From NCBI GenBank assembly GCA_018970605.1, contig JAGWWA010000007.1, positions 1-52,961 on the forward strand: 52,961 nucleotides of DNA, written 5' to 3'. Of this stretch, positions 1 to 52,961 are shown piece by piece. Source of the stretch: Planctomycetota bacterium (GTDB taxonomy: Bacteria; Planctomycetota; Planctomycetia; Pirellulales; UBA1268). Below the pieces are notes generated by a model that saw only the letters and a program-made list of their open reading frames with translations, was not told the DNA's origin and did not search any database. The position numbers were made by a program, and so were the translations under genes. Position 1 is the first letter of the stretch, and every line of letters starts with the position of its first letter.

Positions 1-1
1 C

Positions 2-613
2 GAACCCGACCCGTCGAAACTGACGTCGTGCCTCCAGCGTCTCGCCGGCGGCGATCTGGCAGCACGCGACACGATCATCGAGCTCTGCGGCGATCGGCTT
101 CGCGTGCTGGCCCACCGCATGCTGTCGCGATTTCCCAAGGTCCGCCGCTGGGACGACACGGACGACGTCTTTCAGAATGCCGCGATGCGGCTCCACCGCG
201 CCCTTGGGCAGATGCAGATCGATTCGCCACGATCGATCATGGCCCTCGCGGCGACGCAGATCCACCGGGAACTCATCGACCTCGCGAGACGGCACGCTGG
301 CCCCTCGTCGTTCGCCGCCAACCACGCCACCAACGTGGGAGGCGGCAACGCTTCGTCCGACATCGATACCCCTCAGGCGATCGCCGCCGCGGCCGATCCG
401 GCTGGTTCGCTGGAGCGGTGGACACTCTTCCATGAGGCGATCGCCTCGCTGCCGGCCGAGCACCGCGAGATCTTTCACCTCGTCTGGTATCTCGACGCCG
501 ACCAGAAGACGATTGCCAGCCTCCTCGGCTGCAGCGAGCGCACGGTGAAATCGCGATGGCGAGAAGCCCGCGAAACCGTTCGGGCCGCCCTCGAAGGGTT
601 ACCGCCCCAGTAG
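2..613 (+). CDS. ECF-type RNA polymerase sigma factor, 5' truncated by window edge
   Basis: The frame is open from base 2 and no credible start precedes the conserved region, so the gene begins upstream; 203 residues are visible. Region 2 is recognisable by the acidic patch DDTDDVFQ (visible residues about 50-58) and the following helix with MRLHRAL. Region 4 lies near residues 149-195 (LPAEHREIF, then a helix-turn-helix around LLGCSERTVKSRW). The short two-domain layout without region 3 is that of ECF sigma factors, which planctomycetes carry in many copies. These direct RNA polymerase to dedicated promoters, often controlled by a partner kinase or anti-sigma factor. No such partner is visible downstream, because the next gene is convergent. 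The family call is firm; the regulon is unknown. Confidence 0.88.
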   Translation, partial: EPDPSKLTSCLQRLAGGDLAARDTIIELCGDRLRVLAHRMLSRFPKVRRWDDTDDVFQNAAMRLHRALGQMQIDSPRSIMALAATQIHRELIDLARRHAGPSSFAANHATNVGGGNASSDIDTPQAIAAAADPAGSLERWTLFHEAIASLPAEHREIFHLVWYLDADQKTIASLLGCSERTVKSRWREARETVRAALEGLPPQ

Positions 614-639
614 CCATCGGTGTCATGCCGGTCAGCCGT

Positions 640-760
640 CCCCGGAAAAGCCCAACGCCGTAAGGCGTGGGGCGCGGCCAGAACAACGCCCATATCGTTC
701 CCAACGCCGCCAGGCGTGCGGCCGACTCAGAAAGCCCAATCGCGTAAGCGATGGGGGCAT
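640..760. repeat. Cluster of three short palindromic hairpins (GNRA-loop family) between convergent genes
   Basis: Three hairpins sit between the sigma factor stop and the HD protein stop. Copy 1 (651-672) has stem ACGCC/GGCGT closing a GTAA loop, extended by CCC/GGG across an A-G mismatch. Copy 2 (700-721) has the same stem but a GCCA loop and looks degenerate. Copy 3 (735-757) has stem ATCGC/GCGAT, loop GTAA and the same outer CCC/GGG pairing. Stem sequences differ between copies while pairing is kept. Related copies occur at 16669, 17004, 21334, 40507-40856 and 51093. No coding sequence is supported here. Confidence 0.75.
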
Positions 761-805
761 CATTGCACCGCACTCGCTCGATACCGCGTTCAGCGTGTGG
801 ACCTA

Positions 806-1507
806 TCAGGTGTCGCCCTCGAGCGCTCGCAGGATGGCGATCGCCTCATCGAGCGTCGGAGCCGGATAGCCCCGCTGATGAGCCCGGCGATCGGCCTCGG
901 CGAGCAGCAGCACGTCGAGAAAATCCGGATGCGATTCGAGGCGTTTTCGGGCACGGTGGCCGAGCGTCTGCTCGACATGGCCGCGGGCCGCCGGCAGCAT
1001 CTCCACCAGCCACTTCGTCCGCTCGGTGACCAGATCGCCAACGGCCTCCAGCGTCGCCGCCACGGCGTCGGCCCGATCGATCGCTCGGCCCACGTCGTGC
1101 ACCAGCGCGGCCGTCAGCAGTTCCTCGTCGAACGGCCGCTCGCGGTGCACGAGGTCGAAGACCTGCAACGAGTGTTCGAGGGCGTCGCCCTCGGGGCACT
1201 TCTGCCGGTCCTGCTTCACGGTGGCCAGCACGGCCACCTCCGCCGCAATCGCGTCGAACCGGTCGCCGACGAGCGGCCGCAGCGCTGCAGTGGCGTCGAG
1301 CCCGCGCCGCACCTCGTCGCAGACCTCCCGAGGCTCGGGCAGCCGGTCGTCGGGCACCCAGCCGCGGGCCACCCGTCGCGCCGCGCGAAAGGTCGCCCGC
1401 GTGGCGTCACTGCCGCGGCTCACGCCCCGGGCCGCCTCTTCGGCGATCCGCTGCCTGAGGCGGTCACGATCCTCGTCTGGAAGGCCGCCGTCGTTCCGAA
1501 CACTCAT
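806..1507 (-). CDS. HD-domain protein (putative metal-dependent phosphohydrolase)
   Basis: This 233-residue protein has an HD-type signature: a histidine near residue 112 in a LEHSLQ segment, then a His-Asp pair near 137-138 in ALVHDVGR. HD proteins are usually metal-dependent phosphohydrolases acting on nucleotides or phosphoesters. The arrangement recalls the HD region of tRNA nucleotidyltransferase and dGTPase relatives, but no nucleotidyltransferase domain is present. I chose the ATG at 1507 because it overlaps the stop of the upstream DUF1080 gene in an ATGA junction, which indicates translational coupling; an in-frame ATG seven codons earlier is possible. The N-terminal 90 residues are charged and helical and were not recognised. 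The substrate is unknown. Confidence 0.7.
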   Translation of the reverse strand: MSVRNDGGLPDEDRDRLRQRIAEEAARGVSRGSDATRATFRAARRVARGWVPDDRLPEPREVCDEVRRGLDATAALRPLVGDRFDAIAAEVAVLATVKQDRQKCPEGDALEHSLQVFDLVHRERPFDEELLTAALVHDVGRAIDRADAVAATLEAVGDLVTERTKWLVEMLPAARGHVEQTLGHRARKRLESHPDFLDVLLLAEADRRAHQRGYPAPTLDEAIAILRALEGDT

Positions 1508-2154
1508 GGCTGGGGCAGTGGTCTCCACCGGATGTGCCGTGCCTCACCCGTCGTGGCGTAGGTTGCGATGCCGAGGGGCTGGCTTGGAATCACCTCGGAC
1601 CGCACGGAAATCCGCCGGTTCTCGATGTCCTGCTCGACGATCGCCTCGCCGTCCACGAAGCACTCGATCCGCTCCGGCGTCACCCGCACGCGAACCTCAT
1701 ACCAGCGGCCCCTGTCGAACGTCATCGTGTCGGTCGTCTCGTTGTCGCCGGCATCGCGACCATCGATGCACGAGAGTCCGGTGATCGAACCGCCCCAACC
1801 GCCGAGCACGAGCGTGCAGCACTGGTCCCCGACGGGAAACGTCAGACCGCAGAAAAAGTCATGTCCATCGACGCGGCGTGCCTCGAGTTCGAGTTCATAA
1901 CGCTGCCGCGGCACCTCGCCATTCCAGGTGACGCCGTTGAGGTCGGCGCCGGGCGGGATGCGGATCGCACCGTCGATCACCTCCGGTTCTGCGGCACCGC
2001 CGAACTGCGTCGGCTCCCATTCGCCGAGCGAAACGCCGTCGAACAGCGACCGCCACTCCTGATCGGCCGCCTGGCCCGCAGCGGCAGCCAGGGCGGCCGC
2101 TGCCGCAACCAGGGCGAATGTCATCGCAGTGGCGCAGGGGGTGCTCGCCCTCAT
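1504..2154 (-). CDS. Secreted DUF1080 (3-keto-disaccharide hydrolase-type) protein
   Basis: This 216-residue protein starts with a Sec signal peptide (positive N-terminus, Ala/Leu-rich core, likely cut near residue 30). The mature part is a single DUF1080 domain with the usual opening WRSLFDG and a beta-sandwich pattern including GGWGGS and RGRWYEVRVRV. Members are concanavalin-like beta-sandwich proteins abundant in planctomycetes and annotated as 3-keto-disaccharide hydrolases; activity here is not proven. A GAGGTG ribosome binding site precedes the ATG. The gene lies 22 bases after the TlpA-like gene and overlaps the HD gene by 4 bases, so the three are probably one operon. It is periplasmic or extracellular. 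Confidence 0.8.
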   Translation of the reverse strand: MRASTPCATAMTFALVAAAAALAAAAGQAADQEWRSLFDGVSLGEWEPTQFGGAAEPEVIDGAIRIPPGADLNGVTWNGEVPRQRYELELEARRVDGHDFFCGLTFPVGDQCCTLVLGGWGGSITGLSCIDGRDAGDNETTDTMTFDRGRWYEVRVRVTPERIECFVDGEAIVEQDIENRRISVRSEVIPSQPLGIATYATTGEARHIRWRPLPQP

Positions 2155-2176
2155 CGCATCACCTCACCGGCTTGCT

Positions 2177-3283
2177 TCACGGCGACACCGTCACGCCCAG
2201 TTCATCGGCGATCTCGTCTGCCCGCGTCGCGGCGGCGGAACCCGGGCTGAGATCGTGAATCGACGCGACCGTGTCGGCGAGCTGCTTTCGCAGAGGTTTC
2301 GGAACCTGGCCGACGAGTTCCGGCGTGAGCTCCTGCGGGTTGCCGAGCGCGCGCAGGATTCGCGTCCGTGCCGCCTCGAGCTGCCCGCACTGCCGAGCCG
2401 CCTTGAGGGAGTCTTGGAAGCGTCGGTCCTGCGTCCACTCCCGGAGGAGCGCCGCAGCCTGCGTGCCGGTGTCGGTGCCGCGATAGGCCGCCACGCATCG
2501 CTGGGCCAGCGACACCGCCCGCACGGGATTCTCGGCCTCGGCGTCGCGTGCCCCGTCGAGCAGTCGCTGCCCGTACGCCTTCAGCTTCTCGGCAACGTAG
2601 GCCGCTTCGCTCGCCGTCTCCGGGTCGGCCGAGCGCGAGAGAGATTCCGCCCTCTTCAGCACGGCGGCGAAGGCTGACTCATCGCGGAGCTGACGGGCAA
2701 TCGCTGCGAGCTTCTTCAACTCCCTGCCTTCGAGCACGGCCGCGGGCGACGACCGGACCGCCCCCACGATCACGTCGTCCGCGCGGGCGGGATGCCCGCG
2801 GTAGATGCACGCCCCCGTGTGGTCGAAGACCAGGCAGTGGGGGATGCCGGTGAAGTCCATGGCCCCCGCCACGTTCGCGTTCTCGACGATCGTGAAGGTG
2901 ACGCCACGTTCGTCGACGACCTCCTTGATCTCGGCCGGCGTGGCGTCCTGGGCGTGGGCGCCGATCACCACCAGGCCCGCCGGCCCGAGCTGCCGATGCA
3001 GCGATTCGAGCGCCGGCATGCTCTTGATGCACGGCGGGCAGTTCACGCCCCAGAACTCGAGCACCACCACCCGGTGGGCGAGCGACTCGGGCGAACGGGC
3101 CGGCCCCGACACGAGGTTCCCCAGCCGAATACCGGCGGTGGTGATGGCCGCGGCCTCCTCAGCCTCCTGACCGATGGCGGTGCTCGGCGGAAGAAGCCCA
3201 GCCGCCATGCACGCGACCGCCACGATGGGCAAGATGCCATCGGCCGCGAACCGCGAACGCCACCAGCGGACGGGAGCAGTCAT
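2177..3283 (-). CDS. Exported TlpA-like thioredoxin-domain protein
   Basis: The 368-residue product begins with a signal peptide or membrane anchor (hydrophobic residues about 17-38, then AIGQE). A thioredoxin/redoxin domain follows, with the redox pair C82-P-P-C85 and the cis-Pro region GIPHCLVF near residue 143. The position before the first cysteine is Asn rather than the usual Trp. The C-terminal 170 residues are helical and charged and probably form a separate repeat or scaffold region, as often seen in planctomycete TlpA proteins. TlpA-type proteins reduce or isomerise disulfides outside the cytoplasm, often during cytochrome c maturation. It sits first in the likely operon with the DUF1080 and HD genes. 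Confidence 0.8.
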   Translation of the reverse strand: MTAPVRWWRSRFAADGILPIVAVACMAAGLLPPSTAIGQEAEEAAAITTAGIRLGNLVSGPARSPESLAHRVVVLEFWGVNCPPCIKSMPALESLHRQLGPAGLVVIGAHAQDATPAEIKEVVDERGVTFTIVENANVAGAMDFTGIPHCLVFDHTGACIYRGHPARADDVIVGAVRSSPAAVLEGRELKKLAAIARQLRDESAFAAVLKRAESLSRSADPETASEAAYVAEKLKAYGQRLLDGARDAEAENPVRAVSLAQRCVAAYRGTDTGTQAAALLREWTQDRRFQDSLKAARQCGQLEAARTRILRALGNPQELTPELVGQVPKPLRKQLADTVASIHDLSPGSAAATRADEIADELGVTVSP

Positions 3284-3347
3284 CCAGACACCGCAACCAG
3301 ACGAGAACCACGTGCCGCGGCGGATCCATCCCGCCGACGTCGGCAGT

Positions 3348-5504
3348 CTACCGCCGCGGTGCGTCGCCCGTCAGCAGCTCTTCGAGGAGCGTGTCGGCCG
3401 CATACACCTGCTTCAGGGCCGCGACAATTCCCGCGGCGTCCACGGCCACCGCGCGGGCGCGACGATCGTCGTACGCCACGTCGAGCACGAGCGAGTCGAT
3501 GTTGCCGTCGAAAATCACGCCGACGATCTCTCCGGCGGCATTCACGACCGGGCTGCCCGAGTTGCCACCGATGATGTCGGCCGTGCTCGCGAAGTTGAAT
3601 CCCGTGTCGAGAAACGCGGTGTCGGTAGCCAGCGTCGCCTGAGCCTCGCGCCAGCGCGGCGGAAGGTCGAACGGCGGCGTCTCCCGCTTGTCGGCGGCCC
3701 GGGCGAAGAGCCCGCCGAACGTGGTGACTGCCGGGTAGGGCGTGCCAGACTGGGTGCCTCCCGTGACCACACCATAGGCGAGCCGCAGCGTGAACGTAGC
3801 ATCGGGCGGCATTGCCAGACCCTCCCTGGCGAACCTGCTGCGGACGATCTCCGCATGGGCTTGTTTCTTCTCCTCGTCGGCAGCCTCGGCGATCGACCGC
3901 AGCCGACGCGACTCCCCGTCCACCAGCCGGGCCACCGCGAGCATCGGATCCGACGATGCCGAGACGGCCGCAGGGCCGCCGTCATAGAGTTCGCGGCGGC
4001 GATCGGGCCGGCTGCTGGGGGCCGCTCGCCGCCCCAGCTCGGTGCCGGCCACGAGCGTTGCAGCCCGCTCGGCGGGGGACATTCCTCCGAGAACCTTCAC
4101 GACGAGCTCGTCGTCGCCACCGAGCGACGTCGCCAGGAACGTGAGCGAGTCGGCGAGCTTCGTCGTCTCGAACGCATCGTAGAGCGGCTCGTCGGAGAAA
4201 AGCTGGTATTCGAGCGATTCGCGATTCGACTCGCGATACTCCCGCAACCGGTCGCCGCTCGGCTTGGCCCGCTCCTCGACCGACCGCAGGATCGTCCGCG
4301 CGGTGCGGAAGTATTCGCTGTTGAAACCCGCGGCAGCTTCGAGCAGACGATATCGCATCGCGATGCCGTCGAGCGTCTGCTGCGCCCGCTCGATGCGCAC
4401 AAATGGTGACTCTTTCCCCGCGAGCCTGGCCTCGAGATCCCGTCGCACCTGCGTCTCGGTTTCCCGTTTGGCCGCGAGCACCGCGGGGTCGAGAAGCCCG
4501 CCGAGCACGCCAGACCTCGCCTTGCGGCCGTTTTCCACGCCGCGCAGATCCTGCACCGCCTGCCGCCGCTCCTCAGGGCCGCGGCCGGCGTAGCCCCCGA
4601 TCACCGTCTCGAGCCGGTTGAGGATCTGGAGATCGAGCGGCAGACGCCGGTCGCGGAGCGACACGAGTTCCGCGACCGTCGCGTCTCGGTCGGTGTGGCC
4701 GGGGTGCCCCGAGACGAACACGACATCGCCGGCGGCGACCGGCCGAGCAGCCCACGCGAGGTGGTGGTCAGCCTTCACGGGCCGGCCGTCCTCGTAGACG
4801 CGAAACAGGCAGATGTCGAGGTTGTAGCGGGGAAACTCGAAGTTGTCGGCATCGCCGCCGAAGAACGCGATCTGCTGCTCCGGGGCAAACACCAACCGCA
4901 CGTCGGTGTACTTCTTGGCGCGGTAGAGGTGATAGGCTCCACCCTGCCAGAGCGTCACCACATCGCTCCGCAGTCCCGTCGCCGCCAGCGACTCCTTCTC
5001 AATCTCGGCCATCACGGCTCGACGCGCTGCGAATGCCTCGTCGGCTGCCATCTCCGCAGCCACCGCCGCCTGGACGCGGGCGGTGACATCCTCCATCGAC
5101 ACGAGCACGTTCAGTTCCAGGTCGTGGCATTTCCGCTCGTCGTCCCTGCTGGCTGCGGAAAATCCCTCGGCGAGAAGATCGTGGCTCGCATCGCCGAGTT
5201 TGTGGATCGAGTCGGCGCCGACGTGATGGTTGGTGAGCACGAGCCCGTCGCTCGACACGAAGGCGCCGGAACCACCGGAACTGAACCTGACACTCGAACG
5301 CTGCAGATGCTCGAGCCAGGCGGCGTCCAGTCGAACGCCGTGGGCCTGCTCGATCCGAGCCAGGGGCGGGGCGGAAAACAGCCACATCCCCTCGTCCGCG
5401 AGGGCTGCAGCCGCGGCGATAGACCAAACCATGCACGCCGCCGCCGGTGTCCGCCGCCCCAGTCTTGACACAGTACTATACATCAGTACACTCATCATGC
5501 TCAT
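3348..5504 (-). CDS. S46 family dipeptidyl-peptidase (DPP7/DPP11-type serine protease)
   Basis: The 718-residue ORF matches peptidase family S46, exopeptidases that release N-terminal dipeptides in the periplasm. The mature protein opens with the family hallmark DEGMW after an Ala-rich signal peptide. The catalytic triad can be placed at His93/94 (TNHHVG), Asp230 (RYNLD) and Ser649 (GNSGSP). The S1 specificity position 18 residues after the serine is Gly667 (FDGN), as in DPP7 enzymes that prefer hydrophobic residues, rather than the Arg of Asp/Glu-specific DPP11. The start is uncertain: ATG at 5504 or 5483, or GTG at 5471, are all in frame and no strong ribosome binding site decides. The promoter region overlaps that of the divergent yifB. 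Confidence 0.9.
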   Translation of the reverse strand: MSMMSVLMYSTVSRLGRRTPAAACMVWSIAAAAALADEGMWLFSAPPLARIEQAHGVRLDAAWLEHLQRSSVRFSSGGSGAFVSSDGLVLTNHHVGADSIHKLGDASHDLLAEGFSAASRDDERKCHDLELNVLVSMEDVTARVQAAVAAEMAADEAFAARRAVMAEIEKESLAATGLRSDVVTLWQGGAYHLYRAKKYTDVRLVFAPEQQIAFFGGDADNFEFPRYNLDICLFRVYEDGRPVKADHHLAWAARPVAAGDVVFVSGHPGHTDRDATVAELVSLRDRRLPLDLQILNRLETVIGGYAGRGPEERRQAVQDLRGVENGRKARSGVLGGLLDPAVLAAKRETETQVRRDLEARLAGKESPFVRIERAQQTLDGIAMRYRLLEAAAGFNSEYFRTARTILRSVEERAKPSGDRLREYRESNRESLEYQLFSDEPLYDAFETTKLADSLTFLATSLGGDDELVVKVLGGMSPAERAATLVAGTELGRRAAPSSRPDRRRELYDGGPAAVSASSDPMLAVARLVDGESRRLRSIAEAADEEKKQAHAEIVRSRFAREGLAMPPDATFTLRLAYGVVTGGTQSGTPYPAVTTFGGLFARAADKRETPPFDLPPRWREAQATLATDTAFLDTGFNFASTADIIGGNSGSPVVNAAGEIVGVIFDGNIDSLVLDVAYDDRRARAVAVDAAGIVAALKQVYAADTLLEELLTGDAPRR
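5465..5492 (+). promoter_or_regulatory. Sigma70-type promoter for yifB
   Basis: A perfect -35 hexamer TTGACA (5465-5470) is followed after 16 bases by TACACT (5487-5492), which matches four of six positions of the -10 consensus. Transcription would start near 5499, giving a leader of about 49 bases before the yifB ATG at 5548. The segment also carries a direct repeat of CAGTAC (5471-5476 and 5485-5490). On the other strand TATAGT (5480-5475) could be a -10 for the divergent S46 gene, in which case its start would be the GTG at 5471 or later. Confidence 0.6.
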
Positions 5505-5547
5505 CGCGATGTCCGCTCATTCTTTTGCTCATGCTGAGGAGAACGCC

Positions 5548-7119
5548 ATGCTCGCCCGGCTCCAGACCTTCTCATTGTTCGGAATCGAGGCCGTTCCTGT
5601 CGATGTTGAAGTCGACGTGTCGGGTGGATCCCTGCCGGCAACCGTGCTGGTGGGCATGCCCGACGCGGCGATTCGGGAGAGCACCCATCGGGTTGCCCGG
5701 GCGATGGTCAACTCGGGCTTCAACCGGCCAAATGACCGGATCGTCGTCAATCTCGCCCCGGCGGAACTGCCCAAGCAGGCCGCCACATTCGATCTCCCGA
5801 TCACCCTGGGCATTCTGGCCGGGAGCGGGCAGGTTTCGACCGAGCGGCTCGCCGACTACGCCGTGGTGGGTGAACTGTCGCTCGAGGGCTCCACGCGGCC
5901 CGCGCGAGGTGCGCTCTCGATCGCGATGGCGGCGGCCCGGCAGAAGCGGGAGCGGCCCCGCGATGGCAGGCCGTTGAAGGGGGTGGTGGTGCCCGCCGCG
6001 AGCGCTACCGAGGCGGCCGTCGTCGCCGACATCGACGTGATCCCGGTGTCGTCGCTTGCCGAGGCCGTCCAGTTTTTTTCCGGTGAGATCGACATCCCGC
6101 CCGCTCCTCCGCGGGTGGACGAATGGTTTGATCGGTTCGCCGCCTACGACATCGACTTCGCCGACGTCCGCGGTCAGGAGGCGGCGAAGCGGGCGATCTG
6201 CGTAGCCGCGGCCGGCGGTCACAACATCGCGATGGTCGGCCCGCCGGGCGGAGGCAAGACGATGCTGGCCAAACGAATCCCCACGATCCTGCCGCCGCTC
6301 TCGGCTGCCGAGTCGATCGAAACCACGCGGATCTACAGCGCTCTGGGGCTCATGCGGCCCGGGCAGCCGCTGATGGCCACCCGGCCCTTCCGCGCTCCTC
6401 ATCACACGATCAGCGAGGCTGGTCTCGTGGGCGGCCGCTCGATCCCGATGCCGGGCGAGATCTCCCTGGCGCACAACGGCGTGCTTTTTCTCGACGAACT
6501 TCCAGAGTTTCAACGGCGGACCCTCGAGGTGATGCGGCAGCCGCTCGAAGAGGGGGCCGTCACGATCAGTCGAGCCAAGTCCTCCACCCGGTTTCCAGCC
6601 GATTTCATGCTCGTGGCGGCGCTCAACCCCTGCCCATGCGGCTACCGCGGCGACCCGCGGCGAGCCTGCCAGTGCACGGGGCCGCAGGTCGAGAAATACA
6701 TGGGGAAGATCTCGGGGCCGCTGCTCGACCGGATCGACATCCATCTCGAAGTGCCGGCGGTGCCATATCGCGAACTCGCATCGTCACGGGCAGGCACGCC
6801 AAGCAGTCAGATCCGGGAGGCGGTGCTGGCGGCACGCGCCCGCCAGGCGGAGCGGTTCGGCATGCTGGGTGGTGCCGCGCCGCGTTGCAACGCGCGGATG
6901 TCGAGTCGCGAAATCCGCGAACACTGCCGCCTGCAACCATCGGCCGCCGAGCTTCTCCGCAGCGCCGTCGCCGACCTCGGACTCTCGGCACGGGCCCACG
7001 ACAAGGTGCTCCGGGTGGCCCGCACGATCGCCGACCTCGACGCCGGCGACTCCATCTCGTGCAGCCACGTGAGCGAGGCCATCAACTATCGGCTCCTCGA
7101 CCGCAGCCTCTGGCAGTGA
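5548..7119 (+). CDS. yifB: YifB/ComM-family Mg-chelatase-like AAA+ ATPase
   Basis: The 523-residue protein shows the full YifB/ComM layout: an N-terminal ChlI-like S5 fold domain beginning MLARLQT with the VGMPDAAIRES motif, a central AAA+ Mg-chelatase domain with Walker A GPPGGGKT (residues 231-238) and Walker B VLFLDELPEF, and a C-terminal lid domain. A zinc-type Cys cluster (NPCPCGYRGD followed by CQC) lies between strands. ComM is a hexameric helicase that promotes branch migration during integration of transformed DNA. Among several in-frame starts I chose the ATG at 5548, which has a GAGGAG box seven bases upstream and gives the family N-terminus. A run of seven T residues at 6073-6079 lies in frame inside the gene. 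Confidence 0.92.
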   Translation: MLARLQTFSLFGIEAVPVDVEVDVSGGSLPATVLVGMPDAAIRESTHRVARAMVNSGFNRPNDRIVVNLAPAELPKQAATFDLPITLGILAGSGQVSTERLADYAVVGELSLEGSTRPARGALSIAMAAARQKRERPRDGRPLKGVVVPAASATEAAVVADIDVIPVSSLAEAVQFFSGEIDIPPAPPRVDEWFDRFAAYDIDFADVRGQEAAKRAICVAAAGGHNIAMVGPPGGGKTMLAKRIPTILPPLSAAESIETTRIYSALGLMRPGQPLMATRPFRAPHHTISEAGLVGGRSIPMPGEISLAHNGVLFLDELPEFQRRTLEVMRQPLEEGAVTISRAKSSTRFPADFMLVAALNPCPCGYRGDPRRACQCTGPQVEKYMGKISGPLLDRIDIHLEVPAVPYRELASSRAGTPSSQIREAVLAARARQAERFGMLGGAAPRCNARMSSREIREHCRLQPSAAELLRSAVADLGLSARAHDKVLRVARTIADLDAGDSISCSHVSEAINYRLLDRSLWQ

Positions 7120-7220
7120 CACCGCTCGAAACGCCGTCGCCGGGCGGCTCGCGTTCGGGTGCAACGCGGCGGTTCAAAAACCTCTCGACGGCCATCGAAC
7201 TCGTCTGCCACACTGCACGC

Positions 7221-7937
7221 ATGACCGTCACCCGCCACGTCCCGACCTCCCGCCGGCCAATCGGCAGATTCCAGGTTTCCCTGCTCGCCATCGCCACCGT
7301 TCTCATCGCCGTCGGGGCCGCAGCCTTGGCGATTGATCTCCCCGTCGCCACGTGGTGCAAGTCGCACCGTGTGCCTGGGGAGATCGGCCGCCTTGTCAAC
7401 CTGCTGGAGATCACCGGGCACTCGCTCGGCGCCGCCATCGCCCTGATCGCGGTGGTCAGCCTCGACCGCACGCTTCGCCTGCCAGTCCCCGGCCGATTCG
7501 GAACGAGCGAGCGTGCGTTTGCCCGGATGGTCGCCGCAACCTACCTCGGCGGGCTGCTGGCCGATGTCATCAAGGTCTCGGTCGAACGGGTGCGGCCCCG
7601 GGCTGCCGATCTGGCGAGCGTGGCATCGTGGCTTGGCACATTCGGCGACGCATCACTGGGTGTCGAAAAGCCGCACCTCAACGACCTGATGAGTTTTCCA
7701 TCCGGCCACTCGGCCGTGGCCGCGGGACTCGCCGCCGCACTGGCCTGGCGTTACCCCCATGGGTGGGTGCTGTTCGCGCTGCTCGCCGCGGGGACGGCCA
7801 CGCAGCGGGTGGTGGCATCGGCCCACTACCCGAGCGACGTCGCCTGCGGGGCGGCGGTGGGCCTCATCGGTGCCGCCTGCTGCCTCGGCGGACCACGGCT
7901 GACGCGACGTGCGTTGGCCCCTGAAACGGTCGCGTGA
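7221..7937 (+). CDS. PAP2-superfamily membrane phosphatase
   Basis: The 238-residue protein has about five hydrophobic segments and the three PAP2 phosphatase motifs in order: KVSVERVRP, SFPSGHS, and the R...H...D block in TQRVVASAHYPSD. These form the acid phosphatase site that acts on phosphatidic acid, undecaprenyl pyrophosphate or related lipid phosphates at the membrane. The ATG at 7221 gives a short basic N-terminus leading into the first transmembrane helix; the frame is open further upstream but that part overlaps yifB. It follows yifB by about 100 bases on the same strand. Substrate cannot be told from sequence. Confidence 0.85.
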   Translation: MTVTRHVPTSRRPIGRFQVSLLAIATVLIAVGAAALAIDLPVATWCKSHRVPGEIGRLVNLLEITGHSLGAAIALIAVVSLDRTLRLPVPGRFGTSERAFARMVAATYLGGLLADVIKVSVERVRPRAADLASVASWLGTFGDASLGVEKPHLNDLMSFPSGHSAVAAGLAAALAWRYPHGWVLFALLAAGTATQRVVASAHYPSDVACGAAVGLIGAACCLGGPRLTRRALAPETVA

Positions 7938-7989
7938 TACCATCTCAACGCGTGTGTGATCGACGGTCACGAGTCAGGATGTGGGAATC

Positions 7990-8445
7990 ATGGCAGTCAA
8001 AAAGGCAGCAAAGAAGGCGGTGCGGGCAGGTGGTCCCGTGGCCGATGAGGCCGAATCGGCGGCCGCCGTGCCGACCGCGAAGGCTGGCAAGCGCATCCTC
8101 CTCGTCGATGACGACGCGGAAATCGTCGAATCGATGCGCACGGTCCTCGAGTCGCGGGGCTATCAGATCCTGGTCGCCCGCGATGGCAACCAGGGCCTGG
8201 TGCTGGCCGAGGGCGAGGATCCTGATCTCGTCGTCTTGGACATGATGATGCCGAAACGCAGCGGGTTTCTGGTGCTGGAAAAGCTCCGTCGCAGCCGGCC
8301 CAATCCGATGCGGGTGATCATGATCACCGCCAACGAGGGCAGCCGGCACAAGGCCTACGCCGAGATGCTCGGCGTGGACGACTACATCCGCAAACCGTTT
8401 GCCATGGACCGGCTGTTGGAGAGCGTTGACCGGCTCTTGTCCTAA
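7990..8445 (+). CDS. Single-domain response regulator (CheY-like receiver)
   Basis: The 151-residue protein is a receiver domain with a Lys/Ala-rich 34-residue N-terminal extension and no output domain. Receiver residues are intact: acidic cluster D40-D42, phospho-acceptor D84 in LVVLDMMMP, T113 in MITAN and K135 in YIRKPF. It should relay phosphate from a histidine kinase by protein interaction, as CheY or Spo0F do. The ATG at 7990 was preferred to an in-frame GTG at 7981, since an AGGA box precedes it at a suitable distance. No kinase gene is nearby. Its stop overlaps the possible start of the next gene (TAATG), so the two may be co-translated. Confidence 0.9.
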   Translation: MAVKKAAKKAVRAGGPVADEAESAAAVPTAKAGKRILLVDDDAEIVESMRTVLESRGYQILVARDGNQGLVLAEGEDPDLVVLDMMMPKRSGFLVLEKLRRSRPNPMRVIMITANEGSRHKAYAEMLGVDDYIRKPFAMDRLLESVDRLLS

Positions 8446-11279
8446 TGCCGGCTCTGAACGGGATGTTGACTCGTGTCGTGATGCTGACTGGTGTCGTGAT
8501 GAGGGCGCCGCAGTCGGGCATCGTCAGGCGACTCGCGGCCGTCGCATCGATCGCCTTGGGTGCTGCGGGCCCGTGCATGGGGGCGGAACCTCGGGCCGGC
8601 GTCTGGGAGCAACCGGCCGTCTCGATGCCCGTGCGGACTGCCGCGGACGACGAGGATCCGTCCGGCGAACTCGGTGCGGCGTTTACCGTGCCAACGGGGT
8701 TTGTCGTCGAGCGGCTGTTCGTGGTGCCCAAGGACGAGTTGGGGTCATGGGTCTGTCTTGCCACCGACTCCACGGGGCGGCTCATCGCCAGCGATCAAGG
8801 CGACAAGGGATTGGTTCGAATCACCCCGGCGCCGCTCGACGGCTCGGCGCCCACGCGCGTGGAGCGGATCCCCGCGGCGGTCTCCGCGGCCCAGGGGCTG
8901 CTCTGGGCCTTCGACGCACTCTACGTGGTCTGCAACGGCGGACCCGGTAGCGGCCTCTACCGCGTGCTCGATTCGGATGGCGACGACATGCCTGACCGCG
9001 TCGAGAAGCTTCGCGCGTTCGACGGCGGAGGCGAACACGGCCCCCATGCGATCCTGCCATCGCCCGACGGCCAGCGGTTGTTCGTGATCTGCGGCAACCA
9101 CACCCGGCTGCCGTTCGAGGTGACCAACGTCACCGCGCCACAGACGATGGGAGGCGTCCGGACCGATCAGCGGCGGACATCGCTGCCGCCCGGCGCCACC
9201 AGCCGCCTGCCCGCAAACTGGGACGAGGATCAGATCATCCCGCGGATGTGGGATGCCAACGGGCATGCCGTGGGCATCCTCGCGCCGGGTGGCTACGTCG
9301 TCAGCACCGATCGGGACGGCAAGGAATGGGAGGTCTGGACGGCCGGCTACCGCAACCCCTACGACATGGCGTTCAACGCCGACGGCGACTTGTTTGTCTA
9401 CGACGCCGACATGGAGTGGGACTTCGGCATGCCGTGGTACCGCCCAACCCGCGTCAACCACGCGACGAGCGGCAGCGAGCTCGGGTGGCGAAGCGGCAGC
9501 GGCAAGTGGCCCTCGGCACTGCCCGACAGCCTGCCCGCGCTGGTCGACATCGGCCCCGGTTCGCCGGTCGGCGTGACGTTCGGGTATGGCGCGTCGTTTC
9601 CCGCGAAGTACCAGCGGGCCTTGTTCGCCTGCGACTGGACGTTCGGCACGATGTACGCCATCCACCTCGAGCCCCGCGGTTCCTCGTATGTCGGCACGAC
9701 GGAGGAGTTCCTCACGCGGACTCCCCTGCCCCTCACCGACGCCACGATCGCCCGCGACGGCTGCCTCTACTTCACCGTCGGCGGACGCGGCGGCGACAGC
9801 GAACTCTTCCGGGTGCGGTACGCGGGCCGGGAGCCGACCGCCGCGGTCGATCCCCGCAACGAGGCCGGCGCCGGCGACCGCCGCCTGCGCCGCGAACTGG
9901 AGGCGCTCCATCGACGGGGCGACCAACCGGCTGCCGACGTCGCGAGGGCCCTGCCGCATCTCGGTCATCCCGATCGGTTCATCCGCTACGCCGCGAGGGT
10001 GGCGCTCGAGCACCAGCCACTCGAGATGTGGCGCGACAAAGCCCTGGCCGCTGCGGATCCGATGGGCCGCATCACCGCCGCGATCGCCGTTGCACGGCAG
10101 GGGGAGCCGGCCGATCAGCCGGCGATCTTCGCCTGCCTCGATGCCATCGATCCCGGGGTGCTCGATGACGCGGGCCGCCTCGACCTTGCCCGGGCCTGCG
10201 AACTCGCGATCGTGCGGCTTGGCGAGCCGCCCGCCGAGGTCCGGGCCGCGATCGCAGCCAAGGTCTCCCCGTTCTTTCCGTCCGGATCGTTTGATCTCGA
10301 CCGACAACTCTCCAGCCTGCTCGTCGCCGTCCGTGCACCGGGAATCGTGTCCCGCCTCGTGGGCATGCTCGCCGAACCCACCGACTCGGCCGACCTCACG
10401 AACCTTGCCCCCGACGAGGACGACCTCCGCCGTCTCGTGGAGCGGAATGCGCGGTATGGGTCGGCGGTCCGCTCGTCGCTCGAGCGGCGGTCCGACCTGA
10501 TCCAGATCCACTATGCCTACGCCCTGCGGACGGTGAAGGAGAAGGACGCCTGGTCGCTGGAGGACCGACGGACATACCTCGACTGGTTCACGAGAGCCCG
10601 CGAGTGGGGCGGAGGCAACAGTTTCGAAAAGTTCCTGACGAACATCGAGACGGAGAGTCTCGACGGGCTCAGCGATACCGAGAAGATGGCGCTGGTGGCG
10701 ATGGGCGGTCGCACGCCCTACGTGCCACCGCCGCTCCCGAAGCCGGAGGGCCCCGGCCGAAAGTGGACCGTCGCGGAGGTTTTGGCCGCGGCCGAGGAGG
10801 GCTTCAAGCCCCGCACCCGAGACTTCGAGCATGGCAAACGGACGTTCGCCGCCGCCCGCTGCATCGTGTGCCACCGGTTTTCCGGCGACGGCGGCTCCAC
10901 CGGCCCCGACCTGACGCAGGCGGGCGGACGATTTCAGGTGAAGGACGTGGTCGAGGCGATCATCGAGCCGAGCCGGGTGGTCTCCGACCAGTATCGCGCG
11001 AGTGTCGTGCAGACCGACGATGGAAAAGTCGTCACCGGCCGGATCGTGGCCGAGACGCCCGAGCAGATCACGGTGGTCACCGACCCGGAAGACGCGACGA
11101 AGGTGGTCGGTATCCGCCGCTCCAGCATCGAGGAAATCCACCAGTCATCCACGTCGCTCATGCCTGCGGGCCTGCTCGATCAGTTCAACGAGGAGGAGGT
11201 GCTCGATCTCGTCGCCTACGTGCTCTCACGAGACAAGCCAAAGGACCCCCACTTCCGCAAGCCGCCCAAGAACCCCTGA
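8445..11279 (+). CDS. PVC-type membrane-bound dehydrogenase with C-terminal heme c domain
   Basis: The 944-residue protein belongs to the large planctomycete/verrucomicrobial family with an N-terminal glucose/sorbosone-dehydrogenase-like beta-propeller (about residues 80-460, with FVVERLFVVP and GEHGPHAILPSPDG), a helical HEAT-like middle (about 480-780) and a C-terminal cytochrome c domain. The heme motif CIVCH is at residues 806-810, and the domain continues with STGPDLTQAGGRF. An N-terminal signal peptide lies around residues 28-45. The annotated ATG overlaps the previous stop, but an ATG 17 codons later (8496) would give a more typical signal peptide. It is probably a periplasmic electron-transferring oxidase of sugars or related compounds; the substrate is unknown. 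Confidence 0.88.
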   Translation: MPALNGMLTRVVMLTGVVMRAPQSGIVRRLAAVASIALGAAGPCMGAEPRAGVWEQPAVSMPVRTAADDEDPSGELGAAFTVPTGFVVERLFVVPKDELGSWVCLATDSTGRLIASDQGDKGLVRITPAPLDGSAPTRVERIPAAVSAAQGLLWAFDALYVVCNGGPGSGLYRVLDSDGDDMPDRVEKLRAFDGGGEHGPHAILPSPDGQRLFVICGNHTRLPFEVTNVTAPQTMGGVRTDQRRTSLPPGATSRLPANWDEDQIIPRMWDANGHAVGILAPGGYVVSTDRDGKEWEVWTAGYRNPYDMAFNADGDLFVYDADMEWDFGMPWYRPTRVNHATSGSELGWRSGSGKWPSALPDSLPALVDIGPGSPVGVTFGYGASFPAKYQRALFACDWTFGTMYAIHLEPRGSSYVGTTEEFLTRTPLPLTDATIARDGCLYFTVGGRGGDSELFRVRYAGREPTAAVDPRNEAGAGDRRLRRELEALHRRGDQPAADVARALPHLGHPDRFIRYAARVALEHQPLEMWRDKALAAADPMGRITAAIAVARQGEPADQPAIFACLDAIDPGVLDDAGRLDLARACELAIVRLGEPPAEVRAAIAAKVSPFFPSGSFDLDRQLSSLLVAVRAPGIVSRLVGMLAEPTDSADLTNLAPDEDDLRRLVERNARYGSAVRSSLERRSDLIQIHYAYALRTVKEKDAWSLEDRRTYLDWFTRAREWGGGNSFEKFLTNIETESLDGLSDTEKMALVAMGGRTPYVPPPLPKPEGPGRKWTVAEVLAAAEEGFKPRTRDFEHGKRTFAAARCIVCHRFSGDGGSTGPDLTQAGGRFQVKDVVEAIIEPSRVVSDQYRASVVQTDDGKVVTGRIVAETPEQITVVTDPEDATKVVGIRRSSIEEIHQSSTSLMPAGLLDQFNEEEVLDLVAYVLSRDKPKDPHFRKPPKNP

Positions 11280-11351
11280 GCGGACGGCGATTCGCGGGTC
11301 GCCGCACCGCAGCGAGGCAAACTGGGGCGGATGCGGTGGCATTTCCTGGCG

Positions 11352-11380
11352 TTGACCCGGTTTTGGGCCAGGCATAGATT
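11352..11380 (+). promoter_or_regulatory. Sigma70-type promoter upstream of dnaG-rpoD
   Basis: TTGACC (11352-11357, five of six -35 positions) and TAGATT (11375-11380, four of six -10 positions) are separated by exactly 17 bases. The predicted transcript start near 11387 leaves a leader of about 47 bases before the dnaG GTG. It lies in the only sizeable gap between the PVC heme gene and dnaG. Confidence 0.6.
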
Positions 11381-11433
11381 GCGACGGTCACCTCAACGCC
11401 GCCCGTTCTCCACGACATTTCAGGGCCCGATTC

Positions 11434-13302
11434 GTGCCGTTCCAGCCCACATCGCCGCCGCGGGACGACGTCAAGGAGCGGGTCCGGGAGGCGATCGACA
11501 TCGTCGACGTGGTCGGCTCTTACATCTCGCTGCGGCGTCAGGGCAAGGCCATGACCGGGCTCTGCCCATGGCACGAGGACTCCCGCCCAAGCCTGCAGGT
11601 GAATCCAGACCGCCAGACCTACCGCTGCTGGGTCTGCGACGTGGGAGGCGATGTCTTCTCGTTCGTGATGCGGATGGAGAAGGTCGAGTTCCGCGAGGCG
11701 CTCGAGCAGCTCGCCGACCGGGCCGGGATCGAGCTGCCGCGGGGTCGCGGTGGCCTTCCCCCCGACGACAAGGCGGCGTTGCGGTCGGTCCAGGCCTGGG
11801 CCGCCGAGCGCTTCTGCGACTGCCTCCGGTCGTCGCCCGAGGCGGCTGCAGCCCGCGAGTACCTCCGCTCCCGCGGCCTGTCGCCGGCGACGAGCGATCG
11901 CTTTCAACTCGGCTTCGCCCCGCAGGCCTGGGATTGGCTGCTGCGCCAGTCGGTCGCGGCGGGCATCGGTCGCGACGACCTCGTCAGGGCGGGCCTGGTG
12001 ATCGAGCGGGACGACCGCTCCGGCCACTATGATCGGTTCCGCGGCCGAGTGATGTTTCCGATCCGCGATCCGCAGGGACGGTGCGTGGCGTTTGGCGGCC
12101 GCGTGCTGCCCGGCGACCGGCCCGATTCCGCGAAGTACATCAACTCTCCCGAGACGCCGCTGTTCTCCAAGAGTTCCATGCTCTACGGACTCGACACGGC
12201 CCGCGAAGCGATGGCCGATTCGCGACGGGCGATCGTGGTCGAGGGTTACACCGACTGCCTCGCCGCCCGGCAGGCCGGCATCGACGATGTGGTCGCCGTG
12301 CTCGGCACCGCGCTCGGCGAGCGGCATGCGAAGCTCCTGCGGCGGTACGCCGACCGCATCATCCTCGTGCTCGACGGCGACGACGCCGGCCGCCGGCGGG
12401 CCAACGAAGTGCTCGAGGTGCTGCTCGCCGAGCCGATCGACGTCCGGATCGCGCGGATGCCCACCGGTGTCGATCCCTGCGAGATGATCCTGGAGCAGGG
12501 CCGCGACGCCTTCGAGGCCCTGGTCGCCGAAGCCTGCGACCCGCTCGACTACCGCATGGATGAGGTGCTGGCGGGCCTGGCAGCCGACGCCGGAGACGAC
12601 GCCGCGCTGGCATCGGTGGAGAGCGTCCTCAAGGCCTTGGCCGCGGCGGCCACGCGATCGAGCCTCGCCGGCTCGCAGGCCCGGCTCCGCGAGGATCAGA
12701 TCCTGGGGCGGCTCTCGCGCCGCTTCGGCCTCTCGCGAGACCTCCTGCGATCTCGGATGCTCGAACTCCGCGGCGCCGCCCCCGCGACCGCCGCCGCTTC
12801 GTCCGACGACCATCGCCCCACGCGGCTTCCCGCCTGGGACCGCGAGGTTCTGGAGGTGCTCGTCGGCGTTCCCGACAGCGTCGGACTGATCATCCGCGAA
12901 GTTGGTCCCGCCGATGTCGAGACCCCCGCCTGCCGGACGGTGATCGAAACCGCCGGCCGGCTGCATGCCTCGGGCCGGACCGTGGCCCTTGCCGACCTGC
13001 TCATGGAGCTCGTCGACCCCTCGCTCCAGAGCCTCCTTGTCGCCGTCGACGAGTCGGGGGCCGCGCGTGGCGGCCTCGATCCTCAGGAGCGGGTCAGCCA
13101 CTTCACCGAAGCCCTTCGCCGCCGCGCCGCAGAGCGGCAGGCGCACGTCGCCGCGCGGGCCTTGAAGACAAACCGACTCGATTCGCGATCCGAGGCTGAA
13201 ATCCTCGAGCGGCTGCTCGCCGAACGGCGCGCCGCGCAGGGGATGCCGGACGGGATCGCACCGTGTTCCGTACAGGCCGCTTCCGAGCCCAAGGAGGGGT
13301 GA
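11434..13302 (+). CDS. dnaG: DNA primase DnaG
   Basis: The 622-residue protein has the complete bacterial primase plan. The N-terminal zinc finger uses C44, H47, C65 and C68 ([11 protein letters not shown] ... YRCWVC). The catalytic core follows, with the TOPRIM motifs VVEGYTD and LVLDGDDAG, and a helical C-terminal region would bind the replicative helicase. DnaG lays down RNA primers at the replication fork. The start is GTG at 11434, chosen because it gives a family-typical distance to the zinc finger (a few residues longer than in E. coli). The gene precedes rpoD by 100 bases on the same strand, the dnaG-rpoD pairing of the classic macromolecular synthesis operon; rpsU is absent here. Confidence 0.95.
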
Positions 13303-13402
13303 GGGCGGCCGACTCGTCGCTGCAGTCGGTTCGACGGAATCTCCACCGTCGGATCGGGGGGCGGCCGGCGAGCGAGATAGGATGGTGAAGGAGAACCGAA
13401 GC

Positions 13403-15112
13403 ATGAAGAACCGCGTAACCCAATCCGACCTCGGCCTGCCGCAGGCCGTTCCGCCACGCCCAGCCTCAGGCCATGGTGACGCCGAACTGGTCCACCTGAT
13501 CGCGCTCGGTCGCGAACTGGGCTATCTGACCTTCGATCAGGTCAACGCCTACCTGCCCGACGAAGCGGTCGATCCCGAGAAGATCGACACGCTGCTCGTG
13601 GCGCTCGAGGAGCAGGGAATCGAACTCGTCGACACGCCGCCGGAGCCCCGCACGGCCGCGACGACCCTCGTCGCCGCCGCGCCCGCCGCCCAGCCGCGAC
13701 GGGATGAGGCGACCACCACGCCTCCTTCGAACGCGGCCAACGATCCGATCCGGATGTACCTCGCCCAGATGGCGGAGATTCCGCTGTTGTCGCGGCGTGA
13801 GGAGATCTCGCTCGCCAAGCGGATCGAGGTGACTCGGAAGCGATTCCGGCGGGCGATCCTCGGCTGCGCCTACTCGCTGCACGCGACGGTCGACACGCTC
13901 CGCAAGGTGCACGAAGGGAAGCTGCCCTTCGACCGCACCATCAAGGTGTCGCTGACCGAACGGCTCACGAAGGAGCAGATCCAGTCGCGGATGCCGCACA
14001 ATCTCGGCACCCTCGAGCACCTGATGGGCGAGAGCCGGGCGGAGTTCCGCAAGCTGATCAGCACGCGAACGAACCCCGAGGAGGTGCGGGCCGCCCGCGT
14101 GCGGTTCCGACGGCTGCGGGTGAAATCGCTCCACCTCGTGGAGGAGCTCAGCCTCCGCACGCGGCGGGTGCAGCCGTTGGTGAAGATACTCCGCGGCATG
14201 TCGTCGCGGATGGACCGTCTCCAGGCCGACCTGCGGGCCATGAAGGCGGGGAATCTCTCCTGCGACGACCGTGCCGACATGCGGAAGGAGCTTCGCGACC
14301 TGATGCTCACGACGCTCGAGAGCCCGCGGTCGCTCCGCACCCGGGTGCAGATGCTCGAGAAACTGAAGGTCGAATACGAGGCGGCGAAGCGAAACCTCTC
14401 CGCCTCGAATCTCCGGCTCGTGGTGTCGATCGCGAAAAAATACCGCAATCGCGGGCTGTCGTTCCTGGACCTCATCCAGGAGGGCAACACCGGACTGATG
14501 CGGGCGGTCGACAAGTACGAGTATCGACGCGGCTTCAAGTTCTCCACCTACGCCACCTGGTGGATCCGGCAGGCGATCACCCGGGCCATCGCCGATCAGG
14601 CCCGCACGATCCGGATTCCGGTCCACATGATCGACGTGCTCTCCAAGCTCAGGACCACGGCGAAGAAGCTCCTGCATGAGCTCGGCCGCGAGCCCTCGCC
14701 GGAGGAGATCGCCGAGGCGGCCGGCGTACCGCTCGAGGAGGCCCGCCGTGTGCTGGAGATGGGCCGACAGCCGATGAGCCTCGACAGGCCCGTCGGCGAG
14801 AGCGAGGACGCGAGTTTCAGCGAGTTCGTGGAGGACGTCGGCGTGGCCAGTCCCGCGAGTTCGACGACACACGGGTTGCTTCGCGACAAGATCGAGTCGC
14901 TCCTCAAGACCCTCACCTACCGTGAGCGCGAGATCATCCGGCTGCGATACGGCCTCACCGACGGCTACACCTACACGCTCGAGGAAGTCGGCAGGATCTT
15001 CCGTGTCACCCGGGAGCGGGTCCGGCAGATCGAGGCCAAGGCGGTGAAAAAGCTGCAGCATCCGGTCCGCGCCCGGCAGTTGGAAAACTTCATGGAGCCG
15101 TCGGTCGGCTGA
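13403..15112 (+). CDS. rpoD: Primary sigma factor RpoD (sigma70)
   Basis: The 569-residue protein contains region 1.1 ([23 protein letters not shown]), region 1.2 ([22 protein letters not shown]), a non-conserved helical insert, region 2 with the RNLRLVV-like segment [13 protein letters not shown] and the -10 recognition stretch [15 protein letters not shown], region 3, and region 4 ending with the helix-turn-helix [13 protein letters not shown]. This is a housekeeping sigma factor. The ATG at 13403 is chosen over an in-frame ATG at 13382, because AAGGAG at 13388-13393 is correctly spaced for the later codon. A strong intrinsic terminator follows at 15137. Co-transcription with dnaG is likely. 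Confidence 0.95.
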
Positions 15113-15136
15113 CGGCGACGCAGACGCGAGGATCAT

Positions 15137-15177
15137 GCGGGCCGGACGCCGCGGCGGCGTCCGGCCCGCGGCTTTTT
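15137..15177 (+). terminator. Intrinsic terminator after rpoD
   Basis: A perfect 14-base stem (GCGGGCCGGACGCC at 15137-15150 with its complement at 15156-15169) around a 5-base loop is followed by a T5 tract at 15173-15177. It starts 24 bases after the rpoD stop and should end the dnaG-rpoD transcript before the next gene at 15245. Confidence 0.88.
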
Positions 15178-15244
15178 CCGGCCCCCCCGTCTGGTAAACT
15201 CCCGACCACGGGCGGGACGTCGCCCCGGCCTGGAATCCATCGTC

Positions 15245-15967
15245 ATGACCGTTGCCGTCGCCGCGGGACTTCTCCGCACCCTTCACCGCATGCATCGCCA
15301 GCTCGCGGATCTCGCGGAGCAGCTGGCCGCCGGCCCCCGGGCGGTCGCCGCACGCACGCGGCTGGTGCAGGCCGCCGAGGCCAAGAAGGCCGCAGCGGCC
15401 GACGACGTCAAAAAGGCCAAAGTCGTCGCCGACCAAAAGCAGCTCCAGCTGAAGTCGGCAGAGGCGAAGATCGCCGATCTCGAGGGCAAGCTCAACGCCT
15501 GCAAGACCAACCGGGAGTATCAGACGCTCCGCGACCAGGTCGCCGCCGACCGGATGGCGACCAAGGTGCTCGAAGACGAGATCCTCGAGGCGCTCGAGCG
15601 AATCGACGCCCTCAAGCCATCGGTGCCTGCCGCCGAAGCCGAGATCGAGGCGGCCAAGAAGCTGCTCGCCGAGGCCGAGGCGAAGGTCAGGTCGGAGACG
15701 GGACGGCTCGAGGCCGAGGTGGCGCGGATTCGCGGCGAACTTCAGGTGGCGGAGAAGGATCTCGGCGAGGACGTCCGCGAGAAGTACGACCGAGTCGTCA
15801 AGCAAAAGGGAGCCGACGGCATGGCCGCCGTCGATGGCGGGACCTGCGGCGGCTGCTATCAGCAGCTGACCGGCAACATGCTTTCCGACGTGCTGCTCGG
15901 CAGGATCATCATCTGCCGTAGCTGTGGCCGTCTGCTCTACATGCCGGAGTCCTCGACGTCGGCCTGA
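15245..15967 (+). CDS. Coiled-coil protein with C-terminal C4 zinc ribbon
   Basis: The 240-residue protein is almost entirely helical coiled coil rich in Lys, Glu and Ala (residues about 15-190), followed by a zinc ribbon with cysteines C201, C204, C224 and C227 (TCGGCY and CRSCG). This matches the C4-type zinc-ribbon family exemplified by chlamydial CT398, an antiparallel coiled-coil hairpin protein proposed to interact with RNA polymerase factors or secretion components. The location between rpoD and greA, two transcription genes, is in keeping with a link to RNA polymerase but does not prove it. The ATG at 15245 follows a strong terminator, so it probably has its own promoter and may be co-transcribed with greA. 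Confidence 0.82.
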   Translation: MTVAVAAGLLRTLHRMHRQLADLAEQLAAGPRAVAARTRLVQAAEAKKAAAADDVKKAKVVADQKQLQLKSAEAKIADLEGKLNACKTNREYQTLRDQVAADRMATKVLEDEILEALERIDALKPSVPAAEAEIEAAKKLLAEAEAKVRSETGRLEAEVARIRGELQVAEKDLGEDVREKYDRVVKQKGADGMAAVDGGTCGGCYQQLTGNMLSDVLLGRIIICRSCGRLLYMPESSTSA

Positions 15968-16020
15968 CGGCGTCACCGCGGGCCGCAGCCGGCCCCACGG
16001 TTCTTTTCCAGGAGATTGAG

Positions 16021-16497
16021 ATGTCTGATCGCATACCCATGACGCGTGCCGGCTATGACAAGCTCAAGGCCGAAGTCGATCATTTCGAAACGGTTGAGAT
16101 GCCGAAGCTGGCCCAGCGGGTGGCCGCCGCCCGCAGTGAGGGCGACCTCAGCGAGAACGCCGAGTACCACGGGGCGCGTGAAAGCCAAGGCATGCTCCAG
16201 GCCAAGATCAACCTGCTCCGCGACAAGCTCGCCAGGGCGGTGATCGTGGAGCGGGCCAAGGAGGCGACCGACGAGGTGGTCTTCGGCGCCACCGTGGTGG
16301 TGAAGGACCTCAAGTTTGGCGACGAGGAGATCTACGTCCTCGTCGGGGCCGGCGAGGAGGATTTCGACGCGGGTCGGATCAACGTCGCCAGCCCGCTGGC
16401 CCAGGGGCTCCTGGGCAAGAAGGTTGGCGAGAAGGTGGCCATCGACGTGCCGGCCGGCACCATGAAGCTCGAAATTCTCGAGGTGCGATTCGACTGA
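16021..16497 (+). CDS. greA: Transcription elongation factor GreA
   Basis: The 158-residue protein has the typical length and both GreA domains: the N-terminal antiparallel coiled coil with the acidic tip motif RSEGDLSENAEYH (residues about 38-50), which inserts into the RNA polymerase secondary channel, and the C-terminal FKBP-like domain ending SPLAQGLLGKKVGEKV. It stimulates transcript cleavage in backtracked RNA polymerase. An excellent AGGAGATTGAG ribosome binding region sits directly before the ATG. It follows the zinc-ribbon gene by 53 bases. Downstream are GC-rich tandem hairpins that may terminate transcription. Confidence 0.95.
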   Translation: MSDRIPMTRAGYDKLKAEVDHFETVEMPKLAQRVAAARSEGDLSENAEYHGARESQGMLQAKINLLRDKLARAVIVERAKEATDEVVFGATVVVKDLKFGDEEIYVLVGAGEEDFDAGRINVASPLAQGLLGKKVGEKVAIDVPAGTMKLEILEVRFD

Positions 16498-16502
16498 ATA
16501 CA

Positions 16503-16650
16503 CGCTCGCCGGGCCATCCTGGCCCCGGCGAGCTGGGCCCGAGGGCGTCGCATCCAGCGACGCAGTCCTCGCGCTCGCCGGGCCATCCTGGCCCCGGCGA
16601 GCTGGGCCCGAGGGCGTCGCATCCAGCGACGCAGTCCCCGCGCTCGCCGG
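16503..16650. repeat. 69-bp GC-rich tandem repeat, two full copies plus a partial third
   Basis: Units start at 16503, 16572 and 16641, an exact period of 69 bases. The second copy is nearly identical to the first, and the third stops after about 10 bases. Each unit contains a strong hairpin (GCTCGCCGGG pairing with CCCGGCGAGC around a CCATCCTGG-containing centre) and a smaller palindrome GCGTCGCATCCAGCGACGC. The array begins six bases after the greA stop. A minus-strand ORF across it is an artefact of the repeat. Confidence 0.85.
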
Positions 16651-16662
16651 GGCATGCATTCT

Positions 16663-16692
16663 GAAAAGCCCAACGCCGTGAGGCGTGGGGTA
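16663..16692 (+). repeat. GNRA-loop hairpin, dispersed family
   Basis: CCC-A-ACGCC-GTGA-GGCGT-G-GGG (16669-16690), preceded by GAAAAG, is nearly identical to the copy at 651-672. The loop differs by one base and remains GNRA. Confidence 0.75.
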
Positions 16693-16773
16693 GCCTGCCA
16701 CCAAACCCGTGTCGCGTCTGGCTTGCCGGCGGCCGCGCAGCCGGCGGGCCTGAAACGTGCCCGGCCCCAAAGA

Positions 16774-16983
16774 CGTCTCTGCCTCCGCTGCATGAACGCG
16801 GCGCCGTCTCTGTCTCCGCTGCATGAACGCACCAAAGCGACTGAAGCTCGGGGCTGCCCGTGCCCGGGAGCCGGCGTTGCTGACGAGCGGAGCCATGGAT
16901 GGCGGAGCGAAGTCAGCATCGAGCGAGTGAAGGCCTGGAAGGCCGCAGCGAGCGTCCGGTGACGGGCATGGGCAGCCCCGAGC
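16774..16983. repeat. Structured repeat segment: short direct repeat and 21-bp inverted repeat
   Basis: Two direct copies of a 20-odd-base unit containing CTCCGCTGCATGAACGC lie at about 16775-16800 and 16805-16830. They are followed by an inverted repeat with 21-base arms at 16846-16866 and 16963-16983 (one mismatch, core GGGCTGCCCG / CGGGCATGGG). The 96 bases between the arms hold several GAGCG/GGAGC motifs and a small stem GGCC TGGAA GGCC. No ORF with coding character crosses it. It could be a small non-autonomous element or a structured RNA. Confidence 0.6.
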
Positions 16984-17002
16984 GGTGCGTTAGAGCCAGC
17001 GT

Positions 17003-17033
17003 GCCCCCATCGCTTACGCGATTGGGCTTCCTG
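17003..17033 (-). repeat. GNRA-loop hairpin, dispersed family (minus orientation)
   Basis: On the minus strand this reads GCCCA-ATCGC-GTAA-GCGAT-GGGGG, with the flank TCAGGAA. It matches the copy at 735-757 in inverted orientation and lies 38 bases beyond the stop of the convergent gene at 17071. Confidence 0.75.
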
Positions 17034-17070
17034 ACGAACCGAGCGGCGCGGGGTCGCCCGACCATGGCAC

Positions 17071-17862
17071 TCAGCGGCTCGCGAGCACTCCGTCGGCAAC
17101 GAAGGACGCGATCTTCTCGGCCATGCGATCCACGCCCGCGTCGTTGTCCATGGCAGCGGTCGCTTCCTCGCACCACAACGTCCATACCACGGCGCCGTCG
17201 GCACCGATCAGTCGCACCGACGCGCCGAGCGAGGCATCCAAGCCCTGCTCGCTCGGCAGTGCCATCAGCATGCCGTGCACGCCTGCGTCGGCGTCCCAGG
17301 CCGCCGGCGCGTGCTCGATGGCCATGCCCCGCTCGTCGATGTCACGCCGCGACACCGGCAGGATCACCGAGATGCCGCCGATCCGGCCAAGCCGCTCGCC
17401 AATCGCCTCGGCGAGCGGCCCGGTCAGGCCCCGCACCGCGGGTTCGGCGTCAAACTCCACGACCAGCACCACCGGACGGGGTGTGCCCGGTGGCAGCGGC
17501 GTACGCGCCGCCACCTGCACGGGCGTGTGCGGTGTCGCCTCCAGTCGGCAGTCGCCCGCCGGGATCGAGACGCGGATCGCGTCGCCGCGGCCGGCGGCTG
17601 CCGCATAGCGCTCGAGTTTTCGCCGCACGTCGTCCACCATCACCCGCGCCGGTGTCACCGCCCCCCCGCGGCCGCCAGCGCTGCGGGAAAGCACATCCGC
17701 CTCGATCGCCTGCGGGGAAACGCTGCGGCCTCCGGTGGCGATCGCATGATCGGCCAGATACCGCAGGAGCTGCCGGTGTCGGGGTGAGTCTCGGAACTCG
17801 GAATGCTCGACGATCCGCTCGACGTGCAGCCTGAGATCGCTGGCGGACACGAGAGGATCCAT
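17071..17862 (-). CDS. Regulator-like protein with cyclase/TolB-type N-terminal domain
   Basis: The 263-residue product begins with a roughly 100-residue region (FRDSPRHRQLLRYLADHA ... DDVRRKLERY ... IRVSIPAGDCRLE). This closely resembles the N-terminal domain found in front of adenylate cyclase, TolB-like and TPR proteins. The second half (VVLVVEFDAEP ... GPLAEAIGERLGRIGGISVILPVSR) resembles the TolB amino-terminal-like domain that usually follows. No cyclase catalytic domain, TPRs or DNA-binding output are present, so this is a minimal form. I prefer the ATG at 17862 because it starts just before the conserved domain; an upstream in-frame start exists at 17928. It probably acts in signalling, but no partner is evident. 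Confidence 0.6.
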   Translation of the reverse strand: MDPLVSASDLRLHVERIVEHSEFRDSPRHRQLLRYLADHAIATGGRSVSPQAIEADVLSRSAGGRGGAVTPARVMVDDVRRKLERYAAAAGRGDAIRVSIPAGDCRLEATPHTPVQVAARTPLPPGTPRPVVLVVEFDAEPAVRGLTGPLAEAIGERLGRIGGISVILPVSRRDIDERGMAIEHAPAAWDADAGVHGMLMALPSEQGLDASLGASVRLIGADGAVVWTLWCEEATAAMDNDAGVDRMAEKIASFVADGVLASR

Positions 17863-17951
17863 GACGCTGCCGAGCCGGGTGGGAGCCGACCACTCGTCGT
17901 GGTGGGTCAGCCTGACATCGTAACACACCCCCGATCATCGCGGCATGCCGC

Positions 17952-18671
17952 CTACGACCCCACAACACCCTCGAACAGGGAGGAGCCGATCCGCACCATG
18001 GTGGAACCCTCGAGAACGGCCGCCTCGAAGTCGCCGCTCATTCCCATCGACAGTTCGCGGAGCACATCCGCCGGCAGATCCTGCGCAAGCCGGTCGCGAA
18101 GTTCCCGAAGCCTCGCGAAGTCGCGCCGGGCATCCGCGGCGGGAGAATCGGGGTGACTGGCCATCGCCATCAGGCCCCGGAGCCTGACGAGCGGCGAGCG
18201 GGCCACGGCCGACGCCAACGCCGGCACGTCGGCGGGCAGTGCTCCCGACCGATCCGGATCGGGCGACACGTTCACCTCAACGAGCACGTCGCATGTCCGG
18301 CCCGTCGATGCCGCCTCGGATTCAAGGGCCGCCAACAGACGCTCGCTGTCGAGCGTGTGGAGCAGCGACACGAGGGGCAAGGTCCGTCGAACCTTGTTCC
18401 GCTGCAAGTGCCCGACCAGATGCCAGCGGATGGCCGGGGTGAATCCGGCGAGGGCCGCGGCCTTGTCCCAGAGCTGCTGCGGCCGGCTCTCGGCGAGGTC
18501 GAGGCAGCCGCACTCCGCCACCGTCCGCGTGATCGCCGCATCGACGTACTTGGTGACGGCGATCAGCCGTACCTCGTCGGCCGACCGCCCTGCACGCTCG
18601 CAGGCGGCCGCGATCCGGCCGCGGATCGTGGCGAGATTGGCGAGGCAGCGGTCCCGCAGGGTTTCGTCCAC
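17952..18671 (-). CDS. yggS: YggS-family PLP homeostasis protein
   Basis: The 239-residue protein has the one-domain alanine-racemase-like barrel of YggS/PLPBP. The PLP lysine is K41 in AVTKYVD, followed by WHLVGHLQRNK, EVNVSPDP, and the C-terminal SMGMSGDFEAAV and VRIGSSLF phosphate-binding segments. The family binds pyridoxal phosphate without known enzymatic activity and balances vitamin B6 and amino acid pools. The start is GTG at 18671, the only one giving the family length without running into the upstream gene, whose stop is 11 bases away. No clear ribosome binding site is seen, so coupling to the upstream gene is likely. Confidence 0.9.
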   Translation of the reverse strand: MDETLRDRCLANLATIRGRIAAACERAGRSADEVRLIAVTKYVDAAITRTVAECGCLDLAESRPQQLWDKAAALAGFTPAIRWHLVGHLQRNKVRRTLPLVSLLHTLDSERLLAALESEAASTGRTCDVLVEVNVSPDPDRSGALPADVPALASAVARSPLVRLRGLMAMASHPDSPAADARRDFARLRELRDRLAQDLPADVLRELSMGMSGDFEAAVLEGSTMVRIGSSLFEGVVGS

Positions 18672-18681
18672 AGCCGTGGCG

Positions 18682-20460
18682 TCACTGGATCTCGAGGGTT
18701 CGGGCCACCTCGCCGCTCTTCCGCAGCCGGCCCACGAGAAACTCGCACGATACGTTGCAGCCCAGCAGCGTGCGATTTCTGGCGGTGTCGAGCGCGCGGT
18801 AGACGAGCCACTGATCGAGCCCCGACTGCACCCGGAAGCCCGCGGCCTGATGACGCGGGAGGATGATCCGCGAGTCGGCCACGGTGAGGTGTCGCCAGGT
18901 GAGTGGGCGGCCCATGCGGCGGGAATCACAGTCGATCCACAGCGGAGCATAGAGCCGGTGCGTGCCTTCCTGCGAGAGCACGAGCGTGCCCGACTCGCCG
19001 CTCAACTCACCACCGCCACCGGCCTTCCACTCGGAAAGCGCCAAGGGGAGGGCGAGCATCCTCGGCCGCGTGTCCGCCACGATCACCTCGCGTGTCTCCG
19101 CGGCCGAGTCCGCATCGAGCGACGCGGCCAAGGGGAGAATGCCCCGGTATCGCAGCCCGGCCGGGACCGTCGCCGAGGTCACGGCGTCGGCGAGCAGCAC
19201 GACCCGGTCGCGGGGAAGCACGACCACCTGCCGCTCGATCTGCCGACCGCCTCCCAGCGGCGCCGTGATCTCGAGAAACGACGCCTTTCGGTCTGACTCC
19301 CAGCACGATACCGTCCAACCAGCCTCAGGCTCGACCGCACGGCCGTCCGCCCAGGCCTCCCACTGCCATGGCCCGTCCACGAGCAGCCGGTCGCCGACGG
19401 CGATTTCCAGGCGTGGGACGGGATGCCGGTAGTCGAGCATCACACGAACGCTGCGGCGGTCCCAGCCGGTGCGGATGATCGCGACGCCCGCGGCAGGATC
19501 GTGAAGATCCCTGCCGAGCAGGCCCTGACCATCGACGTCCATGCGGTCGCGACGGACAGCTCGAACGGTCCGCTCCCGGCGGCGTCCGCACTCCGCGAGG
19601 GCGTCAAGCAGCGGCGCCGTGAATGGTTCCGGCATCCTCCCGGCCCCGGCAAGGGCCCGCCCCCGGCCGCCGAGCAGCCGCACCACCGCCGTCGCGGCGG
19701 CCCGCCACTTCCGCTCGGTCTGCTTCGACCACGCTCCACCGCCATGGTCGCGGGCGATTTCCCGGACCGCGGTCCAGCGGACCACACGCTCGACCATCGC
19801 GATCGAGCCGCTCAGGTGCGGGATGCCCTCGGCCGAGACGAGTCGTTCGATCTCCGCGGCCACCGTCGCCGCAGCTCCTGCCTCGAGGCACCGACACGCC
19901 TCGACATCCATGAACAATCGCGCCAGCACGAGGACGAACCGAGCCGGCTGCGTATCGCCCGACGCAAGCAGCGGCTGCGCAGCCCTGGCCTGACCGACCA
20001 GCCGCTCCAGCAGGCCGCCAGCCGATCCACCGGCCCGCTTGGTCCGGGCCATCCATGCCAAAGCCCACGTCGCGGCCTCGCAGGACGTCCAACGGCCGGC
20101 GGATGATCCGGACCGCGCCACCTCGTCGAGGCACTCGCCAATCGCCGTCTCCAGGAAACCCATTCGCCGCGCATTCCGACCGTCCTTGCGGACGAGTTCC
20201 GCCAGCCGTCGCAGCCGTTCCCGGCCGTCGAGCGTCTCGACCGTGGCGGCAAGCGCCTTGATGCGACGGTCTGCCTGCCGCGCCGACACCCGTGGCGGCA
20301 CGACCCGAGGAGCATCGGCCCCCCGACGAACTGGCGTCCGGGACTCGGGTTCACCGTTCGTGGGCGTGGGTGACTCGGACGGCGGTGTCGGCTCCGGGCC
20401 GCGGCGCAGCTTCTTCGATCCCGAGCGGCTCGAACGCCGGCCTTCGTTCGTGGCGACCAT
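18682..20460 (-). CDS. Large conserved protein of unknown function, distantly heparinase II/III-like
   Basis: The 592-residue protein starts at ATG 20460 with an AGGA box. The first 65 residues are basic and low-complexity (Ser, Arg, Pro, Thr). Residues about 70-300 are helical and could form an alpha-toroid. Residues about 330-590 are beta-rich and include GVAIIRTGWDRRSVRVMLDY and RLLVDGPWQWEAW, phrases that recall the beta-sandwich of heparinase II/III-type lyases. The canonical catalytic His/Tyr motifs were not recognised and no signal peptide is apparent. If the fold is right it may act on, or have descended from an enzyme acting on, acidic polysaccharides. The assignment is weak. It is probably co-transcribed with yggS (gap 10 bases). 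Confidence 0.45.
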   Translation of the reverse strand: MVATNEGRRSSRSGSKKLRRGPEPTPPSESPTPTNGEPESRTPVRRGADAPRVVPPRVSARQADRRIKALAATVETLDGRERLRRLAELVRKDGRNARRMGFLETAIGECLDEVARSGSSAGRWTSCEAATWALAWMARTKRAGGSAGGLLERLVGQARAAQPLLASGDTQPARFVLVLARLFMDVEACRCLEAGAAATVAAEIERLVSAEGIPHLSGSIAMVERVVRWTAVREIARDHGGGAWSKQTERKWRAAATAVVRLLGGRGRALAGAGRMPEPFTAPLLDALAECGRRRERTVRAVRRDRMDVDGQGLLGRDLHDPAAGVAIIRTGWDRRSVRVMLDYRHPVPRLEIAVGDRLLVDGPWQWEAWADGRAVEPEAGWTVSCWESDRKASFLEITAPLGGGRQIERQVVVLPRDRVVLLADAVTSATVPAGLRYRGILPLAASLDADSAAETREVIVADTRPRMLALPLALSEWKAGGGGELSGESGTLVLSQEGTHRLYAPLWIDCDSRRMGRPLTWRHLTVADSRIILPRHQAAGFRVQSGLDQWLVYRALDTARNRTLLGCNVSCEFLVGRLRKSGEVARTLEIQ

Positions 20461-20589
20461 GTGATTCCTGGGTGAACGGGGTCTCTGACGCCGTGGCGGC
20501 TCCGGCCGCCGGATCGCGGTGGCGTGGGAACGGCGGTATCGTATCGGAGGCGCGACGCGGCAGCCACCGCCCGCCACCGAGGGCGACGC

Positions 20590-21321
20590 ATGTCGAGGTT
20601 CTTCCATTCGGTCCCCAGGACGGCTCGTGCACTTCTGCTGGTCGCTGGCGCGACTGTCGCGATGGCTCACTCGGCCAGCCGCGGACAGGAACCGGCGGAC
20701 GCCGCCGCCACCCCCACGAACGACCCGCACCCCGACCTGCGGCGACTCTCACGCACTGCCGACATCTGGGTTGACCCGCTCCGCAAGGAAGTCGTGGTGG
20801 GCGGCGCCGTCGCCCTCGATCGGGGCATGATCGAGGTGTTCGCCTGTCCGGTGCACACCAAGGAGCACGAGGCGGTCGTGGCCGTGAACGCGCCCTCGAG
20901 ACTGGTGCACGCGGCGCTCTTGGCCATCGGACTCGAGCCCGGCCGACCGGTGTCATTCGACCCGGAGTACGCCGCTGCGCAGGGGCCGGCCGTCGAGGTG
21001 ATCGTCCGCTGGCACGACGAGTCCGGTCAGCCGCGGCAGCGACGGGCGCAGGAGATGATTCGGTCCACCACCACGAAGGCCCAACTCGCCGCCGACTGGG
21101 TGTTTGCAGGCAGCGTCTTCTGGAAGGATCCCGCCGACGGCCAGGAGTATTATCAGGCCGACGGCGGCGACCTGATCTGCGTCTCCAACTTTCCAACCGC
21201 GACGCTCGACCTGCCACTCCAGAGTTCGCAGGCCAACGACGCGCTGATGTTTGAGGTCTTCGAAGACCACGTGCCCGCGCGTGGCACCGAGGTCGAACTC
21301 GTGCTGTCGGCCAAGCGGTGA
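20590..21321 (+). CDS. Exported YdjY-domain protein
   Basis: The 243-residue protein has a Sec signal peptide (MSRFFHSVPRTARALLLVAG, cut near residue 35) and a YdjY-like domain with the typical stretch IEVFACPVHTKEHEAVV followed by HAALLAIGLEPGRPV. The C-terminal half continues the domain to ALMFEVFEDHVP. YdjY domains occur alone or with ferredoxin and TPR modules in planctomycetes; their function is not established. The ATG at 20590 with GAGGG upstream was chosen over an in-frame start 22 codons earlier, because it begins the signal peptide. It is convergent with hemQ, with a family hairpin in the 56-base gap. Confidence 0.78.
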   Translation: MSRFFHSVPRTARALLLVAGATVAMAHSASRGQEPADAAATPTNDPHPDLRRLSRTADIWVDPLRKEVVVGGAVALDRGMIEVFACPVHTKEHEAVVAVNAPSRLVHAALLAIGLEPGRPVSFDPEYAAAQGPAVEVIVRWHDESGQPRQRRAQEMIRSTTTKAQLAADWVFAGSVFWKDPADGQEYYQADGGDLICVSNFPTATLDLPLQSSQANDALMFEVFEDHVPARGTEVELVLSAKR

Positions 21322-21333
21322 GGTGCCTCGGCC

Positions 21334-21366
21334 AGTCTCCCCATCGCTCACGCGATCGAGACTCCT
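21334..21366 (-). repeat. GNRA-loop hairpin between convergent ydjY-like gene and hemQ
   Basis: The stem AGTCTC (21334-21339) pairs with GAGACT (21358-21363), enclosing ATCGC/GCGAT around a loop that reads GTGA on the minus strand. Compared with other copies, the outer stem has changed on both sides and still pairs. It is likely a bidirectional transcription end. Confidence 0.7.
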
Positions 21367-21377
21367 GAAGGCCGGGC

Positions 21378-22253
21378 TCAACCCGCCACGCGGCAGTGGG
21401 CGAGAATCGCTGCGGGCGTGGCGACGTATCCCGTATAGAACGGCCCGAACTCGGCGTAGCGGGCGCTCGCCTCGTCGAATCGCATGGTGTAGACGATCTC
21501 CTTGAGCCAGTCGGGGCGACGTGCCCACAGCGTCACGCCCCATTCCCAATCGTCCAGTCCGACGGAGACCGTGATCAGCTGCGTCACGCGGCCGCCAAAT
21601 TTCATCCCCGACGCTCCGTGTTCGGCCATCAGCCGGCTCCGCTCGGAAAACGGCAGCGTGAACCAGTTCTCGCCCACTTTCCGCTTCTTGTTCATCGGAT
21701 AGAAGCAGACGTTCGGCCACGGCGGGAGTTCGGGCTCGAGCCGGGCCTGCCGCATCGCGGGCTCGCGACCGGCGTAGCCCTGCACTTTCGCCTTGTACGA
21801 CGGACTGTCGACCACCTCACCCTCCGCCACCAGCCGCTCCGCGTACTGCTCGACCGTGGGAACGTATTCGCTCACCTCGGTCAAGCTCACGAACGAGTAC
21901 GTGGGAACGAGTGCCTCGCCCAGAGGCCCGGCGAGCAGCCGCTGATGAACGGCGTCCACCGCGAGCGGGTTCGGATCGAGGACCATGACCCCGAAGTCGG
22001 CCTTGTGGCCGGCCACGATCCAGGTCTGCAGCCGCGTGGCGGCCTCCGGGCCGGCAGGATCCAGGGCCGCCGCGAACTGACACGCCCCTTCCGCCCGCGC
22101 CGCGGGCGAGAGCGCCGCGATTCGGCCGCGATCGAAGGCGTAAAAAAGGTGACTGCAGTGCCAGCCGGTGCACGGTGTGATGGCCGTCTCCACCGCAGCG
22201 TGGGCGGCGGCGTGCGGGGAATGCCCGGGGCGGGCTGCGGCGGGCTGCGTCAC
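21378..22253 (-). CDS. hemQ: Coproheme decarboxylase HemQ (chlorite-dismutase family)
   Basis: The 291-residue protein is a chlorite-dismutase-like ferredoxin-fold protein. Y185 in FYPMNKKRK fits the redox-active tyrosine and H212 in AEHGASG the proximal heme ligand of HemQ/ChdC. The distal Arg of true chlorite dismutases is not evident. HemQ converts coproheme III to heme b with peroxide in the coproporphyrin-dependent heme pathway. The start is GTG at 22253 with a GGAGG box nine bases upstream. The first 30 residues are variable and His/Ala-rich. No other heme gene is adjacent in this window. Confidence 0.9.
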   Translation of the reverse strand: MTQPAAARPGHSPHAAAHAAVETAITPCTGWHCSHLFYAFDRGRIAALSPAARAEGACQFAAALDPAGPEAATRLQTWIVAGHKADFGVMVLDPNPLAVDAVHQRLLAGPLGEALVPTYSFVSLTEVSEYVPTVEQYAERLVAEGEVVDSPSYKAKVQGYAGREPAMRQARLEPELPPWPNVCFYPMNKKRKVGENWFTLPFSERSRLMAEHGASGMKFGGRVTQLITVSVGLDDWEWGVTLWARRPDWLKEIVYTMRFDEASARYAEFGPFYTGYVATPAAILAHCRVAG

Positions 22254-22418
22254 GAGAATCCTCCGGGCGCGTGCGGTAAACAGACGCCGCGGAGTCTACG
22301 TTCCCCCTGCCGGGATTCCCAGCCTGACGGCGGCCGGCGGGAGAGTGTCCACGCACGACCGTTTCGCGGTACGATACGGGCTGACGAACGATCGATACGC
22401 GGCACAGGGGAAATCGCC

Positions 22419-22691
22419 ATGGGACAGGCAATCGTCGATCCGGCCGAACTCCGCAGGTTCGCGGGCGCCCTCCGAAAGTTCAGCGATGAGGTCGTCGCGC
22501 AGATGCAGATGGTGCAGCGGCAATTGGCGGGCCTGAGTTCCACGTGGCGCGACCAGGAACAGCAGAAGTTCGCCGAAGAGTTCGAGGCCCAGTTGAGCAC
22601 GTTCAAGCGGTTCGCCGAGTCGACCAGCGAGTACGTTCCCTACCTGATCCGCAAGGCGGAACGGGTCGAGGAATACCTCCAGCAGCGCTGA
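22419..22691 (+). CDS. WXG100-like small helical protein of a type VII secretion-like module
   Basis: The 90-residue protein is predicted as two helices joined at a turn carrying the W-x-G-type motif as W43-R-D45, followed eight residues after the Trp by F51. Length, central Trp and heptad-like helices fit the WXG100/ESAT-6 family, secreted in dimeric form or acting as adaptors for FtsK/EccC ATPases. The start is ATG 22419 with AGGGGA upstream. It is the first of four closely spaced genes (38, -4 and 53 base gaps) ending with an FtsK-type ATPase, which supports the assignment. The C-terminal YxxxD/E export signal is not obvious, though YLIRKAERVEEYLQQ ends the protein. Confidence 0.8.
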   Translation: MGQAIVDPAELRRFAGALRKFSDEVVAQMQMVQRQLAGLSSTWRDQEQQKFAEEFEAQLSTFKRFAESTSEYVPYLIRKAERVEEYLQQR

Positions 22692-22729
22692 TCCGCCGCC
22701 GACCAGCCGCCCCGCAAACGAGCTCTCGC

Positions 22730-23341
22730 ATGTCGACACAAGCAGATGTCAAATCGATCGACACGCTCGCCTTCATGAAGGCGGCGTTCGCGTCGTTCGC
22801 GCACGAGTCCGGCCAGGCGATCTCCGAGTGCGAGATCCAGGGGCAGCGCGCCGTGGACTGGATCTGTGTGGATCAGGCGGCCTTCTGGAAGGCCGAGGTC
22901 CGCCGCATGACCGAACTGGTGAACAAGGCGGTCAAGGATCTCGAGTACTGCAAGGCCTTCAAGAAGGTCGGCAACAACCAGCCCTCCTGCGTGGAGGAGA
23001 AGAAGGCGCTCGAGAAGGCCAAGCAACGGCTTGCCCGGGCCGAACAGAAGGCGGAGGCGGTCCGCCGCTGGACGCCCGTCGTCCAGCAGCAGTTCCGGGA
23101 GGCCTGCGTGCGGCTGGTCCGGTTCCGCGAGGTCGTCGATGTCGACTGCCCGCGGTCGATGGCCCTGCTGGAAAAGATGCTCAAGGCCCTCGACGCCTAC
23201 CGGCAGGTCGCCTCGCCCACCGGCGACTCCGGCACCGGCGGCGGGACGGGCGGCCAGAGCGTCGCCCGCCAACTCGACGGCGGGCAGGCGGCGAAGCCTG
23301 AGGCGGCACCGCCGCCGCCCGCAGGAGCACCACCGTCATGA
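22730..23341 (+). CDS. Coiled-coil protein of the WXG/FtsK module
   Basis: The 203-residue protein has a helical N-terminal region with W44 and F52 (WICVDQAAF, the same eight-residue spacing as its WXG neighbours), a long Lys/Glu coiled coil (about residues 85-150) and a low-complexity Gly/Pro/Ala tail (about 160-203). No known domain was recognised. Cys residues at 34, 46 and later positions are unusual for a WXG-type protein and suggest a cytosolic or disulfide role. Its stop overlaps the start of the next gene as ATGA, so the two are translationally coupled. It could be a larger WXG-superfamily substrate, a chaperone or a structural adaptor of the module. Confidence 0.7.
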   Translation: MSTQADVKSIDTLAFMKAAFASFAHESGQAISECEIQGQRAVDWICVDQAAFWKAEVRRMTELVNKAVKDLEYCKAFKKVGNNQPSCVEEKKALEKAKQRLARAEQKAEAVRRWTPVVQQQFREACVRLVRFREVVDVDCPRSMALLEKMLKALDAYRQVASPTGDSGTGGGTGGQSVARQLDGGQAAKPEAAPPPPAGAPPS

Positions 23342-23574
23342 GGGTCGGCGACCTGTCCAGCGGCGCGTCGAAGCTTGCCAACGCGCTCAAACAGCTGAAC
23401 ATCAAGTGGGAGATCGCCACCGAGGGCTGGCACGATGTCCGAGCCAAGGCCTTCCACAAGGACAACATCGAACCGCTCACGCCGAGCGTCAAGGAGACAC
23501 TCGACGCCCTCGGACGGCTCGCGGAGGTCCTCGACCGCGCGATCCGCGACGTGAGCGACTCCGACGGCATGTAG
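23338..23574 (+). CDS. Second WXG-like small protein of the module
   Basis: This 78-residue helical protein carries W31-H-D33 at the predicted turn and F39, exactly the W-x-D-x5-F pattern of the 90-residue protein at 22419. It lacks extended similarity elsewhere, so the two look like diverged partners that could form a heterodimer as EsxA/EsxB do. The start ATG overlaps the previous stop by four bases. The distal helix ends SDSDGM; a second GACGGCATG copy just after the stop is a minor sequence duplication. Secretion is not demonstrated. Confidence 0.7.
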   Translation: MRVGDLSSGASKLANALKQLNIKWEIATEGWHDVRAKAFHKDNIEPLTPSVKETLDALGRLAEVLDRAIRDVSDSDGM

Positions 23575-23627
23575 TCTCCCGACGGCATGCCCCCGCCTTC
23601 CACGCCCCCCAGCACTGAGGATTCCAG

Positions 23628-26600
23628 GTGAGCTCGAACGCCGCCGATTCGTCGCCTCGCGAGGTCAGCACCGCCACCGCCTCCGCCCGCTCGGCCTACC
23701 ACCCGGACGTGCTGCGGGAGCAGATGCAGATCCTCCGCCGGGAGGCCGCGGCCCGGGCCGAGTCCGAGAACCGCATCCACTCGACGTTCGAGTCGGAGAC
23801 GACGTCGATCCGTGCCGCGGCCGATCGCGAGCTCGCCGAGGTTCGCCGGAAGGGTGCCGCCGACATCGATGCGGCCCTGCGGAAGCACGACGAGATCAGA
23901 CGGCAGGCGGAGGCCTGGCGGGCGGCCGAGCAGAAGAAGATCGACGAGTACCGGCAGGCGAAAACGCGCGAATGCGCGAAGGCCTGCGACGAGGCGGTCA
24001 CCGAACTGAAGGAAGAGGAGGTGTTCGAACAGGTCCGCTTCAAGCAGGTCGCGAGTGAGAAGGCCCTGGAGCCGCAGAAGGCGGCCCGGTCGTGGGAACA
24101 GAAGCTCGCAGCCGCGTTGACCCAGATCAACGCCGAAGCCGCCGCGGTCGCGAAGCAGCTCGCTGCCTGGGGCGTCAAGGATTCGGGCGGTGCCGCCCCC
24201 GCCGCACCGGCGGAACAGGGCACACCCGTCGAGCAGGTGCTCGCCGCCCGCGAGGCGGTCGCCAAGCTCAGCCAGGAGATTCTCAACGACGCGGCGGCGA
24301 AGGGAGCCCTCTCGGGCGGCATCGGAGGGCTGTTCAGCGGGAAGAAGGGGGACATTCGGGCGAGCCTGGCCTCACGCCACGACACGCTCCTGTCGCACGT
24401 CCGCCAGGCCACCTCGCTCGAAGCCGCCGCCCGCGAGTGGATCGCGACCAGGGCCAAGGAGCACGAGCGTCAGCTGAAAAAGAAGCTGCTCGACGAAGAC
24501 GAAGCCCGCAAGGCCCAGGTGGTGGAGAAAATCAGCGCGGCCAAGGCCCGACGCGACGCCGCCCTGGCGGCCGTGACGGCCAAGTGCAGCGAGGCCGAAG
24601 CGAAGGTGGCGGCGAAGGTCGCCACTGAACTCGCGGCCGCCGAGCAGAAGTATCCGTCCCAGGTGGCGACCCTCGAACAGTCGCTGGCCGCCGATCTCGC
24701 GCGCATCGAGCAGGAGCGAGACGGCCGCCTCGCCGCCGCCTCCGAGAAGCGGGACAGCGACTGGGCGACGATGACGGCCACCTGGCGCCAGGCACGCTCC
24801 CAGACTGCGGCCATCGCCGCTGAAGCCTCGCGGCTCGACGCGGCGGCGTTCAAGTCCTGGAGCGAACTGGCGGACGACTCGGTGCCCTTGCCCGTCGAAC
24901 CGCCTCCGGGGCTCCGCTTCGGCGATCTCGCCCTGACGCTCGAGCGGGTGCCCGGCGGCGTGTCGGCCACGGCAGCCCTCAATGAGTTCGGGCCGGTCGC
25001 GTGGACGCAGCCGGCAACCGTTCCCTGGCCCGTCGCCTCCTCGCTGCTGATCAAGACCTCGGCGATGGAAAAGGAGACCGCGTCGGCGATGATGCAGGCC
25101 TTGATGCTGCGGATCGCCACCGGGCTGCCTGCGGGCCAGAGCCGGTTCACGATCATCGATCCACTCGGCTTGGGCAAGCAGTTCGCCGGCTTCATGCACC
25201 TCGCCGACTACGACGAGTTGCTCGTCACCAGCCGCATCTGGACCGAGCCGCAGTTGATCGAGCAGAAGCTCGCCGACATCACCGAGCAGATGGAGGTGGT
25301 GATCCAGAAGTATCTCCGCAACGAGTACGAGTCGATCGGTGCCTACAACGCCGACGCGGAGGTTCCGGAGCCCTACCGGTTCGTCGCGGTGGCGAACTTC
25401 CCGGCCAACTTCAACGAGACGAGCGCCCGCCGGCTGGCGAGCATCGCCTCGTCGGGCGCCCGCTGCGGGGTGTACGTGATCCTCTCGGTCGATCCCTCGC
25501 AGCAGGTCCCCTCGGGATTCTCGCTGGCCGACGTCGAGCAGCACTGCACCGTGCTCACGCTCAAGGACGGCACCTACACCTGGAAGGACCCGGAGTGGTC
25601 GAAGTGGCCCCTCACGGTCGAGCAGGCCCCGTCAGACGAGGTGTTCACGCGGATCATCCAGCGGGTCGGGCAGGCGGCCAAGGCCGCCAAGCGCGTGGTC
25701 GTCCCCTTCGATCGGGTCGCGCCACCGGAGAGCGAGTGGTGGCACGGGAGCACGGCCAACGAGGTTCTCGCGCCGCTCGGACCGGCCGGTGCCAAGAAGC
25801 TCCAGTACCTCAAGCTCGGCAAGGGGACCAGCCAGCACCTGCTGATCGCCGGCAAGACGGGCTCCGGCAAATCCACGCTCATGCACGCGATGATCACCAG
25901 CCTCGCGCTGCAGTACAGCCCCAACGAGATCCAGTTCTATCTCATCGACTTCAAGAAGGGCGTCGAGTTCAAGCTCTACGACCATTACGCCCTTCCGCAC
26001 GCCCGCGTCATCGCCATCGAGAGCGAGCGGGAGTTCGGACTCTCGGTGATGGAGCAGCTCGACCGCGAGTTGAAGCGTCGCGGCGATTTGTTCCGCGAAC
26101 TGTCGGTGCAGAACGTCGGCGGGTTCCGCCAGACCGGTCATCCCGACCCGATGCCGCGGATCCTGCTGATCATCGACGAGTTTCAGGAGATCTTCGTCGA
26201 GGACGACAAGATCGCCCAGGATGCGACGCTGATCCTCGACCGGCTTGTCCGCCAGGGCCGAGCCTTCGGCATCCACGTGCTGCTCGGCTCCCAGACGCTG
26301 GGCGGCTCCTACAGCCTGCCCCGGGCCACGATGGGGCAGATGGCCATCCGCATCGCGCTGCAGTGCAACGAGGCCGACTCGAGCCTGATCCTCTCCGAGG
26401 ACAACACGGCGGCCCGGCTGCTCACGCGCCCCGGCGAGGCGATCTACAACGATGCCAACGGCATGATCGAGGGCAACAACCCCTTCCAGGTCGTGTTCCT
26501 CACCGACGAGCAGCGCGAGCAGTATCTCGGGGCGCTTCGCAAGCTCGCGGACCGGCGAACCGACATCCCGCACCTCGACCGGATCGTGTTCGACGGCAAT

Positions 26601-27668
26601 CAGGCTGCGGATCCGGCGCTCAACCCGCTGCTCACCGAGCTCCTGGCGTCGGGCACCGTCCATGGCTCCGAACTGGTGGCCCCGCTCGCCTGGATGGGTG
26701 ATGCGATCGCCATCAAGGATCCCACCGCGGCGATCTTCCGCCGTCAGGGGGGCGCCAACATGCTGATCGTGGGGCAGCGGGAGGATCTCGGTGCGGCCAT
26801 TCTCGCGATGTCGATGGTCAGCCTGGCGGCTGGACTCGACCCCCATCCGAACGGCGAGCTCGGCAAGCCGGGCAGGTTCGTGCTGCTGGAGCCGGCGATC
26901 GCCGAGGAGCGACCCGACATCCTGATCGCCACGGCGGCGGCACACCTGCCGCACGAGGTGGAGGTCGTCGGCCGCCTCGGTGTCGCCGACGCCGTGGAGC
27001 GGCTGGCCGCGGAGGTGAAGCGCCGACTCGAGGAACAGGTGCTCGACGGCGAGGCCGTGTTCGTGATCGTGCGCGACCTCGGCCGCTTCCGCGAACTCCG
27101 CAAGAACGACGGCGACTTCGGCTTCTCCTTCGGCGGCGACAAGAAGGCCTCTCCGGCCGACAACTTCCTCACGCTTCTCAAGGACGGCCCACCGGTGGGG
27201 ATCCACATGGTCATCTGGTGCGACTCGCTCACCAACCTCCAGCGGACGTTCGACCGCAACGCGATCAAGGAGTTTGAACTCCGCGTGCTGTTCCAGATGA
27301 GCGGAAACGACTCGAGCCAGTTGGTTGACACGCCGATCGCCGCGAAGCTCGGCCCCCAGCGGGCACTCTTCATTCACGAGGAAACCGGCACGCTCGAGAA
27401 GTTCCGGCCCTACGCGTTCCCCAGCGCCGAGTGGCTCGACACGGTGTCCGGTCAGATGCGGGCCCGACGACAGGGAACGCCGGTGGAGCGGCCCGTGGCG
27501 AAGCCAGCCGCGGCATCATCCGATCCAGCCCCCACTGACGATGCGGGTGGCGGACTCGGCGGTTTCTCGGCCTTTGGCGGGGGCGACTTCAACTTCTCCA
27601 GCATGCTCGACGACCTGCCGGGCGGCGGTGGTGACAAGCCCGCCGACGGCGACGCACCCAGCGGGTGA
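23628..27668 (+). CDS. FtsK/SpoIIIE (EccC-like) ATPase with N-terminal coiled coil
   Basis: The 1346-residue protein starts at GTG 23628 (GAGGA box). Residues about 30-410 are Ala/Lys/Glu coiled coil with no hydrophobic membrane segment. An FtsK/HerA-type ATPase follows, with Walker A GKTGSGKST near 742-750 and Walker B LLIIDEF near 846-852, plus a sensor-like GSQTLGGS. A second ATPase-like domain spans about 1020-1300. Its P-loop is degenerate (IVGQREDLGAA near 1045) and its Walker B region reads FVIVRDLG, so it is probably inactive. The tail is Gly/Asp-rich. Tandem FtsK domains with degenerate downstream copies recall EccC of type VII secretion, but EccC normally has transmembrane helices and this protein does not. 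It probably powers transfer or remodelling of the neighbouring WXG proteins. Confidence 0.85.
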   Translation: MSSNAADSSPREVSTATASARSAYHPDVLREQMQILRREAAARAESENRIHSTFESETTSIRAAADRELAEVRRKGAADIDAALRKHDEIRRQAEAWRAAEQKKIDEYRQAKTRECAKACDEAVTELKEEEVFEQVRFKQVASEKALEPQKAARSWEQKLAAALTQINAEAAAVAKQLAAWGVKDSGGAAPAAPAEQGTPVEQVLAAREAVAKLSQEILNDAAAKGALSGGIGGLFSGKKGDIRASLASRHDTLLSHVRQATSLEAAAREWIATRAKEHERQLKKKLLDEDEARKAQVVEKISAAKARRDAALAAVTAKCSEAEAKVAAKVATELAAAEQKYPSQVATLEQSLAADLARIEQERDGRLAAASEKRDSDWATMTATWRQARSQTAAIAAEASRLDAAAFKSWSELADDSVPLPVEPPPGLRFGDLALTLERVPGGVSATAALNEFGPVAWTQPATVPWPVASSLLIKTSAMEKETASAMMQALMLRIATGLPAGQSRFTIIDPLGLGKQFAGFMHLADYDELLVTSRIWTEPQLIEQKLADITEQMEVVIQKYLRNEYESIGAYNADAEVPEPYRFVAVANFPANFNETSARRLASIASSGARCGVYVILSVDPSQQVPSGFSLADVEQHCTVLTLKDGTYTWKDPEWSKWPLTVEQAPSDEVFTRIIQRVGQAAKAAKRVVVPFDRVAPPESEWWHGSTANEVLAPLGPAGAKKLQYLKLGKGTSQHLLIAGKTGSGKSTLMHAMITSLALQYSPNEIQFYLIDFKKGVEFKLYDHYALPHARVIAIESEREFGLSVMEQLDRELKRRGDLFRELSVQNVGGFRQTGHPDPMPRILLIIDEFQEIFVEDDKIAQDATLILDRLVRQGRAFGIHVLLGSQTLGGSYSLPRATMGQMAIRIALQCNEADSSLILSEDNTAARLLTRPGEAIYNDANGMIEGNNPFQVVFLTDEQREQYLGALRKLADRRTDIPHLDRIVFDGNQAADPALNPLLTELLASGTVHGSELVAPLAWMGDAIAIKDPTAAIFRRQGGANMLIVGQREDLGAAILAMSMVSLAAGLDPHPNGELGKPGRFVLLEPAIAEERPDILIATAAAHLPHEVEVVGRLGVADAVERLAAEVKRRLEEQVLDGEAVFVIVRDLGRFRELRKNDGDFGFSFGGDKKASPADNFLTLLKDGPPVGIHMVIWCDSLTNLQRTFDRNAIKEFELRVLFQMSGNDSSQLVDTPIAAKLGPQRALFIHEETGTLEKFRPYAFPSAEWLDTVSGQMRARRQGTPVERPVAKPAAASSDPAPTDDAGGGLGGFSAFGGGDFNFSSMLDDLPGGGGDKPADGDAPSG

Positions 27669-27783
27669 CGTCCTCCCGTCAGGACGCGCCCACCGCGGAC
27701 ACCCGACACGCCGCGTTACCCCAAGAGCAGCACGCATGCCCGGAGAAACGGGCTGCCGGCGACGAGCATGGCCATGCGCGTGG
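27669..27783. other. Short convergent gap with simple hairpins, no family repeat
   Basis: Two weak hairpins are seen: GTCCT/AGGAC right after the ATPase stop, and GCCCG/CGGGC at 27738-27753 with a GAGAAA loop. Neither has a T tract or a GNRA loop. No gene is supported. Confidence 0.5.
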
Positions 27784-28878
27784 TCAGCGCGGCCGCCGGC
27801 CGACCTGGACGACGACCGTTTGCTCCGTGCCGCCGCGGACCACGCCGAGCGGAATCATTTCGCCGATCGGCGTCCGCGTCAGCTGCAACACGAGCCCGGC
27901 AGGCTCCGCCACCGGCTCGCCGTCGAACGACACGATCAGGTCGCCGGGCCGGATGCCGGCCAGCGCCGCCGGCGATTGCGGCTCCACCGCGGCGACGAGC
28001 ACACCGGTCACGTCGGGTGGGGATGAGGTGAGCGCCATGCCGAGATACCCCCGCTCGACGTATCCATCCTGCAGGATCTCATGACACACCTTGCGGGCGG
28101 TGTTGCTCGGGATGGCAAATCCGATCCCCGAGTAGTCCTTGCCGACGATCGCGGTCGTGATCCCCATCACGCGGCCATGCACGTCGACGAGCGGGCCGCC
28201 GGAGTTGCCGGGGTTGATCGCGGCATCGGTCTGGAGGAACTCCTGGTACGGACTCTCCAGCACGCCCCTCCTGCCCACGGCGCTGACGATGCCATAGGTG
28301 ATCGTGCGGTCGAGCCCGAAGGGGTTTCCGATCGCCCACACCATCTCGCCCGCCTCGACCTGATCGCTGTCGCCCCAGGTGGCGACGGGCAGGTTGTCGG
28401 CTTCGATGGTCAATACCGCCAGGTCGGTGGCCGCGTCGGCACCCCTGAGCTGCGCGGTGAACCGGCGACCGTCGGCCAGGGCGACGTCGATCTCACTGCT
28501 GTTGGCGACCACGTGGTAGTTGGTGACGATCACGCCGTCGCGTTCCACGATCACGCCCGACCCCACCTCCTCCGCCGTCGTACCGCTCGGCCTCAGGCCG
28601 CGCATCGCCGCGATCTCGTCGGCCACCGTCGTCACCCGCCTCTTCGACGTCACGTTGACCACCGTCGGGCCGATGATTCGCGCCAACGTCGTGAACATCT
28701 TGCCGACCGACTTCAGCTCCGCCTGCGATGCTGCGTCGCGAATCGCCGCCAGTTCGGCCCGCGTGCGGGCGTACTGAACCCGCCCCATCAACGATGGCCA
28801 GGCGATCAGGGCCACGAGGGCGACGAGGCCCGCGAAGAGCACGAGTGTCCGCTGATTTCCGGGGGTGGCAGGAGCCAT
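27784..28878 (-). CDS. HtrA/DegS-type membrane-anchored serine protease with one PDZ domain
   Basis: The 364-residue protein has an N-terminal transmembrane segment (about residues 13-32), a trypsin-like domain with His in NYHVV, Asp in TDLAVL and Ser in GNSGGP, and one C-terminal PDZ domain (GYLGMALT ... AGIRPGDLIVSFDGEP). This is the DegS/HtrA layout of envelope proteases that degrade or cleave misfolded proteins. The ATG at 28878 overlaps the cinA stop by one base (TGATG), indicating coupling; an in-frame GTG lies one codon before. It is convergent with the FtsK ATPase gene, so a shared role with the secretion-like module is not supported by operon structure. Confidence 0.88.
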   Translation of the reverse strand: MAPATPGNQRTLVLFAGLVALVALIAWPSLMGRVQYARTRAELAAIRDAASQAELKSVGKMFTTLARIIGPTVVNVTSKRRVTTVADEIAAMRGLRPSGTTAEEVGSGVIVERDGVIVTNYHVVANSSEIDVALADGRRFTAQLRGADAATDLAVLTIEADNLPVATWGDSDQVEAGEMVWAIGNPFGLDRTITYGIVSAVGRRGVLESPYQEFLQTDAAINPGNSGGPLVDVHGRVMGITTAIVGKDYSGIGFAIPSNTARKVCHEILQDGYVERGYLGMALTSSPPDVTGVLVAAVEPQSPAALAGIRPGDLIVSFDGEPVAEPAGLVLQLTRTPIGEMIPLGVVRGGTEQTVVVQVGRRPR

Positions 28879-30077
28879 CACCGCCCTCCCCCTTCCAGCA
28901 TCCGCAGCCGCACGAGGTTGATCGCCGACTTCGCCGCCCGCGTGGGGGCCAGGTCGGCGCCGCCCCCGAACACGTGCTCGACGACGGTGGTGCCGGCGTC
29001 ATCCGCGATCGCCACGTCCACCGCCCGGCGTCCCTCGGCCGCCGGCCGCACGTCGCCGACGGCGATGCCAACCGCGGCGGCATGGCGACGACGCACCTCC
29101 GCGGCGGCCGCCCTGACATCGGTGAGGCCCGTCGGCACCACGATGCCGCCCCGGAAGACTTCGGCCGCCTCGTCGCGACGGGCTGCGGCCTGCGCCACGA
29201 GCGCCGCCACCCGCCCTGCCGTTCCCGACTCGATCGTGGCGAGCGTCCTGCCTCGAGCTGCCAGGGAGGACAGCACCGCGTCTTCGATCTCGTCATCCTC
29301 GACCCCGTAGGCGATCGTGCCGAGGCACTCGCGGATCGTGGCCTCCGTCGGGGCCATCTTCGCGAGGCATTCGGCCTCGTCGCGACCCCGTGCCGCGATC
29401 CGCAGCGTGATCGTCGCCTCGTGCGCGGTGATCCCCACGAGCGGGTCACGACCGCGGCGGACGAGATCGGGCAGCATCGCCTCGACGGCACTCTCGCCGG
29501 CGCCGAAGCACTTGATCCGCCGCTGCACGATCGTCGCCCGGTCGGGAAGCATCGCCAGCACCGCAGGCTCGACGCTCGCCTTCCACATCACCCGCATCTC
29601 CGCCGGCACGCCGGGGAGGGCGAACACGCGGCATGAGCCTCCGCCACCGCCGGGCAGGTCCACGTCGATGCCCGGCGCCGTGCCCTCGGGGTTGGGGATG
29701 ATGCGACTGCCCCGCGGAAACACCGCCTGCCGACGGTTCGACTCGGGCATCGGCATGCCCCGCCTCGAAAACCTCGCCTCGACGGCGGCGAGAGCCTCGG
29801 TGGACAGGTCGAGCGGCACGCCGGCGACCGCGGCGAGCACGTCACGGGTGAGATCGTCGGCGGTCGGCCCCAGGCCTCCGGTGACGACCACCAACGACGC
29901 CCTGGCCGCTGCCGCCCGAAAGGCCTCGACGCCCGCTTCGAGCGTATCGGGAACCGTCGTGTGGAACGTGACCGGCACGCCCAGAACACCGAGCTCCGCG
30001 GCCATCCACCGGCTGTTCGTGTCGAGACGCTGGCCGGACGTCAGTTCGTCGCCGATGGCGATCACTTCGGCATGCAT
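28878..30077 (-). CDS. cinA: CinA-family protein (competence/damage-inducible, NMN deamidase type)
   Basis: The 399-residue protein has both CinA domains. The N-terminal molybdopterin-binding-like domain opens with AEVIAIGDELTSGQRLDTN and contains VVTGGLGPTADDLTRD. The C-terminal amidohydrolase domain begins near residue 260 and carries TIESGTAG where the family has ESCTGG, keeping the Ser but replacing the following Cys and one Gly. CinA-type proteins hydrolyse ADP-ribose and/or deamidate NMN in pyridine nucleotide recycling. The ATG at 30077 begins the family N-terminus. The next gene on this strand, the HtrA-like protease, is coupled to it. Reduced deamidase activity is possible given the altered motif. 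Confidence 0.9.
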   Translation of the reverse strand: MHAEVIAIGDELTSGQRLDTNSRWMAAELGVLGVPVTFHTTVPDTLEAGVEAFRAAAARASLVVVTGGLGPTADDLTRDVLAAVAGVPLDLSTEALAAVEARFSRRGMPMPESNRRQAVFPRGSRIIPNPEGTAPGIDVDLPGGGGGSCRVFALPGVPAEMRVMWKASVEPAVLAMLPDRATIVQRRIKCFGAGESAVEAMLPDLVRRGRDPLVGITAHEATITLRIAARGRDEAECLAKMAPTEATIRECLGTIAYGVEDDEIEDAVLSSLAARGRTLATIESGTAGRVAALVAQAAARRDEAAEVFRGGIVVPTGLTDVRAAAAEVRRRHAAAVGIAVGDVRPAAEGRRAVDVAIADDAGTTVVEHVFGGGADLAPTRAAKSAINLVRLRMLEGGGR

Positions 30078-30161
30078 GGGCTGGGCCGGCTTCCTGCGGG
30101 CGATACCGCCGCTCCCGCGGGGCGGCTATCCTGCATCGGTCTTCCATTACACCGTCCCCGG

Positions 30162-30205
30162 GTCGGGGCGACCATCACCCTCCTGGTCGATGCCGGTGCC
30201 CCGAC
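30162..30205 (+). other. Nested hairpin in the cinA / Gfo-Idh-like divergent spacer
   Basis: GTCGGGGC (30162-30169) pairs with GCCCCGAC (30198-30205) and encloses a second stem GACCA/TGGTC. It would lie in the leader of the plus-strand gene starting at 30226, or in the cinA promoter region. It has no T tract. A regulatory role is only a possibility. Confidence 0.35.
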
Positions 30206-30225
30206 CACCATACCACCACCCTGCC

Positions 30226-31437
30226 ATGCTGCGGATCGGACTTTTAGGCTGCGATTCACGGATCGCGGACGTCGCCCAGGCGGCCGCCCGGCGAGGCGAC
30301 CGAATCGTGGCCGTCCACGACGTGCGAGCCGGCACGCTGCCGAGCCTGGGGATCAAGGGCTCGATCGACTCATGGGAGCCGCTGCTCGAGGAAGCCACCT
30401 GCGACGTCGTGTTCGTGGGCGCCGAAGGCTGGAGCGACGCCCGCGCGGAAGCGGTGCGGACGCTCGTTCAGGCCGGCAGGCCGCTCGTGCTCTCGCAGCC
30501 GCTGGAGCTGTCGATGCTCTGGGCGTACGAACTCGACATGATCCGTCGCGACACGGGGAGCCGGCTCGTGCCCTGCCTGCCGGACCGCCTCCATCCGTTC
30601 GTGACCAGGCTCCGCGGTCGGATCGAGGCGGCGCTGGCCGGAGTTGACACCGCCGCGGAGTCACTGCACTTCGAACGCCGGATGACCGACCGCTCCAAGG
30701 CCGCCGTCCTCGCCCAGCTCTCCCGTGACGCCGACCTCGTCCGCGCCGTAGCAGGCGATCCCGCACGACTCTCCACGCTCGGCACCGCGGAGGCGGACTC
30801 CGCATGGCCTTCGCTCGCCGTGGGGTTCACGGGCGCCGCGCAGCTGCCCGTCCGTTGGCAGGTCGCACCCGCCGGCGAACCGGGTCTGACGATCAGGCTC
30901 CAGGCGGCCGCTGACGGCGCGACGATCGAGGCGGCTGACGATCCCTCGCGACCGTGGACCTGGAATGGCGTGGCCGACGCGCGGCCCTTCGATCGCGGTG
31001 CCGCCACGCTGGTCGCGCTCGACGCGGCCCTTGGCTGCGGCGCACCCCCGCAAGCCGACGAGGCGATCCCCGCCGCCACGTGGTCCGACGCCGCCCGGGC
31101 CATCGAACTGGCCGAAACGGTGCCTCGCAGTCTTGCCAAGGGCCGGTCCATCGACCTCCACCGCGAGGAGTTCACCGAACTCGGCACGTTCAAAGGCACC
31201 ATGGCCTCGCTCGGCTGCGGGCTGATCATGGTGGCGCTCGTGGTCGTGATTGTCGCCACGCTCGTGGCCGGCATGGCGCGGGAGTTTGGCTGGGCCGCGG
31301 CAGGAGGCGTCGTCGATGCCTGGCCGACCATCGTCCTCGCCGTCCTCGGGCTGTTCCTGATCCTCCAGGTGATCCCCCTCCTGCTGGGGAATGCCGCCGA
31401 CCAGGACGCGACCCGCGGGCCATCCCGCGAAACATGA
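30226..31437 (+). CDS. Gfo/Idh/MocA-like protein with C-terminal transmembrane pair
   Basis: The 403-residue product opens with a Rossmann-like strand-loop-helix (MLRIGLLGCDSRIADVAQAA) and VVAVHDV-type second strand, as in Gfo/Idh/MocA oxidoreductases. The catalytic EKP motif is not kept: the equivalent segment reads LSQPLELS. The middle (about 140-320) is beta-rich and unassigned. Two strong hydrophobic segments (about 326-350 and 366-388) end the protein, placing the Rossmann part in the cytoplasm or periplasm as a membrane-tethered domain. ATG 30226 is chosen at the start of the fold. It is probably a non-enzymatic sensor or scaffold that has lost dehydrogenase function. It is followed by a protease gene on the same strand after 193 bases. 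Confidence 0.55.
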   Translation: MLRIGLLGCDSRIADVAQAAARRGDRIVAVHDVRAGTLPSLGIKGSIDSWEPLLEEATCDVVFVGAEGWSDARAEAVRTLVQAGRPLVLSQPLELSMLWAYELDMIRRDTGSRLVPCLPDRLHPFVTRLRGRIEAALAGVDTAAESLHFERRMTDRSKAAVLAQLSRDADLVRAVAGDPARLSTLGTAEADSAWPSLAVGFTGAAQLPVRWQVAPAGEPGLTIRLQAAADGATIEAADDPSRPWTWNGVADARPFDRGAATLVALDAALGCGAPPQADEAIPAATWSDAARAIELAETVPRSLAKGRSIDLHREEFTELGTFKGTMASLGCGLIMVALVVVIVATLVAGMAREFGWAAAGGVVDAWPTIVLAVLGLFLILQVIPLLLGNAADQDATRGPSRET

Positions 31438-31630
31438 GCCCTTTTCGCTGGGACGGCAGGTCTTTCCGCCTCCCGGCCGGTCCGGGAGCCGCGGCCCCCG
31501 GGGCTGGAAAGGTATGCCGGCTGGAACGACGCCGGTGGACCGCCGGCGGCAACTGGCCGATTTTCCCGGCAGGTTCGGGGGGTGTCGGGGGTCCGGCACC
31601 GGCCGTCACCGGGGTGTGGAGCGTTCAAGC

Positions 31631-32941
31631 ATGCAGCGGAAGACGGCGTGGCTCCTGCTGCCGGCGTTCCTGGTGGGAACACTGGCACATGACTCAGCCC
31701 TCGCTGAGTCACGCCGCACTGCCATCGTGATGGCGATCGAGTCGCAGCGCGACTCGGTGGTCAACATCCATGGCCAGAAGGTGATCAGCGGTGACGATGG
31801 CTCGGACGGCGAGGTTCGCCGCGTCAATGGCATGGGCACGGGCGTGGTCATCGACCCCCGCGGCTACGCCGTCACCAACTTCCACGTCGTGGACGGGGTG
31901 CGGCGGATCGAGGTGACCCTGGCGTCCGGGAAGACGTCCGCCGCCACGCTCGTTTCCCATGACCCCAGAACCGACCTGGCGGTCATCAAGATCGCCACCG
32001 ATGCGCTCCTGCCCGTCGCCACCATCGGCACCTCGGGCGACCTGATGATCGGGGAAACGGTGCTCGCCCTGGGCAACGCGTACGGCTACGAGCACACGGT
32101 CACGCGTGGCATCATTTCCGCCCTCCATCGCAACGTCGAGGTGAGCCGCACCCAGCGATACGAAGACCTCATCCAGACCGACGCCAGCATCAACCCCGGC
32201 AACTCCGGAGGCCCGCTGCTCAACATCAACGGCGAGGTGATCGGAATCAACGTGGCGGTGAGGGCCGGCGCCCAGGGCATCGGCTTTGCGATTCCCATCG
32301 ACCGTGTGCTCGACATCGTATCCCGGCTGATGTCGGTGGAGCGACTCGACCAGACCTGGCATGGGCTGGTCGTCCGCTGCGACGGCCGCCAGGGTGCGGT
32401 CGTCGAGGCGGTGCACCGCCGCAGCCCTGCCGAGAGCGTGGGGGTGAAGGCCGGCGATCGCATCACCCGCATCGGCGAGATTCCCGTCACCCGACAACTC
32501 GACGTCGAACGGGCCCTGATTGGCCACAAGGCGGGCGAGAGCATCCCCGTCACCATGGTTCGCGCTGGTGGCGAGGAGCAGGTGGCCCTGCCGCTTGCCG
32601 AGGTCGCTCGCGACGCCGAATCGCTCGATGACCGGTGCTGGGCCGAGATCGGCCTGAGACTGCAACCTGCTTCCGCCTCGAAGGTGCAGAAACTGCAGGC
32701 CCGTTACCGTGGCGGTCTGGTGGTGACCTCGGTGCGCGAGGGTGGGCCGGCGGCGGAACAGGGCATTCAGGAGGGTGACATTCTCGTGGGGCTGCACGTC
32801 TGGGAGACGATCGCCCCGGACAATGTCGCCTACATCCTCGACAAGGCGGTCGAGGAGCATCTCAATCCGATCAAGTTCTACGTGCTTCGAGGCCGGGAAA
32901 CCCTCTTTGGGCACATGGTTTCCGACACGGTTCGCCGCTAG
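31631..32941 (+). CDS. Periplasmic HtrA/Deg-type serine protease with two PDZ domains
   Basis: The 436-residue protein starts at ATG 31631 with a clean signal peptide (WLLLPAFLVGTLAHDSALAES). The trypsin-like domain has His in TNFHVV, Asp in TDLAVI and Ser in GNSGGP. Two PDZ domains follow (about residues 255-325 and 355-425; AGDRITRIGEIPVTRQL and EGDILVGLHVWET). This is the DegP/DegQ arrangement of soluble envelope proteases and chaperones. It is the second HtrA-type gene within 5 kb. The 193-base upstream region is GC-rich with overlapping GCCGG palindromes and gives no clear promoter. Confidence 0.9.
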   Translation: MQRKTAWLLLPAFLVGTLAHDSALAESRRTAIVMAIESQRDSVVNIHGQKVISGDDGSDGEVRRVNGMGTGVVIDPRGYAVTNFHVVDGVRRIEVTLASGKTSAATLVSHDPRTDLAVIKIATDALLPVATIGTSGDLMIGETVLALGNAYGYEHTVTRGIISALHRNVEVSRTQRYEDLIQTDASINPGNSGGPLLNINGEVIGINVAVRAGAQGIGFAIPIDRVLDIVSRLMSVERLDQTWHGLVVRCDGRQGAVVEAVHRRSPAESVGVKAGDRITRIGEIPVTRQLDVERALIGHKAGESIPVTMVRAGGEEQVALPLAEVARDAESLDDRCWAEIGLRLQPASASKVQKLQARYRGGLVVTSVREGGPAAEQGIQEGDILVGLHVWETIAPDNVAYILDKAVEEHLNPIKFYVLRGRETLFGHMVSDTVRR

Positions 32942-33003
32942 CCACGCTGACCGGATTCGGCCGGCCGCCGGCCTCGACGGAGGCCATTCTCTCCCGGGTC
33001 GCG

Positions 33004-33960
33004 ATGGCCGATACTGTCGGGATGGAACTCGACTTCGTCTCGCGGCTGATCGCCAGCATTCCCGCCGATTCGCGGCTGGAGGTGCCGCCGGGTGACGACG
33101 CGGCCGTGCTCCGGCCTCCCGCGGAACGCCGCACGGTCGTCACCGTGGACATGCTGATGGAGGGTGTGGACTTCGTGCTTGGTGCCGACTGCACGCCCCG
33201 TCAGGTCGGCCACAAGGCGCTCGCGGTGAATCTCAGCGACCTGGCGGCGATGGCTGCGCGTCCCGAGGCCGTGGTCGCCGCGGTCGCCCTGCCCCGTCGC
33301 GGAGGCGACGCGATCGGCCGCGGCCTGCTCGACGGCATGCTGGCCTGCGCGGCCGCCCACGGCGCCACACTCGCCGGCGGCGACACGAACGCCTGGGACG
33401 GACCGCTGGTGATCTCGATCACGGCCTTGGGCAGCGTGCCGCCGGGAGGAGCGTGGCGTCGTGATGGTGCCCGCCCCGGCGACCTGCTCGTCGTGAGCGG
33501 GGCCTGCGGCGGCAGCCTGCTGGGGCGACACCTGGCCGTCGCGCCACGGTGCCGCGAAGCCCTCGTCATCGCCGGTGCCTTCGACGTCCACGCCGCGATC
33601 GACATCAGCGACGGGCTGTCGCTCGATCTGTCCAGGATGATCGACGCCAGCGGAGTCGCCGCGGTCGTCGATCTCGCGTCAGTTCCCATCCATGCCGACG
33701 CCACACGCATGGCCGCACGCCCCGGCGACGGTCGCAGCCCGCTCGATCATGCCCTCGGCGATGGCGAGGATTTCGAACTCCTGCTGGCGTTGCCCGCCGA
33801 CGAGGCCGGCCGGCTGGTGACCGACGGGCCTCGCCTCACCGGCATCCCCTTCACGATCATCGGCGAGGTCGTCGCCGGCCGTGGGCTTTCGGCCCGCGCG
33901 ACCGACGGTTCCACCGCACCGCTCGCACCCCGGGGCTACGAACATGCCTTCGAAGGCTGA
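33004..33960 (+). CDS. thiL: Thiamine-monophosphate kinase ThiL
   Basis: The 318-residue protein is a ThiL/PurM-like kinase with the expected motifs: PGDDAAVL near residue 30, VTVDMLMEGVDF, NLSDLAAMAA near 78, GGDTNAW near 125, and the C-terminal DISDGL and GDGEDFELL metal/ATP sites. It phosphorylates thiamine monophosphate to thiamine pyrophosphate, the last step of cofactor synthesis, in the cytosol. The true start may be ATG 33022 (MELDFVSRL), which aligns better with the family; 33004 is the longest form. It overlaps tsaE by 17 bases, so the two genes form an operon. Confidence 0.92.
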   Translation: MADTVGMELDFVSRLIASIPADSRLEVPPGDDAAVLRPPAERRTVVTVDMLMEGVDFVLGADCTPRQVGHKALAVNLSDLAAMAARPEAVVAAVALPRRGGDAIGRGLLDGMLACAAAHGATLAGGDTNAWDGPLVISITALGSVPPGGAWRRDGARPGDLLVVSGACGGSLLGRHLAVAPRCREALVIAGAFDVHAAIDISDGLSLDLSRMIDASGVAAVVDLASVPIHADATRMAARPGDGRSPLDHALGDGEDFELLLALPADEAGRLVTDGPRLTGIPFTIIGEVVAGRGLSARATDGSTAPLAPRGYEHAFEG

Positions 33961-34453
33961 GCAACGATCCGGGCACGACGTGTCCTCCGCCTCGTTCTCC
34001 ATCACCGCCGAAGCCGAGCTCATGCCGTTCGCGGTCCGGCTGCTGGTCGCCCTCCCACGACCCGCGTTCGTCGCCCTCTCTGGTGATCTCGGGGCGGGGA
34101 AGACGACGTTCGTGAAGGCCATCGCGGCTGCGGCCGGCATCGATCCGGCCGAGGTGACCAGCCCCACGTTCGGTCTCGTGCACGAACACGCCGTGCACGA
34201 CGGCACGCTCCTTCATGCCGACCTGTACCGGATCGTTGACGCCGGCGATCTGCACGAGATCGGCTGGCACGACGCCTTGGCGAGGGCCACATGGGCATTC
34301 GTGGAGTGGCCGGAGCGGATCGCCGCGGTGCTGCCTCGCGACCGGATCGACGTGTCGATCACCATCGACTCGGCGACGGCCCGCACGCTCGCGCTCGTCG
34401 GCCGCGGTCCGGCCCATGCCGCGGCCATCGAGCATCTCAGCGGGCACGCCTGA
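33944..34453 (+). CDS. tsaE: tRNA threonylcarbamoyladenosine biosynthesis ATPase TsaE
   Basis: The 169-residue protein has the TsaE P-loop GDLGAGKTT (about residues 47-55), the SPTFGLVHEH motif and the LLHADLYRI segment with the family Asp, then FVEWPERI. TsaE supports the TsaB-TsaD complex that installs the t6A modification at tRNA position 37. The start ATG lies inside the end of thiL. The N-terminal 20 residues are less conserved. Its 3' end is only 22 bases from the convergent isochorismatase gene, a junction without a family hairpin. Confidence 0.92.
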   Translation: MPSKAEQRSGHDVSSASFSITAEAELMPFAVRLLVALPRPAFVALSGDLGAGKTTFVKAIAAAAGIDPAEVTSPTFGLVHEHAVHDGTLLHADLYRIVDAGDLHEIGWHDALARATWAFVEWPERIAAVLPRDRIDVSITIDSATARTLALVGRGPAHAAAIEHLSGHA

Positions 34454-34475
34454 ATCCCGTCGCCGGCACTCCGGT

Positions 34476-35009
34476 TCAGAGCACGAGCTTTCGTACCGAC
34501 TGAAACTGCGGGTGTGACGCCGTGCGGCACCATTCGAAGAGGATCGCCTCCGAGGTGGTCGGCACGGCACCCGCTCCCTCCAGCCGCCGCAATGCCGCGT
34601 CGCGATCGACGACATGCCGCGACGACACCGCGTCAATCGCCAGAAACACGGCATAGCCCTCGGCGAGCAGGTCGAGGGTCGTCTGGGCGACGCAGACGTG
34701 CGTCTCGAAGCCGCAGACCACGATCTGACCGACCGCATTCGGGATCGCCCGTGAGAAACCCTCGGCGCCGCAGCAGCTGAATGCCATCTTTTCGAGCGGC
34801 GGCGGAAGCAGGTCGGCCAGCGAGGACACTGTGCCCCCAAGCCCCTTGCGATACTGCTCCGTCACCACGGCCGGCACGCCAAGCAGCCTCGCGCCCTCTG
34901 CCAACCGCCGGCATCGGGCCACCACCGCTTCGCCATCGGCAATGGCCGGCACGAGCCGCTCCTGCACGTCCACCACGCAGAGCATCGACGCTGACGATGA
35001 CAGCCGCAT
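34476..35009 (-). CDS. Isochorismatase-family cysteine hydrolase
   Basis: The 177-residue protein has the isochorismatase-like catalytic triad D14 (CVVDVQ), K74 (PLEKMAF) and C106 (GFETHVCVAQT), with the cis-peptide region just before the Cys. Its short length and closeness to the YcaC-like group suggest a hydrolase of small amides or ureides; the substrate is not predictable. The ATG at 35009 has a GGAGAG ribosome binding site. Upstream lies a 13-bp triple repeat and then ftsQ on the same strand, so it may be the last gene of the cell-wall transcript. Confidence 0.88.
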   Translation of the reverse strand: MRLSSSASMLCVVDVQERLVPAIADGEAVVARCRRLAEGARLLGVPAVVTEQYRKGLGGTVSSLADLLPPPLEKMAFSCCGAEGFSRAIPNAVGQIVVCGFETHVCVAQTTLDLLAEGYAVFLAIDAVSSRHVVDRDAALRRLEGAGAVPTTSEAILFEWCRTASHPQFQSVRKLVL

Positions 35010-35023
35010 CTCGATCTCTCCTC

Positions 35024-35062
35024 GCAGACCAGGGAAGCAGACCAGGGCAGCAGACCAGGGAA
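35024..35062. repeat. 13-bp tandem repeat, three copies
   Basis: Units starting at 35024, 35037 and 35050 read GCAGACCAGGGAA, GCAGACCAGGGCA and GCAGACCAGGGAA. They fill most of the gap between ftsQ and the isochorismatase gene, just upstream of the latter's ribosome binding site. Confidence 0.9.
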
Positions 35063-35071
35063 CGGATCCAC

Positions 35072-35956
35072 TCAACCCGACGGAATCGCCTGAACGTCGA
35101 CCGCAGGAGGAGGGGTCGTCGTCAGATCGGCCGACGCGCCCTCCGGCAGGGATCTCAGCCGGGCGAGCTTCGCGGCCGCCGTTGGCTCGCCGGCCGTCTC
35201 GCGCCCAGGGGCGCTGCCGAAGTTGATCGTCCGCCCCTTCTCGTCGAACAGTTCCCACGCCCGCAGCGTCTGCCCGCCACCGATCGGCCGGCAACCGGAC
35301 AGGCCGAGTGGCCGCCAGTCGGGCCCGACCACCGCGGCCACCGCGGCCCCCTCCTCCACCAGCGGGTCGCCCCACGGAAACCCGACCGCCCCCTGCGGCC
35401 CCGATGGCACGCCCGTGATCCGCGGGTATTCCGCAGCTGACTCGGCCGTAAAGTCGTCGCTCGGCAGCACCACGGCCTCCGCATCCACGGCCAGCAGGCC
35501 GCCAGGCACCGCCACCATCGCCACCGGTTCGCGGCACCGCACGACGACGTCGGCCGCGGCGGGGTGCCGCATGGTCACCGACACGACGTCCCTGACCCAC
35601 GGATGCATGGCGAACGCCCGAGCCAGCCGGCGAGCCAGTTCCGGGTCGTCGAGCGGCACGCCCGCGTCGAGACTCGCATCGCGAAGCGCCTCGGTCTTGA
35701 GGTCGGCCCGCACCCATGGGGCGACGCCCTCGACCGTGATCGACTCGGGGTGGAGCATGAGATCCGCGGCCCCGCGGACGCGATCACCGAGCCTGGACCA
35801 GGCGGCCCAGCCCAGACCGATCGCCGCAGCGGCGACGACGAGTGCGCCGACGCCGGCGCGATGCTCGTCCAGAAACGCGGCGAGCCGCCCCGGGGCAGCC
35901 TGCTCGACGGCGGGTTCGCGGCGGCGCGGTGACTGGTGTGGGACCCCGGGCGGCAC
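35072..35956 (-). CDS. ftsQ: FtsQ/DivIB-like cell division protein
   Basis: The 294-residue protein has a short cytoplasmic N-terminus, one transmembrane helix (about residues 36-53) and an extracytoplasmic part that begins with a POTRA-like segment (SITVEGV followed by DPELARRLARAFAMHPWVRDVVSV), then a beta-domain with the FtsQ-like REPVAMV and LLAVDAEAVVLP. The C-terminus is Pro/Thr-rich. FtsQ normally links FtsL/FtsB with septal wall synthesis. The start is GTG at 35956, 4 bases after the murB stop. The murB-ftsQ order matches the dcw cluster of other bacteria. Planctomycetes lack FtsZ, so its role may differ. Confidence 0.78.
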   Translation of the reverse strand: MPPGVPHQSPRRREPAVEQAAPGRLAAFLDEHRAGVGALVVAAAAIGLGWAAWSRLGDRVRGAADLMLHPESITVEGVAPWVRADLKTEALRDASLDAGVPLDDPELARRLARAFAMHPWVRDVVSVTMRHPAAADVVVRCREPVAMVAVPGGLLAVDAEAVVLPSDDFTAESAAEYPRITGVPSGPQGAVGFPWGDPLVEEGAAVAAVVGPDWRPLGLSGCRPIGGGQTLRAWELFDEKGRTINFGSAPGRETAGEPTAAAKLARLRSLPEGASADLTTTPPPAVDVQAIPSG

Positions 35957-35960
35957 GGCC

Positions 35961-36878
35961 TCACCAGACCTCGATCTGCGGTGTCAGTTCGACGCCGAGT
36001 TTCTCCCGCACCCGTGCGCGGACCGTCTCCACGAGCGTCCGCACGTCGTCGGCGGAGCAGTGCGGTCCGGCGACCACGTAGTTGGCGTGAGGGGCATAGA
36101 TGCTCGCATCACCGGCCCGCAGATCGCGGCCACCGGCCTGCGCCACGAGCGACTCGGCCGTGGTGCCCAGGGGATCCTTGAACATCATCGCCACGCTCCG
36201 CGTGCCGCTCGGCTGGGCCGACCTCCCCACGATCCATTGCTTCTGCATCCGCTTGGTCAGCGCGGCCGGATCCTCCTCGTCGAGTTCGAGGCGGCAGCCG
36301 ATGATGATGCAGTCGTCGAGGTTGCTCCACCGTGACTCGAATGCCAGTCGCGAGCGATCGCGAACCTCCGTGGTGCCGTCGGCCTGCATCACGGTGACGT
36401 CGGCGACCCGTTCGCCGATGTCACCGCCGTGGCCGCCCGCATTGCCCACCAGCGCGCCCCCCACCGTGCCCGGAACGTCCACGAGTGTCTCCAGTCCGCT
36501 CAGGCCAGCCTGCACGGCCGCAGACACCACGTGCACGAGCTTCGCGCCGGCGCCCACCTTCACCACGGGCCGCTGCACATCGATGCCGCAGAAAGCCGGG
36601 GCGGAGAGCCGCACGACCATGCCATCGAAGCCGCTCGTCGGGACGAGCACGTTGGAGCCCCCGCCGATCACCCGCAACGGGATCCGCTGCTCATGGCATC
36701 GGGCCACGACCCGCGCCAGCGCCTCGACATCGACCGGTTCACAAAACCACGACGCCGCGCCGCCAAGCCCCAGCCAGGTGTGGTGGGACAACGGCTCCTG
36801 GGCGGACACGGCAACCCCGAGGTCGTCGAATGGAGATGCGGCGGTGGTGCCGGTGGCGGATCGGGCAGGCTGCTTCAT
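35961..36878 (-). CDS. murB: MurB-like UDP-N-acetylenolpyruvoylglucosamine reductase with altered active site
   Basis: The 305-residue protein has the MurB FAD fold: IGGGSNVLV (71-79) and PGTVGGALVGNAGGHGGD (136-152) are intact, and the Arg near 183 is present. By eye two catalytic positions differ. The Ser/Cys of the G-S/C-x-F-K motif is M231 (VAMMFKDP), and the C-terminal catalytic Glu is Q301 (LTPQIEVW). MurB reduces the enolpyruvyl group to make UDP-MurNAc. With both residues changed, activity is doubtful unless other residues substitute. ATG 36878 was used. It lies between the Mur ligase-like gene (117-base gap) and ftsQ (4-base gap). Confidence 0.85.
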   Translation of the reverse strand: MKQPARSATGTTAASPFDDLGVAVSAQEPLSHHTWLGLGGAASWFCEPVDVEALARVVARCHEQRIPLRVIGGGSNVLVPTSGFDGMVVRLSAPAFCGIDVQRPVVKVGAGAKLVHVVSAAVQAGLSGLETLVDVPGTVGGALVGNAGGHGGDIGERVADVTVMQADGTTEVRDRSRLAFESRWSNLDDCIIIGCRLELDEEDPAALTKRMQKQWIVGRSAQPSGTRSVAMMFKDPLGTTAESLVAQAGGRDLRAGDASIYAPHANYVVAGPHCSADDVRTLVETVRARVREKLGVELTPQIEVW

Positions 36879-36995
36879 CGCTGGATTCCCTCGCGGCGTC
36901 GAGGCGCACGCCTCAGCCGGTCCGATTGTGCCTCAGGCTGCCTCGGCCCGTCCATGGCGAACCGGGACCGCCCGACTGCACTGCCGACGGCCAAC

Positions 36996-38489
36996 TCAGG
37001 CCGCCCGGCGGCCGGCAAACGGGGCCTCGGCCGGGTGGGCGAGTTGCAGCCAGCCGTCGACGAGCATGGCGAGGGTCGTCTGGCCGCCGCAGGGGCCTCG
37101 TGGCCCATGCCCCTGCGGCGGTGGGCAGCCAAGCACGACGACGCAGTCGCCGCCGCCCATCGACGCCAGCAGTCGATCGACTCTGGCATAGGCCGCGACG
37201 TCCTCGTTGGTCGGCTCGTCGGAGGCCACGGTCGCCGGCACGATCACGCAGGCGTCGCTCCAGCGGCCCAGGCGGCCGGCGAACGCCCTGCCGCCAAGAC
37301 GGTGCGCGAGCGCCGCGTCGGCGATCACCGTCAGCCGACCGGGCGTCAGCCGCCGGAGGCTCGCGATCGATGACGACACGGCGTGCATGCTCGACGGCGC
37401 GTCGATGAACACCGCGAAGTCCTGCCCTCGATCGAGCCGCTCGAGCCGGCCGGGCACCGAGCCGGCGGCCTCGATGCCCCGCGCCGCATGTTCGAGCGTC
37501 ACGCCATACCGGGAGCCGACGGCGGCGGCGAGCACGGTGTCGCGGACGAACGGCACCGTCGGCGTGTCCACCGCCACCGGCACCGTCTGCCCGCCCGACT
37601 CCAGGAGAAAGGTGCGGCCGAACAGGCTGCCATCGAGCGGGCGCGCATGCACGTCGCAGTCGCCCCGGAGTCCGGCGGCGAGCAGGGTCGTGCCCGCCGG
37701 CGCCGAGGCCAGCAGACGGTGCCGAGCCGGCGCTGGCAGACCCGTCACCAGGCAGCCGTCATCGGCGAGCGTCTCCATGATCCGCGTCAGCACGTCGCGG
37801 TACGCACGGCGGGTCGAATGGCGGTCGAGGTGCGCGACGGCCCGACTCGTGAACACGACAGTGTCGGTGGTCATCCCCGCCGTCGCCTGCGCCGCCAGCA
37901 TGCGGCTCGACACCTCGACGATTGCGTGAGAGCAGCCGGCGGCAGCCAATCCCGCCAGGGCGTGAGCCAGCGTGGCCGGCGACGCGATGTCGGCCGCGAC
38001 GGGCTCGGCGTCATCGGGACCGAGACAGCCCAGATCCGACAGCACGCCGACGCGATGGCCCGCCTCGGCGAGCACGGCTGCCGTCAGCCAGACGGTGGTC
38101 GTCTTGCCGCTGGTGCCGGCTACGGCGATCACCCGCATCTCCCGGGAAGGATCGCCCGCCAACGCGTGGCAGATCCGGGCGTGGGCCCAATCGGCGTCGC
38201 TCACCAGGCACAGCGGCAGCCCGTCCGTCGAGACGATTCGCTCGGCAACCACCGCCACGGCACCCCGGGCGATCGCCAGCGGCACCTCCTCGTGGCCGTC
38301 GCCGCGATCGGTCATCCGGGCCACGAAGACGTCGCCGGGACGGCAGCGGCCCGCCTCATCCTGGCAGGACCCGACCACGATGTCATCGCAGCCGATGAAC
38401 CGCGCCGCAGGCATCGCCGCCGACAGCCTCACCTCGCAACGGCCGCCCCGTGCAGACGCCCTCCCCTTCCCGGTCGCCGAATCACGCAT
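36996..38489 (-). CDS. MurE-like Mur ligase, probably catalytically degenerate
   Basis: The 497-residue protein starts at ATG 38489 with a strong AGGAGG box. The N-terminal domain (RCRPGDVFVARMTDRGDGH) and central ATPase domain (P-loop GTSGKTT, 125-131) are MurE-like. Several family residues are lost: the carbamylated Lys in the AAK segment is L234 (AYRDVLTRIM), the His of VSSHAL is Arg (VEVSSRML), the DYAHTP motif reads DAPSSM, and the DNPR amino-acid recognition box reads DEPT. It may bind nucleotide but is unlikely to be a normal peptide ligase. It heads the murB-ftsQ transcript. Confidence 0.75.
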   Translation of the reverse strand: MRDSATGKGRASARGGRCEVRLSAAMPAARFIGCDDIVVGSCQDEAGRCRPGDVFVARMTDRGDGHEEVPLAIARGAVAVVAERIVSTDGLPLCLVSDADWAHARICHALAGDPSREMRVIAVAGTSGKTTTVWLTAAVLAEAGHRVGVLSDLGCLGPDDAEPVAADIASPATLAHALAGLAAAGCSHAIVEVSSRMLAAQATAGMTTDTVVFTSRAVAHLDRHSTRRAYRDVLTRIMETLADDGCLVTGLPAPARHRLLASAPAGTTLLAAGLRGDCDVHARPLDGSLFGRTFLLESGGQTVPVAVDTPTVPFVRDTVLAAAVGSRYGVTLEHAARGIEAAGSVPGRLERLDRGQDFAVFIDAPSSMHAVSSSIASLRRLTPGRLTVIADAALAHRLGGRAFAGRLGRWSDACVIVPATVASDEPTNEDVAAYARVDRLLASMGGGDCVVVLGCPPPQGHGPRGPCGGQTTLAMLVDGWLQLAHPAEAPFAGRRAA

Positions 38490-38741
38490 GACGGCCTCCT
38501 GCCGAACGTGTTTCGAAGGCGGCGTGTGGCGCCCCTTCGCAAGTTGACCCGCCCATCCTTGAGCAGAGCCGACGGCGGATTGTCGATAGCGTCGAAGGTG
38601 GGTCAAGGCGGGTTTCGACCACAGCCGCGGGCACCAGCGCAGCCTGCGCCGGGACTACCGCAGATAGCCCGCCTTGCCACGGCGCGGCATGCTGGGGTAG
38701 CGTCGCAGGAGGTTTTGATCGGATCCTCATGGAGGTCGCAC
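38490..38741. other. Divergent spacer with an interrupted inverted repeat
   Basis: The 252-base region between the Mur ligase and the pseudo-receiver gene carries TTGACCCGCC (38544-38553) and its near-complement GGTGGGTCAA (38597-38606), one mismatch, 43 bases apart. TTGACC could also be a -35 element for the plus strand, but no matching -10 is clear. No ORF is supported. Confidence 0.4.
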
Positions 38742-39596
38742 GTGGGCGACGCCGTATCGGCCCAGGTTCCTCCCGTGCTGTGGCTCGGCCCGGCGGACTC
38801 CTCGAGCGAACTCGCGCTTGCGAGGGCATGGATCGCCGATCGCGCCGAGGTGATCGACGCCGCCTCGCCGGCCATGGCGGTGGCCAATCCACCGCTTGCG
38901 ATCCGCGACCGGTCTCCGGCCGCAATCCTGCTGGGCTCCTCGGCCGCGATCTCGTGGAGCGTGCGCGACTGCGTGATGGTGTCGCGACGCTGGCCGCTGG
39001 CGCCCCTTGTGTCGGTGGCCGCGACGCTCGTCGAGGGCCGCCGGCGAAGCGGCCCGGCGCTCCCCGGCGTCGAGGAAGTGGCCTGGAACGAGCTGCCCGG
39101 TCGGCTCGCATGGTGGCTCTGCGATCGGGCGATCGGTGCGCCGGGCACGCTGGGCATGCCGGCGACGGCGCGGCGGGAGGAGCGGCTGCTGGAGGTTTCG
39201 AGGCGCGTCGCGGAAATGCGTCCACGGCAGCCGGCTCGGGTCGAGGTGGCCGCCACGCGGGCGATCGACGCCGAGGCGGTCGCCGATCTGGTGGCTGCCG
39301 CCGGCCACGCGGTCGTCGGCCGGCGTGTTGGGAAGCCGCCGATCGATCACACCGCGGATGCGGTCGTCTGGGATGCCGGCGACCTCGAAGCCCCCCAGAT
39401 CACCTGGACGGGCCTGCTCGCCGCAAACCGCCCCGACGCCGCGATCATCTTGCTCGACTCATTTCCCCGCGCGGACACGGCCGCGGCCGCGGCCAGGAGC
39501 GGCGCGTCGGCGGTGCTCTCACGGCCTGCGTCGCTCGAGTCGCTGGCGGGCATCCTGCTCGGCGTGAGTCCGCGTCCCGCCGGCAGCCGTGGTTGA
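38742..39596 (+). CDS. Protein with two degenerate receiver-like domains
   Basis: The 284-residue protein starts at GTG 38742 with GGAGG six bases upstream. Both halves look like response-regulator folds without phosphorylation residues. The first half (VLWLGPADSSSELALARAWI to about residue 130) lacks the acidic pair and acceptor Asp. The second half (about 165-280) ends with IILLDSFPRADTAAAAARSGASAVLSRP, the pattern of a receiver C-terminus with Lys replaced by Arg. No output domain is visible. Such pseudo-receivers act as protein-interaction modules. The gene is divergent from the Mur ligase and is followed by a DUF1570 lipoprotein gene after 31 bases. Confidence 0.5.
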   Translation: MGDAVSAQVPPVLWLGPADSSSELALARAWIADRAEVIDAASPAMAVANPPLAIRDRSPAAILLGSSAAISWSVRDCVMVSRRWPLAPLVSVAATLVEGRRRSGPALPGVEEVAWNELPGRLAWWLCDRAIGAPGTLGMPATARREERLLEVSRRVAEMRPRQPARVEVAATRAIDAEAVADLVAAAGHAVVGRRVGKPPIDHTADAVVWDAGDLEAPQITWTGLLAANRPDAAIILLDSFPRADTAAAAARSGASAVLSRPASLESLAGILLGVSPRPAGSRG

Positions 39597-39627
39597 CGCA
39601 TCCTCCGTGCTACCGTACACGTCGCAT

Positions 39628-40503
39628 ATGGAGAAACGCCCGATCCCCGCGGCGGTCTGGGCATGCGGTGCCCTGATGACCGCCGGCGGATGTGCCCATC
39701 TTGCGACCACGCCCCTGGCGGCCTCGGCACCGGCCGTCGCGGCATCGATGGTCGCGGCGGCTGACGGGCTTCCCGATCGAAGCGAAGTCACGGCCGGCCA
39801 GCTGGTCATCCACGCCGACTTCCCGATTGCCGGACAGCACCGCCTCGTCCGCGAACTCGACGGTCTGCGGACCGACGTGAGCCAGGAACTCGGTCTCCCG
39901 GTGTCGGACGAGCCGGTGCACCTCTACCTCTTCGAAAGCACCGAGCGGTACGACGCGTTCGTGGCCCGCCGCTTTCCGTCATTCCCCGCCCGTCGCGCGT
40001 TCTTCGTCGAGACCGATACCACGCTCTCCGTGTTCGCGGCCTGGCAGGATCGGATCGCCGAGGACCTCCGTCACGAGACGACGCACGGCTATGTGCACGC
40101 CGTCGTCCCCGCGGTGCCGCTCTGGCTCGACGAGGGGATCGCCGAGTTCTTCGAGACGCCGCGGAGCGACAACGGCCTTCATCGGGGTCACGTGGCGCAT
40201 CTGGCGGGCCGCCTGCTGGAGGGGACCTGGCGTCCCGACCTGGACCGGCTCGAATCGCTGACGGCGGCGGGCGAGATGTCGCAGGACCACTACGCCGAGG
40301 CCTGGTGCTGGGTGCACTGGCTGCTCCGGACCACGCCTGAGCGGCGCACGCTTCTCCAAGACTACCTCGCCGATGTTCGCCGCGACCCGCAATGCCGGCC
40401 GCTCTCAGCGCGCATCCGCCACGAGTTGTCGCAGTCGGGCGTGGCTGCCGACGACGTGAAGCGCCATCTGGCAGCGCTCGGTGGCGTAGCGCTCGAGCGT
40501 TAG
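39628..40503 (+). CDS. DUF1570-type putative metalloprotease lipoprotein
   Basis: The 291-residue protein starts at ATG 39628 with a lipoprotein signal ending in LMTAGGC (Cys22), so it is probably membrane-anchored by lipid. The mature part carries a gluzincin zinc motif H149-E-T-T-H153 (RHETTHGY) and a downstream WLDEGIAEFFE segment supplying the third ligand, as in DUF1570/peptidase-MA-like proteins. It is probably a zinc peptidase in the envelope; substrates are unknown. It follows the pseudo-receiver gene closely. An in-frame GTG at 39589 would overlap that gene and is less likely. Confidence 0.75.
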   Translation: MEKRPIPAAVWACGALMTAGGCAHLATTPLAASAPAVAASMVAAADGLPDRSEVTAGQLVIHADFPIAGQHRLVRELDGLRTDVSQELGLPVSDEPVHLYLFESTERYDAFVARRFPSFPARRAFFVETDTTLSVFAAWQDRIAEDLRHETTHGYVHAVVPAVPLWLDEGIAEFFETPRSDNGLHRGHVAHLAGRLLEGTWRPDLDRLESLTAAGEMSQDHYAEAWCWVHWLLRTTPERRTLLQDYLADVRRDPQCRPLSARIRHELSQSGVAADDVKRHLAALGGVALER

Positions 40504-40505
40504 GA

Positions 40506-40566
40506 GCCCCCATCGCTTCCGCGATTCGGCTTCCTGATGCCGCAGGAAGCGTAACGCCGTAAGGCG
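40506..40566. repeat. 61-bp three-hairpin element, copy A
   Basis: Three consecutive hairpins: CCC..ATCGC/GCGAT with a loop reading GGAA on the minus strand, CTTCCTG/CAGGAAG, and ACGCC/GGCG with loop GTAA on the plus strand. It is identical to copy B (40795-40855) except for one base near 40528. It begins three bases after the DUF1570 stop. Confidence 0.85.
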
Positions 40567-40613
40567 CGTCACACGTGATCCTGAGGCGTTCCTGCGGCGG
40601 CGTCACTCCGCCA

Positions 40614-40711
40614 GGAAGCCCCGAGCGGGAGCGAGGGGATCAAGCGTGGCGGCTGCGAACGATGCGTGCCGATCCGCGGAGCCGTTCCCGTCGCTTGCGC
40701 TCCGGGCTTTG
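40614..40711. repeat. Two variant GNRA-loop hairpins with tandem G-A mismatches
   Basis: At 40619-40638 the plus strand reads CCCC-GA-GC-GGGA-GC-GA-GGGG. At 40687-40706 the minus strand reads CCCG-GA-GC-GCAA-GC-GA-CGGG. Both have a GNRA loop and paired G-A positions within the stem, preceded by AAG. The surrounding bases show nothing coding. Confidence 0.6.
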
Positions 40712-40794
40712 AGGGTTCCGTGGAAAACGCACGAGTATCAAGTGTGACGCGTATAAGGCGTACGGCCGCCCTCTGACGCGCTCGATCCACACTC

Positions 40795-40860
40795 GCCCCC
40801 ATCGCTTCCGCGATTGGGCTTCCTGATGCCGCAGGAAGCGTAACGCCGTAAGGCGTACGG
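40795..40860. repeat. 61-bp three-hairpin element, copy B
   Basis: It is identical to copy A apart from one base and lies 289 bases downstream in the same orientation, 36 bases before the stop of the convergent GNAT gene. A degenerate partial unit (ACGCGTATAAGGCGT) is at 40747-40761. Together these repeats account for most of the gene-free 392-base stretch 40504-40895. Confidence 0.85.
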
Positions 40861-40895
40861 CTCTTCTCCGCCGAATTCACGGCCGCCCGCGTCGC

Positions 40896-41861
40896 TCACG
40901 CACTCGGGCCGTCGGGCCCGCGCCGAAACACCGTGCCGTGCCCCACCGCCTCGAAGCCAAGCTTGAAAAACAGCTTGATGGCCGCCTCGTGGGCCTCCGA
41001 AACGTGCGTCTCCGCCAGCGCCACGCCTTCCTGGGCGAGATCGTGCAGCGCCTCGGCGAGCAGGTAGTTGGCGTAGCCCTGCCGCCGTCGGCCGTCATCC
41101 ACGTCCACCCGCATCAGGCCGGTCGCATGCACGCCCCAGGCAGTCGCCAGCGGCTGCATGTCCCAGAACGTGCCGCTGCCGAGCAGTTTCTGGGCCTCGT
41201 CGCGGAGTTCGTAGCGACGCACCGCGATGCCGGTCGTGGTGGCCGCCTCCCACCAGTTCCGACGGGCCGGTTCGTCGATCACCCGAAGCGTCGAGGCCCG
41301 TCGCAGCGCCATCTGCTGCCGGCTCACCGGCGGCCGAAACCCGGCCAGCGGCCGCCGCATGACGGCGATCCGCTCGGCCTCCAGGTAGCCGGCCCGGCGA
41401 AACACCGACTGCATGCCCGGAGACGAGTCGAGCACGCCCGGCAGGTCGGATCCGCCGTAGAGCCCGAGGTAAAAGCCGCCGATCTGCGGCGTGCCCCCGC
41501 CCATGATGGTCTGCGCCCCGCGCCGGCGCAGGTAGTCCTCGGTGCGGGCCAGCAGTCCGTCGGCGATCGACTCGTGGTGCTCGTGCGGCGCAGTCACCAC
41601 CAGCATGGTGGTGCCGATCGCGAAGTCGATCGCGGTGCGGTCGGCGTTCGGTCCGAACGCCGCGTGCGCGAAGCCCACCACGCGATCCCCGTCCACCGCG
41701 ACCAGCAGGCCCTCGCGGTCGAAGTAGGGCTTTGAAAACACGCACGCCTCGAGCCACGCCGACGTCATCGGCTGGAAGCCGCAGGGCCCGAGCTCCGCCG
41801 TTCGCCAGACATCGGCCAGCCGCGGCGGATCGTCGTTGCGGAAGCACCGATACTCGATCAT
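40896..41861 (-). CDS. GNAT-family N-acetyltransferase, probably tandem
   Basis: The 321-residue protein contains two GNAT-like halves. The N-terminal one (about 1-150) has LLVAVDGDRVVGFAHAAFG. The C-terminal one (about 200-321) has GLMRVDVDDGRRRQGYANYLL, containing the acetyl-CoA binding R-x-x-G-Y-A loop, then HVSEAHEAAIKLFFKLGFE. Substrate is unknown. The ATG at 41861 overlaps the Rieske gene stop as ATGA, indicating coupled translation. Confidence 0.78.
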   Translation of the reverse strand: MIEYRCFRNDDPPRLADVWRTAELGPCGFQPMTSAWLEACVFSKPYFDREGLLVAVDGDRVVGFAHAAFGPNADRTAIDFAIGTTMLVVTAPHEHHESIADGLLARTEDYLRRRGAQTIMGGGTPQIGGFYLGLYGGSDLPGVLDSSPGMQSVFRRAGYLEAERIAVMRRPLAGFRPPVSRQQMALRRASTLRVIDEPARRNWWEAATTTGIAVRRYELRDEAQKLLGSGTFWDMQPLATAWGVHATGLMRVDVDDGRRRQGYANYLLAEALHDLAQEGVALAETHVSEAHEAAIKLFFKLGFEAVGHGTVFRRGPDGPSA

Positions 41862-42196
41862 CGGTTCGGCTCCACAGCAGCCGCACCACCGGCCAGACGG
41901 ACCTCGATCCAGCCGTCGTGCACCCTGACCTCGTGCACGGCCTGCCGAACGGTCGCGGACACCCGATGCCGCCCCGTGGTCACGTCGAACTGCCAGCCAT
42001 GCCACGGGCAGGTGAGAACAACGCCGCAGAGCTGCCCCGTGCCGAGCGGCCCGCCCTGGTGCGGGCAGAGCCCGTCGATCGCATGGAGCACGCCGTCAAC
42101 GTTGGCGATCGCCACCATCCGTCCGTCGGCAACCCTCTCGAGGCTGGTGCCGGGAGGACACTCCGACGCCTCGGCGATCGGAATCCAGTCGGGCAT
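41858..42196 (-). CDS. Rieske-type 2Fe-2S ferredoxin
   Basis: The 112-residue protein is a stand-alone Rieske domain with both cluster motifs: C44-P-H46 (LCPHQGG) and C63-P-W-H66 (CPWHGWQF). It resembles NirD and the ferredoxin components of dioxygenases, carrying electrons in the cytosol. No oxygenase or reductase gene is adjacent; its only coupled neighbour is the GNAT gene. The ATG at 42196 begins the usual fold. Confidence 0.9.
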   Translation of the reverse strand: MPDWIPIAEASECPPGTSLERVADGRMVAIANVDGVLHAIDGLCPHQGGPLGTGQLCGVVLTCPWHGWQFDVTTGRHRVSATVRQAVHEVRVHDGWIEVRLAGGAAAVEPNR

Positions 42197-42235
42197 GGCG
42201 GGGTGTCACTTGGGCGGGGATTGCCGCCGGCTCTG

Positions 42236-43177
42236 TCAGGCGGCGGGCCGCGGCTTCGCCTTTTTAGCCTTTCCGGGCTGGCCCCGCCATCGCCGGTGCA
42301 CCCACCAGTACTGGGCGGGTTCCCGGCGGACGGCTCCCTCCAGAAGCGACGTGTACCACTGCGACAGGCTGGTGAGGTCGCCGGTCTCGGGGCTGCCCGA
42401 GGCGGGGTCGGCGATCCCCTCGACGCGAAGGTCGTAGTCGAACAGCCCGCGGCGCCGCGTCGCCGAGCAGACCATCACCGGTGCCGATGCCGACAAGGCA
42501 AACACCCCGATCGCCTTGTGCACGCTCGCCGGCCGCCCGAAAAACTGGACCCAGCAGCCCCTCGGCCCGGCGGCCTGATCGCCGAGCAGGCCGATGGCGC
42601 CGTTCTCGTCGAGCACCTGCGCCACGTCGGGCGCGCTCCCCTTCTTGGGCAGGATCCGCTGGCCACGCGATTCGCGAAACGTCGTCACGAATCGATCGAG
42701 GAGCGGGTTGTCGAGTTCGCGGGCCACCGAGAAGATCCGCAGACCGAACAGGCCGAACAGGTAGGCGGCCAGTTCAAAGTTGCCGTAGTGGCCCGAAAGG
42801 ATCACCTTCGGTCGATCGAGCCAGAGCAGGCGGACGATCTCCTCCATGCCGTGAATCCGCAGGTGCTTCCGCCAGGTGGTCTTGTGGATCACCCGGTTCG
42901 CGTGCGCGATTTCCACCACCATCAGCAGGAGGTGTTCCCACATCGCCTGAGCCATGTCGCGGCGTTCTGCGGAGGTCATCTCGGGATAGGCGATGTGCAG
43001 GTTGTCGCGGACCACGGTCCGACGAATCCGCAGGCGATTGGCCAGCACCCCCGAAAGCCCGCGAGCCCATCGCTCACAGAGCGGTCGCGGCAGGGCCTGG
43101 ACGACACAGATCGCCACCCTGACGGCTCCGTAGACCACCCGGTCGAGACAGCGCGTGGCGAGCGTGCGGCGGGGCAA
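42236..43177 (-). CDS. LpxL/HtrB-family lysophospholipid acyltransferase
   Basis: The 313-residue protein has the lipid A acyltransferase family signature H130-x4-E135 (SGHYGNFE), the RELDNPLLDRF and LLGDQAAGPRG segments, and a hydrophobic N-terminal anchor (about 13-30). The family transfers acyl chains to Kdo-lipid A or related glycolipids at the inner membrane. The ORF begins at TTG 43177 with no clear ribosome binding site, so a downstream GTG could be the real start. The C-terminus is Lys/Pro-rich. Confidence 0.82.
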   Translation of the reverse strand: MPRRTLATRCLDRVVYGAVRVAICVVQALPRPLCERWARGLSGVLANRLRIRRTVVRDNLHIAYPEMTSAERRDMAQAMWEHLLLMVVEIAHANRVIHKTTWRKHLRIHGMEEIVRLLWLDRPKVILSGHYGNFELAAYLFGLFGLRIFSVARELDNPLLDRFVTTFRESRGQRILPKKGSAPDVAQVLDENGAIGLLGDQAAGPRGCWVQFFGRPASVHKAIGVFALSASAPVMVCSATRRRGLFDYDLRVEGIADPASGSPETGDLTSLSQWYTSLLEGAVRREPAQYWWVHRRWRGQPGKAKKAKPRPAA

Positions 43178-43206
43178 GGTGTGTCGTCCGTGACAGCGGT
43201 GGCAAA

Positions 43207-43228
43207 GCCCCGGATCTCCTCCCGGGGC
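43207..43228 (-). terminator. Hairpin between CPBP and acyltransferase genes, possible terminator
   Basis: GCCCCGG (43207-43213) pairs perfectly with CCGGGGC (43222-43228). On the minus strand it is followed by TTTGCC, a short T run. It would lie after the CPBP-pgsA-rimO-ispG transcript and before the acyltransferase start. Confidence 0.4.
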
Positions 43229-43316
43229 CGTTCAGTGTTGCGAACCCGCTCCTCCCAGGCCAGACCGGTTTGGAGGGCCACCGGGGCGGGAATCCGGGGC
43301 CAAGCGGCCGCACGAA

Positions 43317-44144
43317 CTAGCCCGCCGCCCCCCGCCCAGGCTGGGCGAGCAGCAGAAACACGCTCACCGCGTTGAACATCGCGTGCAGAAGCACGCAGGG
43401 CACGATCGACCCGGTTCGCTCGGCGATCAGCCCCAGGACCAGCGCCAGGGGAAACAGCGGCAGGAAGGCCAGGCCCTGGCCGGCATGGGCCGATGCGAAG
43501 GCGATCGCCGAGAGGGCGACCGCCACTCCCGATTCGTCGGCGAAGTGCTTCTCGAGCCAGCCCTGCAGGATCCGGCGGAAGAAAAACTCCTCGGTAAGCG
43601 GGGCCACCACGACCGCCGATATCACCACCAGCGCGGCCGCCACGAGGTCGCGGCGGCCGTCGAGAAAGTTCACGATCGGGTGGTCGTACGTGACGATGGC
43701 ATTGAGCGCCGCCGCCGCCATGAGCAGCGGAAAGACGACGAGGCCAAGCGCCCGGCAGGCGACCGCCAGATCGTCCCGCAGCCGGCCGCCAGGAAACCCG
43801 AGCGCCGGCCAATCGGCGCCGCGAAACCGCAGCCAGGCGATCCCCGCCAGCATCGTTCCCAGCGACAGCACCGCGTTGCCGACGAGCCGATCGATCACCG
43901 GCCGCGACTCGGGCATCCCGCGGGTCATCAGCGTGGCGGCCACCAGGTAGCCAACCACCACCACCGCCACGTCACCAGCCTCCCACGGCACCTGGGCGTG
44001 GGGCCGTGCGGCCACGAGCGGCTCGCCCCGCGCCATCCGCCTTCGGACGAACGCCGCCGACCAGAGAAATCCGAGAAACGCCGCGGCGAGCACCAGCGCC
44101 TGAGGCCAGGCATCCTGGAGGTGGGGAGTCACGACGTCGCTCAT
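43317..44144 (-). CDS. CPBP-family intramembrane metalloprotease
   Basis: The 275-residue protein has about seven hydrophobic segments and the CPBP (Rce1-like, ABI) motifs: E185-E186-x3-R190 (EEFFFR), H220 (ASAHAGQG) and H254 (LLHAMFN). These form an intramembrane glutamate-type protease site used for prenyl protein processing or bacteriocin immunity in relatives. The ATG at 44144 overlaps the pgsA stop as ATGA. The function in this operon is not known. Confidence 0.9.
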   Translation of the reverse strand: MSDVVTPHLQDAWPQALVLAAAFLGFLWSAAFVRRRMARGEPLVAARPHAQVPWEAGDVAVVVVGYLVAATLMTRGMPESRPVIDRLVGNAVLSLGTMLAGIAWLRFRGADWPALGFPGGRLRDDLAVACRALGLVVFPLLMAAAALNAIVTYDHPIVNFLDGRRDLVAAALVVISAVVVAPLTEEFFFRRILQGWLEKHFADESGVAVALSAIAFASAHAGQGLAFLPLFPLALVLGLIAERTGSIVPCVLLHAMFNAVSVFLLLAQPGRGAAG

Positions 44145-44704
44145 CGCCCCACCAGCGCGCGTGCCGCGAGCACATACTCGAATCCCGACCAGATCGTGGC
44201 GATCACCGCGGCCCACGACACCCAGCCGGCCAGCCGGTCGATGCCGACTCCGCCCGGCGCGAGCTCGGGCCAGGCATGGCCGGCCAGCACGAGGCCGATG
44301 GTCAGGCACTGCAGCACCATCTTCAGCTTTCCGGAGAGCGCGGCCGAGAAGTCGCGGCCTGCCCGCTCCATCTCGGCGCGAATCGCCGTCACCACGAGTT
44401 CGCGGACGATCACCACCACGGCCATCCACGGCTGGATCGCCGAATCGCGGCCCGCCAGCAGCACGTAGGCTCCGCAGACGAGCACCTTGTCCACGAGCGG
44501 ATCGAAGATCCTCCCCAAGCGGCTCACCTGGTCGAATCGCCGTGCATACCAGCCGTCGATCCAGTCGGTGGAGGCGGCGATCACGAACAGCCAGAAGGCG
44601 ACCGCCGGCCAGTCACGTTCCACCGCCGCAAAAAACACCAGCGACAACACCAGCCTGGCGAGCGACAGCAGGTTCGGGACGGTGACGACGCTGTCGCTGG
44701 CCAC
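44141..44704 (-). CDS. pgsA: CDP-diacylglycerol-glycerol-3-phosphate phosphatidyltransferase
   Basis: The 187-residue membrane protein carries the complete CDP-alcohol phosphotransferase motif: D47, D50-G51, A54-R55, G64, D68 and D72. It has about five transmembrane segments, typical of PgsA. It makes phosphatidylglycerol phosphate from CDP-diacylglycerol. The start is GTG 44704, three bases after the rimO stop, with GGAGGG at the end of rimO serving as the ribosome binding site. Confidence 0.9.
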   Translation of the reverse strand: MASDSVVTVPNLLSLARLVLSLVFFAAVERDWPAVAFWLFVIAASTDWIDGWYARRFDQVSRLGRIFDPLVDKVLVCGAYVLLAGRDSAIQPWMAVVVIVRELVVTAIRAEMERAGRDFSAALSGKLKMVLQCLTIGLVLAGHAWPELAPGGVGIDRLAGWVSWAAVIATIWSGFEYVLAARALVGR

Positions 44705-44707
44705 TCC

Positions 44708-46165
44708 TCAACCCTCCACCGGCACGGCGGCGAGGTCGTAGCCGCTCGCCGCCACGACCTCGACGGATAGGATTCTGCCCGTGAGCGGGGTCTTCGGCGA
44801 CGTGCCGGGGGCGGTGAGATACACCACGCAGTCGATGTCGGGGGCGTCTGACTTCGACCGCGCGAGCCAGACGTCGTCCCGTTCGCCGCTGGGGCCGTCC
44901 ACGATCACGTCGAGCACCCGTCCCACCTGCCGCCGGGCGTGGTCGTGGGCGATTCCCTGCTGCACGGCCATCAGCTCGTCGCGGCGGGCAGCCTTCTCCT
45001 CCTCGGGAAGATGACCGTCGAGCTTCGCCGCGGGGGTGTCGGGCTCGAGCGAGTAGGTGAACACGCCCACCCGCTCGAACTTCCAGCGGCGGACGAAATC
45101 GACCATCTCCAGGAACTGCCCGCGGGTCTCGCCGGGGAAGCCGGTGATGAACGTGGTCCGCAGCACGAGATCGGGAATCCGCTCGCGGAGCTTGCCGAGC
45201 AACTCCTCGGTGGCGGCGCGGTTCGTCCGACGCTGCATCCGCTTGAGCACGGCGTCGCTGGCGTGCTGCAAGGGCATGTCGAGGTAGGGGAGGATCTTGC
45301 GGCTGGTGGCGATCTTCTCGATCAGCCTGTCGGTAAAAAAAATGGGGTAGAGATACATGAGGCGGATCCACACGATCCCCTCGACCTTCTCCAGTTCGTC
45401 GAGCAGTTCCACGAGCCGCGGTTCGCCGTAGAGATCCATCCCGTAGTAGGTGGTGTCCTGGGCGACGATCACGAGTTCCTTCACGCCGTCGGCGGCGAGC
45501 TCTCGGGCCTCGCGGACGACCTCCTCGATCGGCTTGGTGGCATGCTTCCCCCGCATCTTCGGGATCGCGCAGAACGTGCAGGTGCGGTCGCAGCCCTCGG
45601 AAATCTTGAGATACGCCATGTGCCGCGGCGTGACCCGCATGCGGCCCGTGTCGTCGAGGGCCCGGGCGGGCGCGGGCCGGAAGATGCTCCGCTGGTCGCC
45701 CAGGCCGCCGATCAGCCGCTCCGCCGTCCGGGCGATCTCGTCCCGGGAGAACACGCCGATCACGGCGTCGAGCCCGGGCAGTTCCTGGAGCAGCCCCTCC
45801 TTCTGCCGCTCGGCGAGGCAGCCCGACACGATCACACCTCGCGTGCCCCCCTGCTTCTTGAGGTCGAGCATCTCGTGGATCGCGGCGTACGACTCGGCCC
45901 GCGAGGCGTCGATGAACGCGCACGTGTTGACGATCACCAGGTCCGATCCGGCCGGATCGGCCACCAGCTGCCAGCCGTCGTCGCGAAGCAGCCCGAGCAT
46001 CCGCTCGCCATCCACGAGATTCTTGGGACATCCGAGGCTGACCATCGCAAACGTGCCGCGGCAGGTGGCGGGATCGACGGGCGGTACCGCCGGCAGCGGG
46101 CTCGCCTCCAGGCCACAGGCTCCCCCAGACGCATCGACGATCGGCAGGCGGTGCATGTCAGGCAC
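44708..46165 (-). CDS. rimO: Ribosomal protein S12 methylthiotransferase RimO
   Basis: The 485-residue protein has all RimO parts. The N-terminal UPF0004 domain has cluster cysteines C46, C82 and C116 (LGCPKN, NTCAF, SGCLAER), the radical SAM cluster uses C192, C196 and C199 (GCDRTCTFC), and a C-terminal TRAM domain follows. It adds a methylthio group to Asp of ribosomal protein S12. The start could be GTG 46165, overlapping the ispG stop, or ATG 46156 just after it. The first 35 residues are not conserved. An in-frame run of eight A (T on the coding strand) is at 45335-45342. Confidence 0.95.
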
Positions 46166-47297
46166 GCTCCGCGATGATCTTGTCGAGCTCGGCGCGGAGC
46201 CGAGGCAGGATGGCGTCGTAGGCGAAGGCGCCGAGCTCGGTGCTCCGCTTCTTGAGGTTCACGTGCGTCGGACCGCACCAGAGGCCCAGGTCGGCGTCGT
46301 CGGTCTCGCCCGGGCCGTTCACGCGGCAGCCCATCACCGCGATCGTGATCGCGTGATCCTTCGCATAGGCCGTCATCGCCTTGACCTCCTTCGCCAGTTC
46401 GATGAAGGCCTCGTTCTCGACCCGCGAGCAGCTCGGGCAGGAGATGATGTTGAGCGACGAGAGTCCGTAGTCCACCACGCTCCGCACTCGGCCGGCGGCG
46501 ATGTCGGCGAGGATCGCATTGGCGGCGGCGATCTCCTCCGGCTTGTCGGCATTGGGCACGGTGAGCGATACGCGGACGGTGTCGCCGATGCCCCGGGAGA
46601 TCAGCTGCTCGAAGGCGATCCGCGTCTTGATGATGCCGTCGGGCGGCATGCCCGCCTCGGTCACGCCGAGGTGCAGCGGCACGTCGGGCCGCTGGCTGCT
46701 GAACCGCCGGTTGACCTCGATGACCTTGGTGGGGTCGGAGTCCTTCAGCGACACGGCGTAGCGGGTGAAGCCGATCGAATCGAGCAGTTCGCAGTGCTCC
46801 AGCGCGCTGGCCAGCATCGGCCCGATCGAGTCATGCTCGTCGAACTGCTCCTTCTTGGCCGGATCCACGCTCCCGCAGTTCACGCCCACGCGGAGGGCGC
46901 AGTCGTGGTCTGCAGCCACGCCCGCGATGAACTTCACCTTCTCCTGCCAGGGCTTCGTCGGCTCGTGGTGGTACAGGTGGCCGGGGTTGTAGCGGAGCTT
47001 GTCCACGTGCGGGGCCACGTCCAGCGCGAGCCGGTAGTTCTCCTGGAGGTCGATCGCCAGGTTGGCCGGCGTGCCGGCCCGGATCGCCTCGAGGGCCGCG
47101 GCATCCTTCTTGGAATCGACGGCGATCCGCACCACCCCGGCACCGGCCGCATGGAGGGCGTTGGCCTGTTCGATGGTGGCCGCCACGTCCTGCGTGTGGG
47201 TGGCGGTCATGCTCTGGGGGGCGATCGGGTGCCCGGCGCCGATCGTGATGCTCCCGATCCGCACCGCCCGCGTGGGGTTTCGCTTCAGTTCGACCAC
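46158..47297 (-). CDS. ispG: 4-hydroxy-3-methylbut-2-enyl diphosphate synthase IspG (GcpE)
   Basis: The 379-residue protein has the two-domain IspG form: a TIM barrel beginning with [11 protein letters not shown] and a C-terminal [4Fe-4S] domain with cysteines in ISCPSCSR and [11 protein letters not shown]. It performs the reductive step from MEcPP to HMBPP in the MEP isoprenoid pathway. The start is GTG 47297, chosen by the GAGGAG box six bases upstream; upstream frame extension has no coding character. It precedes rimO with overlapping ends, starting a four-gene minus-strand operon. Confidence 0.93.
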
Positions 47298-47355
47298 GAT
47301 CGCTCCTCGTCCGTCGGGGGCCGGCCCGGCACGACGTCCGGCCGGTGCACGCCCG

Positions 47356-49857
47356 TCAAAACGATAGCAGACGTTCGCTCTCGGGCGATATGCAGCCCCT
47401 CCGGCGGGCGGCCGCACGGCGGAGGGCCAGCACCACAGCCGCTCCGCCGGCTGCGAGCCAGCCCGCACGCGGCTCCGGCACGGCCGCCACACTCCGGGCG
47501 GCCGCGGCATAGGGGCCGGTGTCGAAATAGCCCGACGTCATGAACTCCGCAGCATCCAGGATGTCGTTCACACCGTCGTAGTTGAAGTCGCCGTCGGACC
47601 AGATTGCAGCGGACCCGGTGTCGAACTTCCCCGCCGTGAGGAACCCGGCAACGTCGAGGATGTCGATCACGCCATCGAGATTGGTGTCACCCGGTGCGGC
47701 ATACGCGAAGGAGATCGAACCTCCGCCGTTCTCGAGCCAACCGATCGCGCGGGACCGGCCGCCGGCGAGCTCGCCGGCGATCGCGGTCGAGACGATCCCG
47801 CTCGTGCCCGACCAGGTGCCGTCTCCCCTGCCCTCGCGGAGTCTGGCCAGCGCCGTGGCCGAGGAAAGACTCCCGGTGACGGTGAGCGAACCGGTGCCGA
47901 TGTCCAGCTTTCCGCCAGACTGGAGGTCGAGCCCGCGAACCGCGGCATCGACACCCGTGGCCAGCCCGAGCGTCGCACCGGCCGCGATGCTCGCGGTGCC
48001 CGACCCGAGCGCCTGGGCATGGGCGGCAAGCAGTCGGCCCGCGAGCACCCGCGTGCCGCCGGCATGGGAGTTCGATCCCGAGAGCGTCACCGTCGCCGTG
48101 CCGGTCTTGGCAAGGCTGCCCGCCCCCGTGAGCCGCCCCGAGAACGCCGTCGATTCCCCGTTGCCGCCGATCGTCAGTGCCACGGCGGCGGTCGAGGTGT
48201 TGGCCAGGGCCAGGGTGCCGGCCCCGGCGAGCCCGCCAAACGTCGCCGACACGATCGGACCGAAGGCGATCGCACCGCCGGTGCCTGACTGGGTATCCAC
48301 CGTGCTCCGCACGAGCGCGGCGGAATGGCCCACGAGCAGCCGGCCTGAGTCCACCCTCGTCGGCCCGGTGAACGTGTTCGAGAGCGTCAGCGAGAGCGTT
48401 CCGGTGCCGGTCTTGGTGAGGCCCGCCGTGCCGGTGAGGATCGAGGCCCTTGCCTCCGCCTGCGTCTGCGTGCCGCTGGCGACATCCACATAGATCGTGC
48501 TTGGAGCGTAGGCCGAGATGAACTGCACTTCCACGAAGTCGGCGGTGGTGCCGCTCGCCACCGGATCGAACCGCAGGCGGGAGATCTGGCCGGTCCAGGT
48601 GGAGGTGGACGACAGCACGACTTCATAGGTGCGAAACTGGCCATCGGCCGTGATCGTGAAGCCCTGGCTCTGAGCCGTGCTCATCGGCAGGGCGCCGTTG
48701 TCGCGTTCCCAGTAGAAGCGGCCCGACGTCTGCGCCGCGCCGGCCACCGACGCCGCCACGCGGACGAAGATCTTGGGCACGTCGGCCGCGGGAAACGAGC
48801 ATTCCGGCCCGATCATCTGCGGGTCGGCGGAGTTCACGTTCACGTGCAGCCGATCGGTCACGGGAAAGCCGGAGTCGGTGGCGTTGGCGTAGGTCCAGCC
48901 ATCCCGCGTGCCCCGAAACTGGTAGTCGGGCTTGAGGTCGGGCTTGTTGGCCGTCGCGAAGGCGCGGATCGACGCCAGGTTGCCGAGGATCAGGTGGTAG
49001 GTGTGCTCGTAGACGATGTCGTCGTCGATGATCTCGGAACGGATCGGGGCGATGTAGCCGGTGTTGGCGCTCGTGGTGCTGCCCGTTCCGGGCGTGCCCG
49101 CGAAGCCACCGATGAACTTCACGGTGTTGGGCGCGAACACGCCCAGCCCCCAGTCGTTGGCATCGACGTAGGCGGCCCAGCCCTCGGTGGCCCGAAACGT
49201 GGTCCACGGCGGCCCCGTGTTGGGGATCACCGACAGGCTGCCGCTCGTGAACGGCTGCGTGCCGGTGTAGGTCTTCAGTTGGGTCAGCTTCGCCCAGGTG
49301 TACACCGCGGGAAGTTCCTGGGTCCTGGCGGCATACTGCGTGGTGTCGCTTCGCGCATTGGTGAGACGGTTGCGGACCGTGGCCACACTGCCCGACAGCG
49401 TGATCCACTCCTCGAGCGTGCATTCGGAATCGACGTTCTGGAGCGCCCACTGCTTCGGCCGGCTCTTCACGTAGAGCTGCGTGCTGCTGGTGGACGATGC
49501 GATCAGCGTCGATTTGTTGCCATAGGCGTCGCCGGCCTGGACCGGGTTCCACGGCCAGGGGCTCCACGAGGGGTGCTGTGTGGCTCCGGCGGGCACGAAC
49601 GACGACGGCCCGGCGTAATACGACTGTTGGATCTCCCGGCCGAGGTCGAACGTGTTGACCACGTTTGAGCCCGACCCGAGCGTGCCGGACGGCTGGAGGA
49701 CGACGATCGCGCCCCCCTTCGAGGTGTCGACGCCAAGGCGGATCGAGCCGTTGTCGAGATACTGGATCTGGGCCTCGGCTGGGGACGGCACGACGCCGCA
49801 CGCGATCGCCGCCCAGCACGCCGCTCCCGTCGCGACCACCCTGCTCGCATGCCCCAT
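47356..49857 (-). CDS. Secreted PEP-CTERM protein with beta-strand repeats and dockerin-like Ca repeats
   Basis: The 833-residue protein begins with a signal peptide (residues about 1-30). It has a large beta-rich domain (about 30-440), then a region of Gly/Thr/Ser-rich passenger-type beta-strand repeats ([42 protein letters not shown]). Two EF-hand/dockerin-like motifs follow ([12 protein letters not shown] and [12 protein letters not shown], around 705-770), and it ends with a PEP-CTERM sorting signal: VPEP, a hydrophobic helix and an Arg cluster. About 12 residues follow the Arg cluster, longer than usual. It is presumably an exported surface or matrix protein. The N-terminal domain was not identified and could be carbohydrate-related. 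Confidence 0.82.
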
Positions 49858-49952
49858 CGCCGCCACCTCGCCAACCCAGCACCCACGGCCGGTACACTGT
49901 TCGGCCCATTCCCACCCTAGCAAACGCCTCCAGCGGCGACACGTTCCATTTC

Positions 49953-50432
49953 ATGCGATACGCCCCCCGGCTGCACATCGTCCTCCACGAGCCCGAAATC
50001 CCGCCGAACGCGGGCAATGTGGGCCGTACCTGCGTGGCGATCGCCGCCAAGATGTGGCTCGTGCGGCCGATCGGCTTCCAGCTCGACGACTACTACCTCC
50101 GCCGGGCCGGCCTCGACTACTGGGACGAGCTCGAGTGGGAGGTGGCCGACTCGTGGGGCCAGCTCCTCGACCGGCTGGCGGAGTCTGCCGCCGGCGGCAT
50201 GTGGCTCTTCTCGGCTCGGGCCACACAGTCCTACACCTCGGTTGCCTACCATCCCGGCGACGTGCTCGTGTTCGGCAAGGAATCCGCAGGGCTGCCTGCG
50301 GCGATCACCGCCAGCCACCCAGACCGGCTGCTCACGATCCCCTCGCGGCCGCAGGTGCGGAGCCTCAACCTCTCCAACTGCGCCGCCATCGTCGCCTACG
50401 AGGCGATCCGCCAGTGGGGCGGAGCCGTTTGA
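49953..50432 (+). CDS. trmL: tRNA (cytidine/uridine-34-2'-O)-methyltransferase TrmL
   Basis: The 159-residue SPOUT methyltransferase shows the TrmL motifs: PEIPPNAGNVGRTC near the N-terminus, VFGKESAGLP in the middle and RSLNLSNCAAIVAYE at the C-terminal knot. It methylates the wobble nucleotide of tRNA-Leu. The ATG at 49953 gives the normal family length; the open frame upstream overlaps the divergent PEP-CTERM gene and is not used. The next gene follows after 19 bases on the same strand. Confidence 0.93.
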   Translation: MRYAPRLHIVLHEPEIPPNAGNVGRTCVAIAAKMWLVRPIGFQLDDYYLRRAGLDYWDELEWEVADSWGQLLDRLAESAAGGMWLFSARATQSYTSVAYHPGDVLVFGKESAGLPAAITASHPDRLLTIPSRPQVRSLNLSNCAAIVAYEAIRQWGGAV

Positions 50433-50451
50433 CCTCCGCGGATCCACGTGC

Positions 50452-51051
50452 GTGAGCCCAGCCGCTCCCAATCTCGCCGCGATCGACGCCGTCGCCGCCT
50501 GGGCCTGGCTTGCAGGCGAACTCGGGGCCGCGGCCGGATCGGCGCGGCACGCCTTTCACCTCCTCACGGTGGCCACGGTCAACCCTGATAACACGGCCGA
50601 CACCCGCACCGTCGTCCTGCGTCACGTGGACCCGATCAGCCGTGAGATTCGCTTTCACACCGACATCCGCAGTCCCAAGGTGCAGGCCATCCGCCGTGAG
50701 CCCCGCGTGGCCCTCCATTGGTACGACCCTGCGATGCGACTGCAGCTGAGGATCGCCGCCCGGGGGACGATCCACCATGGCGACGCATGCGCCGACGCGG
50801 CGTGGAATGCCGCGGCACCGATGAGCCGCGCGTGCTACACCACCGACGTCGCCCCGGGCGACCGCCTCGAGGCCTTTCCCGACGGCCCGGCTGCACCAGC
50901 GGCCGGTGACGACGCGGGCCGTCGGCATTTCGCGGTGGTGTCGTGCCGCTTCGACGAAGTTGATCTGCTCGCGTTGCACGCATCCGGCCACCAGCGGGTC
51001 CGGCTTCACCTCGCGCACGATCCCGTCACGTGGTCGGTGCTCGCGCCATAG
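50452..51051 (+). CDS. Pyridoxamine-phosphate-oxidase-like FMN-binding protein
   Basis: The 199-residue protein has the split-barrel FMN fold of the PNPOx family: HLLTVATVNPDNTADTRTVV (strand pair with substrate-side Arg), IRFHTDIRSPKVQAIRREP (the FMN phosphate segment) and LQLRIAARGTI. The C-terminal pyridoxal-binding motif of true PdxH is not evident, so it is more likely an Alr4036-type flavin oxidase than the biosynthetic enzyme. The start is GTG 50452, close after trmL, with no strong ribosome binding site. The product is cytosolic. Confidence 0.78.
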   Translation: MSPAAPNLAAIDAVAAWAWLAGELGAAAGSARHAFHLLTVATVNPDNTADTRTVVLRHVDPISREIRFHTDIRSPKVQAIRREPRVALHWYDPAMRLQLRIAARGTIHHGDACADAAWNAAAPMSRACYTTDVAPGDRLEAFPDGPAAPAAGDDAGRRHFAVVSCRFDEVDLLALHASGHQRVRLHLAHDPVTWSVLAP

Positions 51052-51091
51052 GCCCGCAACCCCTGCCGGACGCGGCGTCTGGTGGCGGTTC

Positions 51092-51117
51092 GCCCCACGC
51101 CTTACGGCGTCGGGCTA
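51092..51117 (-). repeat. GNRA-loop hairpin at the end of pxpA
   Basis: On the minus strand it reads CCCG-ACGCC-GTAA-GGCGT-GGGG (51093-51114), directly after the pxpA stop and 41 bases after the convergent oxidase stop. The outer pairs CCC/GGG are kept, as in the other copies. Confidence 0.75.
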
Positions 51118-51885
51118 CGACGAGCGAACACGCGACCCGCATGACGCCGGCTGGATCGCGATCCCGACCGCCGCCAACGCCTCGCGGGCCGCCGTGGCGA
51201 TCTCCACCGCCCGCGACCCGTCCCCGTGAATGCAGAGCGTGTCGGCCGCCACTCGAATCTCGCCGCCGGCGCATGTTCCGACCACGCCGTCCACCGCCAG
51301 TCGCACCGCCTGCGCGGCGGCCTCCACAGGATCATCGATCATCGCCCCTGATGACGACCGCGGCACGAGCGTGCCGTCCGCGAGATACCGGCGGTCGATG
51401 AAGGCCTCCTCGGCGACGACGAGACCGGCGGCGCGGGCCGCCATCGCCAGGTTGCTGCCCGACTCCGCATACACCACGATCCGCGGCCAGCGGGCGGCGA
51501 GCAGTTCGACCATTGCCTGGGCAAGTGCCGGATCGCGGCCCACCTGATGATAGAGGCCACCATGGAGCTTGACGTGGTGGAGCGACCCGCCCGCGACCCG
51601 CGCCACCGCCGCGATCTGGGCGGCCACCACGGCGGCACAGTCGGCCGGACTGATCGGCAGCTCGCGGCGGCCGAAGTGCTCGCGATCCATATGCCCCGGA
51701 TGGGCGCCCACCGCCACGCCGTGCCGCATCGCCAGCCGCACCGTGGCGGCCATCAGGTCGTGGCTGCCGGCATGAACCCCGCAGCAGATGTTCGCCGACG
51801 ACACGAGCTGCATCAGCTGCTCGTCGCGTTCCGCCCCCTCGCCGAGGTCGCAGTTGAGATCGATCGTGGCGCGCGTCGCATTCAT
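51115..51885 (-). CDS. pxpA: 5-oxoprolinase subunit PxpA (LamB/YcsF family)
   Basis: The 256-residue protein has the LamB/YcsF signature DLNCDLGEG at its N-terminus, followed by ANICCGVHAGSHD, GAHPGH and the HVKLHGGLYH region, with the conserved Asp and His residues of the barrel. PxpA with PxpB and PxpC opens 5-oxoproline to glutamate using ATP. The ATG at 51885 overlaps the pxpBC stop in an ATGA junction. The gene ends immediately before a GNRA hairpin. Confidence 0.93.
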   Translation of the reverse strand: MNATRATIDLNCDLGEGAERDEQLMQLVSSANICCGVHAGSHDLMAATVRLAMRHGVAVGAHPGHMDREHFGRRELPISPADCAAVVAAQIAAVARVAGGSLHHVKLHGGLYHQVGRDPALAQAMVELLAARWPRIVVYAESGSNLAMAARAAGLVVAEEAFIDRRYLADGTLVPRSSSGAMIDDPVEAAAQAVRLAVDGVVGTCAGGEIRVAADTLCIHGDGSRAVEIATAAREALAAVGIAIQPASCGSRVRSS

Positions 51886-52961
51886 CGCTCACCTCCGCAG
51901 CCCCGATCGGTGTCGCGAATCGCCCGGTGGGCCTCGTCGATCGTCGCCTCCCGCCAGCGCACCCGATCGCCGGGGCGAAGCTGGGCCACAAGCGGCAGGT
52001 CGGCTGCGATCACGTGGCCGATCACCGGATAGCCGCCGATCGTCTGGGCGTCGGCGAGCAGCACGATTGGCCGGCCGTCGGGCGGGAGCTGCACCGTGCC
52101 AGGAAGGACGGCGGCGGACGGGAGTGAACCAGACGCCCGGCCATCGCCAAGCGGCGGACCATCGAGCCGAACGCCCATTCGATCCGAACGGCTGCTCGTC
52201 GTATGCGTGGCATGCCAGAGCGAATCCCCGACGAGCGCTGCGTGTTCGCCGGGGATGACACGGAGCGAGACGATCTCGTCCATCGACCGTGTGCCCGGCA
52301 GCCGCCCCGGCGACTCCACCGGTGGCGCGATGCAGTCGTGGCCCACGGGCAACACGTCCCCGGCGGCGAGTGGCAGACCGCGAAGGCCGCCGAGCCGCGC
52401 CGGCGCGAAGGTGCTGCGGCTCCCGAGCGTGTGCGGCACGTCGATCCCGCCCGCCACGGCGAGATAGCCGCGGCAGCCGGCCGAGGCATGCCCGAGGGCC
52501 AGTGTCTCGCCCGCGGCCATCCGCACGGCCACGCCAAACGGGATCCCCGGCACCTCCGCCCCCGCGAGGGCGACCACCGCATCCCGCTCGAACCGCAGCT
52601 CAGGCCCGAGCAGCGTGATCTCGAGGGCCGCAGCCGACTCGACGTTTCCCACGAGCCGATTGGCAATCCGCAACGCAACCGGATCGGCGGCGCCGGAGAG
52701 CGGCACACCCGCGGCGCGATGTCCAGGCCTGCCCAAATCCTGGATGGTGGTGAACAGGCCCGGCTTGACCACCGTGATCCCGCCGGAGCGGGCCACCTCT
52801 CGGCCCACGTGCATGCACGCGGTCTCGCGTTGGCGGTCGAAGTCTCCGCGGTCGATCGCCACGAACCGCACACGGTCGCCAACGGCCAGCAGAGCGGGCC
52901 TTGGCCGCGTCGCGTCGAAGAGCGTCACTGGCGTGCTGCCCACGAGGTGCCAGCCACCCGG
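51882..52961 (-). CDS. PxpB-PxpC fusion, 5-oxoprolinase subunits, N-terminus beyond window
   Basis: The reading frame is open to the window end. The first visible residues (PGGWHLVGSTPVTLFD, then PALLAVGDRVRFVAI) are the C-terminal signature of PxpB/KipI. After a short linker the frame continues without a stop into PxpC/KipA (ITVVKPGLFTTIQDLGRPG, then PLSGAADPVALRIAN and GGYPVIGHV). So pxpB and pxpC are one gene, as in the 5-oxoprolinase/urea-amidolyase-like fusions. 359 residues are visible. It is translationally coupled to pxpA, completing the ATP-dependent 5-oxoproline hydrolase. Confidence 0.88.
   Translation of the reverse strand, partial: PGGWHLVGSTPVTLFDATRPRPALLAVGDRVRFVAIDRGDFDRQRETACMHVGREVARSGGITVVKPGLFTTIQDLGRPGHRAAGVPLSGAADPVALRIANRLVGNVESAAALEITLLGPELRFERDAVVALAGAEVPGIPFGVAVRMAAGETLALGHASAGCRGYLAVAGGIDVPHTLGSRSTFAPARLGGLRGLPLAAGDVLPVGHDCIAPPVESPGRLPGTRSMDEIVSLRVIPGEHAALVGDSLWHATHTTSSRSDRMGVRLDGPPLGDGRASGSLPSAAVLPGTVQLPPDGRPIVLLADAQTIGGYPVIGHVIAADLPLVAQLRPGDRVRWREATIDEAHRAIRDTDRGCGGER

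Follow-up and report, generated by a model that had tools for sequence, protein, structure and literature searches.

A four-gene WXG100/EssC-like ATPase cassette of planctomycetes, with and without a membrane hairpin

The window (the whole 52,961-nucleotide stretch of DNA analysed here, from a member of Planctomycetota) contains a cassette of about 5.2 kb, in which four genes follow each other in tight order on the + strand. They encode a WXG100 protein (hereafter referred to as WXG1), a predicted helical-hairpin protein of 203 aa (cc), a divergent WXG100-like protein (WXG2) and an FtsK/EssC-type ATPase. The intergenic gaps are 38, -4 and 53 bases, and both the reading frames and the gaps are as the initial annotation gave them. 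The features are as follows.

22419..22691, + strand: WXG1, WXG100 protein with a W-x-D turn, 90 aa (Pfam WXG100, 1.6e-7)
22730..23341, + strand: cc, predicted long two-helix hairpin followed by a disordered tail (AlphaFold2 model)
23338..23574, + strand: WXG2, divergent WXG100-like protein with W-x-D, 78 aa (Pfam 0.026, below cut-off)
23628..27668, + strand: EssC/EccC-like FtsK ATPase with a long N-terminal helical region, 1346 aa (FtsK_SpoIIIE, 8.4e-32)
23685..24272, + strand: ATPase helical segment 1, residues 20-215, fast evolving (ATPase alignment)
24303..24350, + strand: ATPase Gly-rich stretch, residues 226-241, corresponding to the membrane-hairpin site of relatives (ATPase alignment)
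24411..24842, + strand: ATPase helical segment 2, residues 262-405 (ATPase alignment)
24858..25727, + strand: ATPase motor domain 1, residues 411-700, without Walker A (homologue alignment, structure model)
25740..26507, + strand: ATPase motor domain 2, residues 705-960, sole carrier of Walker A (Pfam FtsK_SpoIIIE at 715-890)
25851-25874, + strand: ATPase Walker A motif, residues 742-749 (motif scan)
26670..27497, + strand: ATPase motor domain 3, residues 1015-1290, without Walker A (homologue alignment, structure model)

The cassette is flanked in the window by genes for YdjY, a HemQ-type Cld, a DegP-type protease and CinA, with no VWA, TerY-P or restriction genes among them. Consistent with the earlier statement that no further gene of this type lies nearby, the genome of origin (75.8% complete) yielded a single ATPase match and a single WXG100 gene, that of WXG1.

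WXG1 scored above the Pfam WXG100 cut-off, and its profile matched PDB entries 3fx7 and 2gts (2e-10 and 2.7e-10, respectively), the nearest solved relative being HP0062 (2gts by name), as well as the structures of EsxB and EsxA. Its alignment has 24 invariant columns in 19 sequences. WXG2 alone remained below the cut-off, as did four WXG2 relatives found in the genome searches (2.5e-4 to 7.8e-4), and hhalign aligned it with WXG1 at P 1e-3 and a probability of just 22%. The WXG2 profile nevertheless picked the WXG100 proteins of plasmid relatives from a set of 40 proteins, with values of up to 1.6e-7. In the distinct complete sequences, W-x-D replaces W-x-G throughout (84/84 for WXG1 and 93/93 for WXG2), and both proteins are probably helical hairpins. 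Thus, the proposal of two WXG-like small proteins was borne out directly for WXG1, by Pfam and PDB profile matches, whereas WXG2 is a degenerate WXG100 protein below the Pfam cut-off, backed by its relatives and by its plasmid WXG100 matches.

The AlphaFold2 model of cc (mean pLDDT 86) has helices at residues 8-77 and 88-161, then the disordered tail, with no fused nuclease. No Pfam family matched cc above its cut-off, and the fold search gave nothing significant (best E 0.041). Assignment of cc to the WXG100 proteins was not supported by hhalign. Among 93 planctomycete cc sequences, some of them from duplicate loci, only one has a tail that is globular by composition, and it carries an Imm33-like domain. 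The cc profile resembles coiled-coil partners encoded in two plasmid cassettes: of nine plasmid proteins compared with it, two outscored every one of 300 heptad shuffles, one was borderline (one shuffle in 300 as good) and six, including the Helicobacter nuclease protein, did not stand out. This sequence similarity is modest. YxxxD/E is the export motif of type VII substrates; WXG1, cc and WXG2 of the window lack it, and it does not occur within the C-terminal 25 residues in any of 84 WXG1 and 93 WXG2 sequences; three of 87 cc sequences have it close to where helix 2 ends.

The ATPase matched the EccC/EssC models at about 1e-30, yet its bit scores (110.6, 104.1 and 102.6) fall far below the corresponding curated cut-offs (509, 778 and 347). 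The best structural match of the motor model was a cytoplasmic domain of EccC (E 1.6e-33, TM-score about 0.4). Both the alignment and the structure model give three motor domains. The Walker A motif, present once in the window protein, is found in 96 of 97 homologues in the middle domain and in none of them (0/97) in the outer domains. The N-terminal 410 residues, 32% of which are charged, align as helical-type sequence.

Within this N-terminal region, 76 of the 93 scorable ATPases have a two-helix membrane hairpin. The scored set was derived from 110 loci with a frame of more than 1000 aa, by removing 13 duplicates (leaving 97) and four sequences that were fragments at the hairpin site. The other 17 ATPases, including that of the window, lack the hairpin. 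No 19-residue segment reached a hydropathy of 1.6 along the entire window protein, in agreement with its description as an ATPase without transmembrane helices. The missing membrane helices are therefore a property of the window ATPase and 16 others rather than a trait of the family, and the initial annotation was incorrect in placing a coiled coil where the helices had been: in the alignment, the N-terminal helical region flanks their former site, which is occupied by the Gly-rich stretch. An artefact due to a wrong start codon or a frameshift was rejected, because the shorter segment still sits between conserved flanks and the helical parts on either side can be aligned. These flanks lie 148-175 residues apart in the 17 proteins without the anchor, the value of 148 coming from a sequence with a truncated N-terminus (L062), versus 185-263 in the 76 anchored proteins.

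All 17 hairpin-free ATPases fall within one clade of 45 sequences, and anchored and anchor-less close relatives occur within a single genus. L002 and L009 are examples of close relatives without and with the anchor, respectively, and a cultivated species, Singulisphaera acidiphila DSM 18658, has an anchored version (L074). The hairpin state changes four times on the motor tree and three times on the helical-region tree; both trees come from short searches and contain many weak forks, the starred branches force three and two changes, respectively, and neither tree gives a direction. Because most homologues carry the hairpin, we read these changes as losses and the helix-free state as derived. 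If the module existed essentially for transport across membranes, repeated loss of the anchor would be hard to explain.

Among the 71 planctomycete loci where 1.8 kb or more of sequence upstream of the ATPase was available, 65 have all four genes in the same order, and the linked set is wholly or partly missing at the remaining six; the synteny that the initial annotation proposed to look for in planctomycete genomes is thus conserved at most of the loci suitable for the comparison. The distribution is patchy, with WXG1 in 40 of 294 genomes sampled across Planctomycetota, and WXG1 and the ATPase co-occur in 38 of the 41 genomes with either. In a nearer set (the genome of origin and 59 relatives), the two are concordant in 59/60 genomes. 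In four of the 38 genomes (G083, G164, G210 and G308) they are unlinked, at 0.19-3.4 Mb from each other on one contig. The same flanking genes adjoin the cassette in several genera of one family. Viral contigs yielded one partial, remote relative. The PADLOC matches were confined to SspH, mad8 and motors of the HerA type, apart from cc scoring weakly against HEC-02A (0.0096); no defence assignment was based on them.

We give about an even chance to the cassette being a planctomycete, cargo-poor WXG100/EssC-like ATPase module that lies outside classical type VII secretion and has three motor domains rather than four, its motor being anchor-less and soluble or peripheral in the window lineage. 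By analogy with the FtsK family, the ATPase would form a ring, driven by the middle motor domain, as its Walker A motif shows. EsxB-type proteins bind and switch on EccC; WXG1 and WXG2 may similarly bind the motor domains that have no ATP site of their own and switch the motor on. Gene order, together with the coiled-coil partners beside related ATPases (one of them a nuclease protein), suggests that the cc hairpin is a client threaded or remodelled by the motor, and the N-terminal helical region would act as a stalk. Plasmid relatives connect modules of this kind with nuclease and immunity-type genes: on a Helicobacter plasmid, genes for a WHH nuclease protein and a protein of the SUKH type separate WXG100 from the ATPase. 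The Imm33-like domain of one planctomycete cc also fits this reading. In most relatives, the membrane hairpin would fix the ring to the cytoplasmic membrane, and the result would be a minimal translocase. In the window lineage, because the hairpin is replaced by the Gly-rich stretch, the motor would be soluble or peripherally bound, with the same small partners; such a motor could act intracellularly or be attached to the membrane by other means.

A possible but rather unlikely alternative is that the cassette is a conflict or stress machine of the defence type that acts only inside the cell and was never a transporter, the motor remodelling nucleoprotein or protein targets with the WXG proteins and cc as adaptors. 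The repeated loss of the hairpin is consistent with such a role, as are the neighbours of two plasmid relatives: a Caballeronia relative adjoins genes for VWA, PP2C, a Ser/Thr kinase and CARF, and a Rhodococcus AH-ZY2 relative adjoins TerD. CoCoNuT-associated relatives are described as sitting in restriction-type operons in the relevant passages of PMC11090510, and one of 57 flank proteins from 14 order-level planctomycete loci is a BREX BrxL. However, each Pfam family is present in at most three of these 57 proteins, with VWA, PP2C and protein kinase all absent from the best 25 of the 85 families, and the flanks in the window are ordinary. Moreover, the presence of the hairpin in most of the scored ATPases demands a reason.

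Far less probable is an ordinary ESX or Ess type VII system with its other membrane parts encoded elsewhere and with WXG1 and WXG2 as secreted proteins. The pairing of a WXG100 protein with an EccC/EssC-like ATPase, and the hairpin of the anchored majority, would be expected for such a system, but several lines of evidence argue against it. The search for further type VII components, which covered EssB, EccB and YukD, found EssB and EccB in none of the 60 genomes of the nearer set, with positive controls in Bacillus subtilis and on a Mycolicibacterium plasmid, respectively, and YukD/EsaB, likewise with a positive control, in one (G041), not close to its cassette. For the parts searched, the view of a stripped-down WXG/FtsK module without ESX/Ess components is thus upheld. 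Of the same 60 genomes, 49 have any above-cut-off WXG100 gene, and each of these has exactly one. The window ATPase has no membrane helices, scores far below the EccC/EssC cut-offs and is one motor domain short of the four reported in the pertinent text of PMC11217815, and the small proteins have no YxxxD/E signal. With EssB, EccB and YukD as the components covered, the reading as ordinary type VII secretion is largely refuted.

It is likewise improbable, and slightly more so, that the ATPase is an FtsK/HerA-type DNA pump with the small proteins as DNA-loading factors. It does have the FtsK/SpoIIIE fold, and FtsK motors rank next after EccC/EssC among its structural matches, but EccC and EssC are the best matches in both sequence and structure, no FtsK-gamma-like DNA-reading domain is present among the Pfam matches, and a WXG100 partner occurs in 38 of the 39 genomes with the ATPase.

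Selection bears on the status of the anchor-less copies. In comparisons with four same-genus members, pairwise dN/dS was 0.01-0.02 for WXG1 and 0.03-0.05 for the middle motor domain against L002-L004, and 0.07 and 0.04, respectively, against L006. The helical region of the ATPase had a dN/dS of about 0.4, and in the four anchor-less same-genus members helical segment 1 was 52-57% identical, versus 75-98% for the motor domains. The frames are open in all seven members of the anchor-less group of the window (that of L007 is cut by the contig end), and WXG1 identity is 98-100% for five of the remaining six members and 89% for L006. On these sequence comparisons, the cassette apart from the hairpin is under purifying selection in the anchor-less lineage, and the conserved gene order and low dN/dS of WXG1 (0.01-0.07) are more than chance would give. 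Decay of a membrane version into the anchor-less copies would fit the lost hairpin and the fast-evolving helical region, but is very improbable in view of the low dN/dS values, the open frames and the near-identical WXG1 sequences.

Returning to the WXG100/EssC-like module outside classical type VII secretion, we tentatively suggest, as a possibility that falls well short of even chances, that membrane transport has been left behind: the motor, WXG1, WXG2 and cc would have been kept under selection while the hairpin was dropped several times, and WXG100-gated ATPase action on a helical client would be a useful cytosolic activity. Type VII secretion is viewed as a membrane machine. If our suggestion is true, secretion would be one application of WXG100-gated ATPase action and not its defining function. 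Closely related motors with and without the hairpin in one genus provide a natural experiment on whether WXG100-gated ATPases need the membrane, and the cassette is small enough for reconstitution.

The cassette shares a WXG100 protein and an EccC/EssC-like ATPase with the systems T7SSa-T7SSj, the ATPases of which, according to the pertinent text of PMC11217815, are membrane-bound, have four predicted NTPase domains and are mostly accompanied by a YukD-like protein; here, there are three motor domains, EssB and EccB were not found in the 60 genomes and YukD was found in one. WXG100 and FtsK/SpoIIIE genes are also shared with the ‘WXG100 secretion system’ of the Helicobacter pylori HP0062/HP0066 type, whose gene group, according to PMC4978471, additionally includes an HNH/Endo VII nuclease and a DnaK homologue. 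HP0062 is the nearest structure to WXG1, but the relationship is remote (E 2e-10 by profile).

The initial annotation proposed an undescribed system, a claim that does not stand, as modules of this kind are already in print in a footnote of PMC3482391 (2012) and in PMC11090510 (2024). The footnote reports planctomycetes with a solo WXG protein and a YueA-like ATPase with three FtsK domains, of which the middle one alone is active; the WXG100 protein, the three domains, the Walker A motif confined to the middle one and the host phylum are thus shared with the cassette. It terms such modules mobile versions of T7SS, whereas here the same neighbours persist in several genera of one family, and the text of the footnote mentions no cc, second WXG protein or membrane hairpin. 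The hairpin within this ATPase family appears to be new: in the open-licence full text that was covered, we found no report of it or of the planctomycete four-gene operon. PMC11090510 describes ATPases that have a coiled coil at the N-terminus, lack membrane helices and are accompanied by two WXG100 proteins, and it cites a 2012 study for stand-alone versions. The CoCoNuT version in that paper has a coiled-coil partner fused with a D-ExK nuclease, then a DNA-mimic-like protein, and VWA genes on the flanks, whereas the cassette has neither a nuclease domain nor an adjoining VWA gene. Unlike the ATPases of that account, most of the planctomycete relatives do carry membrane helices.

The four genes of the cassette lie on one strand in tight order, with intergenic gaps of 38, -4 and 53 bases, and these coordinates agree with those of the initial annotation:

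22419-22691, + strand: WXG1, 90 residues, WXG100 protein over the Pfam cut-off
22730-23341, + strand: cc, helical-hairpin protein of 203 residues, between WXG1 and WXG2
23338-23574, + strand: WXG2, 78 residues, under the Pfam WXG100 cut-off
23628-27668, + strand: FtsK/EssC-type ATPase, 1346 residues, FtsK_SpoIIIE match (8.4e-32)

The observation was sound, and the four-gene module is real. Its neighbours are ordinary genes, encoding a YdjY-domain protein, a HemQ-type chlorite-dismutase protein, a DegP-type protease and CinA. The genome itself (75.8% complete, 164 contigs) contained a single match to the ATPase and a single WXG100 gene. Elsewhere in the window, a Peptidase S46 family protein (9.9e-186) is encoded at 3348-5504, and an 855-residue ORF with passenger-associated-transport repeats (Pfam PATR, 9.2e-14; 47356-49923, - strand) is possibly an autotransporter-type surface protein.

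In the nearer set of 60 genomes (this genome and 59 relatives), 48 had a true ATPase (E below about 1e-100, weaker matches resembling other FtsK proteins) and 49 had a WXG100 gene. Presence of the two was concordant in 59 of the 60, the discordant genome (51% complete) having a WXG100 gene and no ATPase match. The ATPase was present in 34 of 37 genomes of the window's family, versus 14 of 23 from the rest of the order. Each of the 49 genomes had one WXG100 gene over the cut-off, never more, and four additional sub-cut-off matches fell within WXG2. A YukD-like protein occurred in one of the 60 genomes (G041, L141), on the same contig as the WXG cassette, about 3.9 Mb away. Across a phylum-wide sample of 294 genomes the cassette was patchy, as WXG1 was detected in 40, the ATPase in 39 and both in 38.

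Synteny was assessed at 106 de-duplicated ATPase loci, 71 of which were testable (at least 1.8 kb upstream). The order WXG1-cc-WXG2-ATPase was intact at 65 of these 71 planctomycete loci; part of the cassette lay upstream of the ATPase at two (L108, L120), and no partner at four (L021, L087, L094, L101), where a six-frame profile search likewise found no partner genes. L087, L094 and L101 (perhaps also L085 and L088, with short upstream sequence) form a clade of planctomycete ATPases of the cassette family, and WXG1, cc and WXG2 were not found within the fetched flanks of the first three. This clade accords with the genomes in which WXG1 and the ATPase are unlinked. Linkage in the 38 genomes, judged by eye from two listings, placed the two genes on one contig 0.19-3.4 Mb apart in four (G083, G164, G210, G308), on separate contigs and 9 kb or more from the contig start in four (G146, G195, G251, G273) and, ambiguously, at contig ends in four (G135, G182, G197, G337). 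The genes therefore tend to co-reside without being adjacent. Among the best 80 of 555 ATPase loci, which do not show the edge of the family, titles named planctomycetes in 79 and only "bacterium" in the other.

At four loci of the window's family with wide flanks (L035, L037, L039, L040), the HemQ-type gene was immediately upstream, with YdjY beyond it in three, and the DegP-type gene was downstream in all four. Among 57 flank proteins from 14 loci of other families in the order (L021-L034), any one Pfam family occurred in at most three, and the 25 of 85 Pfam families shown included no VWA, PP2C or kinase. One of the 57 was a BREX BrxL, at most three genes from its cassette.

Two hydrophobic helices interrupt the N-terminal helical region in most ATPase homologues. 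For 97 ATPases, including that of the window, scoring covered the stretch that aligns with residues 160-330 of the window protein; four were fragmentary there, leaving 93. This membrane hairpin was present in 76 (segment of 185-263 residues, top 19-residue hydropathy 1.62-3.15) and absent from 17 (148-175 residues, 0.29-1.38), including the window ATPase, in which a glycine-rich stretch (residues 226-241) takes its place. All 17 hairpin-less rows fell within a single 45-row clade (support 100), which also contained 26 hairpin rows and every row of the window's family; the remaining 50 hairpin rows, among them Isosphaeraceae, Gemmataceae and Phycisphaerales, lay outside it. The window's genus holds both forms. 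The motor tree required four state changes (three forced by starred branches) and the tree of the helical region only (42 rows) required three (two forced), both being short-search trees that give no direction of change. From the distribution, we infer loss rather than gain. The description of the system as stripped-down and possibly cytosolic was partly right, but this is a derived state within a mostly hairpin-bearing family. No membrane segment was detected in WXG1, cc or WXG2 (96, 105 and 115 loci) at a hydropathy threshold of 1.6.

EccC/EssC models matched the ATPase at about 1e-30, scoring a fraction of their curated cut-offs. The alignment and structure model gave three motor domains. 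A Walker A motif was present in the middle domain in 96 of the 97 homologues, and in neither outer domain in any of them. Among solved structures, the model was closest to the cytoplasmic domain of EccC (E 1.6e-33; TM-score about 0.4), followed by EssC and then FtsK. In the anchor-less group, comparison with L002-L004 gave dN/dS values of 0.01-0.02 (WXG1) and 0.03-0.05 (middle motor domain), and comparison with L006 gave 0.07 and 0.04, respectively; cc had 0.10-0.17 and the ATPase helical region about 0.4.

The solved structures closest to WXG1 were HP0062 (2e-10), then EsxB and EsxA, and several weak but agreeing results indicated that WXG2 is a WXG100 member. For cc, the prediction was a pair of helices of 70 residues each and a disordered tail (mean pLDDT 86); the protein had no profile similarity to WXG100, and a fold search returned no significant match. 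Among 93 cc sequences, composition pointed to a globular tail in just one (L082, 3732-4793, a Phycisphaerales MAG); this tail is an Imm33-like C-terminal domain (Pfam 1.4e-14), a hint that the cc gene has a toxin/immunity history. Our observations cover gene content, motor motif pattern, hairpin distribution and selection. Homology and gene order suggest a ring-shaped motor on a helical stalk, which, gated by WXG partners binding it, might thread or remodel cc as its client; the cellular location of such a machine would likewise be a matter of inference.

Plasmid records matching the ATPase numbered 667, those listed beyond the five best being mostly EccC, EssC or FtsK. The neighbourhoods of these five (34-59% of the query covered) were as follows:

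Caballeronia: VWA, WXG100, 436-residue coiled-coil-type protein, 113 residues, 76 residues, ATPase, CARF, VWA, PP2C, kinase
Rhodococcus AH-ZY2: ATPase, 314-residue protein, 73 residues, WXG100-like, TerD
Deinococcus: ATPase, then several helical proteins
Rhodococcus pseudokoreensis: Hsp70, GrpE, ATPase, small proteins
Helicobacter sp. NHP19-012 (L156, 6761-11163): WXG100-like, 340-residue protein, SMI1/KNR4, 77 residues, EssC-like ATPase

A WHH nuclease domain (1.1e-11) was identified in the Helicobacter 340-residue protein, whose neighbour is SUKH-type (1.6e-6); from its sequence, this locus reads as a compact nuclease-immunity-motor cassette. The cc profile, run on nine plasmid proteins with 300 heptad shuffles each as a control, beat all shuffles for the Rhodococcus AH-ZY2 314-residue and Deinococcus 326-residue proteins, was borderline for the Caballeronia protein (1 of 300 as good) and did not exceed the shuffles for the other six, including that of Helicobacter. 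By eye, the Caballeronia coiled-coil-type protein ends in a restriction-endonuclease-like stretch, which none of the library searches confirmed. At two of the plasmid loci, the ATPase adjoins a small protein whose single hydrophobic helix is C-terminal (L154, 8201-8629; L155, 11448-12059), and a membrane anchor may therefore also come from outside the ATPase.

In the accessible part of the open-licence full-text literature, we found no description of a four-gene version from planctomycetes whose cc lacks a nuclease, of its stable place in one family, or of the ATPase membrane hairpin and its repeated loss; planctomycetes are not mentioned in the main text of PMC11090510 or in the available text of PMC3935865. 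The ATPases of T7SSa-j are described as having a four-domain layout (PMC11217815), whereas the cassette ATPase has three. The kind of system is nevertheless already known from published WXG100/FtsK modules, and "undescribed" was wrong in this respect. For planctomycetes, a footnote in PMC3482391 records solo WXG genes accompanied by an ATPase that has three FtsK domains, of which the middle one alone is active. A group of WXG100, FtsK and HNH nuclease genes in H. pylori has been termed a WXG100 secretion system (PMC4978471), and the CoCoNuT-associated form, as presented in PMC11090510, combines an ATPase with an N-terminal coiled coil and an active central domain, two WXG100 proteins and a coiled-coil-nuclease fusion; it has no transmembrane domains, and its authors proposed secretion by a different mechanism.
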